In this document: piece by piece, positions 1-64,000 of the stretch
How the letters are laid out: every line of letters begins with the position of its first letter
How positions within the stretch are numbered: the first letter of the stretch is position 1
NCBI GenBank assembly: GCA_029204225.1
Contig: CM055113.1
Coordinates: 29,536,805-29,600,804, forward strand
Direction of reading: 5' to 3'
From: Diphasiastrum complanatum
Taxonomy: Eukaryota > Streptophyta > Lycopodiopsida > Lycopodiales > Lycopodiaceae
DNA: 64,000 nucleotides
The notes under the pieces: generated by a model
Database searches by the model: none
Told to the model about the DNA's origin: nothing
Seen by the model: only the letters and a program-made list of their open reading frames with translations
Translations under genes and position numbers: made by a program

Positions 1-662
1 AAAAACCATGTAGAATAGTGTTAATTGTGTACACAAGTGGGTCCCACACATGTGAGGCCATGATGCCACATGGGAAACCCATCCTAATGTAGGTTAGGTC
101 AAGTCAAGAGAGTTGGTCATGACTATTTGGTGGTCATCCCTACTTTATAGGACCTACACCTAAGTTTAAGGTGAAAATTTGACCAACTAGCTACCTACCA
201 AGCATAACTCTAGGAAATAGACTAGGGTTTCATTTTAGGTCAAGGAGAGTGAGTTAACTTCCTTATTACATGCTGGAAATCCACCTAACTTCAAGAAGGA
301 AGTCGAATTTGCTATGTATTCCCTCTCTCCATAGTGAGAAGATAGAAAATTTTTGGAGCTCATTGGCAATCTCAAGCTAGTTCACTATGTACATTGAGTT
401 TTTGTGATCCAAATGAGACCAAATCAATTTCTACTTGTTTCTCAGGTTGAAGGCCGTAATACAGCCTGTAGTACACACGTGTGGGCTCTGATTTCAATGT
501 TTATCAATGCTTTTGATTGTTAGTGCTTGTTGTTTGTCAAATTGCCAATCTAGATCAACTTTTTTGTGTCTAGTTTTTTGATAGATTGTTAAGCAAGCAT
601 TCAATCACTCTTGTGGATCTTTTGTAGGTCCATTTATGGTCCTAAAGTACAGTACTTTCACA
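1..662 (+). repeat. 5' LTR of family-1 copia (left end cut by window)
   Basis: Position 1 corresponds to 3754 in the 3' copy and both end in ACTTTCACA. The match is colinear over 662 bp with about seven substitutions. The LTR contains a CACACGTGTG palindrome near 474-483, in the downstream third. It ends directly before the primer binding site. Confidence 0.92.
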
Positions 663-676
663 TGGTATCAGAGCCA
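663..676 (+). other. Primer binding site, initiator tRNA-Met type
   Basis: TGGTATCAGAGCC follows immediately after the LTR end. This is the standard primer site of plant copia elements, complementary to the 3' end of initiator tRNA-Met. Confidence 0.9.
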
Positions 677-1098
677 AGTACAAGAGCATAAGCCATTGAT
701 CTAATGCAAATCCATTTTTACCAAGTTTTGGTGCTAAAAGCTAGTATTGAGAGGGCAAGCTAGAATCTTGATTTTGGTGAGGAGATTTGATCCCAAACTT
801 GGTAGGGGTCCAAATACGTACTGTCCACATGTGTGGGCACCTCTGGACCTGCATTTAATGCATGGTATTCATTTGATCCAAAGAAATTCAATTTGTGAGC
901 TATTGGTGTAATTTTTGGTGGAGATCCTAGGATAATCTACCAAGATCATTTGCCATTGATTAGATTTGAATTTGTTTCATAGAATCTAATTAATCTAGGC
1001 TGAGTTCAAGTCCTATTAAGGTTAAAAACAGGTCTTGAAAGTACACCAAGAAGGAAGAAAGAGATTAAGTCATTTTTTTGTCCAAAAATAGCCAAAAT

Positions 1099-1441
1099 TG
1101 GCAAGATTTGATTGTAAGTAGATTTCACATCATCTTATCTTCACTCCAACTTTGTGAGGGAGTGCTAGAACTGAGATTATAAGTCCATTTGTTGGATTAG
1201 AAATCTAATTTGAGTGAAAAAGTACAAGAGAGACCTTAGTGAGTTTCTAGAGACAATCAAATCCATTTCTTGGCAAGATTTGTTTGAAAGTAGTTTTCAC
1301 TTCATCTTATCTTCATTCCATCTTTGTGAGGGAGTGATAGAACTGTGATTATAAGTCCATTTGTTGGATTAGAAATCAAATTTGAGTGAAACACTGCAAG
1401 TGTGAGACCTTTGTGAGTTTCAAGTCAATCAAATCTATTTC
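1099..1441 (+). repeat. Tandem duplication of about 171 bp in the family-1 leader
   Basis: Two direct copies (about 1099-1269 and 1270-1441) each start near TTGGCAAGATTT and end near CAATCAAATC-ATTTCTTG. They differ by scattered substitutions and small indels. They lie in the untranslated leader between the primer site and the gag start. Confidence 0.8.
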
Positions 1442-1465
1442 TTGTTTGTAGAAGTCACTAGTAAG

Positions 1466-2626
1466 ATGGGATCTGCTGGAGCATACCTTCTAGAAGCTAG
1501 TGAGAGATTGAATTCTACAAATTATGCTATTTGGAAGGTTAGAATGGAGTCACTCTTGGTGCTCCAAGACCTTTATGAGTTCTTGATTGAAGATGAAGAT
1601 GAACCTCTAGGTGCACAAGAGTTAGCTAGATACAAGAAGAGATCTAGGCTTGCACTTCATTGTGTGAAGATGAATGTGAGCAATGATTTGTTGAGAGAAG
1701 TATCAGCTTGTACTAATGCTAAAGAGGCTTGGGAGTCTTTAAAATCAATCTATGAGTCTAGCAACACTTCTAGAGTTCTTATGGTTAGAAATCAAATTTT
1801 GCAAAGCATGAGGAGAAGTGAGGAGAGTGCACAAGATTATGTACTCAGAATCAAGTCTCTAAATAGGGAGTTGGCTTCCATTGGAGAGAAGATTCATGAT
1901 GGAGAGCTTGTACAAATTGTCCTTAATGGTCTAGGAGATGACTTTGCAAATTTGGTCCAAAGTTTTGCCATCCAAGACACTTTGCCAACTATAGAAAAAC
2001 TTCACAGTGTATTAGGGGCTGAAGAGTGTAGGATGCTCCATGCAAAATCTAGGATGAGTTCCTTGTCTTTGCAGGTTGGTGATGAGAAAGCCAATTTCTC
2101 ATTCAAGGGCAAAAAGAAGACCAATGGAAAGAAGAATCATCCAAAGGAGGCCAAAGAAGAGGATGATGCATCAAGTTCAAAGGACAAGTCAAAGCAAAAA
2201 TGCTTCTTTTGTGGAAAGAAGGGGCATTATGCATCTGAATGCTACAAGAGGCTAAGAGCACAAGTGGAGGAGGACAAACAAGGAAACCTTGCAAAGGAGG
2301 AGGAGGAGGATGAAGTAGATGTATTCTTGATGGCATCTACATCCTCACCAACAAGCAATAGCAATTCAAGAGACAATTGGTGGATCGACAGTGGGGCTAG
2401 CTCCCACATGTCTTGTGAAAAGGACTTTTTCTCAACCTTACACTCATTCAATGATGCTAAAAAGTTTGTCTTTACTGCAAATGATGAAGAGTGTAGGATA
2501 GATGGTGTTGGCACCATCTCTTTGTATCTAGAATCCTCAAAATGCATGGATCTAGAAAATGTCCTTTATGTACCATCAATGGAAGATTGTTTAAGTTGGA
2601 AGCTAGTGTTGCTTTTGAAAGAATGA
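1466..2626 (+). CDS. gag: Gag with N-terminal part of protease, family-1 copia
   Basis: The gag polyprotein packages element RNA in cytoplasmic particles, and the attached aspartic protease normally cleaves the polyprotein. I chose the ATG at 1466 because MGSAGAYLLEASERLN matches the gag start of the family-2 element at 47916. Visible landmarks are a UBN2/copia-type gag domain (residues about 10-200), a lysine-rich stretch, one CCHC zinc knuckle (CFFCGKKGHYASEC, about residue 238), a glutamate run and the protease active-site motif WWIDSGASSHMS near residue 312. The frame is open for 386 codons. It ends shortly after VLYVPS, where the integrase N-terminus should follow, because pol is deleted there. 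Confidence 0.92.
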   Translation: MGSAGAYLLEASERLNSTNYAIWKVRMESLLVLQDLYEFLIEDEDEPLGAQELARYKKRSRLALHCVKMNVSNDLLREVSACTNAKEAWESLKSIYESSNTSRVLMVRNQILQSMRRSEESAQDYVLRIKSLNRELASIGEKIHDGELVQIVLNGLGDDFANLVQSFAIQDTLPTIEKLHSVLGAEECRMLHAKSRMSSLSLQVGDEKANFSFKGKKKTNGKKNHPKEAKEEDDASSSKDKSKQKCFFCGKKGHYASECYKRLRAQVEEDKQGNLAKEEEEDEVDVFLMASTSSPTSNSNSRDNWWIDSGASSHMSCEKDFFSTLHSFNDAKKFVFTANDEECRIDGVGTISLYLESSKCMDLENVLYVPSMEDCLSWKLVLLLKE

Positions 2627-3655
2627 GCTTGGCGAAGGAGGAGATCACTCAAGAGGAGATCTTGGCAAAGTGTGATCTTGCTTGCATTGAGGAGGAGCAT
2701 CAAAAGGAGGAAGATCTTGAGGATCAGCCTCAAAGCATGAGAGTTCCAAGGGAGTCCTCAATGACAATGGCCGAGTCATCAAATTGCATGCAAATTGTCC
2801 ATTCAAGTGTGCATCTTGCAAGGGTGGTGAGCATTGGAGGGTCTACTATCTTTGAATACTTTTTGGAAAGTATTAGTAGACATGAGGTGACTTGTTTCTT
2901 ACCTTTAAGATCCATGGTGTTTATTACTTTGTATGACAAGACAATGAAATGGGATGCTTTGAAATCTACATTTGTTGTTGATAAAGCAATTTCATTGGAT
3001 AACTATTTTTATAATAGTTTGAATAGAGTCATAAAAGATGAAACATCATTTGCTTTGGAAATCTTTGTGTCCACATGCTTTGTGCATGATCATTCCAATG
3101 TAAGGAACAGAGATTATCCTATTTCAATGATAGGAATAATGGTAGTGTTTTGCTCTTCAAGTAGAGATTGTAGAATCTACTTGTTTTCAACCAAAGAATT
3201 TGTCAATGGTGGAAATGTGATCTTTCAAGAGTGGAAGATTTGTAAACTTGAAGAAGCACCTTTGGATCAACACATTATTCAATTCATTGATGTTTTGGAG
3301 TCAAGTCAAGTGGAGGATCAAGCTCAAGACCCAAGGACTCCAAGAAGAACCTTGAGTATCAAGATGGAGCCATCTAGGCTCAATCATATGGATCAAGCAA
3401 GGCAAGTTGTCTTTGGCAACATTATGTATGCACTTAATATTTTAATTGATGTATCTTCAAGTGCACAAAATGCCTTGGAATCCATGTCTTGGCATGATGT
3501 TTAGTTTTGAACTGTGCTACATGTATATAGACACATTTATGGAACATCTTGTAAGGGATCCTCTAAGAGGTGGTGAAAGATCCTTCATGGACATCATTCT
3601 CTATTGGAGTCTCAAAAGTTCCTTGTTTGTAGCTGGATTTTTTAGACACTTCTAA
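2627..3655 (+). pseudogene. Family-1 pol scraps (integrase tail, RT N-terminus, RT/RNase H linker)
   Basis: This stretch keeps short colinear pieces of pol and lacks the rest. Around 2590-2640 a GRLFKLEASVAFERMSLAKE segment matches the protease-integrase linker of family 2. Around 3160-3500 a segment with RIYLFSTKEFV and PRTPRRTL...KMEPSRL matches the family-2 integrase C-terminus and first RT residues. Around 3575-3610 ERSFMDI matches the RT-RNase H boundary. The HHCC zinc finger, the integrase DDE core, the RT YVDD motif and RNase H are absent. The long frame 2542-3504 is therefore a deletion product and not a normal protein. Confidence 0.8.
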
Positions 3656-3714
3656 AACCTTTCATTCATCTATCAAGAGAGTTGCAAATAGATCAAGCTA
3701 AATTTGAGGCATCT

Positions 3715-4415
3715 TGTGAAGAATTGCCAAAAATTGGCAAATCTAGCTTGATCAAAAACCATGTAGAATAGTGTAAATTGTGTACACAAGTGGGTCCCAC
3801 ACATGTGAGGCCATGATGCCACATGGGAAACCCATCCTAATGTAGGTTAGGTCAAGTCAAGAGAGTTGGTCATGTCTATTTGGTGGTCATCCCTACTTTA
3901 TAGGACCTACACCTAAGTTTAAGGTGAAAATTTGACCAACTAGATACCTACCAAGCATAACTCTAGGAAATAGACTAGGGTTTCATTTTAGGTCAAGGAG
4001 AGTGAGTTAACTTCCTTATTACATGCTGGAAATCCACCTAACTTCAAGAAGGAAGTCGAATTTGCTATGTATTCCCTCTCTCCATAGTGAGAAGATAGAA
4101 AATTTTTGGAGCTCATTGGCAATCTCAAGCTAGTTCACTATGTACATTGAGTTTTTGTGATCCAAATGAGACCAAATCAATTTCTACTTGTTTCTCAGGT
4201 TGAAGGCCGTACTACAGCCTGTAGTACACACGTGTGGTCTCTGATTTCAATGTTTATCAATGCTTTTGATTGTTAGTGCTTGTTGTTTGTCAAATTGCCA
4301 ATCTAGATCAACTTTTTTGTGTCTAGTTTTTTGATAGATTGTTAAGCAAGCATCCAATCACTCTTGTGGATCTTTTGTAGATCCATTTATGGTCCTAAAG
4401 TACAGTACTTTCACA
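3715..4415 (+). repeat. 3' LTR of family-1 copia
   Basis: It begins TGTGAAGAATTG and ends TTTCACA. From 3754 onward it matches window positions 1-662. A CACACGTGTG palindrome sits at about 4227-4236. Confidence 0.88.
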
Positions 4416-4416
4416 C

Positions 4417-4915
4417 ATCTCAACAATTAGAGGAGGAGGAAACGAGAAAGAAATATCATAAGCATTGCAAACATCACAAACGAAGTGATGTGCCGAATTT
4501 CGATTCTTATATTGATTTTGAGTTGTCCATTTCTAGCGACTCAAGCTCCGACTCTTCATCTTTTGAAAACGTTAAAAAAAAACTAGGAAGCATAAAAATA
4601 AGGATGAAGATAGGGAAAAAAACACCTATTTGGAATGATGAAGGGGTCACTACAGAGTTTCAACAAGAGAAAATACAAATTTGCAAAAATTGTAATCAGG
4701 AAGGACATTATTTTAAATATGAATGTCCAAATGGCCACGATATTGTCATCTGTAATATGTATAATCACTAGACTAATGATTGTAGAATTTTACAGGATGC
4801 ACACACTGCAAGAGCATTCGCAATACAGATGCAGTAGCAACAGCAACCACAACCACAATTACAACAGTCACAACGACATGTATTTTGTGCTCCCAAATTC
4901 ATAAAATGGAGCAGC
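4417..4915 (+). pseudogene. Ty3/gypsy-type gag C-terminal remnant
   Basis: An open frame to 4771 encodes a lysine/histidine-rich stretch, a serine-aspartate-rich acidic stretch and a zinc-knuckle-like segment CKNCNQEGHYFKYEC. The spacing is CX2CX4HX5C, one residue longer than a normal knuckle, so it is either degraded or shifted. A glutamine-rich segment and CAPKFIKW follow to about 4915 in another frame. The knuckle and glutamine-rich tail suggest a gypsy gag end. A gypsy protease piece on the same strand at 12276 could be the continuation, with the DNA transposon inserted between them. It directly abuts the family-1 LTR. Confidence 0.5.
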
Positions 4916-5103
4916 ATTTGATATATAAATGTATATTTTTCTATGAATTCTATACATGCATTTTTTTTCTATGCTATCTATATTTGTTCTGATCTTAATT
5001 TAGTATAACTACATCATCCTTTGCACCATCATCAATAAGGCTGAAGCCTTGCCGTAGCCAGTATACTTAGGATGATTTCTTGTCTAAATCTGTACACCTG
5101 GCT

Positions 5104-6741
5104 TTATGTGTACTTAGAAAGTGTAAACTGCAAAATAGAACATTCATGTATTAGTAATGGCTAAAAACATCAACAAAATAGAAAACTAATCATGATTTCA
5201 AAATAAGAATAAACAGAATTTATTACCTTAGAAATATCAACATCTTGTTGAAAGTTGAACCACTCAAAAAATAGCTTTGCATTGTATAATGTGTACCAAC
5301 CACAGCTGAATGAATCATTTTGCTGGGGGTGACTGCAAAATAATTCAACACACAAGAAATCAATTATGAAACAGAATGAATTAGAATGAAACAATTACAT
5401 TAGAATACTGATTTCAAAATGCTATTAAGAAAGACAGGATTTACCTCCAAACTGACGATCTGCCAATCCACGGAATGGGGAACATCTGTAGGAATATATT
5501 TACTTAGATATGGAAGATATATATCTACATCCTTATGTGTATTTCTCGTCAAATTCATCTTGATACAAAAGCCTTTAATACTATTATTTACAGATCTCTT
5601 AATAGATATCAGGTTTAAACTCCAGTGGCCACTGCAAAATAAGATTGAAAGTTCTTTAGCGGCAATTCTGAGAACTAATTAAATTGACAATGCCAATGTT
5701 AATGCATAAAACAGCAAGAAGCATTTAATATATCCTACTTGGTATGATAAGGGATGAGTAGATACTTTGTTGCTGTCCACTTGTCAGACACTGTGACAAT
5801 GTGTCATTATTCTCCTTGAAGGCTTGAAGCAAAAAGTTACTCAGCACCAGCAACTCATTGGATGAACCTCTTGCAATGTCATATTGCAAGAGTGTCAGCC
5901 CAGACTCTATCACAGAATCATTGATAGAAGCTCGTCTGTCTTTGAGATCCAAGCAATCTAGAACTCTAAAATTAATACTAAAATCAAGTTCATCTAGTCT
6001 AAAACAAAAAGGAGTACCAATTGTATTTATGGCATCAGATATGTCTTTCTCAAATTTAAGATAATCATCCGAATCTATATATGTATAAAAATTTGGAGGA
6101 AGAGGAGGAGGTGGATGTGTAGTATCTACAATAATTAAAGGGGTATCCAAAACAAATGTAGCTATATTTACAACATTATCAACAACAACGTTATCTACAA
6201 TTGATTTTGGGTTAGGTTTCATAGAATCTGTGGTGTCTACCCTCTTTACTTTCTTTGGAGCTCTCTTGGGGGCTGTCTGCTTCCTAGGATGCTTCGTAGG
6301 AAGATCAGTCCTATCTAGAGGAGTTGGTCTGGGAGCAGCAGGCTGAGATACGTGTAACCTGCAAAACCTCTCCCTCATTCTCATCAAGAGCTGAAAATCC
6401 TTGGGAATTATGGTAACTCTCTTGGAATGGATGGCAAGCAAAAATGAATCTTCAAAAAAAAGACTAAGGTAATCTTCAGCAGCCCACTGAAGGCACTGAA
6501 GAGCACTGAATGTAAATCTGACCAACTTTTCGAGATCATTTCTTGTTATGTTTCGGACAGCATGGTAGAATGGAGCTCTTGGGATCAACAGAGCAGTTGA
6601 TCTCTGATACTTGCATATCTCAGAGAGCCACCTGTTGCAATTGCGCATTCTAGATCTAGCAGGAGGTGAAATGGCAACCGCAGGGGCTGAGGATGAGCCA
6701 GGAGAGAAGAAGTCCCTCCTTGTCTGCTTTCTCCTATCCAT
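5104..6741 (-). pseudogene. Histone H3/CENH3-like domain fused to Ulp1 (C48) SUMO protease, four exons
   Basis: The ATG at 6739-6741 opens a 334-codon first exon (6741-5739). Residues 1-9 (MDRRKQTRR) resemble the H3 tail start. Residues 41-126 are an H3 histone fold: EICKYQRSTALLIP, VRNIT, WAAEDYL, FFEDS, AIHSKRVTIIPKDFQLL. The LLIP-APF, VR-IT and AAEDYL features, and a loop 1 one residue longer than canonical H3, resemble plant CENH3 (recalled, not aligned). A basic nuclear-signal-like stretch (150-167) and a proline run follow. INDSVIESGLTLLQ (273-286) opens a Ulp1 domain. Exon 2 (5631-5445) has GHWSL with the catalytic His-Trp, but MNL where an Asp-Ser-Leu is expected. Exon 3 (5332-5227) has HPQQNDSFSCG with catalytic Gln and Cys. 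Exon 4 (5127-5104) ends FTLSKYT. Exon lengths 1003+187+106+24 make 440 codons, but the GHWSL frame of exon 2 is offset from the flanking exons, suggesting two compensating indels. I infer Ulp1-type SUMO/ubiquitin-like protease activity in the ancestor. Confidence 0.8.
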
Positions 6742-7568
6742 GGATGTGTACTATGCAATAGCGGACTTGTGCATGACGACGAGGATGAGCAGGGAAGGAT
6801 GATAAAGATCTCGCAGAGGACCGATATGTATGGACAGAATGTACGGTATGTCGGACCTGTGCGAGTTGAATATATGAAAGAGCGATTAGTTTTGAAGAAA
6901 GACGCACAAGTATGATACGGGGGGACACGTAGGCAGATGTATCGGACCTGTGCGCATGGAAGGCGGTAGGTGGAATTTCGATTGTGAAGGACGCGCACAA
7001 GTGCGATATGCGGAGCAAAAAAAAAAAAGTGAAAAAAATTCATCGAAGTTTGTGATTTTATATCGCGGTAGGAAAGAACGTCCTGTCACACGTGTGGGAG
7101 TTGTACGGACAAATGAGAGAGCAACATGTGTCACCCTATCACTTTACACATGTGGGATTTGTATGACCAAATGCGAGAGCGACACGTGTTGTCGAGCAAA
7201 TGAATGAACACATTACACATGTCCAGGTGTCATTTCACATGTGTCCAGATGTCACCTCACATGTACCAGTGCCTGTAGTCGAATCGAAAGTAGACACATG
7301 TCCATTGACCATTGACCACACATGCAAAAAGTTAGTATAAATGTCATAAAAACCAATTAATTTTTTTACCTTTTTCATTATCGAAATTTGCGGCATATCG
7401 CTCTTGTGCGCACGCATTGTTGTCCGTTTGCTTTCAACGACACCTATTTGCACACAAGTGCGATATTCGATATCTGCCTGCCATACATATCCCTCTTGTG
7501 CGCCATCTTGATAGTTAGTTTTGTTTCTGTGCTCCCTCGCGCACAAGTGCGATATTCACTTTACTTCC
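6742..7568. promoter_or_regulatory. Divergent intergenic region with inverted and direct repeats of GCGCACAAGTGCGATAT
   Basis: This is the shared upstream region of the histone/Ulp1 gene (left, minus) and the unknown gene (right, plus). Matches to GCGCACAAGTGCGATAT occur in both orientations near 6759, 6852, 6901, 6946, 6993, 7393, 7450, 7488 and 7538. The segments 6991-7013 and 7391-7413 are near-perfect reverse complements. Between about 7087 and 7266 lies a cluster of CACACGTGTG, ACATGTG, CACGTG and CACATGT motifs of G-box/E-box type. Several overlapping reading frames cross the region on both strands, but they are only by-products of the repeats. Its position suggests a bidirectional promoter, and the repeat array could also bind transposase. 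Confidence 0.65.
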
Positions 7569-9139
7569 ATGGCCTCTTCCTCAAGATCCTCATGAGATTC
7601 AGGCTTGAGTTCATTTCTTAGTGAATTTGGGATTACTGAAAACCTAGACTACTTCCACAGCCTATTCAGGCCATATTCACATATTTTCAGGACTGCACGA
7701 CCAAATTCTGACGTTTTTTATGAACATTATGTTAGATTTAGAGATATACTTAGTAAGCATGTTTTCTCCATAGGTTCACTCCAGTACATGCATTATACTA
7801 ATCTTGTTCATTTCTTCCCAGCTTTCAGACATAGACTGGATAGAATGTTTACCAAATTGTTTGATCTTTTCAGAAGCAGTTCATTGTGTCCTTATTGCAA
7901 CAAGAAATGTCGATCGGTTGAATATCATAGTGGTTTCATACTTTTCATGTTAGTTCAGATCCCAGATGATGAGGAAGTTTCTGTTGGTGACTCTCCTTTT
8001 GCATCATCCTCTGTTCAGTCAGCTATTAAAGATATCAGTCACTTTTTTATCGACACTTTTGATAAGGAAAGTGACTTTATTGATGTAAATACTGATTCTC
8101 TATTGTATTCTTTTATTGGCCAAAATACATCTGCTGATGAATCCAACCCTATAGAGGAGTCTAAATGTCTATTCAATTTGCCTATATATTATATTAATGA
8201 CGATGTATATTTTACTATTGCTGATTTATGTAAAAATTTTTACTATTGTAAAGACGAGGTTCTATGTTTATTATCCGCCACAATTTCCAAATTCTCCGAC
8301 TTTGTAGATTTTGAAACAGATGACCTTGTTGCTGGTATTGATTTTGATGATGAGGAGGGACTTATGACCGGTGAAGAATGCCTGACTAAGACTTTATTAA
8401 ATATAGCTGAGGATGGGCGAGGCAGACCATCCGATGAAGAATTCATGGCATTTCAATCCCAGATGGGCTTCCCTCATCCATCATTATTGCATTTCACTGA
8501 TGATTCCACTTCAGTACATGGTCATTATATTGATCATCCTGATCCGGTTGCTGCTGATGGTGAAGAATGTGTAAGTGTTTAAACTTCCTTGCATTAGAAT
8601 GTTCTTAATCACTGAATGTATTAAAAATTTTTTAATCATTTAAAGTATTAGAATGTTTTTAATCACTGAATGTTTTATTGCTAACATATTTCCTATTGCA
8701 GGATGCTCTCATAATAGATGATTTTGCTGCGAGACCAGGTGGTTTCAGACAACATGCAGTGTCGTTCCAGAGGGATAGTGGACTTGGCCACTATCTTAGG
8801 CATCTCCTGAAGAATGAGATCTGCATTGCTCATTCCAAGCTAAGCCCAGTCGGGGAGAGTCTTATAATGGCAATTAAAGCTTTATCATTTTACCTAGGAG
8901 GACATAAATTTGTAAAGACAAATAAGATCATTTTTGTCAAAAGATCTTATGTTTTGAACATTTTAGGCTTTACTGATGGGAATGTTCCTTTAAGGAGCTC
9001 CCATTATTCATTGTATTCCACTTATATTGAGCTTAGTGGAAATAAGGATAATGCACATCTATTAGATGCATACGCTAGCAGAGAATTTCTTCATGACAAT
9101 ACTGCCATAGAATCTGACACAAGATCTGATGATGAATAG
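7569..9139 (+). pseudogene. Unknown two-exon transposon gene (about 480 codons), premature stop at codon 9
   Basis: I do not recognise a family. The likely start is the ATG at 7569 in good context (CTTCCATGGCC). It reads MASSSRSS and then meets an in-frame TGA at 7593-7595, possibly from CGA. The frame is then open to the intron at 8571-8701 (GTAAGT...TTGCAG), which joins in phase, and on to the stop at 9137-9139. Visible features are an aromatic-rich N-terminal third, a CPYC-X3-C-X5-H group that could bind zinc (about residue 107), an acidic centre and a moderately hydrophobic C-terminal 145 residues starting DALIIDDFAARPGGF. A decayed homologue at 36318-37440 has its own ATG at the equivalent place. 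It is divergent from the histone/Ulp1 gene and convergent with the transposase, with its 3' end 134 bp from the transposase stop. Confidence 0.7.
8571..8701 (+). other. Intron of the unknown transposon gene
   Basis: The donor is GTAAGTGTTT after GEEC, and the acceptor is CCTATTGCAG before DALIIDDF. Exon 1 from 7569 holds exactly 334 codons, so the frame continues unbroken. The homologue at 37.2 kb also has GTAAGTTC and a TTTCAG at the matching place, so the intron is conserved. Confidence 0.85.
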
Positions 9140-9273
9140 TTGATACTTTGTGTTTTGGTATAATACAATCAATACATTTACATTGAGTATTTCTCCTTCC
9201 TTGTTCAATGAATTTGCAAAGAAATTCTGAACATGTCATGATTTGATGACAATGATGATCTTCTACTCAACAA

Positions 9274-11705
9274 TCATCTAACTTTCTCTTCCTGTATGAA
9301 CTTGCATGCTTTTCTAAACTTGTTGTATTGTGTGGACTTTGTTATATGTCGAATCTGAACTCTGCGGTAGAACCACTGAAACAATTGACAAATGTAGTTT
9401 CGTTTTTCATTGGTTCCTCCATGTTGTGTATTTCAATGAAATGTTGCTCGTGCTTGCCAATGTGACTTCTCCATCCCTTGTGATGACCATACACTCAAGC
9501 TTCCATATGTATTTGCAAAAAATGTTGTATGATCTCTTAGGATGTGCTGCATATGTCAAAATCATAATGTTAGCCTTATGTTTGGATCTAAATATATATG
9601 AAAATTTGAAAGCATTTTGAAAATTTTATACTAACCATGTAATGAGTGATGTGATCTTCTCCCCATGCTTTTGATACTGCATTAACAAACTCAACACAAG
9701 TCCTTTGGACAGCCTTCTTATCAATATCAGAGTATTTTTCTTTTCTTAAAATAGCAATCATACTATCAAGCTTTTTCCATACATCAACTTTTAGTACTTT
9801 GGTTTTGTCGTCTTTCTCGAAGTCTTGAGTGGCAGCAATAATATTTGTCTAGACTGAGTGTTGAATATTAGAAGCCTTACCAGTATGATTTGATAGGAAA
9901 CGACGTGCTTTTTCTCCTCCTATGCTTGGCTTAGTTGGCATGTTCCCATTCTTTCCTGAAAGCTTTTCATCTTTTTATATTTTGACATGTCCTTTATGGA
10001 GTCCTGCTTTTGATAAAACATCTTCTAATCGAGAGATAGCTTCCTTTGCTAATGATGCTGACTTAGTATTCCAAGCAAAAACTACATGAAGATAAATGAT
10101 CTTTTCTATTAATCTAACTTTTGCATGAAGAGTGCAAACATGCACATTTTTTAAGGGGATAGACAACACAGGCTTCCAGTTTGGATCTGCATATTCTCTA
10201 GTAATTCATATACTCCTAGTTACATCTTTTGCCATTTTCATGCAATACAAACAAGGGGGTTTTGATATAGCACCGTGAGAGACATTATACATACATTTCA
10301 ATGTTTTCAAATCACCTGCTAAGTGCCATTCAACATTGAAGTCTCCAACTCCTGGAACATTGAGAAGTCCTCCATCCATATGGTCTTGGATGATCCTAGG
10401 ATAAGATGTCCTTGAGAATATCCATGATAATATATCATGATCCTCTTTTAGCACCTGTCCAAAGAATTAATCAGACTTAGTTTACAATGTATTGATACTA
10501 TTCAATGAATGTAATGTAATAATGAGGCTAGTTACCTGAAACGCTGCCAACCACCATATATCATTTTCCAGCTGGACACTGAATCTGAAATCTTCTTGGT
10601 TCTCTGTTTGTGATAGAGCATCATTCATGAGAGTTATACTAACCCTCTCCATCTTCTGCCCTTTCAAAATTTCTGACTCATCTAACTTAAGTACTATGAT
10701 TATTTTGCCATTCACCTTTTCATAGGTTATATCATAGAATGTCACGATGTATCTCAGCAAGTAATTTAGATCAACAAATAAATTGTTTGATGCATTATAG
10801 AATGTCGATCTTCCATCATTTCCATACACCTCCTCAATATGAAATGGAGTTCCAGTGATCTTATGCATACCTATGTTTAATGTATCCCTCTCTTTCTTCA
10901 AGTGATATGTCCTAGGGATTGGGACTTCTCTAATTTGAACTTGCTTAAAAGCTTCTCTAATTAGTTTAAATATTGGTGCATATGCTTCCCTGCTAATACC
11001 TGCAAAATCATAAGCACCCTGAACTATAGTCTTATCTAAAATTTTTTGAATGTCCACCATCAAAGACTCTGCTATTTTACACTTTACATTTGAAATCCTA
11101 TTGTTCGTCATGATACGCTCAGTGGATTTGCAAGTCAATATTGTGCCCAATGACATTCCTAGTGAAGCATTGTCTTTAATATTCCGAGGAGCTACTAATG
11201 CAGATTTGCAAAAAAAACAGATAGTTAACAGAATATCACCATAGCTGAAATTAAATCCAAATGTCATTGAAAAACTTACAAAAATCAGAATATGCTTACT
11301 TGAATGCACGAATCCTTCTATTTTGATAACCTCTTTTTGAAAGCATTTGAATATCCTTGCAACTTTGTCACTTTCGCTTCATCCATGTAACTAAATGAGT
11401 TATTGAAGAGAATGTGGGATGTGTCAAAGTGCTTGGATCTTGTGGATATAATGTTCCATCTATCCACAAATCCAAGTTTTTTTTACCTTCTACCTTGTAA
11501 CGAGAACGATCCTTAGCAGATATTCGAATTCCTTTGCCTCCTCTTCTCTGCAAAGGTGCCAAATCAATAGGAATATCCACATGTAGATGATACAATGTCA
11601 TCATCAAAAAAATAGTAGAGTAATCAGTTGCATCGAAGTACTGTGACTAGATTCTATGAAGCAAAGAAAAGTACTCATCTTTGATTATATTATATACTAT
11701 GTATG
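9274..11705 (-). pseudogene. DDE-type transposase, four exons, several in-frame stops
   Basis: Exons on the minus strand are about 11705-11300, 11244-10536, 10454-9636 and 9546-9274. Introns of 55, 81 and 89 bp have GT-AG ends and keep phase. Landmarks in order: WIDGTLYPQDP (exon A); KCKIAESL and PRTYHLKKE, then IIIVLKLDESEILKG with a candidate first catalytic Asp (exon B); EWHLAGDLKTLK with a candidate second Asp, PCLYCMK zinc-type Cys pair, CTLHAKVRLIEKI, and AWGEDHITHYM (exon C); HILRDH, YGSLSVWSSQGMEKSH with a candidate catalytic Glu, and QLFQWFYRRV (exon D). This order matches the RNase H-fold transposases of large eukaryotic DNA transposons; I could not assign a named superfamily. In-frame stops lie at 11368-11370, 10206-10208, 9975-9977, 9849-9851 and 9433-9435, with another further upstream near 11655, so the copy is dead. 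Confidence 0.78.
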
Positions 11706-12275
11706 ATCAATCCAATCTCCATGCTTTTATGCTTGATTCAAATTTGGAAATGCCGCTCATTTTTTCATTCCAATAGGTAGTTGGCGCTCATATTTCCATT
11801 CCAAAGTGATGATGGCGTTCATAATTGGAGATGGCACCCATATTTCCATTCTTGTGGAAGGAATGCATATGTAAACATTTTGCAATTTTTCCTGATTCGA
11901 ATTTGGGGATGGCAGTCATATTCTAGATCTAGTGAAAATATTGCTCTTTTCGTAACCAATGGAGGGAATATTTTTGAAATTAGTCAAGTTATATTGCAAG
12001 CTGTTAACAGTTCTTAATTGTGACTATAGACACTCGTCATAAGGATAAACAAAAAGCAGTAAGGTAGGATATGCTGAGTGAAGATTTAGGACCAAGCACG
12101 AGCCACATGTCCAACATTGATGTGGGTCGGTCATATGGCTACGATTACGTAGGAGGCACTGCACCAATTACAGTAGAATTAGGGGCCCAACTCTTCTCAT
12201 GAATTGGTTGATATTGTAGCTGATTAGATTGTTGATTTTATTAGCAATCATAAGTTACAGTTTACAGTGGGATAG
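11706..12275. other. Non-coding stretch upstream of the transposase
   Basis: No gene is seen. Between about 11750 and 11860 the phrase GGCGCTCATATTTCCATTCC recurs in degraded form three times (near 11784, 11815 and 11834), as if a short subterminal or promoter repeat. The right end of the DNA transposon should lie here or just beyond, but no inverted repeat to the 4.9-5.1 kb side was found by eye. Confidence 0.4.
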
Positions 12276-12745
12276 TTGATCCAGATTGTGCCTTATTTGG
12301 TGGATTTAAAATGCTCTAAGTTACATGGATATCAACAACCTACAAGATTACCTTTAGTGCCGGTCAATACTATTGTACAATCAACAGAACATAATATTGT
12401 TCCGACATTAAAAATCAAAATCCAAGATCTTAACATTGTGGGTGTACAGATTTATGGTGGGGCAAGTGTGAAGATCATTTTTTGAGAAAACATATCGTAA
12501 ACTAAAAAGTATGCATTTGCAAAAAAAAAAAGTCTACTCGTCATACGAATGGCTAATCATACACATGATTCTCCAGTAGGAGAAATTTGTAAGGTTCTGA
12601 TGTACATTAAAGGATTAAAGTTTTTATTGACTTTTGTAGTTATGAGATATGACTGGAGCTGATGCGTATCTCATACTTTTGGAAAGACCCTAGTTGATAG
12701 CTGCATAAGTCGTGCATGATTGGGCGACGAGATTGTCATGTGCCA
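12276..12745 (+). pseudogene. Ty3/gypsy aspartic-protease remnant
   Basis: The frame 12276-12485 ends with LKIKIQDLNIVGVQIYGGAS, which fits the retropepsin context where an Asp-Gly/Ser-Gly triad is expected; here Tyr replaces the Asp, so the site is dead. Further on (about 12655-12745, with stops) GADAYLILLERP and VHDWATRL fit the segment after the protease in gypsy polyproteins. It is on the same strand as the gag-like piece at 4417-4915. Confidence 0.5.
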
Positions 12746-12924
12746 AATCCAAAAATAATAGCACTTACAATGAAGTAAAGCTAATAGCAAGAAAAGTACA
12801 AGACCATCATGATAGCAATATTATCCATAGAAAGCTAGAAACATGGAGAACTGTTAAAATTTTGTTAGGATCTACTGTAGTATGAAGATCACATCAATCA
12901 ATCACCATAGACACTCCTAAAAAG

Positions 12925-13182
12925 CTCTCAAAGCATATGAGAACGGGGTGATGATCATATTGACACACTCAGATTTAACTCTTACCAGAGTTAACACTAT
13001 GTCGCTGCAGGAAGATAATCGAAGAAGTCACGATGCTTCGTCGACTTCATCATCTCAACCTCTATATGTCAACAAAGAAGCTCTAAGCAATCTGCCTCAA
13101 ATCAGAAACCGACTTAAAGTCAAGAACAATGATCAAATCCACAATTGAAAAAGAAGATGTTTAGTAAGTATTGCAAGTGCAC
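12925..13182 (+). pseudogene. Family-7 copia gag fragment
   Basis: The segment matches, in opposite orientation, the gag region at about 33190-33480. Shared text includes LQEDNRRS, LYVNK and the run up to the first zinc-knuckle cysteines. The match stops abruptly at TTGCAAGTGCA where the LTR at 13183 begins, so a family-4 element was inserted into this gag. Confidence 0.7.
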
Positions 13183-13928
13183 TGTGAAATTTCACACATG
13201 TGGAAATCTCCTAATGTGTGTGAATGATCTCCTAAGTCTAAGCTTATGCACTTTAGATCAATACTAGAGTGAAATCTAAGATCTAGATCAAAATCTAAGG
13301 CAAAGAGGCAAAGATAGATGCATAGATTGATAACCAAAGTGTTTCTACATGTAAGAGAAGTACTCCATGAAAAAAAAAAACTAAGTAAAATTAAGTTCCT
13401 CTCCTCGGATAGAGAGAGAATCGAACAATTGTTCTCAAGTAGAGAGAGAAGGTAATACTCACAAAAACTTGATTACACTCAAATTTGCTCAAAATCTCAA
13501 TTGCATAATGATTGGTAGAGAGAGTACATATGAAACTCGTGGAGAGCTTTTCTAACTTCCTAGTGGACCCCTAATCCTAGCCTCTCTAATGCTATTGGAT
13601 GACTGATGCATCCATCTTGCAATTCTATTGGACCCTTTATGAAGATTCCTCAATTTCTATTGGACCCCTTGACCAAAGCCAATACTTTGACTTGATCACT
13701 CATCAAATTACATTAACACAAGTGTCACAAGCCTATTTACAGGCCTAACTAGCTCGAGATTGCATCATAAGCTACTTTTGGCTCAATAGAGGCATTACAT
13801 GTGGATTTGACCAATTTGCCATCTATTGCAATTTTTGACCCTATCACAACTCTACACCAAGATGCTTGACATAAAAACTTAGGAAACCCCTAAAGCTATG
13901 ATAGATAGCTTTTTATGATTTTCAAAAT
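13183..13928 (-). repeat. Family-4 copia LTR, minus orientation
   Basis: It begins TGTGAAATTTCACACATGTGG on the plus strand and shares blocks such as GATCTCCTAAGT and ACTCGTGGAGAG with the LTR at 61345-61958. A polypurine tract (minus strand TTTTAAGGAGGA) and RNase H residues lie immediately to its right, so this is the 3' LTR of a minus-strand element. It is much diverged from the 61 kb copy. Confidence 0.65.
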
Positions 13929-13944
13929 CCTCCTTAAAAGATAT

Positions 13945-14006
13945 CTATTCTAAAAAAACATTGATCTTGGATTATTTGCAAGTGCTTGGGCCGAAATATT
14001 ATCACA
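13945..14006 (-). pseudogene. Copia RNase H end fragment
   Basis: The minus strand reads CDNISAQALANNP, the same as the RNase H segment at 62148-62462 in family 4. Only about 20 codons remain before an abrupt break at 14006. Confidence 0.75.
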
Positions 14007-14440
14007 ATATAACAATGGTAGAGTTAAAATAACAATGATCAACTTATACAGTGCTTTCTAAATTTGATGGTACCACGTGTGCCCAGTTCTAGAATTATCA
14101 GGCCATCTTTCTTTTGTGAGCCCTTTGAGTGCTCTTAAACAACTTTATCTTTGTACTTGTAATGATTTGTGAATACACAATTTATGGGGAGCTATTTCGT
14201 CTTGTCTTGTCTTGATACGATGTGTTGTGGTGATTGATTCGGTCGGGTTTTAAATCGTATTCTCAACTTGGTATCAGAGCCCTTGGTGGCTACAATCACT
14301 GGACAGGAACGAAGAGTCACGAATTCACGGACAATTTATTGGCTTGGAAGCACAAAGCCACTGTTGTGGAAATCCGTGAGATAGCTCAAAATTGTGAGAG
14401 AATTCGGAGACAAGTCTTGTCGGCTAAATCTAAAAATTAG
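14007..14440 (+). mobile_element. LTR 3' end, primer site and start of an unassigned retroelement
   Basis: TGGTATCAGAGCC at 14269-14281 is a tRNA-Met primer site. Sequence to its left behaves as an LTR end (TCTTGTCTTGTCTTG region, then TTCTCAACT). About 160 bp of leader or gag-like sequence follows (DNLLAWKHKATVVEIRE in one frame) before the trace is lost. The left LTR boundary cannot be set. Confidence 0.5.
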
Positions 14441-14623
14441 AAAAATGGAATTTTGAAATTCCGTATAGAGGCTGCTTTGTGTTTACAGTTGGTGTATCAT
14501 CGGCATCCATCGTCTCCATTTCTGAATTACAGTCTCCACCCGCAGTAAAATGTGTTGCACTTGTTTTAGCAACATCTTCAAATATGTGTTCCATGGTACA
14601 GGTGACCGTTCAAGCTTGTCATA

Positions 14624-15204
14624 TGTTGTAAAACGGTTTTGTTTCGTTGTTGTAAACGATTTTGAATCTTTTGAAATTTTCTTTTGTGCGGAAGCTTCAC
14701 AAGAACCTAGACACGTGACTATACATCACAGAACAGATTTCATTCTAGCAATCAAGACAGCCTAAGACAAGGAAATGCACAAAAATAGAACAATTAATTA
14801 TCAATTTGATTTTTTAGAGCGAGATCGTTAGTGTCTCGCTAGTTTGTAGCTTGACGCTCTACTCTTTTGCTGTGTTCTGTTCATTGGCAGACTTTCATGC
14901 ACATCTATGTCATTTCTCTTCTTTTTCGTTTTCCACTCTACTCTCTATGTCTCACTGTATCTTACAGTATTACAGTCTATTTTTTTTTCTATCCAAAAAG
15001 GATAGTTTATATCTCCATTGTGTGGAGTTTACAAAATAGCTAAACAGATAATTACAAGAGTAGTTAACGCTAATCAACTAATCAGTTACTGTCCGTCGTT
15101 GCCACCCGTTTCAGTTGGGCGTGAAGTTTGAAAATCCAAGCCCATTGAGCTGCCAGCTGATTCGCGAATCGTTCAACCTTTGAGTGAAGGCTCGTTGACT
15201 TTCA
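14624..15204 (-). repeat. 3' LTR of family-5 copia (minus)
   Basis: On the plus strand it runs from TGTTGTAAAACGG to TTGACTTTCA. It matches 17570-18097 over about 530 bp. Its inner end is flanked by purine-rich CAAGAGGAACG on the minus strand, a plausible polypurine tract following the RNase H end. Confidence 0.78.
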
Positions 15205-16160
15205 CGTTCCTCTTGAACCTTGCAGCTTTGCACATTTAATCCAATTGCCTTTCTTTGCTTGGAAAAGAGTGGCTTGTCGAGCGGCTTCGTGAGCAGATCT
15301 ACAATCATGTCTTCTGATTTTGTGTATTGGACTTGGAGCTCTCCTTTTGAAATTAAATTTCGAATGTGATGTTACTTCAGAGGTATGTGTTTTGTCTTTG
15401 AATGGAAGATAGGATCCTGGGATAGATAGATGGCACTCTGAGAGTCCATCATCATCGTGCATGGCCCTTCTTGTGGTATCCCGATTGCTTCCAGCATCAT
15501 CTGTAACCACACTACCTCTTTTTCCACCTTTGAAGCTGCGACGTATTCAACTTTGCAAGAGGACTGAGCTACCAAGGTTTCCTTTTTGCATATCCAGTTG
15601 ATTGCAGCTTCGCACGCTATGGTACATCCTCCAGTTATGGACTTGTTGTCATCTTTTGCAGCTCGCCCAGCTTGCATCACTGTAGTGGTGTAGCTCGAAT
15701 TTTTTTTTTTCGTTTTCCATTCTGTAGGTTAATCCCATATTTTGGGTACCCTTCAGATACTGTACGAATCGATTTGCTCTTTGCCAATGTGCCATGCCAG
15801 GATTGGAAGAGAATTGGCTTAAGGCGTAAACAGAGAAAGCTAGATCGGGTCTGGTACAAATTGTAAAGTACATCAGACTACCGATTAGGTTTTGGCAGGG
15901 TATACCTGCCATCCTCTGTTCTTCCTCTTTCGTTTTTGATCTTCCTCTTGAATTGGCAGCAGTGTGAAGATCTCATGGCCTCTTCCGTCTTTCAGTCCAG
16001 GGTCCTGTCCACATTTTGTATAGTGTTTTATCTTCCAACGTTGTCGTTGTGGATCTGTTCTGCAGGTGTACTGCTGCAGCTATTGCCTCAGCCCAGAATT
16101 GACTTGGCAATCGAACCTGTGCCTATGTCTTTCTTGCACATGTCATACTAGCTCCACATG
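15205..16160 (-). pseudogene. Family-5 pol remnant: integrase scrap and RNase H
   Basis: Reading leftward: a short integrase piece (about 16160-16060, RLPSQFW region, degraded), then RT end and RNase H with RPDLAFSVYALSQFSS, HHYSDASWASCK, SITGGC, ETLVAQSSCKVEYVAA, MDSQSAIYLS and TKPLDKPLF. Frames shift at about 15670 and again near 15370. The reverse-transcriptase palm is missing. Confidence 0.8.
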
Positions 16161-16183
16161 TTCAGATGATACATTATCCTATG

Positions 16184-17505
16184 CTAGAGCTGATCTTCAT
16201 TTTCTGATGCATTTAATATGCTACTAGAGTTGCTGATTATTTTGGCCTGGTAGAGGTTTCCTTCTCTGCATCCGACCGTCAGCAACTTGTTTGTATTTTT
16301 CTCGATCATGCGGCATGGGTTGCCATCGAACAAAACTCGCATACCAAGATCTGCCATCTTGGAGACTGATTGCAGATCTTTTCTAAGTGAAGGCACGTAG
16401 AGTGCTCCTGACAACTCTGCTTGACTTGACAGTGTTCGCAGCTGTAGAGTGTCGATGCCTTTGACATCGTGTCTGCTCCCATCACCTAGAATCACTTCTT
16501 TGTTGTTTTCGAATTCTCTGAAGTCGATCAAGATTTTCTTGTTGCAAGTGATGTGAGAGGTCGCTTCTGAATCAATGACTACATCATAGTCTTGTTTGGT
16601 GTAGCTCGTTGAAGCTTCATCGAGTATCGTGAATGCTTCATCACCTCTATTAACATCCTTGGATGACTCTGCAACATTTGCCTTTTCAGCTTTGTTTTTT
16701 CTTTTTGGCTTAAATCTGCAATCGTATGCAGAGTGCCTCTTCTTCTTGTAGTGCATGCAAGGTATTGCTAGGTTGAACCAGCATTTGTTGGCTGTAAGGC
16801 CTAGTTTGTGATAGTGATCAGAGAAAGAAGATTGTTGATTCGAGGACTTCGTCTTCTCGAATCTGGGTTTGTTCTTGTTTTTCTTCTTTCCTTTCGTGAA
16901 GAGAACCTTCTCTTGATCACTGCTTCCTTCTCCTTCATCCCTCATCAGTCTTTTATCAACGACAAGACTGATTGCTTTGTCGAATGTCATATCTGGTAGA
17001 CTTAGTATGAGCATTCTCAAAGGCTAATAGGACAATGGTAGAGACTTCATGAAGTACATCAACTGTTGTGGTGTTGAGAGCTCGTGCTCTATCTTGATGC
17101 AGCGAGTTGAGCGAAGATAGTTCTAATCTTCTCAACATGCTGATCTAATTGGTTGCCATCCCATCGTATGGATTGCGATTGATTGTGAAGGTGCATGACT
17201 GAAGCTGCAGTCCTCACTTCATACTTCTGTTTCAATATTTTCCATGCTACATGGCTGCTTTCGCAGTCTTCAATCTGCATGAGTAGATCTTTGTTTATGG
17301 ACGAAATAATGATCGCCATTGCATGCTCATCTTTTTTGATCCATTTAGCTCTCCTCGAGTCTCCCTCTAGATGCTGCACCTCTGAAAGTTTGGTCATCGA
17401 CCAGATGCCTTCGCCCTTCAGAAGTGTTTTGATTTTGAATTTCCAGATTCTCTAATTTGCGCCATCAAGACTAATTGCTACTCTTGTCTGGATTGTTGTA
17501 GCCAT
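16184..17505 (-). pseudogene. Family-5 gag and protease
   Basis: The start is ATG at 17503-17505 (MATTIQTRVAISLDGAN). Frame breaks lie near 17400 and 17030. Gag text (AKWIKKDEHAMAII, IRWDGNQLDQHVEKI) is followed by two zinc knuckles, CMHYKKKRHSAYDC being the second and altered. The protease motif is IDSEATSH, where Glu replaces the usual Gly, so it is probably inactive. It ends with VPSLRKDL and a LTVGCREGNLYQAKI segment, just before the integrase HHCC finger. Confidence 0.82.
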
Positions 17506-17557
17506 ATTGTGTTGTCTAGAATATCACAGCTTAGATATCAGTAGTGATAATCTGTCA

Positions 17558-17569
17558 GCTCTGATACCA
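17558..17569 (-). other. Primer binding site, tRNA-Met type (minus)
   Basis: GCTCTGATACCA on the plus strand is the complement of TGGTATCAGAGC. It is followed directly by the 5' LTR at 17570. Confidence 0.85.
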
Positions 17570-18097
17570 TGTCACAAAACGGTTTCGTTTCATTGTCGCG
17601 AACGATTTTGTTTCTCTTGAAATTTTCTTGTGTGGAAGCTTCACAGGAACCTAGACACGCGACTACACATCATAGAATAGATTTCATTCTAGCAATCAAG
17701 ACATCGTAAGACAAGGAGATGCACAAAAATAGAGCAATCAATTATTAGTTTGATTTTTTAGAGCGAGATCGTCAATGTCTCGTTCGTTGGCGGCCGACGC
17801 TCTGCTCTTTGGCTGTGTTTTACTCGTTGGCAGACTTTCATACACAGTTGTGTCGTTTCTCTTCTTTTTCATTTTCTGCTCTACTCTCTATGTCTCACTG
17901 TATCTTACAGTATTACAGTCTATTTTATTTTTATCCAAAAAGGATAGTTTATATCTCCACTGTGTGGAGTTTACAAGATAGCTAAATAGAGAATTACAAG
18001 AGTAGTTAATGCTAATCAACTAATCAGTTACTCTCCGTCGTTGCCACCCGTTTCAGTTGGGCATGAAGTTTGAGACTCCAAGCCCGTTGAGCTGCCG
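17570..18097 (-). repeat. 5' LTR of family-5 copia (minus), truncated
   Basis: It begins TGTCACAAAACGG on the plus strand and matches the 3' LTR up to GAGCTGCC, where similarity stops about 50 bp short of the full length. Confidence 0.75.
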
Positions 18098-18127
18098 AAA
18101 TTTGAAGCTGATATAGTGCCGTTTTCG

Positions 18128-18529
18128 TTAGTGCCAAATATAATGTCGCACATCCATTTGATGAACCCTATAATGGCAGGAGCCTTTTATTTTCTGGTAA
18201 ATAGAATCCCCACCTTCAGACAAGTCAAACCAGTTTTCTAGCAACGCCGAATCCATTATCTTTTTCGCTTTCTTGACAGAACCTACAGTTAGTAACCCAA
18301 AACATTCCGCAAAATCTTCGATGTTTAGCTCAACAACTTTGTGATGCACTGAAAAGTAGCACACATTTTCTCTGATCCTGACACTATCTGCCATTTCATT
18401 ACAAATTTCAGTAAGTAAGAGCGAATTGTCTTTGTATTTGATTGTATTCAATTTGAACAATTCTGCTCCAACTATCCATTCTTCATAAGGGATTTCGGCT
18501 CTAGCCTTCCATACTCTGGTGGATGCCAT
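18128..18529 (-). CDS. Unrecognised ORF, 133 codons, probably disrupted
   Basis: No family is recognised. The ATG at 18527-18529 starts MASTRVWKARAEIPYEEW. The product is mixed alpha-type with NIEDFAECFGLLTVGSV in the middle. That loosely recalls the plant-transposon protein domains found beside retroelements, but this is a weak impression. A different frame stays open downstream (APAIIGFIKWMCDIIFG) from about 18185 to the family-5 LTR. A one-base shift near 18190 probably broke a longer gene that the retroelement then cut. It sits just 3' of the gypsy pol remnant on the same strand, so it could be an extra 3' ORF of that element. Confidence 0.4.
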   Translation of the reverse strand: MASTRVWKARAEIPYEEWIVGAELFKLNTIKYKDNSLLLTEICNEMADSVRIRENVCYFSVHHKVVELNIEDFAECFGLLTVGSVKKAKKIMDSALLENWFDLSEGGDSIYQKIKGSCHYRVHQMDVRHYIWH

Positions 18530-18837
18530 TTTGTTTGTGGAACGGAGATAGAAAATTTCACAACAGAATCAGAGAATGAAGGAGTCAGAAAATCGCTCGC
18601 GGAATACGCTATGGCAAAGTGAAAAATATGGCAAGTAAATGAGACATAAATCACTTCTAAATTGGATGACGTCAGCCAAGGATGGAGGATATTGTTGTTG
18701 TAATAACTGTTGGAAAAATTAATAGTAGGCGTACGCCAACCGTATAACTAGAAAATATGAAGGATCAATTTTTTTCAAAGGGTCGAAATATAGATTTGAA
18801 ATTGCTTACATAAAACCAAGAGTTTATTTGTAAATCA

Positions 18838-20629
18838 ATTCTATGGTTGATTGTACTTCTTAAAACAAGAGCCATTTACTCTTGTATCAAAAAAATTTCC
18901 TTCAAGATCAGCTAGCTGGATCGAATTGTTGGAAAATACTTTAATTACTTTATAAGGCCCCATCCATTTTGTATGTAATTTTCCAAGAAAATTTTATATG
19001 TCTGTTGTCATATAAAAGTGCCAAATCACCAGCTTTAAGAGAAATTTTTTTCAAACTGTATCATAATATTCCTTCCTCTTCTTTTGTACCACTATTGTTT
19101 CCTCCAAAGCACAGAATCGATCTTCCTCCAATCGAGATATCTGATGTAGTCTTTTATCAATAATGTTATGTGATTCTTCACGATCTGCATGTTGAATTCG
19201 ATATGTTGGAATTTCGAATTCGATTGGGAGTATTGGGTACATTCCATAAACTAAATAATATGGAGTTTTTTTAGTTGTAATCTTTTCAGTATTCCAATAT
19301 GCCCAAAGAACTGTTGGTTTTTTTATATCCCAATCAGTGGAATGCTGATTTGTGATTTTATTCAATATTTTACATAAAATACCATTCGCTCATTCAGTCA
19401 ATCCGTTTGCTTTAGGATTATATAGAGTTGTCCTTCTATGAATTAATCATATAATGTTTCAATAATTCTGCAATAGTATTATTTGTGAAATGAGTTCCTC
19501 TGTCACTGACAAGTTCTAAAAGACAGCCATATTTTGTAATTATATTAGCATATAGAAAATTGGCAACAGTCTTTGCATCATTTTTTTTTGTAGGCTCAAC
19601 TTCGACCATTTTTGTACAATAGTTTGTTGCTATTAATATATATCGGTTTTTCATGTGTCTTGTAGCTGGCTTAATCGGTCCCACAAAATCGATACCCCAT
19701 TTTTCTAATGGTGCCAATGGTAAGATTGGTACCAATGGCCAATTAGTCGATCTTGCTATTTTATCCATTCTTTGACATGGATCACAGTTTATAATGAACT
19801 TATGCACATCTCTGTACATAGTGGGCCACCAATATTTGCCATTCATGATTTTTCAAACTATGTTCTTCAATGCATAGTGTTCTCCAGCTTTTTCTTCATG
19901 AAAAGACTTCATCATTATTTGAATTTCTGCTAGTTCTAGACATCTTCGGAATTCATCATCACCTCCCAATTTAAAAAGCACACTAGATATAATCATATAT
20001 GGTGCTACTTTTATTGAAAGACATTCTTCTCTTCCCGTGTCATTCCTTCCGGATATAACAATGTTTGCAAATATTGAATGATATCACCTTATATAGAATT
20101 TTCGATATTTATCAGCATTAATTCTTCGTCAGATAGATTATCCGATATTGGGTCATTGGGTTCAGTTGTTTCTAATCTCGACAAATAATCCACATTTGCA
20201 TGGTGTTTGCCGGGTAGGATTTCCACTGTATCATCAAATTCTGATAATAGAATAATCCACCTTGCTATTCGACCTGATAAATCCGGTTTCTTGACCAGAT
20301 ATTTTATTGCATAATGGTCTACATGAAATGTAAATGCATAACTCAATAAATAATGTAGAATTTTTTTTTATTGAATATATCATTCCCAAGGTCTCTCTCT
20401 CAGTAGCAGAGTAATTCTTTTTCGATACAGATAATTGCCTACCTGCATAATATACAGGATAATCTTTCTTCTCATCAGCTTTCTGACTTAGAATGCTTCC
20501 AATAGCAAAGGAAGAAGTGTCCACATAAACATGGAATTTCTTGGTCCAATCGGGGGGTCGTAATATCAAAACAGTCTTCAACTTAGATTTCAATCCTTCA
20601 AAAGACTTTTGACGGTCTCTCAAAAACTC
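18838..20629 (-). pseudogene. Ty3/gypsy pol remnant: RT end, RNase H, integrase
   Basis: Minus-strand order is RNase H with FHVYVDTSSFAIGSILSQ, ATERETLG and EFDDTVEILPGKHHANVDYLSR (20623-20089), then integrase with WWPTMYRDVHKF, WGIDFVGP and VSDRGTHF (19846-19436), a TPYYLVYG segment (19365-19051) and a C-terminal KWMGPYKV domain (about 18980-18838). Frames shift several times and a stop interrupts the AN-G-TE helix that carries the integrase Glu. The left part of RT is missing because a family-5 LTR begins at 20630 in the RDRQKSFEGLKSKL segment. Confidence 0.85.
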
Positions 20630-21277
20630 TGAGACACGAAACGAAGCGAAACTCGAAGGTCGAATGATTCGCGAAAGTCAAACATGCCTCCAGGACCAAA
20701 AAGACACGACATGACATGAAACGAAAAGAAATGAAAGAAAATCTTTCTCGCTGTCAGTTGGCAGTTCAACGTGTGTGGAGTCTTAAAGTTCATGCTCAAC
20801 TGAAACAATTAGCAATAACGGAAAGTAACTGATTAGTTGATTAGCGTTAACTACTCTTGTAATTCTCTGTTTAGCTATCTTGTAAACTCCACACAATAGA
20901 GATATAAACTTTTTTTTGGATCAAAAGTAAATACGGAGAATGTGCGTGAGTAGAGCAGAAAAGAAAAGAAACAGAAACAAAATAGTTGTGCATGAAAGTC
21001 TTCCAACGAGCAGAACACGGCGGAAGAGCAGAGTGTCAGGCCGCCAATGAGTGAGACACTGATCATCTCATTCTAAACATTAATATGATAATACAGTTGC
21101 TCTATCTTGTGCATCTCCTTATCTTCCACTGTCTTGATTGCTAGAATGATATATGTTTTGTGATCTGTAGTCGCATGTCTAGGGTCCTGCAAGCTTCCGC
21201 ATAAAAAAATTCAAAAGAAACAAATTCATTCGCGACGAACCAAACTCGTTCGTGATGAACCAAACTCATTCGCAACA
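20630..21277 (+). repeat. 5' LTR of family-5 copia
   Basis: It begins TGAGACACGAAACG and ends CGCAACA before TGGTATCAGAGC. The block ATTAGCGTTAACTACTCTTG and the CCTAGACATGCGAC-like block are shared, in either orientation, with 14624, 17570, 53926 and 56669. Confidence 0.8.
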
Positions 21278-21290
21278 TGGTATCAGAGCT
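21278..21290 (+). other. Primer binding site, tRNA-Met type
   Basis: TGGTATCAGAGCT follows the LTR end directly. Confidence 0.88.
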
Positions 21291-21340
21291 ACAGGTTATC
21301 ACTATTGATATCTGAACAATGATTTTCTAGACAATACAAT

Positions 21341-23356
21341 ATGGCTACAACGATCCAAACAAGAGTAGCAATCAGTCTTGATGGTACAAACTACAAGATA
21401 TGGAATTTCAAAATCAAAACACTTCTGAAGGACGAAGGCATCTGGTCGGTGACCAAACTCTCAGAGGTGCAGTCTCCAGAGGGAGACCCGAGGAGAGCTG
21501 AATGAATCAGAAAGGATGAGCGTGCAATGGCGATCATTGTTTTGTCCATCAACGAATATCTACTCATCAGATTGAAGACTGCAAAAGCATCCATGCAGCA
21601 TGGGAAAGATTAAAACAGAAGTACGAAGTGAGGACTACAGCTTCAGTGATGCATCTTCACAATCAGCTACAATTCATACGATGGAATGACAACCAGTTAG
21701 ACCATCACATTGAGAGAATCAGTATGATCTTCACTCAACTCGCTGCATCAGGACAAGAGCACCAGGTCCCAGCACCACAACAGTTGATGTTCTTCATGAA
21801 GTCTCTACCTACATCCTATCAACTGTTGAGAATGCTCATACTGAGTCTATCATGTATGACATTCGACAATGCAATCAGTTTTGTTGCTGATGAGAGACTG
21901 ATGAGGGATGAAGGAGAAGGAAGCAGTGATTAAGAGAAATCTCTCTTCACGAAAGGAAGGAAGAAAAACAAGAACAAACCCAGATTCGACAAGACGAAGT
22001 CCTCGAATCAACAATCTTCTTCCTATAATCACTGTCACAAACTAGGCCATATAGCCAACAGATGTTGGTTCAATCCAACGATACCTTGCATGCACTGTAA
22101 GAAGAACGGGCACTCTGCATACGATTGCAGATTCAACCCAAAAAAAAAGAACAACAATGAGAAAGCAAATGTTGCAGAGTTATCCAAAGAGACAGATAGA
22201 GGTGATGAAGCCTTCACAATACCTGATGAAGCTTCAATGAGCTACAATGAACAAGACTACGATGTAGTCATTGATTCAGGAGCAACATCACACATCACCT
22301 GCAACAAGAAAATCTTGATAGACTTCAGAGAACTCAAAAATAACAGAGTGGTGATTCTAGGTGATGTGAGCAGACACGATGTCAAAGGCATCGGGACTCT
22401 ACAGTTGTGAACACTGTCAGGTCAAGCAGAGCTGCCAGGAGCACTCTACGTGCCTTCATTGAGAAAAGATCTGCTATTAGTCTCCAAGATGGCAGATCTT
22501 GGAATTCGAGTTTTGTTCGATGGCAATACATGTCGCATGATTAATAAAACTACAAACAAATTGTTGACGGTTGGATGCAGAGAAGGAAACCTCTATCGAG
22601 CCAAGATAATCAACAATTTTGATAGCATATTAAATGCATTAAAAAATGAAGATTAGTTCTAGCATAGGAGAATGTATCATCTGAACATGAGGAGCTTGTA
22701 TGACATGTGTAAGAAAGACATAGTCACAGGTCTAAAGATATCAAGACCCGATACTGAGTTCTGTGAAGCCTGTCAGAAATGCAAACAACATCGAAATCCA
22801 TTCACACATGAGGGAAGAAGAGCCAAAGAGGTTCTTGAGCTTGTCCACTCAGATGTCAGTGCACCGATGAAAATGGATTCGCTCTCAGAATTGAGGTATT
22901 TCCTGACATTCATAGATGATTACAACCGGATGACTACGATCTACTACCTAAAGAAGAAATCTGAGGTGTTTGATTCCTTCAAGAAGTTCGTGGCATTTGC
23001 AGAGCGACACACCTCAAAGAAGATTCAGATCATCAGATCTGACAATGGAGGTGAGTACAAGAGCAAAGAATTTTCAAAATTCTACCAAGAACAAGGGATT
23101 GAGCATCAGTTCACTCCTGTGTACACATCAGAATATAATAGTATCGCAGAAAGAAGAAACATGACGCTAGTCAAAGGAGCCAGATGCATGATGGCACAGG
23201 TTCGATTGCCAAGTCAATTCTGGACTGAGGCAATAGCTGTAGTTGTACACCTGCAGAATACATCAACAATGACAGCGCTGGAAAATAAGACACCGTACGA
23301 AATGTGGACAAGTAGAAAGCCTGATCTATCATACGTACATGTGTTTGGATGTGCAA
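21341..23356 (+). pseudogene. Family-5 gag-protease-integrase, broken
   Basis: ATG at 21341 begins MATTIQTRVAISLDGTN. In-frame stops occur near 21502, 21931, 22410 and 22656, and one base is lost near 21560. Landmarks: the IRWNDNQLDHHIERI gag segment, two zinc knuckles (about 22035-22130, the second CMHCKKNGHSAYDC), protease IDSGATSHIT near 22272, and an integrase finger ending CEACQKCKQHRNPF. The integrase core has HSDVSAP, RSDNGGEYKS and a PVYTSEYNSIAERRN segment, where the catalytic Glu is kept. It ends at SYVHVFGCA. Confidence 0.85.
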
Positions 23357-23361
23357 ACAGA

Positions 23362-24258
23362 CTGTTTAGGACCAATTTTTACTGCGTATCAGCAATCAAT
23401 TTCTGAGAAGGAACTGGATGAATGCCAACGGACTCCGACCAACTGGCAGTCGAATTTGAAGACCTGATTACTTAGTATAAATCAGCAGTTCATATATCTC
23501 ATTATCAATGATCAAGATCTGAAATGTTATTGTGAATTGTGAAGGGGCTAAGTGTTATTCATTGCTTCATTTGTTTATGGTTTCTTACACTTCATATGGA
23601 TCTACATATAAATTTCAATCTCTATGGTCTCTGTTCATGACCTTAATGTCTCGAAATATTGGTTTATACTTTTTTATGCTATATTATCTTCTTTGGCCTC
23701 ACTTCTCAGATTTCTCAAGAAAAATGCTAATTTTTTGAATCTATTAAACCAGTAGCCCAACCATAAATTTCAAATTTTTTAACATATATGATGGTTTGAT
23801 GGTTTGATGGATCTACCATCAAAATAACAAATGGTTTTGGTAATTCTATATTTTTTTTTTCATAAGTAGATCAAAATTCTCATTTGCATCTTTTATTAGT
23901 TTGGTTTGTTGGTTATGATTTCTAGTTTACTAGTTTGATCATGGTCTACTATAAAAAACCAGTAGTTTCAGAATCTTTAATCTCAAATATCTTTGTTTCA
24001 ATATTTTTGAAACTAATCTTGTATAATAGCTATTATGGTAGTTTCCTCCTTTGTTTTCTTGCTAATGGAACTTGAGGATTTGTCTATTATATTCAGGGTA
24101 CCTGGGCACCCGGGCACTAGTGTCGATGCCCATGCCCGGGTGCCCGAGAAAAATAATCGAAAAAAAAAGTGTTTGTCTAACATTATCAAGCCTAGTGTCT
24201 TCAAGTGTGGCATTTGGAAAGCAGATGCATAATAAAACCACATTTGTAGTTTGATTTA
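23362..24258. other. No gene recognised; contains a GC-rich hairpin
   Basis: AT-rich sequence without a convincing reading frame. The only structure seen is the inverted repeat at 24104-24145, listed separately. Confidence 0.6.
24104..24145. repeat. GC-rich perfect inverted repeat, 13 bp arms
   Basis: GGGCACCCGGGCA (24104-24116) and TGCCCGGGTGCCC (24133-24145) are exact reverse complements around a 16-base loop. Each arm contains CCCGGG. It stands out sharply from AT-rich surroundings, but I cannot assign it to an element end. Confidence 0.85.
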
Positions 24259-24903
24259 TGTGAAGGATTTTAGATCATTCAAGATCCAATCCATGTCCCT
24301 GATCTTTGGTTACAATAAGGAGCAAACCAACAATCTTGCCAATGTAGAAAAATCAGCATCTACATACAAAATGAGATGCAAACTCTAAGAGATACCGATC
24401 AAACATGAACCAAAACATAAAATATGTTTTCTGTCTGTACAATTACAGTACCCTACTGTATCTCACATGTGTGGAACCAAAAATTGCAAAATATGAGCAT
24501 TCTACACACAAGATATCACCAAGATAGTGCACCAATGAGTAGTAGAACCCAAAGAGAACCATGTATAATGATGAAATGAGAGAGAAGAGAGAAGATATGT
24601 CTCTCCACGAGTTATATCCTTTTATAGAGTGTCCAAACCCTATTTGGACACTTGGCTTTCCCTCCAAAATGTAAACCCTACTATTTTTGGGTCTAGATTC
24701 AATGTACCCAAAGTTCAAATTTGAATCTCTCTCAAACTCGACTACCAACTTTCCCACAGTTTCAAAAAAGTGTTTATTGAATGTATTTTAAACTAATATA
24801 ACTTCAAAAAGTTTATCTCTAAGTCTAAAATGAGTTTTGGCCTCTTATTGACAATTTACCAAAATATGACTAAACTAGACTAAACTAGTTGAAATCTCTC
24901 ACA
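24259..24903 (-). repeat. 3' LTR of family-3 copia (minus)
   Basis: On the plus strand it runs TGTGAAGGATTT to ATCTCTCACA and matches 43541-44182 in the opposite orientation. It contains CACATGTGTGG near 24465 and a TATA-like CCTTTTATAGAG near 24616. Confidence 0.82.
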
Positions 24904-25616
24904 CTCCCTCTTCAACTAGTTTTGGCATAGTTTTGACAATAGAACTTTGATCCAACTTTAGAATGATCTCCATCCTAAGTATAGATATCCTTTCTAAGGT
25001 CCTAAAGTGTCTTTCATAATTGATATAGAGAATAGTGTCCAAATTGGATGCTTCACTATTTCTTACATCAATTTTACACATCAAGATATAACTAGAACAT
25101 GAAGAACCAAATAGAATGTAAATGAAATAATTCCTCCATGCTTCAAACTTTGAACTCTCTGGAAAATTACATCAACCAAACAATAAATGTGAGTGATGAC
25201 CATTTGCTTGCTTGTCTCCTCCAACTTTGTCCTTTCTTGATATGTCTCCACCATAAAACTCCATGAATGAGCCTCCATCTCCATCTTGCCACAAGATATC
25301 ATCAACACTTGATGACTTGGCCATGAATGAGTGACATAATGAACCTCCATTAGCTTCATTTCCATCAACAAAACCAGCCAAGAATGCAGGTACAACTCCA
25401 ACAATAAGATATCGCAAGACAATATAGCTAGTTTGTCCTTATCTTGACAATTTGCACACATCCACATGAAATAGCTCAAACATGAGATAGAATAAGTAAA
25501 GTAAACTTGAACAGCACTTTCTTGCTGCTCCTTTGACCTTACTTGAGTCTTCATACACCTGCAAATATAGATCCATAACATCTTTGCCAAACTTAACCTT
25601 CCTTTGATGCTCTTGA
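24904..25616 (-). other. Gag-to-LTR spacer of family-3 element, no pol recognised
   Basis: Two overlapping minus-strand frames are open (25710-25081 and 25417-25172), but neither shows integrase, RT or RNase H motifs. A third small frame (25084-24899) ends at the LTR. This looks like non-autonomous filler or a scrambled pol remnant. Confidence 0.45.
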
Positions 25617-26453
25617 CTAGCTCCAAATTGCCACCTTTCCTTTTGTGTTGTTGAAGCCCTTTGAGACCAACATCTTGATCTTCAAATTGACCATCAAAGT
25701 AATTGAACAAAATTTGTTTTCCAGATCCATTACTTGATTTTCCAATATGAAAACCATGAGCGTCTCACCTTGATCTTGCCCTTTAGGCCATTTGCCTTTT
25801 CCTTTGCCCTTGAACTTGCCTTTGATGGACATAGTCTCCTCTTCATATTGAGATGTCGATGTAGATCCATCTCCTCTTGATTGAAGCCTATACTCCTCAT
25901 TCACCAAGATCTCTTGCAAATCCACAATACTTGGCAAAGTCTTTTGAATAGCAAAACTTTGAACAAGATTAGCATGATCATCCAACAAGCCATTAAGTAT
26001 AACTTGAACAAGTTCTACTTCCTTAATGCTTTCATCAATACATGCTAACTCATCATTGAATGCTTTAACCCTAAAAACAAAAGCATGAGTACTCTCTACC
26101 TTCTTTTGCAAACTTTGAAAGATTTGCCTCCTAAGAGTAAGCACTCTTCATATAGACTTGGATTCATAAAGCTTTTTCAAAGCTTTCCAAGCCTCCAAAG
26201 ATGATGTGCACTTACCAATCTCCTTGAGAAGTTCATTGGTAACATTCATCTTAATCATGTGTAGAGTCTTCTTTGCTCCCTTGTCATACCTCATTTGATC
26301 TTAAGGTGCTTGAGGCCTCTCCTCCACACCTGCAACAATCTCCATCAACTCATTCATCTCCAATAAGGACTCCATCCTCACCTTCCAACTAGAATAGTTG
26401 ATTGAGGTAAGCCTATCATTGCCTTCCAACATGAATTCACCACTTGTAGCCAT
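25617..26453 (-). pseudogene. gag: Family-3 copia gag
   Basis: ATG at 26451-26453 gives MATSGEFMLEGNDRLTSINY, then WKVRMESLLEMNELMEIV as in families 1 and 2. Stops interrupt after VEERPQAP (26301-26303) and near 26145. The continuation has LTLRRQIFQSLQKK, VELVQVILNGLLDDHANLVQSFAIQKTLPS and a lysine-glycine-rich tail. The CCHC knuckle and protease that should follow are not seen. Confidence 0.8.
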
Positions 26454-26542
26454 GTTGCAATGACCTGATCTTCTTCTTTCAACCTGTTCCAATGCACAAA
26501 GCACTCTCTTGAATGTGAACAAATGAACTCAAGAAGAAATCA

Positions 26543-27340
26543 CAAAGATATGGCTTGAAACAAGCTCCTTGTGCTTGGTATGGATACATTGATAAGTATT
26601 TCATAAGCCATAGTTTAATGCATACTTCATCATATTGTGATATATACACACTTGTTAGGGATGGCTCTGTACTCTTGATTGTACTTTATGTGGATGATGT
26701 AGTCATTGCTAGTAGTCATGATAATCTAGTGAAGGAAGTCAAATTAAATCTCTGTAGGAAATTTGATATGATAGATCTGGACATGATGCATTACTACTTA
26801 GTGTGTGGAACTCTAGCAAAATGGTCATGGATTTTAACTTACCTAGACAAAATATGTTGTCAAGAACTACTCAAGAGATTTCACATGGTAGATAGTAAGG
26901 TATCATCAACTCCCATCAAAGTTGGTGCAAAACTCTCAAAGTATGATGATAGTGATTCCTTTGATGCTATTGAATATCATTTGTTAGTGAAAATTCTTAT
27001 CTATTTCTCAACTACTAGAGCAGATATTTGCTATCTTGTGGGTTAATAAGTCAATTTATGCATACACCAAAGCAGTCACATTGGAAAGCCGCTAAGCTTA
27101 TTCTTAGGCATGTGAAAAATACAACAAAATTTGTCTTATTCTCGTAATGGTAATACTGTGAAACTATTTGAGGGCTATGTCGATGCATATTGGGATGGAA
27201 ACATGTATGACAAATGCTCTACTTCAAGTTATGTTTTTTATGTTGGCAATGATTGTTTTTCATGGTTCAACAAAAAGTAGAATATAGTGGCTCTATCTAC
27301 TACTAAAGATGAGTACAAAGCTTTAGGAAGTGTTTTCTAG
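26543..27340 (+). pseudogene. Copia reverse transcriptase/RNase H fragment
   Basis: It starts abruptly at YGLKQAPCAWY and shows the RT active-site segment LIVLYVDDVVIASS, then KFDMIDLDMMHYYL, a TTRADICYLVG segment and RNase H text (GYVDAYWDG, ALSTTKDEYKALG) with stops. It does not match the neighbouring family-3 element. Confidence 0.85.
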
Positions 27341-29933
27341 TTTCTTTTTATTTTTTCTGTTGTTCTTACAAATCAAAGAAGCTGTGGGTCCGAAAAGTCC
27401 GATTTTTGTTGTGAATTCAAGTCAGCATCTGTGAAGCTGTGTTTGGGCATGAAATTGTACTCCATTCAAATCACATCCTTGATAGTGTCTTCCAGCTGTG
27501 CGTTTTCCTGTACCTTTCAATCTTTGGTATGGAGTTAATTGTACATAGTGGCAAATACATATTTTCTTTGCAGATGCAAACCGATTTCATATTTGCTTGC
27601 CTCTGCTTTAGGATTTGCCTTCACACAAACATTTGGATACTAAATTCTAGATCAAGTTACTTGTTGGATTGGCTTTTTAAAGGTAGTCGCTTTGCCAAAA
27701 ACATGGAAGAATGTGCTTTGAGAGAGTTGCGAGCCTAACGACAATTAAGAACTCTTCTAGTTTTTCTCCCCACCCATTCGATTCTTTGAACCTTTTCTTC
27801 GCCATTCATTCGATAATGACATCCCTGCTTTTCTCCCTTGCCAATTTGTTTAATAGTGCTTGCAACAATCTTTACTTTTGCATTGCAGTAACAGAAAACT
27901 AGAGCCTTTTCAAAGAGTGCGAAACTTCGGAGACTGACAATTTGAAGCTTCGTTATTGGTAAGATTAAACGATATCAGATTGTCAGATATCATTGCCATA
28001 CTACCTAGTAGTATTGATGTATAGGAACTATCATCGTAATGATTCGAGAAACTCTTTCTTGAATTCTTTGTACAAACTTTTTTATCAACAATTTATACTA
28101 CAATTGGTGATACCGTCTTTAGGAACACAAAATAGCTCAACACACCAATAATTTTGAATTTTGAAAAAAAAATTCATTTTGAATTTGGACATTCTTTCTG
28201 TATCAAAATGAATATAATTTTATATGCAATTGTTATCAGAATTATGTGTATTGCATTTAGAATACTTATCTATTACAAAATATTGAAAATCATTTTCTGT
28301 TTTTGATTCAAATGTTGTTTTTCTTATAAAATTGAATAAATGATACAATTTCAATGCTATGAATTTCAATTTGTTATTTTAGTACATATCTATTGTTTTT
28401 TATAGCATATAAAATTTTAGTTAAAAAAGAATGCCATACAAAATTCATTCTGTTTGTAAATGTTTTCCAGTTTGTTTATTTTTTACAATGACTAACACCG
28501 TTGATAATTGTTTCATCTCTCGCTATATATTTTGATAGTCGAAGTCTTATCAAGAAAAATTTTATGCTTTGGCATAAGGTGAATAATATCGATTCCTAGT
28601 CAATACTCAATAGAAACAATTTTTCAAAGAAAATAAAAGATTTGTTTGCTTAGAATTGAAAACACACGATCAATTGTCCCATAAAAAATGCAATTACGAA
28701 CGAAACGAACGTTAACTGAAAGACATAAAATCGTGAAAGAAAATGTTTTCAAGAAGAAAAGAAAACAATTTATTCCATATATCAATGGATGGCTTAAAAC
28801 GAAAGAATATCAAGTGTCTGGAAAATGTTGTGTATGCGTTGGCTTATTCTGACGAATCCCCAAAATACTCGGACAGAGCAACTCAAGAGCACCTTTCACC
28901 TTAGACCGAGGAGGTCCCTGAGAAGACGAGACTAATGAAGACTGAGAGCCAAGTATGAGAGCCGAGAAATACTAGCTAGGAAAGACATGCAAGAACTGTG
29001 TAAGCCTCATGGTGAATCCCGGAAGATGGAATGACCATGTAGGAACTAGTATTTCTAGGCAAATGTAATAAATGCAAGTAGACCCCTCTTAAAGAAAGTA
29101 GAGTGAGCCACCTTTTGATGGTGACCTCTAGTGGAGAGCATTATTCCACTTGTAATTTGTGAAATGTCGAAATTCTACTAGGATGCCACCTAAGGAGCTC
29201 TCTTGCTTATTTAAGAGACTCCCTCTTTGTGAAGAGGAGCTTTTTGTGTATTCTATCAACTCCATGCTGAAATGAGAAGAGCCTCCATGAGTTAGATGCA
29301 TCCATTGAGCTCCTTGATCCTGATGGTTTTCTTGAGTGATGCCCCTATGATCATGCCCTTCCATTCATATTGTGTGTGGTTGTGGATCTAGAGTGGATTA
29401 GTTTTCTTGCTTTCCTAGTTGTGGATTAGATTTCATGTTTTCTTGTGGATTAATGTAGGAGCCAACATTCAAGTAAACTAAATAGGCTAGAAATTTGGCA
29501 TAAATCTTGCATATTCTCTAACATTCTAGCTCTTGATGTTCTTGGGATGTCCAAGAATCAAAAGACTGGTTAGTTTCTTGATTCTTGGACTTCTAACATG
29601 CTGTGCATTAGTTCTTGTTTCTTGTTTTGTCAATTTATGCAAGTAAAGTAGTGTAGGATCTGATTTTAGTTCGTTTTGCAGCAAAGTAGAAGTAGGAATC
29701 CATCGTTGTTCAACTGAGCAGTAACGTAGATCATTTGTTGAACACATTGGCTTGCATTTTGGTTGATTATGCATGTGCATTCAGTTCAAGAGTGACCCAT
29801 CCGGATGTCCTCTGACAGGCAGGACAATACTACAATGATTATCAGTCCCTTCAGTCTAATCTGGGCCTTAAAACAAGAAAGAAACAAAGAAGACTAGTAA
29901 ACAGATTCTATAGGCTCTAAAGATGTCAACAGT
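27341..29933. other. 2.6 kb with no recognised gene
   Basis: AT-rich sequence (notably 28100-28780). The short frames here show no motif. Around 29100-29250 CTTATTTAAGAGACTC followed by pyrimidine-rich text resembles an LTR promoter, but no partner LTR or primer site was found. Confidence 0.5.
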
Positions 29934-31690
29934 ATGGAAATTATCGGACAAATAAAATGTTGTTCTACATGTGGAAGTACAAATTTCTTCAAGAAAGAAC
30001 ATAATAAGAAGTTTCAAAATTCGAATGAAAATGTCCCACCTTATGCAATAGCTAATACTTTTTTATGGAAATATACATATACAAATGAGGAACAAAAACA
30101 GTGGTATACATGCGCTTTATGTAAAACTTATCCAGATCGAATAAAATACATAGTATTTTCTTCGCCTACGTATTTACGTTCTCTTTTTAAGATTGACATG
30201 TCACATTTACAATTGTTATCCATAATAGATATTTTAGTAGATGTGACTCGACACATAAACTCATTCGTGATAGGATAACTTGAAAAAAGATCGCTTTTCG
30301 ACAATCTGATTGCTTGCAATTTGAATAGATATACGAATGATAAAGAAGAATTAGAAAACGTGTTACGCCAGAATATTTTGCACAATTCGATATTAAGAAC
30401 TTTTTTGAGCATATATGAATATAATGCCGAAACTCAAGTGTTACCGTTTATACCTTAGCTTCGTGTCAAGAAATGTTAAAAACTGAAATACATGCATTCG
30501 AAAACATGGAAATCGATCCATTCGAACGACTATATATATTATTGCAAGACATAACGCCCTGCAGCAAAAGACAAAATATCCAAAAAGATGACATATATAC
30601 ATATTCAAATTTACGGATTAGAACAAGAACGCATGAACGAAAAGAAACATCGATGTTTAGAACAAAAGTTTCTGGATTGCCGTTAATGACTGAACAAAAA
30701 CAATTCATCACATTAAAAAATGCAATTTTCCCATTTATGTTTTCATTTGGTCACGGTTATTACGATGGGAAAATACGTTATATCGATTACATAAAACTGA
30801 GAGTTTCTTCATTGTTTTCTTCATTTACACTATATCCACCATGTTTACTTATAATGTATCAAATACGACAAGCAATCTTGATAACAACAAATGTGTCATC
30901 TTTTGCAAAAAGACATTATTGAATTCGTTAATAAACATCCAACTACAAATGAAGAACAGATTTTTAGAAATGTTTTGAAATTCACTTTCCCACGCGAAAT
31001 GCCATGGCATAGACGGAATTTTTAAAGATCCATCATGGCATAGACGGAATTTTAAAGTTTTGAAAATGATTAGCTCTAACGTGACAATAATATGCACTCA
31101 CAAAGAAAATGTCAAAAGATATAACAAATGTGCTTTACAGAAACTCTTCGAAGAGAAAAATATCATAAACGTACCAGTCAAAACAAATGCATCAGACAAT
31201 CCAAAATTTAAATCATGGCTTGAGGACTCGTCATTTTATCAACTAGACCAAATTGCAAAGAATGCAAAAACATGGTTCTTACGAATCTAGACATAACAAA
31301 CCGAATAGTTAATGGAGCGACCGGAACGATTTAAGACTATGCGCATTTGAATCAAATGAATGAAATCGATTCTATCACGATAACACTCGATGGATCTGAC
31401 AAAAAAATGAAAATTACGCCATCAACTATTAGGAAATTGAGATACGATTCTAAAATATATTAAAAATGCACTTTTTCTTTAACATTAGCATATGCTATTA
31501 CAGCTCATTAATCGCAAGGCATAACAATCAGCAACACTACAATAATTGATATTGAAAACAATTTCTATCCAGGATTAATTTACGTTATGTTATCTCGAGT
31601 GACAAGACGAGAACACATATTTCTCACACGCAAACTAACACCTGCAAATTTTGATCCAACACCAGCCACTATGAATCAAACAAGTACTTA
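29934..31690 (+). pseudogene. Helitron Rep-helicase remnant
   Basis: Three separated pieces of one Helitron-type polyprotein. 29934-30280 is an N-terminal domain with CX2C pairs (CCSTC, CALC). 30473-30922 carries the Helitron_like_N segment, with FPFMFSFGHGYYDG, FSSFTLYPPCLLIMYQIRQA. 31010-31690 carries the helicase C-terminal part: TIICTHKENVKRYN, a NLDITNRIVNGATGTI segment after a frame change, LAYAITAH (then a stop) SQGITIS, and YVMLSRVTRREH. The HUH nickase motif and the helicase Walker A and B motifs are missing between about 30960 and 31010. Frame changes and stops are numerous, so it is inactive. Confidence 0.82.
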
Positions 31691-31828
31691 ACATTCACAA
31701 TATGGTCTGATTCTACGACATCTAAATCTTTGTGACACAGTACTTGATTATTTATTGTTCTAGAAATATCATATCTAAAATATTTCATTTCTAATTTTCC
31801 AATTGTATTTGAAACCAGAGATCCGATA

Positions 31829-32679
31829 TGGCATTACAAGAGCTTACAGAGGCTCAAAAGGTATATTGTTATGAATATCGTGAATCATTTTTTAAACTCG
31901 AATAAAATACCTAAAAAAAAGAACGCTTTTAACTATTCAAAATTCGTAATTTATTCTAATAATGACTTTTATGGTGAAAACTTTCACAAGCTTTTTCGAA
32001 AACTAAAAGAAGAAACTCAACAACCGCAAGCTTCGACATCTGAAGATCTTGAAGAATTGCGAATTTATCCTACGACGCGACAAATGTTTCTATTGAATGC
32101 TTGCGGGATCAATCCAGAACAATACAAAGACGGGTTTCAAAATAGTTACACTATGAGCACATATATCACAACACATAAACGTGCGAGAGAAACCTATGTG
32201 CATGAACATCACAAAGATCCTATAGAAGGTAACAAATCACCTCTATTTTTATTTATTTATTTTCCATTCTGTTCTTTTACTTTATTACATTAAACATATG
32301 AAAATCATATTATTTTTATAACATATTTCAAACTTGCAGGATTTTTGATAAACTATTTTCTATTCTAATCCCGGATTCGATCAAGACGAACAAGACGGTG
32401 ATACAACATTTCGAAGCGCACTCTGACAAACGTTATTATGCAATTTGTAACCTATATTTCGGTTACAACATTGCTTTTTCAGATTGGAAAACCATGTCTC
32501 GAATAGAATTAAATGCTATCAATACAGATTTAGGGAGACAACTTGGCCATCTCTCTGACACTGGAATTCGACTGACAGACGGTCCTATCACAATTGAAAA
32601 CGTTCTGAACACTAAGCCACTTGCTGGAAAAAAGTTTGATAAGTTTAGATCAAAGCTTTATGTACTTAAAGTTTGTTGA
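31829..32679 (+). pseudogene. Accessory spliced ORF beside the Helitron remnant, unknown function
   Basis: A possible start is ATG at 31829 (MALQELTEAQKVY), after which the frame changes near 31870. An open segment with FNYSKFVIYSNNDFYGENFHKL and TTRQMFLLNACGINPEQ runs to a donor GTAACA at about 32229. An acceptor CTTGCAG is at about 32338. The second exon (LFSILIPDSIKTNKTVI, then FEAHSDKRYYAICNLYFGY, up to 32679) needs a one-base shift in a T run. I do not recognise the family. Its place just 3' of the helicase fits an element-borne accessory gene. Confidence 0.45.
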
Positions 32680-32735
32680 CTTTAAAGCTATGTATATGAT
32701 TGTATAAAAAGTAGAATCTACTTTAAGGGAGAGAG

Positions 32736-33005
32736 TTAGAATTAAAGTAGAATCACTGTGTTACTGTACTGTGGGTCCTATCAGTGGATAAGGATCAGTT
32801 GGCCTCGCCACGAGGCAAGTCGACGGGACACACATCCCGCCAACGACAACCTGGGTCATGCATGGGTTGCCTGAGTGAACAACTATATGTATAGTGTAAT
32901 TTCATTTTGAGAAATACAGTTGCTATGTAAGCTTGTTGTGGAGAGTGTTTTCTGTCTATGTTACTGTGTAGCATGATATGTGTTCCTATGCAAAGCAAAT
33001 TCTAA
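32736..33005 (+). repeat. Family-6 copia LTR, 270 bp, non-canonical ends
   Basis: It runs TTAGAATT...AATTCTAA, so it lacks TG...CA ends but has 8 bp terminal inverted repeats. A purine tract AAGGGAGAGAG at 32725-32735 precedes it, which makes it a 3' LTR of a plus-strand element of which only about 55 bp of internal sequence remain. The reverse complement at 42278-42547 has exactly the same length, with about 17 differences by eye. Confidence 0.82.
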
Positions 33006-34200
33006 GTGATTGGTCATATGTTGTGTAGCTCTAGAATCAAGAAACCATGAATCATCCAAAAATGCACTTTGATCTTTGACCATAAATGCGCCTTCATCCA
33101 CTTAATTCGACCTGGAGATGATGAAACTGTGTTTGCTTGTTGATCAGGTTGCTTGGCTGCATTCTTCGCTTGGAGAATTCGGCAGTCCTTGATCTCATGG
33201 TCATTGCACTTGCAATACCTGCAAAACATCTTCTTCTTCGATTGTGGATTCGATGATTGTTCTTGACCTTGAGTTTGTTTCTGATTCGTTGTAGCCTTCT
33301 TGGAGCTTCTGCTTCTGTCGCTTAGAGCCTTTGTTGACATATAGAGCTTGAGAGGAGGAAGTAGACAAAGTGTCTTGACTTCTTCTATTGTCTTCTTGAA
33401 GCAACATAGTGAAAAATCTAGTAAGAATTAAATTCTGAGTGTGTCGATATGATCATCACCTAGTTCTCATATATAGAGGGCAAGCTTGAAAGCAATGTCA
33501 TAATTGCATCTTGATCATCTATAACTGATCCAACAGAGGCCATCTGTTGCAAGAGATTCTTAAACTGGTTAATGTGACTCTGAAGAGAATCACTAGTAGA
33601 CATCTTGAAAGTGAAGAATTTCCTTCGTAGATGTAACTTAGTAGTTATGTCCCTCACGTCATATAGTAAGTTCAGGATGTCCCAAACATCTCTTGACGTT
33701 TTAGCTTCAACTATGTGTCCAATCTGTGTATATGATATATTGAGAATAATAAACGCAAAAGCTTTACCGTCCTTCGATTTTCACTTTGAGTCGTCGTCTT
33801 CAGGTTTTAGTTTTGTACCTGTAACAACATCCCATAATTTGTTGATGATTAGCAAGGTCTTCATCTTAAATTTCTACAAATGATAATTGGATCCATTCAG
33901 CTTGTCTGTGATAAGACCAACTTTACTTTGAGAATCCATCTGGAACTCAGTCTGCGATGACGCTAGGATGTAGTAATGCCAACAATAGGAAATTAATTCT
34001 CTGATACTGAAAGGTTGAAAAGAACTAAAGAGTATGATTATCAATTCATATCGCGAAAGATATCAAGTATTAGAGATTTTGCTCTAATATCGAAATAGTA
34101 TTAGGCCCTGATAGAGATCACAGATCTGATACCGTGGCGGTTCAGATAAAGGAAATAGTGATCTAACACTGATACTATGATAGAAGCTCTGATATAAGAA
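33006..34200 (-). pseudogene. Family-7 copia gag with start of protease
   Basis: Reading leftward from the primer site at 34218: a degraded N-terminus with NKLWDVVTGTKLKPEDDDS-like text in pieces, then SLQSHINQFKNLLQQMASVG, DDQDAIMTLLSSLPSIY, a serine-rich spacer with LYVNKGSKR, zinc knuckle CRYCKCNDHEIKDCR (33240-33200) and a protease start whose motif reads LDSRATQHM in a shifted frame. The Gly of the active-site triplet is Arg. It is broken by several frameshifts and is cut at 33006 by the family-6 LTR. Confidence 0.78.
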
Positions 34201-34218
34201 TGTAATCCTCTGATACCA
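34201..34218 (-). other. Primer binding site, tRNA-Met type (minus)
   Basis: The plus strand TGTAATCCTCTGATACCA is the complement of TGGTATCAGAGG plus flank. LTR sequence starts at 34219. Confidence 0.8.
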
Positions 34219-35584
<1,366 letters not shown>

Positions 35585-35965
35585 TTAGGGTTAGGTTATG
35601 AAAAGTACAGAGATGCTATAAATATGTGATGAGATCTCCATCAACTTATGAGTAAAAAATTGGTTTTCAATCTACCAATGTTGTTGGTGATCTAGATGTT
35701 TGATATTTGCTATTTTTGTTAAGTAATTTGACTTTGTGAGATTGATTTGGAACTTCAGGTGCTGTACTCTTACCTATGGCAGTCTGTATTTTCACACGTG
35801 TGAAGGGATTTGCATGAATTTGAGCCTACAAGTGGAGTTCAAGCCAAGGGGAAGCTAGGAAACACTAAAATGGTTGGTGTTTTAGCTATAGGATCTCAAT
35901 TGGACCATTCAAGGTGCTTCCTCCATCATTTCAAAGGTTTATTAGAGTCTATTTGTTGTATTTTT
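35585..35965 (+). repeat. Diverged family-2-like LTR fragment
   Basis: It shares with the family-2 LTRs a TATA-like CTATAAATATGTGATGA, then CAGTCTGTATTTTCACACGTGTGAAG, CATGAATTTGAGCC-like text and CCTCCATCATTTCAAAGGTTTTA, ending TTTTTAACA. It directly abuts transposase codons at 35966, so an LTR was inserted there, or a deletion joined them. Confidence 0.55.
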
Positions 35966-36233
35966 AACATATTCAATGTTTCTCATGGAGCTAATTCAAA
36001 GCACTTTTGTCTATATTGCATGAAGACAACAAAAGACATGACAAGGAGTACATCAACTTGCCTACTCAAAGCAGAAGTTTGGAAGAAGCTTGACAACATG
36101 GTAAAATATTTAATAAAATATAAGTTTTCAAATACTGATGTGCAAATGTTACTGAAAGCAACCAGCGAATTTGTTGATGCAGTTTAGAGTGCATGGGGAG
36201 CAGATCACATAACACATTATATGGTAAGATTTT
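35966..36233 (+). pseudogene. Second copy of the DDE transposase (fragment)
   Basis: FNVSHGANSKHFCLYCMKTTKDMTRST matches exon C of the 9.3-11.7 kb transposase in two short blocks. About 150 codons are then missing before AEVWKKLDNMV, EFVDAV, a stop, and SAWGADHITHYM. A GTAAG donor follows HYM exactly as in the first copy, so the splice site is conserved between copies. The exon with the Glu (SQGMEKSH in copy 1) does not follow. Confidence 0.82.
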
Positions 36234-36317
36234 GAAGCAGTACACAATTCCATGATACTATAGTATAAAATTGATATTTGTTGTTTTTTAGAACCAATGT
36301 TATACATTTTGAGAGAA

Positions 36318-37440
36318 ATGTCTAGGTTTGAGACTAGCCATTTCTCCTTTGGAATTATTGATAATATTGACTATTTCACTTCTATCGTTTTTCCATTTCT
36401 TTTTGTTTTGCCGTTTGTCACCGAAGGGCCTAGACGTAGAGGCCTTTTCTAAGATTTATTTTAGATTCAAGTCTTCTCAGAATAAGGATATGATACACTA
36501 TCAGGACTTGATGAACATTGACATGAATAAATATAAAGCCAAGCTTGAGAGGATGTTTTACAAAGTTGCATGATGATTTGTCAACTTTTGTTTGTTATCT
36601 TTTGTTAAACATTGAGGATGATTCTAATAATGCTTCATCATCTACTTTCGAGGCCGGTTCATCAAGTAGTGTCAGAATTGAGAAGTCCAACCTGCTGATT
36701 TGGATTCATTTCTTCAAGATACAAATAAATAATGATGATTGTAAAAATTTTGACCCTATCGAAATAGGGCTTTATTTATAGGTCCTTAGTCTACTACATC
36801 TCTTCCCCCTCATTACAAAACTTTGATTACCCTCCCTACGTATAATGTCAATAATGATTCTTTTTTCACATTATCAAATATATAAGATCTTTTTTACTTC
36901 ACAGAGGCTGAAGCCCTTTGTATTTTGAGCACGGAATTAGATGATTTTCCTGATTTGAATGATTACGAGATTGATGATCTTCTCCCTGGAGTGGATGACC
37001 CAGTCAATGATCAATTTCTGTGAGGAAAAGATTGCTTGAAGATAGTCGTTGAGCAAGTGCATAGAAATGAAGCTGATCTTCCTAGTGAAGATGAGTTTCT
37101 TAGAATTCAAAATCAATTTGACTTTCCAGAGCCATCAATATATTCTCCAAGCTCTTCGACTTCGAGAGGAGGCCACAATGGACAGTCATAAATGAAGACA
37201 AAGGTGAATGCGTAAGTTCTTGTTTGAATTTTACTAGATAATATGTGATGCTAAAATTATGTATTTGAACTCACCTTTGTTTCGATTTCAGAAAACTCTT
37301 TATGTGGATGAGTTTGCAATTCGTCGAGGACACAGATCTTCCGGCCGGTTAATTTCTAAGAGATCATGCATTGGGTTATTATTTGAAGTCCTTCAAGAAT
37401 AATGAGATAAGTGGCATCACCTTCTCTACCTCTTTTGCAT
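36318..37440 (+). pseudogene. Second copy of the unknown transposon gene (decayed)
   Basis: It opens with ATG at 36318 (MSRFETSHFSFGIIDNIDYF), the counterpart of FLSEFGITENLDYFHS in the first copy. The match continues with frame changes: KAKLERMF, LLLNIEDDSN, EALCILSTELDDFPDLNDYEIDDLLPG, CLKIVVEQ and DLPSEDEFLRIQNQFDFPEPS. A donor GTAAGTTC near 37212, a TTTCAG acceptor near 37291 and exon 2 (VDEFAIRRG, then LGYYLKSFKNNEI) follow, and it ends by about 37440. The Cys cluster of the first copy is missing. Between copies the spacing of acidic and aromatic residues is kept. Confidence 0.8.
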
Positions 37441-38310
37441 AAATCAAATTGGATCACCTAAAAACAAGAAACAAGTAAGCAACTACTACAATCCAAATTA
37501 CAAAGAAAACCAACTATAGAACATCTCTACACATAGTAGGTTTTCACATTTTTAGGCATTTTCCAAGGAAAAGGACCCATCCCAAGAATTATAAAGTGTG
37601 CCCTACAACTAATTTTGAATGTACAAATGGCCAACTAATGTGAGCATACCTTATGATTGGAAAACAAGATGTAACTACAAAAGTGAGCAATCTACGGGAC
37701 ATGAGGGCTTAGGTGAATGCATATTTTTTTTGGAAAGTAATGCTCAACTACCATGCCCCACGTCAAAAGCACCCAAAATCACCATAAAGTAATGAACACA
37801 TGGCAATTTTTCCCTATATTTCATATTACGTGAAGCCCACTAGAGTCCAATTGTTGAATTCAAGGAGAAAAATGGAATACTCAATGACATACCACTCATA
37901 GGAGGACCTGGAGGGCGACTTATTGATTGATATATGCAAGGACATGGGGCTCAAGCTATCCACACAATTTAAAGCAAAGTGCATACAACTCAGGTTTTTG
38001 AGGGCCATGGTATTGTTGTGGTTGGGGACGGGCGGCTTGCCCTCTCTTCTTATCCATGTGTATTGTACAATAGAAAGGGACTCGGACACCACATGTAGAT
38101 AATTTTATCACCCACTTTTTGTTGTTAACTAATAATTCAAGTTTAAGTTTGAACTTCGTTGCTGCACACTGCATGAACAGTGTTGAGTATTGACTCGAAT
38201 TATAAGATGTGGGTCAGCTGATTGAGGATTGGAAATCAAACAGCTTATGTAACAGTGATGATCCAGTTTAGTATCAATCAAAGCAAAGTCTTGGACACTA
38301 TGCTAATAAT
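37441..38310. other. No gene recognised
   Basis: Overlapping minus-strand frames at 37826-38174 are without motifs. Nothing else stands out. Confidence 0.5.
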
Positions 38311-38775
38311 AGAGGATTGTCAAAGTTGATTCATACTTGGACATGTGCTTTCACCACACTTACAAGTCTCAAGACAAAGCACGTGGAACTGCTTCGACTG
38401 TGGGTGATTCACTGGTATACGAAAGGCGTCCTATATGCAGATCATCCAACGCTGATCACGAAGCAACGGAGACGTGGTGCTTTATATGGTATGATGGGGA
38501 AAGCTTTACCTTTCATGACCTAAAATATGAATTTCTTCAGTTTGAGAAAGAGACGCATCGGACCTGGCGAATGCCAGGAAAAAGCGAAACTTACAGATGA
38601 CAAACAGCAGGATAGGCCATGCAATCGCTTGGACGTGTGGTCAATCGATAACCCGCAAGTGCTAAAATGGAAATTACGCAGCTCTTCCTTGGGTCGGAAA
38701 AAACCGCACGCACGAAATACTTTCTGTATGACGCAAATCAGTCACCAGGAGTATACATTCATCACATAAACCTTA
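38311..38775 (+). other. Possible degraded coding fragments, unknown
   Basis: A frame 38337-38600 (CFHHTYKSQDKARGTAS, ETWCFIWYDGESFTFHDL, FLQFEKETHRTW) has a protein-like composition, and text resumes in another frame (EITQLFLGSEKTARTKYFLYD). I recognise no family. It could be an exon of a decayed transposon gene or of a host gene. Confidence 0.3.
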
Positions 38776-39500
38776 AAACACATGCAAATTGTAATTTGAT
38801 ATGTTTGATCAGCTGATTTTAATATTCCTTAGATCACTAATTTATGGTAGCAAAGTAGAGATTGATCATTGCAAATCCCACTTGTTAACAGGGGAGGTGA
38901 AAGACCACTTTGCTCACAGTTTAAAGAGCATTCAATGGGAAGAAAATGAAACTAGCTACTAGCTACGCAATTTTGTCCCGATTCGAGTCAAACAATCATT
39001 GTAAAAAGCGAAGCGCATGTCGTAATTATAATTGAATTTTGTATTCGATTTATCTGTGTTTCATATTCGATCTATGCATGTTTCATATCGTTATTTTGTA
39101 GTTAAAAAAACTTGCATTTTAGAAAGAGACATGAAATAACAAACTAGAAAAGCATGATTTATGTGTGATCAGATAGTTACTAATTACAAAAATGTGTTTT
39201 GCGATTTTTTTACAACATAAAAACATTTCAAATGGAAGCTGATAAAGAACAATGTCGGAATTGGAACAATTACTAACTGATTATATATTGTAAGTAATTT
39301 CCAGTGCTAATGGCAATGTTGTTCAATTGAGTTTGAAAGAAAAAATACGAAGTTATTCAAAATATCGTACAAGAATGCATAGGTAGCTGAACTAAAGATA
39401 TGAATTTATACTAAGATTGGAAATTGATAAAATGTGCCAAAAAATTTTAAATATAAGATCGACGTTTCAAATACCAATATTTACGCGAGAGCGGTGGACG
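38776..39500. other. No gene recognised
   Basis: AT-rich, with no motif and no repeat seen. Confidence 0.55.
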
Positions 39501-39504
39501 ATTG

Positions 39505-40958
39505 AACTTCTCTCGATGCTGCTTCCCATATACACAAGATTCGCACATCGATTCCAAGTGATCTTCTATGGTAGGCAATCATGTTACCATCTCCAATTTT
39601 CTCATCAAACTGAGGCTTCCCAAGTTCAAGTGACCAAGCCTCTTATGCCACAACTCAGTTTGCGATGGAATGGACGATACAAGTCCATGTTGCCCCTTGA
39701 TTGTAGCATTCAACCTGTACAATTTTGTATTGGGCTCCCTTACTCCATCTGCAATAACTTTGAACTTTTGGTTCACATCCTTCACAAAGCAATGATCATG
39801 GGCGAATTCTACTTTCAACTTTTGATCAGTAATGACTCCAATAGAAAGTAGATTTTTCTTCAAACCTGGTACATAAAGTACCTCCCTGATCATCCTGCTT
39901 TTTCCATCAGGTAATTGGATTGAAACGGTGCCTATCCCCTTGATCTTGCACACCTCACCATTTGCTTGTGAAACGGACGTTCCATTATCCAACACTTTCA
40001 AGCTACTGAACCAATTCTTTTTACCTGTCATGTGTCTTGTGGCTCCTGAGTCAATATACCACGCTTGATCATCTTGATTAGATGACAATGCAGATATGAA
40101 GATGCTAGAGTCTTCAATCTCACCCTCATCGACAAGGTTACCTGATTGTTTTGGTCTCCCCTTGCCTTGTTCCGCCAGGAATTTGTGACATTCACTCTTC
40201 CAATGGCCCTTTTTACCACAATGGAAGCACTTGCCTTTCTTCTTAGTCTTAATGGAAGATCCCTCGTCCTCCTGAGACTTGGCAAATTGTTGTTTAGACT
40301 TCTTGTTGCCCTTGTCCTTGCCTTGTTTTTGGCGTGTCGCAAGTGCATGATCATCAGTATTTTGATGTCTAGCTTTTACCATTTCTCGTCGTTGCTCTTC
40401 CTACATCAAGATTCTTGTGAGCTCGTCAAAGGTTGGCAATCTTTCTCTTGATGCTATTCCGCTCACAAACATCTTATAGGGTCCTGCAATGCCGCACAAT
40501 GCATTGTGCACCAGCTCCACATTGCGTATGTGCTCACCAATAGAATGTAGTTTATCCCTCATTGTCTTGATTTTGGTCATGTATGTTAGAATGTGCTCTC
40601 TTTGCTCCATTCAGGCACTATTCAGCTTTGACTTCAGAAACATGATTTTTGACGGATTTGACGTCTCAAACTGCTCCTTTAGCACATCCCATGCCTGTCT
40701 GGGTGTAACAGCATCACAAATGTGGGTAATGATGTGATCCTTCACTGACAAGTTAATGAAGGTCAAAGATTTCCTCATCTTTTTGTCGAACACTTTGATA
40801 TCCGCTTCATTTGGCGCCCTTCTCTCATCACCTGTGACGACTTCCCACACGTCTTTCTCCATCAGTATGTTTTTCATTTTGAATTTCCACACTGCATAGT
40901 TGGAAATCTCGTCCAATTTGCTACTTTCACTCAAAATGGACTCTCCCATGTTTGCCAT
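39505..40958 (-). pseudogene. Family-6 gag-protease-integrase start
   Basis: ATG at 40956-40958 gives MANMGESILSESSKLDEISNY. A single frame runs leftward, interrupted by only two stops, TGA at 40611-40613 and TAG at 40401-40403. Landmarks are the UBN2-type gag, CFHCGKKGHWKSEC zinc knuckle (about 40215), protease WYIDSGATRHM (about 40050), VLYVPGLKKNLLSIG, and the integrase finger LWHKRLGHLN...ESMCESCVYGKQHR. Another stop follows MVT near 39579. The frame is lost after FNR at about 39505. Confidence 0.88.
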
Positions 40959-42258
40959 CGCAAAACTGCTTGAAACTTCTACCGTAGGCTAAAAACAGTA
41001 TGCCGAGGCCAACAGTGATGTCAAAAGTTGAAAATAATGACTTGCACTTTTTCCCTTACCAGGCCACTCGCCGCTTTTCCACCAATTTGAAAGCCAAATT
41101 GGCATCGCCTTCCGAAATGCACTCAGTCATCAACTCCCAACAACGTGCCCAGTGGAATGGTGAAATCACTTCTGGCGCACTCCGAACACTTTCTCCGCTG
41201 CAATCACTCTGTTTTGCTATACCGTACTTGCAGGTACAGTCCGGGTGTCCTTCGTTTGGAGGTTATAGCCTTTCGTTTGGGTCAAAACGGGCAAAGGACC
41301 CAAAAATAGGGATTTTCTTTGTTTTTGAAGTGTTTCTTCGCCTTGAAGAAACTTCGATCTTCACTTGTGAAGGGACCCAACTCAACTTTCACTTTGAAAA
41401 TTTTTAATGAAGTTGAAGGCCAGAATGCACTTCAATTCTTTAGGGCCCTCTTCAATGCTCTTTTAAAAACAATCCACTGGTTCTCTTGGATCCGATGGTC
41501 CAAATTCAATGCTAGAGGTTCGATCTCTATCGTTAATCATGATGGACACTGATCCGACGATTCAGCACTGTCTTCACTACTTGCAGCCATTGGACCACCT
41601 TAGAACGCTAAGAGGAGACTCCTCTTCCGCGCGCGAACAGTCCCGCGACCTCCTTGTCTACGGCCGTGCCTCCCCAAGCTACATGTTGCTTGATCAAACT
41701 CGCCTACGGATCAATTTGAGCACAATCTGAGGTCTGGAACAGAGTTGCCCTACTAATACCAAATCTGTAGAGTGTTTGATCATGAAATTCCGCGGAGAAA
41801 CGGTGATTTAAACTCAACTTGACAAAGGGCTTTTTTTTTTCCACCTTTTACCACAAATCTACTAGGTTAACTATCTGGAGACAAATCTCTGACACAAACC
41901 TCAAAATATCTCCATGGCTGGTTGACAATGTAGTTAGCTTCCTTCCTATCCTTACGGCATCCAAAATGGTGCACAAACAGCGAAGAAATCACCAGTTATG
42001 TGTAGAAAACCGTAACCCCAAACCCAGTTTCAATTTGCAACTGGCTTCAAAATTGTCAATTTTTCACTAGGTTTTACCCTGTCTGATGCTATGCACAAGC
42101 TATTAATCCCTCTACTGAGCTTGGCAAGCCTCTATAATCTAGAAACCGTGCACCAGTGCTTCTCTTTCCGTCTTCAACCCGTCGTAAACCCCAAACACTC
42201 AGAAGACAATTCTCTCGAAGCTCTCTTCAACGACGATGTTGTACTGTGTACACTCCCT
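40959..42258 (-). other. Long leader of the family-6 element
   Basis: About 1.3 kb between the primer site and gag ATG, with no recognisable coding region. This is longer than the leaders of the other families here (about 0.8 kb in families 1 and 2). Confidence 0.6.
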
Positions 42259-42275
42259 GTACGGCTCTGATACCA
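42259..42275 (-). other. Primer binding site, tRNA-Met type (minus)
   Basis: GTACGGCTCTGATACCA on the plus strand is the complement of TGGTATCAGAGC plus flank. Two bases separate it from the LTR at 42278. Confidence 0.88.
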
Positions 42276-42277
42276 AC

Positions 42278-42547
42278 TTAGAATTTGCTTTGCACAGAAA
42301 CACAAATCATGCTACACAGTAACACAGACAGAAAACAATCTCCACAACAAGCTCACATAGCAACTGTATTTCTCAAAATGAAATTACACTGTACATATAG
42401 TTGTTCACTCAGGCAACCCATGCATGACCCAAGTTGTCGTTGGCGGGACACGTGTCCCGTCGACTTGCCTCGTGGTGAGGCCAACTAATTCTTATCCAAT
42501 AATAGGACCCACAGTACAGTAACATAGTGATTCTACTTTAATTCTAA
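42278..42547 (-). repeat. 5' LTR of family-6 copia, 270 bp
   Basis: TTAGAATTTGC...TTAATTCTAA on the plus strand. Same length as 32736-33005 in inverse orientation, with the same non-canonical inverted ends. Confidence 0.88.
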
Positions 42548-42559
42548 ATCAATCAACGT

Positions 42560-43530
42560 GAGATCTTCAACTCCTACACACCTTACAACACAAAGAAATT
42601 TGTTCATCTTGGTGACAATAGTACTCACACTATTGAAGGTGAAGGTACTGTAAGATTGTGATTCCAACATGATCAATTCAAATTACTATCAAAGATCTTA
42701 AATGTTCTCACACTCTCTACAAATCTGTTATCAGTAAGTAGAATTACAAATTTAGGTCATAAGATAGAATTCGAATCTGGTCAATGCAAAATTGTTGATA
42801 GGAGTAATAAGATCCTTGCACCCGGCAAGAGGCATGGTTACTTATATAGATTGGCACGTTGCTATTTGGAGTCTAGTCAAGCCTTGAAAACTTCTATTTT
42901 AGTCAATAAAGCATTACTATGGCATCATCGCTTAGGAAACTTGAATTATGGATCTGTTTTGAACATGTCCAGACAATCCATGGTTCTTGATCTCGACTAT
43001 CCTTCTGGTAAGGTTGATCTCCCTGTCTGTCATAGCTGCATCTTTGAAAAGTAGACTAGGATTCCTTTTAGATCAAATCATAGGCATGCAGCAAAAGATT
43101 TGTTAGATGTTGTTCATACAGATATATGTGGACCTATGCAAACTCCTTCTTTGCTAGATGCAAAGTATTTCATTACCTTTATTGACAAATTCTCCAAAAG
43201 AACAGTTGTTTATTTCATTAAATAGAAATCAGAGGCTTTCATCAAATTCAGATAATTCAAAGAGCATGCTGAGAATCAAACTAACAAACAAATAAAAGCA
43301 CCGAGGTCAGATAACGGGAGAGAATAGATCTCCAATGAATTCAAGGAGTATTGCCTTAACAACGACATTGAGCAACAATACATTACCTCCTATTTGCCTC
43401 GGTCAAATGGTCTTGTTGACAGAAAGAACAAAACCTTAGTTGAATTGGCAAAGTGCATGTTATCACATGATACACTTATGAATTGCTTCTAGGTTGAAGC
43501 TGTTTCAATAAGAACCTATATTCAAACCTC
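42560..43530 (+). pseudogene. Copia integrase remnant
   Basis: Protease-integrase linker text (VHLGDNSTHTIEGEGTV) leads to WHHRLGNLNYGSV...CHSCIFEK (HHCC finger), VVHTDICGPM, FITFIDKFSKRTVVYFIK, a RSDNGRE segment with a stop, and LPRSNGLVDRKNKTL, where Asp replaces the catalytic Glu. At least five stops interrupt it. It ends where the family-3 LTR region begins. Confidence 0.83.
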
Positions 43531-43540
43531 TCAGACAAAA

Positions 43541-44765
43541 TGTGAAAGATTCAACTAGTTTCATCACATTTTGCTATATTTCCATATTTGGCATATTGAG
43601 GCCAAAACTTGTTTTAGACTTAGAGGTTGACTTTTCAAAGTTCATTAGTCTAAATTTCATCTGAATAAACACTTTTTGAAAGTGTGGAAAAGTTAGAATG
43701 CGAGTTTGAGTAGATTCAAATTTGAATAGTTGGGTACATTGAATCTAGACCCAAAATTAGTAGGGTTAGCATTTTGGTGGGAAAGCCAAGTGGCCAAATA
43801 GGGTTTGGACCTGCTATAAAAAGATGTAACTCATGGAGAGAGCAATCTTCTCTCTTCTCTATCTCGTTATACATGGTTCTCTTGGGTTCTACTATCCATT
43901 GGTGCACTATCTTGGTGATTGCTTGCAATTCTATGTGTAGAATGATCTACATTTGCTATTTTTGGATCCACACGTGTGAAATATAGTAGCTTTCTGGTTT
44001 TGTATGGACAACAACTATACTTTTTTATTTCATTCAAGTTTTATCAAGTTCTATTGGTGTTTGCATCTCATTTTATCTATAGTTGCTGATTTTTCTACAT
44101 TGGTGAGATTAGTAGTGTATTTCTCTTTCTAACCAAAGATCATTCAAGTAGATTGGATCTTAAGGATCTGAAATCTTTCACATGGTATCAGAGCTGGTTT
44201 TTCAGGTTATGAAGGAGGATCATATCTATCAATGATTTGGTGAAGATATCAAGTCTAGAGCATGCTAGAGAGGATTCTACACCAAAATCGAGTTTTTTGC
44301 TTTTGTAGATTGGATCTTTTGTAGATCAAATCACTATATAGGTCAATATACTTGATCAATTCTGATTTGTAATTCACATACTAGATTTGGCCGATTTTTG
44401 GACCATTGGTTCAGCCTAAGTGGTGGCTTATAGATTGCATATCAAATTTTTAGCATTTGCATGTAGATTTGGAATAGTCAATTTTTTTGTGATTTTGTCA
44501 AAGCCCTAATTTTGATTGGATCTCTAGATAGTGAGGTTGCCGGACTTCATTTGAGTGTGTTTCAAGCTTAGGAAGTGGCAAAAGTCATTAGATTGAGGAT
44601 AGATCATAGGTTGATCAAGATTCCATGATTCTATGTGTTGATTTGCTTGGATAAGTGCTAGAAGAGAATTTGTGAGATAGTTTCAAATCTTGGTGATTTC
44701 TTTTGAAAGCATTTGTTGTTGTTAAAAGGAGTGCTTTGTGCATTGAAACAGGTTGAAAGAAAAGG
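43541..44765 (+). mobile_element. Family-3 copia 5' LTR, primer site and leader
   Basis: LTR 43541-44182 (TGTGAAAGATTC to CTTTCACA) matches 24259-24903 inverted. TGGTATCAGAGCT at 44183-44195 is the primer site. The leader to about 44765 ends in ACAGGTTGAAAGAAAAG, just before where gag ATG would lie in the other copy; the rest is lost. The LTR holds a CTATAAAAAGATG TATA-like box near 43815 and a CACACGTGTG near 43970. Confidence 0.82.
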
Positions 44766-45699
44766 CTACTACCCGGTCAACGAGCTAAAACAAATCCCAG
44801 TGCCTCACCATTGTATTTTACGACAACGGAAATGAAAACATGACCAAGTCGGCGAAAAGACTTAGATCTATTTGTAATATAACGTCAGACACCTGTGGAA
44901 GGTGCATTGTACTCGTAAGCCTATGGCACAAGAAGTAGAAATATATCTATGTTCTAATGGACCTAAAATTAAAAAGGACCCAAGTAATCAAAATTGCAAT
45001 TTGGCTTACAACTTTTTAGAAAGTCAAGTTCTTATGGCACATGGTTTTGGGTGCACCAAAAATCCTAACCCTAGGTTTATCTATATAAGGGCATGTGACA
45101 GCATTTTGCAATCACTTTTCATTGTCAAGAATAGAGATTGAGAGAGAGAGAGAGAGAAGCCTCCTCCTACCATTCTTACTTTGTGAAGCCCTCTTTTTTA
45201 CTTGTGTATGCTTACTTGTGGATGAATGAATGTTTGACTATTGTTGTTTAATCATGCTATCACATTCTTGAAAGATCGTTAGTCATTCATCCACAAAATC
45301 ACACTCAAAACAAAATAGGTGCTAGAAAATTCCCTTGAAAGAGATCAATAGGACCTATTAGATAGGCTCTATTTTCAAAATCCTATTGGCTAATATTCAC
45401 ATTGATCCTATTCATTCATCTTGGACCCAACTTGATCTAAGGGTCCACAAAAAGTACAATAGAAATCACAAGATTCATGTGAGTCCAAAATTGGACCCAA
45501 CTCTAGAAAAGTGAACTCTAAGATTAAAATTGACTTTGGGCCTCAAGTTTTATTTTAATTACAAAGGGGCCCAAGTCTATTATTCTATTTACAGTTCAAC
45601 TTGCATGCTCATTGCACCATGGGCTTATACGCGTAGGATGCCATGCCCTTGCAACACATTTTACTGACCGATATTATTTATTTACAATTTCTCGGGAAT
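44766..45699. other. No gene recognised; LTR-like promoter text
   Basis: Around 45070 CTATATAAGGGC is a good TATA-like box, followed by a short GA run near 45140. This suggests a retroelement LTR, perhaps that of the gypsy element to the right, but no second copy was found. Confidence 0.4.
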
Positions 45700-46423
45700 A
45701 CCCCCAACACCTTCATAGCAGAACGTGTTGCTTGTGCATCTGCTACGACCTCGTCTCGTTCGGCAGTAAGTTGTGTGATAACAGTCTGATGGTGGGAGAT
45801 ATTCATTTGGATTTGGTTCTAGAGGTGGCTGAGCATTTGTTGTTGTTGTTGATTATAAGCAGTGAGGTTCCGGATCTGTTGCTGCTGTTGCTTGCTTTCC
45901 TCCTCCAACCTTACTTTTTCTTTCTAAAGATCTGCCATAATGCCATCGTCAAACTGCCTCATGGTATATTGGCCCCTAAGTTTCGAATAAGTTATATTAG
46001 GAGCTCATTTACCAACCAAACCGCTTTTTGGGCTGTGAGGGATAGTTGCTCCCAAGGGCCAATATTAAGAACTATGCGGGTATAGTTGGGATATGGCATG
46101 GGATTAAATGGGAGAAAATCTGGAATTGGCAGAGAGCTTGGATTTTGAGAAAAGATAGGAAGTGGTGATTGAGGGATGAGAGGGGATGTTGGTGGGGGTG
46201 ATTGTTGTATGAGAGGTGGTGAATGTGGTGGTGACAGAATGCGTGTGGGGGATGTGTGGATCGGAGGAGTTGTGATGGTGGGGATGTAGTCTATGTTAAT
46301 AATTGCAAAGCAAAATCATCTACATTGACTGCAGAGTCAAGTAGGGTGGAAGATTGTATAGGTGAGGACTTTGGTCGAATTGTGGAATCAAAGCCCATGT
46401 TGAGTGTGAATGACGGGGTGGAT
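45700..46423 (-). pseudogene. Gypsy 3' region: proline-rich tail and unknown segment
   Basis: Read leftward from the copia insertion, this continues the gypsy reading from 52505. It is low-complexity Ser/Thr text, then a proline-rich stretch (TPPIHTSPTRILSPPHSPP) and NIGPWEQLSLTAQKAVWLVNELL, then stops. It lies 3' of the integrase C-terminal domain, where most gypsy elements have only an untranslated region. Confidence 0.45.
46419..46423. other. Target-site duplication TGGAT, left
   Basis: TGGAT immediately left of the family-2 element repeats at 52500-52504 on its right. Confidence 0.9.
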
Positions 46424-47104
46424 TGTTAAAAATTCACAATTCTAGCTTGACTAGTTTTGGTCATATGACTTGTAAATAGTTAGATGGTCATGATGTGGCT
46501 TGTCACACGTGCCAAATAGCATAGGATTCCATTCATAAGGATGTTCTCAAGTAGACCTAAGTGTTATAACCTTTGGAATGAGTCCAAATTATGCTTAGAT
46601 ACAAGGGAGAAAAAATAGGAGCTATTTTTGGTAATTTTTGCATTGTTGAGGGATCTCCAAGATTCCAACCCTAACTTGGTAGGGATGAAAGATCCACCAA
46701 AATTAGCATTAGGGATAGGTTTAGGGCTACTCATACCTGCCCAAAACCGTGATGGATCATGTATATATAGGTGATGATATCTCACCAAAATCAATCAAGC
46801 AATTTCATGTTTTTTCTCTCATAATGGTGCAATTGCTCTCTATGTTCATAATTGTTTGAGTACTTGTGATTACTAATGATTATAGGATTGAATGTAGGTC
46901 TAGTGTACAGTACTCAGACTTTGGGAGGCCGTACTTTCACACGTGTGAAGCCTTCTTCAAGGATTTGGGCCATTTAGTGAGGTTCAAGCATAGATTTTTG
47001 ATGGATTTTGATGGTTCACTTGTGCTAATCTTATGAAATCATAATATATTGTTTCCCTCATCATTTCAAGTGTTTTAGGATCCTTATTTGCTGTAATTTT
47101 TACA
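46424..47104 (+). repeat. 5' LTR of family-2 copia
   Basis: TGTTAAAAATTC to TTTTTACA. A TATA-like GTATATATAGG at about 46760 and a TCACACGTGTGAA palindrome at about 46940 lie within. Confidence 0.95.
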
Positions 47105-47117
47105 TCGTATCAGAGCC
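47105..47117 (+). other. Primer binding site, altered at one base
   Basis: TCGTATCAGAGCC, with C in place of the usual second base G of TGGTATCAGAGC. Confidence 0.85.
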
Positions 47118-47915
47118 TAAAGGCTGAAATGAGCTAAATCCTTGGTTTTCATTCAATTCGATCACAATTTTTGATCTAAATCTTGTGTAGATTGGATCTT
47201 AGCATCTAGTATTGATTCTAGAACTCAAAGTGAGTCAAATACATTGGAGATTGGTGTTGTGTGACTTCATTTTCAGGTGTTTAGGTGTCTAAAACCAGAG
47301 GCAAAGTTGAATTCAATTCACATTACCAAGATAGCAAGTTTTGCTTGCTCCAAGCATTGATTTCTAAGCGAGTGTTGGAGGTAATTTCATAGAGGAGGCT
47401 TTCTAGCATTCAAGGAGAGGGAAGATCAGAGTTTTGGGGACTCTTCAAGGCTGTTCTAAGGTGTAGTAGGCACCTCCTAAAGTGATTTAGGTTCAGTCCA
47501 ACCATTGCTTGACTTATGCACCAAATTAGATCAATTTTTCATCAATTTTGATCATTTTTTGCTTGTGATTGGATAGTAGATTGTGTTGCATCCTCATTAA
47601 GTTCCATTTAGATCTTTTACAAGTGATTTTGGAAGTATATTAGGTTGCTAAAATTCACTCTTGATCAAATCATTTGGAAGCTTTAATGTTCTTTATAGAA
47701 AGAGGGGCAATTCTACTAGTATTGTCTACTTCAATCAAGCAAGTGCATTGTTTCTAGTATTCTATGATTTGATTTTGTTAGAGATCATTCTTAGATCTTT
47801 ATAGGAAGTCTATTACTGATATTTTCAGGTCCCTAAGAAGTGGGATAAGGTAGACCTTCAATCAAATCAATAGAAGTAACCTTCATTTGTGTCAAGTCCT
47901 TGATTAGGAGACTAG

Positions 47916-48872
47916 ATGGCATCTATAAATGCATATCTTTTGGATACTAATGAAAGGCTCAACAAAACTAACTATTCCATATGGAAAGTTAGAATGGAAT
48001 CCATCATGATCATGCAAGATCTGATGGAAATTGTAAATGGTAAGGAGGGTGAACCTATTCATCCTCAAGAAAAAGCCAAATACATCAAGAGGTGCAATGT
48101 TGCACTACATTGCATAAAAATGAATGTTGCAAATGAACTCTTAAGAGAGGTAGGAGATTGCACTTCAGCTCAAGATGCTTGGGAGACTTTGCAAAAGTTC
48201 TATGAATCCAAGAACCAAACTAGAATGTTAGCTTTGAAGAATCAAATCTATAGAAGCTATCAAAAGAAAGGAGAGAGTGCACATACGTTTTTCCTAACAG
48301 TAAAGGAATTGAACAAAGAGCTAGCCTTTATAGGTGACCCTATCAAGGATGAAGAGCTTGTTCAACTCATATTGAATGGACTAAGCTTTGAGTTTGACAA
48401 TTTGGTTCAGGGATATGCAATTATGGGTAAGCTACCCATACTTGAAGAACTTCAAGGCACACTCATGGCCGAGGAATCAAGAAGGAGCCAAATGCAAGAG
48501 AGGATGGATAGGCTTTCCATCAAAGGTGGAGATGACCAAGCTCTCTTCACCAAAGGCAAAGGCAAGTCCAAAGGCAAAGGATCAACATTCAAGAAGTCTA
48601 CAAAGCTTGAGGATCAAGAAGGACCCTCAAAGGCATCTCCATCAACCACCAAAGTCAATAAGGACAAATCAAAGGTGAAGTGCTACTATTGTAGCAAGAT
48701 GGGGCATTATGCCTCGGAATGCTTCAAGAGGAAGCAAGATCAAAGCCAAGCCAACATGAGCAAAGAGGAGGAGGAGGAGGAGAGTTCACATGAGGACTCT
48801 CTCATGATGTCCATTTCTTCAACAAGCTTCAAAGGAGAAGATCCTTGGTGGATTGACTCGGGTGCTAGTTGA
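47916..48872 (+). CDS. gag: Gag plus protease start, family-2 copia
   Basis: ATG at 47916 gives MASINAYLLDTNERLNKTNY. The frame is open for 318 codons. It contains the copia gag domain (residues about 10-195; WKVRMES, ALHCIKMNVANELL, LVQLILNGL), a Lys/Gly-rich RNA-binding stretch, CCHC knuckle CYYCSKMGHYASEC (about 251-264) and protease motif WWIDSGAS at the C-terminus. Compared with the family-1 copy, about 27 codons directly after DSGAS are missing and the total loss is not a multiple of three, so translation stops here instead of entering pol. Start context and length fit related copies. Confidence 0.94.
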   Translation: MASINAYLLDTNERLNKTNYSIWKVRMESIMIMQDLMEIVNGKEGEPIHPQEKAKYIKRCNVALHCIKMNVANELLREVGDCTSAQDAWETLQKFYESKNQTRMLALKNQIYRSYQKKGESAHTFFLTVKELNKELAFIGDPIKDEELVQLILNGLSFEFDNLVQGYAIMGKLPILEELQGTLMAEESRRSQMQERMDRLSIKGGDDQALFTKGKGKSKGKGSTFKKSTKLEDQEGPSKASPSTTKVNKDKSKVKCYYCSKMGHYASECFKRKQDQSQANMSKEEEEEESSHEDSLMMSISSTSFKGEDPWWIDSGAS

Positions 48873-51804
48873 TGAAGCTTGTAAGATTGAAGGAGTTGGT
48901 AGAATTCCCCTTTGCTTAGGATCTTCCAAAAAGATCAACATAGAAGGTGTTTTGTACATTCCTACAATAACAAAGAATCTACTAAGTGTTGGCCAAATGG
49001 TAGACAATGGTTTCAATGTTGACTTTGCTTCAAATGAATGTTTCATCAAGAAGAAGGGTAAGATAGTGGCTAAGGGCACTAGACTTGGCAAACTTTATAA
49101 GTTGAATGCATTTGTGGATACTAATGTTGTCATGTTGGCCGAGAAAAGCAAGATATCTACCTTTACTTTATGGCACAAAAGACTTGGACATGTCAACTCG
49201 GGTTCCATGGAGGCTATGATCAAGAAGGAGTATGCTTTAGGCCTACCAAGGTCTATTGGGAAGGAAGACAAGGTTTGTGAAGCTTGTGCCTTATCCAAGG
49301 CACATAAGAAGGTGTTTCCTAACTCCATCACAAAGTCATCTCATCCTCTTGAACTCATACACTCAGATGTGCACATTGCTAGCACCAAATCTAATGGAGG
49401 TTCATCCATGTTTTTAACCTTCATTGATGACTACTCAAGATATTGTTGGGTGTTCTTACTTTCCTTCAAGTCTCAAGTATTTGATACTTTTGTGAAGTTC
49501 AAGTTGTTTGTGGAAAAGCATCATAATCATAGCATCAAGATTCTTAGAAGTGACAATGGTGGAGAATTCATCTCCAATGAGTTCAAGGCCTTTTGTGAGG
49601 AGGAAGGGATCAAGAAAGAGACTTCTTGTCCTTACAACCCTCAACAAAATGGAGTTGCTGAAAGAAGGAATAGAACATTATGTGATTGTTCTAAGGCTTT
49701 AAGATTAGATGCTTGTTTGTCCAGATCCTTTTGGGGTGAGTCTCTTGTATGTGCAAACTACTTGATGAATAGGGTGTCTTGCAAAGCAATTGAAGGCAAA
49801 ACTCCTTATGAGATGTTGTATGGAAAGAAACCCAATCTTAATCACTTGAAAGTTTTTGGGTGTATATGTTATGTGCATGTGCCATTGGAAACAAGAACCA
49901 AGGAGGATCCATCTTCCACAAGAGGGATCATGCTTGGATATGCAAGCTCAAGCAAGGGCTACAAAGTCTATCTCCCATCCTTGAACAAATTTGTTGTTTC
50001 AAGGGATGTCATCTTTGATGAACATCATATGCATATGCTTGAAGAAGGCTCAAGTGCTCCAACAATCAAGAAGAAGATGGCCGAGGAGCAAGATCTTGGT
50101 TTTGAGGAGGAGCTCATGGAGGAGCAAGCACCAAACCCACCTATCACACCAAGGAGATCTTCAAGGGCAAAAGTGGAGCCATCAAGGCTCACATATCAAG
50201 GCAAAGGACAGCAAGTTGAGGGTATCTCATCCACTTCTTATGCTTTATCTAGTTTTGAAGAACCGTCTAATGTTGAAGATGCATTCAACTCCAAAGAATG
50301 GTATAAAGCTATGTTGGATGAGTATGATGCCTTGATTGAGAATGAAACTTGGTTGCTTGTTGAGAGACCTCAAAGGAATGTAATAGGATGCAAGTGGGTC
50401 TTCAAGCTTAAGTTGAATGCAAATGGGAGTGTTAACAAACATAAAGCAAGATTAGTTGCAAAAGGTTATGCTCAAGAGAGAGGGATAGACTATGAGGAAA
50501 CTTTTGCACCCGTGGCCAAGATGGTCACAATAAGGCTAATCATTGCACTTGCATCACATTTTGGATGGATTCTATGTCAAATGGATGTCTCTAATGCTTT
50601 CTTGAATGGTTTTTTGGAAGAGGATATCTATATGGAGCAGCCACAAGGGTTCATCAAGCATGGAATGGAGAACAAAGTATGTCATCTCCAAAGAAGCATC
50701 TATGGCTTGAAGCAAGCCTCGAGATCTTGGAATTCAAGACTACATTGCTATCTTATTTCACTTTCTTTTGTTCAAAGTGAATATGATCCTACTCTTTACA
50801 TTAAGTTTGATGATGTTGGTATTGTACTTTTACTCATTTATGTAGATGACATCATCATTAGTGGAAATAGTGTTGATGGTATTGAAAAAATCAAGATAGA
50901 TCTATCCTTAGAGTTCAAGATGGTAGATCTAGGGTGTCTTCACTTCATCTTAGGCATCGAAGTACTTAGAGGGTCTGATTTTATCTTTATAAGTCAAGTA
51001 AACTATGCTCAAAGTCTTTTGAAGAAGTTTAAGATGGAAGTATGCAAAAGTGTTGACACACCAATGGAGCAAGATGTAAAAGTGCCAAATGAAGATGATG
51101 AAAGATCCTTCATGGACATCACTTTGTTTAGGCAACTTATAGGTTCCTTAATGTGGATCACTATAACTAGACCAGATCTTAGCTTTAGTGTATGTAGGTT
51201 GAGCCAATCCATGCAAAAGCCATTGAATATCCATTGGAAAAAGGCTAAGAGGATTCTAAGATACATCTCGGGTACATTGGATTTTGGGATTCTATATAGA
51301 GGAGATGTGATTAACCTTCATGCATTTAGTGATTCAGATTTTGCAAGGGACAAGAGGGATAGGAAATCAACAAGTGCCTATTCAACTTTCATAGGAGAAG
51401 GTGTGGTTTCATGGCTTTCAAAAAAGCAAGAAACTACATCTCTATCTTCAACCGAGGCCGAGTACAAAGCTTTGACAACCACTACAAAGGAGGTACTTTG
51501 GATCAAGAGATTATTGGTGGAACTAAAGATCATGGATTCAGAGGAGGCACCAATCATCTACAATGACAATATATCAGCCCAACACCTTGCATCTAACCCA
51601 ATCTTCCATGCAAGATCTAAGCACATTGAGATATGCCATCACTTTGTGAGAGAAATGGTGCAAGCCAAGGAGATTGCTTTGGAGCATGTTCCAAGCAATG
51701 AATGTGTAGCTGATATACTTACTAAACCACTTCAAAAGACACCTTTTATGAAGTTCAGATCATCACTTGGAGTGATTAGTAAAGCAATGATTGAACCAAG
51801 CTAG
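48868..51804 (+). pseudogene. pol: Pol of family-2 copia: integrase, RT, RNase H (frame-shifted from gag)
   Basis: A continuous frame of about 980 codons begins inside the gag end without its own convincing ATG. Order: protease tail (VLYIPTITKNLLSVG); integrase finger WHKRLGHVN...CEACALSKAHKK; integrase core with LIHSDVH, LRSDNGGEF and NPQQNGVAERRN, all three acidic residues present; then ITPRRSSRAKVEPSRL; RT with KARLVAKGYAQERGIDYEET, CQMDVSNAFLNG, YGLKQASRSW and LLLIYVDDIIISG; RNase H with AFSDSDFARDKRDRKS, LSSTEAEYKAL and DNISAQHLASNP. All catalytic residues I can check are intact, so only the upstream deletion separates it from a functional polyprotein. Confidence 0.93.
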
Positions 51805-51806
51805 AT

Positions 51807-51818
51807 AGTGAGGAGGAG
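51807..51818 (+). other. Polypurine tract
   Basis: AGTGAGGAGGAG lies directly before the 3' LTR and primes plus-strand DNA synthesis in this class of element. Confidence 0.9.
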
Positions 51819-52499
51819 TGTTAAAAATTCACAATTCTAGCTTGACTAGTTTTGGTCATATGACTTGTAAATAGTTAGATGGTCATGATGTGGCTTGTCA
51901 CACATGCCAAATAGCATAGGATTCCATTCATAAGGATGTTCTCAAGTAGACCTAAGTGTTAGAACCTTTGGAATGAGTCCAAATTATGCTTAGATACAAG
52001 GGAGAAAAAATAGGAGCTATTTTTGGTAATTTTGCATTGTTGAGGGATCTCCAAGATTCCAACCCTAACTTGGTAGGGATGAAAGATCCACCAAAATTAG
52101 AATTAGGGATAGGTTTAGGGCTACTCATACCTGCCCAAAACCGTGATGGATCATGTATATATAGGTGATGATGTCTCACCAAAATCAATCAAGCAATTTC
52201 ATGTTTTTTCTCTCATAATGGTGCAATTGCTCTCTATGTTCATAATTGTTTGAGTACTTGTGATTACTAATGATTATAGGATTGAATGTAGGTCTGGTGT
52301 ACAGTACTCAGACTGTGGGAGGCCGTACTTTCACACGTGTGAAGCCTTCTTCAAGGATTTGGGCCATTTAGTGAGGTTCAAGCATAGATTTTTGATGGAT
52401 TTTGATGGTTCAACTTGTGCTAATCTTATGAGATCATAATCTATTGTTTCCCTCATCATTTCAAGTGTTTTAGGATCCTTATTTGCTGTAATTTTTACA
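51819..52499 (+). repeat. 3' LTR of family-2 copia
   Basis: 681 bp, same ends as the 5' copy. Followed by the duplication TGGAT at 52500-52504. Confidence 0.95.
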
Positions 52500-52504
52500 T
52501 GGAT

Positions 52505-53008
52505 GTGGTAGTAAATGGTGGTGGTAGTGGTGGAAGAGAAGTTGTGGTAGTAGGTAAGGAAACTGGAACTGTGGAAGTTGGCTGAGTGGACAAAATCACG
52601 TTTATTGAACCCGAACTTGAAGCTCCGACATCCAATGAACTGTCTGCTCCGGCTACGGCTTGTCTACGTTGTTGGGCCTGTTGGAGTAAGGCCTCCTGCT
52701 ACGCTAGAACCTCCTTTGGGACTTGAGGTTTGGAGTTGGACATATCCGGAGGCAAATATCTTTTGAATGACATAAGGTCCTTGGCCAGAAAATTTCAGTT
52801 TTCCTTTGAATGCTTTGGCTTGGTATAACATGACTTTATCTCCCACCTGGAACCCTCTAAGTTTTAAGGATCGATCATACCATGCCTTTTGTCGACGTTT
52901 GTGGACTTGTTGAGCATGGATGCTGATGTGATGTGTTTCACACAGTTGTTCCAGATGAAATAATCTATTTGCTAGGATCTGTCGATTATCCAGCTCAAGA
53001 TTATAGGC
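52505..53008 (-). pseudogene. Gypsy integrase C-terminal domain and low-complexity tail
   Basis: Reading leftward: LANRLFHLEQLCETHH, then VHKRRQKAWYDRSLKLRGFQVGDKVMLY and KFSGQGPYVIQKIFASGYVQL, the typical integrase C-terminal (GPY) domain. It then continues as EALLQQAQQRRQAVAG and a Ser/Thr/Pro-rich tail up to the copia insertion. A stop lies after PKEVLA. Confidence 0.8.
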
Positions 53009-53010
53009 TA

Positions 53011-53930
53011 CTCAAAGAGATGGAACATGAGAAGCCTGTATGACATCTACAAGAAAGACAGTCACAGGTCTGAAGATATCCATACTCGATATTGAGTTCT
53101 GCAAAGCCTGTCAAAAAGGCAAACAACATCGGAATCCATTCACACATGAGGGAAGAAGAGCCAAATAAGTTCTTGAGCTCGTCCACTCAGATGTCTATGG
53201 ACCAATGAAAGTGGATTCGCTCTCAAGATCGAGGTATTTCCTGACGCTCATTGATGATTACAACCGGATGACAACGATCTACTACTTTAAGAAAAAATCT
53301 GAAGTGTTTGACTCTTTCAAGAAGTTTGTGGCATTTGAAGAGAGACACACCTCAAAGAAGATTCAGATAATTAGATTTGATAATGGAGGTGAATACAAGA
53401 GCACAATTTTTTTTAAATTCTGCCAAGAACAGGGGATAGAGCATCAATTCACTCCTGCATACACCCCCGAATATAATGGTGTCGCAGAACGAAGAAACAG
53501 GATGCTAGTCGAAGGAGCCAGATGCATGATGGCACAGGCTCGATTGACAAGTCAATTTTGGGCTGAGGCAATAGTTGCAGTAGTACGCCTGTAGAACAGA
53601 TCAACAACTACAGCCTTGGAAAACAAGACACTGTACGAAATGTGGACAAGTAATCTGTCATACGTGCATGTATTTGGATGTGCAGCATACAAGCACATTC
53701 CAAAAGGAAAAAAAACAAACTCGATAAAAAATCAGAACAAACAATCATGGTCGGATACTCGAACGGATCACAAGTGTACAGGCTCTACAATCCAACCATG
53801 AAGAAGGTCGTTTTGAGTAGAGATGTGAAGTTCGATGAGTCCACATTCCCTGGACTGAAGGATGAAAAAGGCCATGAGATCTTCACACTGATGCCAATTC
53901 AAGAGGGAGATCGAGAAAGTCTAGCTGATT
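53011..53930 (+). pseudogene. Family-5 integrase within the permuted fragment
   Basis: It starts at MRSLYDIYKKD..TGLKIS and holds the finger end CKACQKGKQHRNPF, HSDVYGPMK, YFLTLIDDYNRMTTIYYF, IRFDNGGEYKS and YTPEYNGVAERRNRM (the catalytic Glu kept), SYVHVFGCAAYKHIPKG and KVVLSRDVKFDES. One stop follows the AVVRL segment and two frame changes are present. It ends at IQEGDRESLAD, where the LTR is joined. Confidence 0.85.
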
Positions 53931-54342
53931 AGCGTTAACTACTCTTGTAATTCTCTGTTTAGCTATCTTGTAAACTCCACACAGTGGAGATATAAACACA
54001 ATTTTGGATCAACACAAAAATTAGAGCTAAAAAGAAGAAAAAGAGTAGAATAGAAACACACAAAGAGACGAAAATAGTTGTGCATAAAAGTCCGCCAACG
54101 AGTAGAACACAACGATAGAGCTGAGTGTCAGGCCGCCAACGAACGAGACATTGACCATCTCGCTCCAGACTCAAAAATCGATAATACAGTTGCTCTCTCT
54201 TTCCCATCTCTTTGATTTTTGTTGTCTTGATTGCTAGAATGATTTATGTTCTGTGATCTATGGTCACATGCCTAGGATCTTGAAAGCTTCCGCAAAAGAA
54301 AACTAATAAAAAAAAAATATGTTTGTGAAACCATTTGCAACA
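53926..54342 (+). repeat. Family-5 LTR, 5' part missing
   Basis: It begins in the middle of the family-5 LTR (ATTAGCGTTAACTACTCTTG) and ends TTTGCAACA before the primer site. Confidence 0.8.
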
Positions 54343-54468
54343 TGGTATCAAAGCACTGAGGTTATCACTGCATGATATCTGAACAATGATTCTCTAGGCA
54401 ACACAATATGGCTACAACAATCCACACGAGAATAGAAATCAGTCTTGATGGCGGAAACTACGATATAG

Positions 54469-56645
54469 CGAGATTGAGTGTGTGTAGCAGCGGGACTAAT
54501 GGGTCCAACATAATCAATTTCCCATTTCTGAGTGACAAGATGTAAAGGCATATCCTTGAAGAGAGTTGTCCACCAAAATTTGGCCAAGAGGATTTTTAAA
54601 GTAGTGATTTCGGAAGAAAAATGACCTGCTCCAACACCTTCATGAGTGAGGGAGATGATAGAGGGTATTTCACCTTCAGTAAGACAACATCGGATAATTC
54701 CATCTAACCCTTGTTTGTAAAGTTGGCCTACAATTAACGTATAAGATTTGGTTTTGAGGATCAACACATGTTGTTTGGGTTTAGATAAGGATGGATTCCT
54801 TTTTCCTAAAGTTAAATATTCTATGATTTCCTTGGCCCAAATGGGTGTAGAGTCAACCTAAAATAAGATGGCATCGGGTAAATCATCGTTGACGCCTTGA
54901 TCTGGGGTAGGTAGGTTAGGAATTCGAGATAGATGGTCTGCTAAAAAATGTTGAACTCCCTTTTGAACCACGATCCTAAACTCAAATTCTCACAGTAAGA
55001 GGATCCATCGAGTGATACGACCAGTGGTGCAAGTCTTGTTGATGAGATATAGGAGTGCTTGATGATTAGTGAAGAAGGCAAAAAATTTTCCTAGAAGATA
55101 ATGGCGAAACTTCTAAACCGCATATACCATTTCCAAAGCTTCCCGTTCGGCAGTGGTATAATTGACTTCAGCAGGTATCAATTGTCTACTGAAAAATCGG
55201 ATTGGATAATCCTTTTTGAATTCTCCCGGTTGGATGAGCACTACTCCAATGGCATACTTGGATGCATCGGTATGCACATGGAACTCTTTGGAGTAATCAG
55301 GAGCCCGGAGGATAGGTGCATTGGTAAGGGCTTCTTTGAGTTGATTGAATGCGATGCATTGTTCATCAGTCCAATTGGGGACAACAACTACTTTGTAGAT
55401 TAATCATGCTTTATTAGCGAAGTTAAAAATAAAGCACCGATAGTAGTTGGCGTGGCCAAGGAAAGAATACACTTGGCGGATGGTACGTGGTTCCGGTAGA
55501 TTTTGAATGATGAGGATCTTTTCTGGGTCAATTGTGATGCCATCTTTTGAAATGATATGGCCTAACACAATACCATGTGTTACCCAGATCTGGCATTTTT
55601 CAAGGTTCATGGAGATGTCGAATCGTTGACATTGGATAAAAAAGATAGATGTCGTGATTCTTCTGAATGTGCACCTAAATCATCCAAGTAAACTTCTAGG
55701 GTGTCGCCCATCTGTTGAGAAAAGACAGTTTGCATAGCACGTTGGAAGGTGCAAGAGGCATTACAGAGACCAAAGGGCATGACTTTCCAACAGAATGTTC
55801 TCCATTCTATGGCAAAAGCAATTTTATGTTGATTTTCATCAGCAATTTGGATCATATTATATCCGCTAAAGCCATCTAAGAAGGAGTAGGCCTCATCTCC
55901 TGCTCGATTATCTAGGATGGATTCTCCGAAAGGTAATGGAAAATGATCACGTTTTCTAATGGCATTAAGTTTTTGAAATCGACACAGATCCGGAGTTTTC
56001 CATTTTTCTTAGGAACGATGACAATTGGGGAGACCCACTCAATATGTTCGATTTCAAAGATGAATCTTTCATCTAACAAGAGTTGGAGTTCTTCTTTGAT
56101 TTTGGCCTTGTATATTGGATTGCATAAGTAGGGACAACTAGCAGTTGGCCTCGCACCTAGTTAAGGGTAATATAATGCACAGCTACTTGGGGGGAGACTC
56201 ATTTCATGTCTTTATAGGACCAAGCAAAGACATGTCTATATCTACACAGGAGCTTTTCAAGTCATTTGCGTTGTTCGCGATTGAGATGAGCCCCGATGTG
56301 GACAATGTATTCGTTACTTTCATTTGGCTCACTCAAGGAAAGAATGATGGTTTGGGCAGGGCCTTCATAGGGCGAATTACCATTTGGCTCACGTTGAGCT
56401 TGGGGTAATTGGATTGTGACATCCTCGATCGTATAGTCGTTAAACTATTCAAGCACATTATGTGTTGGAGATTTGAGGGGGGCCTTGTCTTTCAACTGTC
56501 TGCATGGTGATTTTGGAGGTTCGGAGTTTGGTGTAGGAACATATGCAATCTCAGAAACTTCCCTAGCAGTGGTAAGGTCATCAGGCGGCTGAATCTAAAG
56601 AGGTTTCTTCATCTTTTCCTTCATGGTATTGTCAGAAATGGTGAA
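54469..56645 (-). pseudogene. Ty3/gypsy RT, RNase H and integrase
   Basis: Reading leftward from 56645: RT with WKTPDLCRFQKLNAIRKRDHFPLP, SFLDGFSGYNMIQIA, FCWKVMPFGLCNASCTFQRAM and the active site TLEVYLDDLG (about 55720), GHIISKDGITIDPEK, PRTIRQVYSFLGHANYYR. RNase H (about 55400-54950) is degraded. Integrase has LTHEGVGAGHFSSEIT, a WWTTLFKDM segment and KWEIDYVGPISPA, where it is broken by the permuted copia. Stops and frame changes are frequent. The RT YLDD motif survives. Confidence 0.86.
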
Positions 56646-56668
56646 CTCCTGCAACTTTGCCGCAAAGC

Positions 56669-57398
56669 AAAAGTCAACGAGCCTTGACTCGAAGGTCAAA
56701 CGATTCGCGAAAGTCAGCGTTCTTCCGGGACAAACGAAGAACGAACGATTTGTGAATCATTCGTGAATTGTAAACATACCTCTAGGACCGCAAGAACCGC
56801 AAAGGGACGCAAAATGAAAAGACATGAAAGAAACGAAAGGAAACGAAAGAAATGAAGGGGAATCCTTCGTGCTGCAGCTGACAGCTCAACAGGCTTGGAG
56901 TCCTAGACTTCACGCCCAGCTGAAATGGGTAGCAACTGATTAGTTGATTAGTGTTAACTACTCTTGTAATTCTCTATTTAGCTATCTTGTAAACTCCACA
57001 CAGTGGAGATAAAAACTATATGTATGGATCATAACGAAGACTGTAACATAGAGAATGTGCGTGAGTAGAGCAGAAAAGAAAAACATCAGAAACGAAAGAG
57101 CTGTGCATAAAAGTCTGCCAAGGAGTAGAACACAGCGAAAGAGCAGAGCGTCAGGCCGCCAACAAGCGTGACACTGATGATCTCGCTCTTAAAATCAAAC
57201 TGATAATTGATTGTTCTATTTTTGTGCATCTCCTTGTCTTCCGCTATCTTGATTGCTAGAATGAAATCTATTCTGTTGTTAGAATGGAATCCGTTCTATG
57301 ATGTGTAGTCGCATGTCTAGGTTCCTGTGAAGCTTCCGCACAAAAGAAAATTTCAAAGAAACAAAATTGTTCGCGACAACGAAATGAAACCAGTTTCG
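56669..57398 (+). repeat. Family-5 LTR, long form
   Basis: It runs from AAAGTCAACGAGCC to CAGTTTCGCG and shares the family-5 blocks, with extra sequence (GAACGAACGATTTG region) near its start. The primer site after it has lost its first bases (TATCAGAGCACACAGG). Confidence 0.72.
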
Positions 57399-57461
57399 CG
57401 TATCAGAGCACACAGGTTGTCAAAACTGATATCTAAGCAGTGATTCTCTAGACAACACAAT

Positions 57462-57739
57462 ATGGCTACAACAATCCAAACAAGATTAGCAATCAGTCTG
57501 GATGGTGCAAATTACAGTGATTCAAGATCAAAACACTTCTGAAGGGCAAAGGCATCTGGTCGGTGACCGAACTCTCAGAGGTGCAGCCTCTAGAAGGAGA
57601 CCCGAGGAGAGCTAAATGGATCAGAAAAGATGAGCGTGCAATGGCGATCATCGTTTCATCCATCAATGAAGATCTACTCATGCAGATTGAAGACTGTGAA
57701 AGCAGCCATGCAGCGTGGGAAAGATTAAAACAAAAGTAT
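57462..57739 (+). pseudogene. Family-5 gag N-terminus, broken at an inversion
   Basis: ATG at 57462 gives MATTIQTRLAISLDGAN. After a small deletion it continues TELSEVQPLEGDPRRAKWIRKDERAMAII and IEDCESSHAAWERLKQKY. At about 57739 the plus-strand gag stops and minus-strand RNase H sequence begins. Confidence 0.82.
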
Positions 57740-58977
57740 GTTGAGCGGCTTCATGAGCAGATCTGCAATCATGTCTTCTGATTTTATGTATTGGACCTGG
57801 AGCTCTCCTTTCAAGATTAAATCTCAAATGCGATGGTACTTTAGAGGTATGTGTTTTGTCTTTGAATGGAAGACAAGAACCTGGGACAGATAAATGGCAC
57901 TCAGAGAGTCCATCATCATCGTGCATGGCCCTTCTTGTGGTATCCCGATTGCTTCCAACATCATCTACAGCCACACTACCTCGTTCGCCACCTTTAAAGC
58001 TGCGACGTATTCAGATTTGCAAGAGGATTGAGCTACCAAGGTTTGCTTTTTGCATATCCAGCTGATTGCAACTCTGCACACTATGGTACATCCTCCAGTT
58101 ATGGACTTGTTGTTATCTTTGCAGCTCGCCCAGCTAGCATCACTGTAGTGATGCAACTCAAATCCCTTTCTTTCGTTCTTAGCTCTGTAGGCTAATCCCA
58201 TATTTTGGGTACCCTTCAGATACTATAGGATTCGTTTTGCCATTTGCCAATGTGCCATGCTAGGATTGGAAGAGAATTGGCTTAAAGCATAAACAGAGAA
58301 AGCTAGATCGGTTCTAGTACAAATTGTAAGGTACATCATACTACCGATCAAGTTTTGGTAGGGTATACCTGCCATCTTTTGTTCTTCCTCTTCTATTTTT
58401 GGTCAATCCTGCTTCGTCAGCTTGGCTCCAACTATCATTGGTGTGGCATTTTCTTTGGAGTCCAACATGTGATACTGCTTAAGCTCTTTTCTGGCATATT
58501 CAAAATGACTCAAGTGCATTTCGCCCTTTGTTCGATCTCCTTTGATCTCCAGCTAGAGGTATTTTATTGCTTCTCCAAAATTTGTGATTTAATAACTTTC
58601 AAAAATGTGACTCTTCATGTCTTTGATCAGCATCAAGGAATTTCCTATCATTAGGGAATCATCCATGAAGATAGTCAGTATTACAAAATCTTTTCCTACT
58701 CTTTTTATGTAGACATTACAGTCTGGTTCTGTAGGATTGAAGTCTAGAGACTTCAGAAGACTATCGAGCTTCTTATACCAATCTCGTGATGCTTGTTTAA
58801 GACCATAGATGCATCTCTGCAACCGACAGACATATTGTCAATTGTCGAGGTCTTCAAATCTTTCAGGCTGCTTCATGAAGATTTTCTCCTCTAGATCTCC
58901 ATGGAGAAAGGTTGTTTTCACATCAATCTGGTGCATTTTCAGATTGTGCTGTGTGACTTATGCAAGGAGTAGTGTTT
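57740..58977 (-). pseudogene. Family-5 RT and RNase H, inverted
   Basis: Read leftward from 58977: RT with HQIDVKTTFLHGDLEEKIF, CIYGLKQASRDWYKKLDSLL and the active-site region ILTIFMDDSLMIGNS (FMDD in place of YVDD). Then text ending QFSSNPSMAHW and RNase H with ELHHYSDASWASCKDNNKSITGGC, QTLVAQSSCKSEYVAA and MDSQSAIYLS-like text. Several frame changes are present. It begins where the gypsy LTR at 58978 starts. Confidence 0.84.
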
Positions 58978-59658
58978 TGTAAGTCCATGGGTAGAAGCTT
59001 AAAATAATAAAATAACTTAAACTTAGGATTAGAACTTAGACTTAAGAAACTTAAGTTTAGAAATATTTGTCTTAAGTTATCTTAAGTTTCAAAGTTAGAA
59101 ACTTTTAAAGTTCTAAATCCTAAGTTAGGAGTTCTAGAAGGGCTAGTTTTAAATTAATCCCATAAGTTAGTGAATACTTATGGAAGACCCTCCTTGCTAT
59201 AAAAGTTTGCCATGTACACAACACTTTTGAGATTAAGCTATCTTGCTCTCTATTTTGAGACTATCTCTCTATTTCATTTGTGTTCCCTTTGGAAAGGTGC
59301 ATAGGTTGAGGGAAGGTGCTCGAGCCTCCTCTTGTCTCCTTCTCATTGGTTTATTTGTGGCATGCTTTATTTGTTGATTATTGGTTAGCCGCAATTTATT
59401 TCCATTCCCCCTTTTGGGTGTTAATTTAGGATCTAGTTTAGTAACCTTGCTAGTTGGGTAAGCCTTAGTAAGGATTTATTGTTTGTTGTTTTAGTTAGTT
59501 TCATTGCAGTTCTAGTGGGTAAGCCTTAGTGCTTCCATCCTTGTTATCTATTTTCGTTTGAAGCTTTTGGTAGAATCTTAAAGGGTGGACGATCCTCTCT
59601 ATACGCACCACATCATGAGTAGATCTAGCCATCGCGTAAACAAAATTTACTTCCAACA
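58978..59658 (+). repeat. 5' LTR of a second Ty3/gypsy element
   Basis: It starts TGTAAGTCCATGG exactly where the copia RT text is cut and ends TTCCAACA before the primer site. A TATA-like GCTATAAAAG is near 59199. The direct repeat GGGTAAGCCTTAGT occurs twice (about 59456 and 59518). Confidence 0.72.
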
Positions 59659-59673
59659 TTGGTGCCGTTGCCG
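59659..59673 (+). other. Primer binding site of gypsy element
   Basis: TTGGTGCCGTTGCCG closely resembles the TGGCGCCGTTGCCGG-type sites seen in plant gypsy elements, with one change. It differs from the tRNA-Met sites of the copia families. Confidence 0.75.
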
Positions 59674-60515
59674 CTTTTTAAGATTTTTCTACCTAGCTTC
59701 CTTTTCCCTTTTGTTTTTGCTTTTGTGTTTGTGTGTATGTTTGCTTGTTTTTTACCTTCACACCACAACATGAGACTTCTCTCCAGGTCCTCAACGAGCT
59801 GCAGAGCAACCTATCAAGCCGGGATGAAGCAACAAAAGTGTCAACTTGGGCATTTTCTCTAAAAGAAGTGACCCAAGTGATATTTTTTTCGACCAAACAG
59901 GTATATCAGAATTCGCCAGTCTATCTGCAGTCATAACAGACACTGATCTTCCATTCTATCACCTCTATGAATTTTGACCATGTTCAGATTCTCTAAAATC
60001 AACTTGATATATTGTCAAAATCCATTGTTTTCAACCCAAATCTTGGTCTTAGAATTTGCCAGATTCACTGAGGCTAGATCTATCAAAGGTGAGTCCTCCA
60101 ACAGCTCCGCGAATTCTATCTCTAAGATTTTGCTTGCTTTCTGTCAGAAAATCACCTTTTCACTATTTCCTTTGTTTGTCAGAAGAACCTCAATATCAGA
60201 AATCGCTAGTCATACCACAAAATCGCCCTCAATGAGCACGATTTCTCTATACCCTCTGCGAATTCTATCCCTAAAAAAATATAAAAATCAGTATTTGATA
60301 GAAATCACCCCCTATTAGAATTCACGAGTATTGCAGTTAGATTTATCTGACTGTCCATGATATCTAGGCCTATTTGTGATTTCTATTTTTGCACAAACGT
60401 ACAATTTTTACTCAAACTGCTCCATTCTGCAAGAAAACTACCTCTTTTTGATTTTTTGGTCAAGTACAGTACTGCCCTGATCATCTGTACTTTTACCCTA
60501 CTCGCATACTACATC

Positions 60516-61207
60516 ATGTCTCGAGATTGTGCTGAATCGTCCAATCTGGCTCCTCCACGACTAGAATGCAAAATCCCACATATAGATGCGCCAAAGTACG
60601 ATGGAGAATCTGACCCAGTCCGATTTCTCCAAGACTTTGATAATGCATGCCATTTCTATGGAGATACCTTTCAAATTGAAAAGATCCACCTATTCCCCAT
60701 GGTACTCTATGGAATAGCCAAACAGTGGTATCTCAACCTTGAAGCTCCTGATCTTGCTTCTTGGACTACTCTCAAGGACGCTCTCATCAAGCGTTTCAAA
60801 CCATCCAAACTCAGAGCCCATTCACCCATATCAATATGCATCGTAAAGGGTCAGTTCAAAACTACGTTGAGTGTTTTAACCATCTCAAACTAGAATGTGT
60901 TGATGAAAATATCACTGAACGTATGGCCATCAAATTATTCTTGGTTGGACTAGCTAAAAACATCCACCATGAACTAAAACCAGTTGACCTTTATGGTCAA
61001 CTTAAAGGCGTAATGATTGATGCTATCTGTGAAGAAGACAAAGGTACTGATGACAACTTTGACCATCGTGAAAAGAAATTTAAGAATCTTGAACGTATGA
61101 CCCACCATCTATCGAGCATACTGCCCCTACCCTCCACAACAACTTATACCACACCCAAGGGTATACCAACCATGACCACCTACACCAAATCAGTACCAAC
61201 CACCACA
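60516..61207 (+). pseudogene. gag: Ty3/gypsy gag (Retrotrans_gag)
   Basis: ATG at 60516 gives MSRDCAESSNLAPPRLECKI. The core has PKYDGESDPVRFLQDFDNAC, IAKQWYLNLEAPDLASWTTL and IKRFKPSKLR, a clear gypsy gag signature. A frameshift near 60835 moves to the frame with SVQNYVECFNHLKLECV and MAIKLFLVGLAKNIHHEL. The C-terminal part is Thr-rich and joins a copia gag piece in frame at about 61208. No zinc knuckle is present before the break. Confidence 0.82.
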
Positions 61208-61344
61208 ACTGTAGCTTCAGTCATGCACCTTCCCAATCAGCTGCAATCCATACGATGGGATGGCAACCAGTTGGACCAGCATGTTGAGAAGATCAGAACA
61301 ATCTTCGCTCAACTCGCTGCATCAGGATAGGAGCACTAGGTCCC
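61208..61344 (+). pseudogene. Family-5 copia gag fragment fused to gypsy gag
   Basis: VASVMHLPNQLQSIRWDGNQ and the following residues match the family-5 gag at 17.1 and 21.6 kb. The frame stops at 61330 and is cut by the family-4 LTR at 61345. Confidence 0.85.
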
Positions 61345-61958
61345 TGCTGAATTCACATGTGTGAGACGCCCTACACATGTATTTTTGATCTCCTAAGTAC
61401 AATAACACCATAAAGATTAGACTAGCATTGGTTGTCAATAGGAAAGCTGATCATACAAGCAATATTATTGTGTTACAAGCAAGATCTGTCAACAAAACAT
61501 AAGACAAAGCATCATAAATGCCTATACTCGGCTAGAGAGAGAAAATAGCAAGTACAAAACTCGTGGAGAGAGAGAGGGCACAAAGAGCTTATCTCCAAAT
61601 TTGCATTACACACAAACTTCATCATTTTCTCAATGAGAGTACATCACATATATATAGATCCATGGACTCTTCTCCTACTTTGAGTTGAATTGGAGTTGTG
61701 GATCCACCTCTCAAGCTATCTAGACTTATCCAAGCCACCCTCACTATGTCTAATTGTGCCACATAGTCTTTTCATGCATTAAATGTGGCATGTAAAGTAC
61801 AAATGGCAATTCCTATGGTAGTTCGAGTTTCTATTTCTACCTACCTTGAATATTTTATTCTAAGATGTGTCTATACTAAGCCAAAAGAGCTCAATTCATC
61901 TTTGGCATTTTTAGGACCCATACTCACAACATTAGATAGATTTTTCAATATTTTGACA
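61345..61958 (-). repeat. 3' LTR of family-4 copia (minus)
   Basis: 614 bp from TGCTGAATTCACATGTG to TTTTGACA. On the minus strand TTTTTAGGAG lies before it as the polypurine tract. Confidence 0.85.
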
Positions 61959-63172
61959 CTCCTAAAAATGTATCTAATGTGAATCAAGCATTGATCTTGA
62001 GATAAGACCAAGATTAGACCTATGCTTTGAGAAGGCACTTTTTCAAAGTGGCTTTGTGAGAAGATCAACAATACACGAAGATGTGTCGACATGTTCTAAG
62101 TTGATTTCACTTCCAATGAGCTTTTCCCTTACAAAATGGTGTGCCACTTATATATGCTTGCTTCTTGCATGAAAAATAGGATTGTTTGCAAGAGCTTGTG
62201 CCGATATGTTGTCACATTTGATCAAGGGAAGATCATCCTCTTTGATGCACTTTAGCTCCATGACTAACCTCTTGATCCAAAGCACCTCTTTAGTTGTTGT
62301 AGTGAGTGCTTTATACTCGGCCTCACAAGATGATAGAGATATGGTATCTTGCTCTTTTGAAAGCCAAGACACAAGATTGCCTCCAAGAAAGATAGTATAT
62401 GCATTAATGGACTTCTGATCCACTTTAATCACTTGCAAAATCGGAATCTGAATAGCCAACAATGGTTAGATCTTCATTCTTGTATAATAAACCATAATCT
62501 TGAGTACAAGATACATATCTTAGACCTCTCTTGGCCATCTTCCAATGTTGGATCTTGGGATCTTGCATAAAATTGACTCAATTTGTGCACACAATAGCTC
62601 AAGCCAAATTAAAGAGCCTATAAGACTCCTATAAAGTGTGATGTCCTCAAAGGATCTTTCATCACCTTTAATAGGATTCTTTTACATGTTGCTCCATGGG
62701 AGTATCTATGCCCTTTACAACTTTGCATATTGAATTTTCTCAACATAGAAAAGACATATCTAGATTGACAAATAAAAGCATACTCTTCATGAAAATCAAT
62801 CTCAAGGCCCAAAATGTAATGGATCTCTCCTATATCTTGCATTTTAAATTCTTTTCCTAATGCATCTTGGTTTCTTGAACTAGCATCAAACAACTTCCAC
62901 TAAGAATAATGTCATCTACATAGATTAGGAGAATGACAATATTACTACCATCAAATTTTAAGTACATAGAAGGATCATAGTCACTAAGCACAAATCCTAA
63001 TGAAAGTAGAAAGTTGTTGAGTTCTTGAATACCATGATCTAGGTGCTTGCTTTAAGCCATAAAGACTTCTATAATAGCAAACACACCTAGATTTATCCTT
63101 GATAAATCCTTGAGGCTGTTCCCACGTATATCTCTTCCTCAATGATAGCCATTCAAAAGCGTTGGAGGACAT
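61959..63172 (-). pseudogene. Family-4 RT and RNase H remnants
   Basis: Reading leftward: QPQGFIKDKSRCVCYYRSLYGLKQAPRSWY (63172-62984), an RT segment around the YVDD site that is scrambled, then GEIHYILGLEI, ICQSRYVFSMLRKFNM (62893-62618), and RNase H with TISLSSCEAEYKAL, VLWIKRLVMEL and CDNISAQALANNPIFHARSKHI (62462-62148). The end of RNase H to 61959 is frame-shifted. Confidence 0.84.
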
Positions 63173-63961
63173 TCAAGTTGAAACAGCTTCCACATAAAAA
63201 ATAAGGCAAGAGAGATTAGAATTAAATAAAAAAAGGGATGGATGAAAGAATTGCTTATCTACTCACTATAGGAACCAATCAAGGGCTTACAGAACCCAAA
63301 TCCTAGTAAGACTTAGCAAAAAAAACTATGAGATAGATCTCACTAGACTTGACAATCTCTCTAACCAAGATTTTAAATCATCAAAAAAGAGAAGTATGGC
63401 AAAAGTTATAGTTCTTCTCTGAATTTCAACACGTGTGAAATATTCCTAAGAATGTCAAATTGACTCAAATACAATCTATTTTGTATGAAACAATTTGCCT
63501 AGAACCTATAAGTTTTTGGTCTAAATCACATATAGATGAGATTATATAGCTTCTGGATGATTTTTGTGATCATTCAAGCAATAAATGACATGTACACATG
63601 ATTTGCCACAGGTCAGGCACCTACCTACGACTCTTCAAAAGCTTATAACTTTTGATTGGCTTATCCAACTGTCATGATTCAAATTGCATCAAATTCTACA
63701 ATTTATAGCTTTCTAGTAGGCTAATTTGCTTGAAATTTGGATCTGAGGAGAGAGAGAACCATCAATCTGAAAATGGGCGGATTTCACACATGCCAACACT
63801 TGAAATTCCGTACAGTATCTGATCTGGCCCATTCAATGTGGTTTATAGCTCAGAATCACAAGAAAACTGCAAACTAGCTAGAAGGTAGAATCTAGACAAT
63901 TCCTAGCTTGAAATCTGATCAGATCTGCACACTTTTTGATTAGATTTGCTTGTAAAACTTA
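63173..63961 (-). other. Leader of the family-4 element
   Basis: No coding text. Contains CACACATGCC and CAACACGTGTGAAAT motifs similar to those in the LTRs. Confidence 0.6.
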
Positions 63962-64000
63962 GGTAGGCTCTGATACCATGCTGAATTCACACGTGTGGGA
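63962..64000 (-). other. Primer binding site and start of 5' LTR (family-4, minus)
   Basis: GGTAGGCTCTGATACCA at 63962-63978 is the complement of a tRNA-Met primer site. TGCTGAATTCACACGTGTGG from 63979 matches the left end of the LTR at 61345. Confidence 0.88.

Follow-up and report, generated by a model that had tools for sequence, protein, structure and literature searches.

Does a lycophyte transposon encode a protein in which a histone H3 fold is joined to a SUMO protease, and what might such a protein do for the element that carries it? The question is raised by one locus of Diphasiastrum complanatum, in a stretch of 64 kb that was analysed over its full length and is referred to here as the window. 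The original prediction placed a transposon-encoded gene of this kind at 5104..6741, with an H3-type fold, a basic linker and the start of a Ulp1 domain in one exon and the catalytic residues in the next ones, and suggested that the protein could enter nucleosomes, perhaps centromeric ones.

The histone-protease gene in the window and in its paralogues

The gene is read from the minus strand. ORF 5725-6750, with an ATG at 6741, contains all four motifs on which the H3 claim was based (KYQRST, VRNIT, AAEDYL, and SKRVTIIPKDF). A profile search matched its residues 19-123 to PDB histone H3 (E=6.2e-21), and Pfam Histone (PF00125) matched the ORF at E=5.7e-22; both are far above chance, and the H3-type fold is borne out. 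The fold is followed in the same frame by a linker that is basic by eye and then by INDSVIES, as predicted. Codons at the places expected for Ulp1 follow downstream, HW from 5627, QQ from 5325, and CG from 5304, in pieces separated by intron-like stretches. The parts of the gene are as follows.

5739..6741, minus strand: exon 1, encoding an H3-like tail, the H3 fold, the basic linker and the start of C48 (from the ORF; splice sites and a 7-bp deletion from paralogue alignment)
6364..6630, minus strand: H3-type histone fold, residues 38-126 (from the PDB and Pfam matches above)
5445..5631, minus strand: exon 2, C48; the HW histidine has its codon from 5627, and where Asp usually stands there is an Asn with its codon from 5555 (paralogue alignment; His and Asn placed against Ulp1 by eye)
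5227..5332, minus strand: exon 3, C48, QQNDSFSCG, with the Gln and the Cys (codon from 5304) (paralogue alignment)
4990..5127, minus strand: exon 4, encoding the C-terminal tail; its low end is approximate (paralogue alignment)

The places of HW, Gln, and Cys were thus predicted correctly, but the pieces do not join in frame in this copy. Alignment with paralogues shows that exon 1 is missing 7 bp near its 3' end, that exon 3 has one additional C directly after the acceptor, and that exon 4 contains a stop; exon 2 does not continue the frame of exon 1. The reading frame is open through the histone part and broken in the protease part, and exons 1-4 have no common frame. The upper limit given for the gene coincides with the ATG at 6741, but the lower one falls short, as the gene reaches about 4990.

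Paralogues were collected from the window's own assembly (1.74 Gb). The H3 part gave 6,966 first-look candidates, and it is these, not scored copies, that the copy numbers in this text count. The best 150 were scored; their identity to the query is 81-100%, the window itself being among them. Twenty loci (L009-L028) were fetched from the other 149, mostly high-scoring and stop-free ones, so that the proportion of open copies is biased upward. In all, the loci read comprise these 20 of family A (the family of the window copy, taken from the best-scoring end) plus the window and L044, three of family B, and three of family C. The flanks of the window copy are common to L009 on both sides and to L010 on one side, and these two are therefore not independent insertions. 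L009 lies about 108 kb off on the same contig and matches window positions 3773-12933 at 99%, beyond the element on both sides, as expected of a duplicated segment.

Exons 1-4 join at GT-AG sites without an internal stop in six of the 20 loci (L020, L021, L022, L025, L026, and L027), the aligned stop codon being absent from L025. Because the exons of the window copy are broken and the joined exons are open in these six loci, the in-frame histone-protease fusion is, judged from sequence, a property of family A and not of the window copy. The spliced proteins of two loci, L021 and L026, were scanned against Pfam. L026 matched Histone at 1e-27 and Peptidase_C48 at 1.1e-10, and L021 matched them at 3.1e-24 and 1.3e-7, respectively. 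All four matches exceed the curated cut-offs; for Peptidase_C48, the two family A proteins score 32.1 and 42.2 bits where the cut-off is 20.7. In a search of PDB, the protease part of L026 found a Ulp1-like SUMO protease (E=0.00087) and yeast Ulp1 (E=0.0013). The claim of an H3 fold and a C48/Ulp1 domain in one protein therefore holds for these spliced proteins, including the match of exons 1-4 to a C48 profile.

His and Gln of the protease are present in all six open copies. Cys is present in four and lost in two (Phe in L020, Tyr in L027), and Asn stands at the place of Asp in families A and B, as read by eye. Four open copies (L021, L022, L025, and L026) retain His, Asn, Gln, and Cys together. 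An Asn at this place has a precedent in the related ASFV protease, which uses a His-Asn-Cys triad. The N-terminal tail of family A retains RRKQTRR. Among the six open copies, dN/dS is lowest in the H3 fold (0.18) and C48 (0.24), with 0.37 in the tail and 0.58 in the linker, over 15 pairs that are not independent; the ratio reflects past selection averaged across related pairs and is silent on the object of that selection. By this measure both the H3 and the C48 domain look constrained in family A.

The transposon that carries the gene

Comparison of the copies places the histone-protease gene in a very abundant DNA transposon of the cut-and-paste type, 8-9 kb long and with terminal inverted repeats (TIRs). 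The features of the element in the window, besides the exons listed above, are these.

4876..12034, no strand: family A transposon remnant (blastn against 20 paralogous loci; homology elsewhere extends to the TIRs)
6742..7568, no strand: region between the histone-protease gene and o1/o2, containing nine GCACAAGTGCGATAT-like sites at 6758-7555, some in each orientation (motif search)
7569..9139, plus strand: second element gene, o1/o2, exons about 7569-8570 and about 8702-9139 (two exons by eye; ORFs; early stop in the window copy)
9591..11640, minus strand: transposase-like gene of several exons, interrupted in the window copy (paralogue comparison)

The window copy has neither TIR. It also lacks, at 11380/11381 in the transposase-like gene, about 310-320 bp that are typical of most copies; the same stretch is absent from L009 and L010. 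The ends of the element were defined on other copies. One sharp right end is common to eight loci, and the left end pairs with it as TIRs of about 34 bp that start ATTAGAGGAGTTCTCAATATC. Both ends bound the unit in three copies (L021, L026+L031, and L028+L052), and the distance from TIR to TIR is 8,007 bp in L021 and 8,679 bp in the L026 copy. No target-site duplication longer than 2 bp was seen by eye in these three. Searches with the element ends gave 1,612 first-look candidates for the right end and 1,423 for the left. The best 40 of the 1,612 right-end candidates were scored and are 99-100% identical to the query, which fits recent movement. The many copies suggest that the element is successful in its host.

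Two further genes accompany the fusion. The o1/o2 gene is divergent from the histone-protease gene and contains, by eye, a CPYCNKKC cluster. Against Pfam, o1 gave only sub-threshold, chance-like matches (best 0.0073, and 0.056 in a second scan) and o2 gave no match; PADLOC returned nothing for o1. The o2 exon at 8702-9139 has at least 150 scored copies of 90-100% identity, mostly stop-free. This exon was also considered by eye as a second, H2B-like histone fold; the candidate was rejected, the best PDB profile match being E=0.28 and Pfam giving none. The transposase-like gene is convergent with o1/o2. Its motifs, read by eye, are LKLDES, GDLK...CLYC, a later LH, and a final E...HITHYM. We take this DDE with CxxC...H pattern to recall RAG1/Transib/CACTA transposases. 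The gene matched no Pfam model, whether MULE or RAG1/Transib/CACTA, and a PDB profile search with its exon D returned no transposase.

The three genes tend to occur together. Of the 20 family A loci drawn from the H3 list, 18 contain o2, 15 contain transposase exon C, and 14 contain transposase exon D. In L027, the family A copy is without exon C, which occurs there only in a diverged neighbour element. With TIRs and a transposase-like gene beside the fusion in many copies, the prediction of a transposon-encoded gene is upheld. The neighbour in L027 (L027:6851-9375) adjoins the family A copy; its transposase exons are 53% and 65% identical and its o2 is 44% identical.

The region between the two divergent genes contains an array of a 15-bp motif. 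With up to 3 mismatches, GCACAAGTGCGATAT has nine sites in the 64 kb window, all at 6758-7555; 1.21 sites are expected in the window, and nine were reached in none of 100 shuffles. Exact GCACAAGTGCGATAT occurs 1,745 times genome-wide, and the reversed control occurs 0 times. The first hundred listed genome-wide sites often come two or three together, at spacings that recur. A regular expression counted 3-6 sites per paralogue in eight paralogues, all but one in the matching region; these counts are lower bounds, since the same expression found four sites in the window and the search tool found nine. A search for a pattern of motif pairs gave one match and was uninformative.

Three element families and their relation to H3 and CENH3

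Three diverged families of elements carry a histone: A, to which the window copy belongs; B, with the fusion at least through exon 1; and C, with an H3 fold. Families B and C were reached with a CENH3-fold query, for which 150 matches were listed, 13 at the top with 59% identity and 137 with 45-56%. Two of the 13 top matches were read and are canonical H3; the other 137 look element-type, and seven of them were read (L044-L050), L044 being of family A. The host CENH3 was not seen among the listed matches, presumably because it is split by introns. Families A, B, and C score 77.1-97.3 bits with Pfam Histone, for which the cut-off is 26.4, and histone H3 gives the best PDB matches of family A.

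Family B was read at L046, L047, and L049. The protein starts with MARKKQTAR in L046 and MARTKQTAR in L047, while L049 has no open start. L046 aligns with exon 1 of family A over 336 residues (31% identity, E=2.6e-35) and also with exon 2 (E=1.2e-5), and its pieces downstream of exon 1 contain HW, Asn, QQ, and SCGW. Pfam on its exon 1 alone matched Histone (1.8e-21) and not C48. These alignments indicate that the diverged families A and B share the fusion, at least as far as exon 1 in B. Family B has at least 150 scored places of 77-100% identity. In family C (L045, L048, and L050), an N-terminus, proline-rich or of another kind, lies ahead of the H3 fold (Pfam Histone 9.5e-27 in L048) and the ORF ends at or near the fold; no C48 was found downstream in the three loci. 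In all three, a relative of o2 adjoins the H3 fold in convergent orientation. Family C has at least 150 scored places of 76-100% identity, and many listed copies are without stops.

To what extent does the element histone look able to work as a histone? In an alignment of 27 element sequences (21 of A, 3 of B, and 3 of C), none departs from H113, R116, V117, T118, D123, and L126; we take these positions to belong to loop 2 and the H3-H3' four-helix bundle. R83 is retained in 25 of 27. Some DNA-contact arginines vary in the 21 sequences of family A: Arg stands at R69 in 10 of them, at R72 in 15, and at R49 in none, and R63 is usually Pro, like the plant CENH3 references. Entry of the fusion protein into nucleosomes is plausible, since the bundle and loop 2 residues are unchanged throughout.

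The centromeric part of the original prediction fared less well. Some traits are CENH3-like: LLIP occurs in families A-C with a few exceptions, and in family B loop 1 is longer and RW is present. In a tree whose CENH3/CENP-A references are three only, the four H3 rows stand apart from the CENH3 and element rows in the best topology (90/89), A and B group together (94/89), and A, B, and C group together (78/87); joining the elements with H3 is not rejected (p-AU 0.055). The best identity of the element histone is to plant H3.1. Family A matches occur in all ten chromosome deciles (7, 7, 11, 3, 7, 20, 12, 11, 7, and 18), as tabulated by hand for 103 of the 150 matches, on 15 contigs of known length and from the best-scoring ones only. 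A dense cluster of family B was observed on contig C3, where 34 of the 43 listed matches fall within 18.4-21.8 Mb and a further 6 within 29.9-30.2 Mb; these copies mostly have a 171-aa open frame, and the cluster is possibly pericentromeric or a tandem amplification.

Candidate functions of the fusion

We propose, with a probability of roughly 0.45, that the fusion is an accessory chromatin and anti-silencing factor: incorporated into chromatin as a variant of H3, it would remove SUMO there. The mechanism would be as follows. The H3 fold would pair with host H4, and the host histone machinery would bring the fusion protein onto chromatin. The C48 protease would then cleave SUMO off silencing factors or histones near the element. 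Local loss of SUMO may open the chromatin and would keep copies of the element expressed and mobile. The o1/o2 protein may confer sequence specificity by way of the 15-bp motif array. Several findings argue against this anti-silencing reading: the Asn in place of Asp in the protease, the loss of Cys in two of the six open copies, the variable DNA-contact arginines, the lack of a Pfam C48 match in family B exon 1, and a family C in which no C48 was found. A broader proposal, tentative and at somewhat under even odds, is that these families form a transposon superfamily with H3 as its hallmark gene, joined to a SUMO protease in A and B, whose members would edit silencing from inside the nucleosome.

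Other readings account for part of the same evidence. The H3 fold might bind DNA or the transpososome and the protease might deSUMOylate the transposase or process element proteins, so that the fusion would serve transposition and leave silencing untouched. The company of the transposase-like gene in most loci read and the near-identity of the 40 scored right ends (best of 1,612) fit such a role; the unchanged nucleosomal residues of the H3-H3' bundle and loop 2 and the H3-like tail of family B would be needless in a plain DNA-binding module, and we consider this reading unlikely. Alternatively, the protein might be a decoy whose H3-like tail and fold tie up host H3 modifiers or chaperones and weaken silencing in that way, with a protease that is secondary or decayed. 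The family B starts, RRKQTRR in family A, and the histone of family C without a C48 found downstream speak for it, but the constraint on C48 in family A nearly matches that on the histone and L046 of family B retains the active-site residues; a decoy seems improbable to us.

A CENH3-like histone that steers the element or the protease to centromeric nucleosomes is less probable again. It would fit LLIP, RW and the longer loop 1 of family B, the best tree, and the cluster on C3, but it is at odds with the closest identity, which is to plant H3.1, with the unrejected joining to H3, and with the scatter of family A along the chromosomes, and we regard centromere targeting as unsupported; for family B, with its cluster on C3, a centromeric role is conceivable. 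That an H3 and a fragment of Ulp1 were captured from the host by chance and are passively carried is the least probable reading and is disfavoured. Plant transposons often capture gene pieces, according to the available text of PMC13317346; the presence of the fusion in two diverged families, the survival of open frames, and dN/dS well below 1 in both domains all run against it. If, as in the anti-silencing proposal, the fusion enters nucleosomes, a parasite would be writing itself into chromatin with a chromatin-editing tool that it may bring along. The role of SUMO in transposon silencing would then become testable, and the protein would be a natural design for delivering an enzyme to nucleosomes.

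Comparison with known systems and the rest of the window

The separate parts of the fusion have known counterparts. The element histone shares with canonical H3 and CENH3/CENP-A the H3 fold and the residues of the H3-H3' interface and, in family B, an H3-like tail. It differs from canonical H3 in being about half identical, in its fusion to C48 in A and B, and in being encoded by multicopy transposons. With Ulp1/SENP (C48) proteases the fusion shares HW, the PQQ...CG motif, and the match to Pfam Peptidase_C48; unlike them, it has Asn for the catalytic Asp (by eye) and a histone fold at its N-terminus. Selfish elements with a histone of their own are known among viruses, for example Marseillevirus and the polydnavirus H4; to our knowledge, these virus-encoded histones carry no joined SUMO protease. 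Searches for a viral origin of the element proteins found no match in phage records, and in IMG/VR no stretch matched by the o2 and H3-C48 queries was confirmed as a relative. NCBIfam gave an archaeal histone only (E=0.096). In the open-access literature searched, no transposon-encoded core histone and no histone-SUMO protease fusion was found, and a survey of fusions between transposon and host domains (PMC12062965) names no histone fold in its available text.

The closest parallel in the manner of working is the VANC protein of plant MULEs in its form with a Ulp1 domain, called KIU, which belongs to VANDAL elements of Arabidopsis and its relatives; the function of the Ulp1 domain in KIU is described as unknown in the available text (PMC13317346). 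Both systems have a transposon-encoded accessory protein with a Ulp1 domain, and both have short motifs repeated in the non-coding DNA of the element, the targets of VANC often forming tandem repeats (PMC5735166). For KIU, the available text names no histone fold (PMC13317346), whereas the fusion has one. VANDAL elements are non-TIR MULEs; family A has TIRs of about 34 bp and a transposase-like gene without a Pfam match. By analogy, the fusion may therefore resemble KIU/VANC in its working and not in membership, as neither a MULE transposase nor non-TIR ends was found in family A.

Apart from the main copy, the 64 kb window gave no histone match. At 35927-37420 on the plus strand are fragments of a diverged relative of the element, with a transposase exon and o1/o2 pieces at 31-64% identity. 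The window also contains a long (GA)n run at about 34780-34910 and, at 47916-51804 on the plus strand, long ORFs that by eye are those of a Copia-type LTR retrotransposon.
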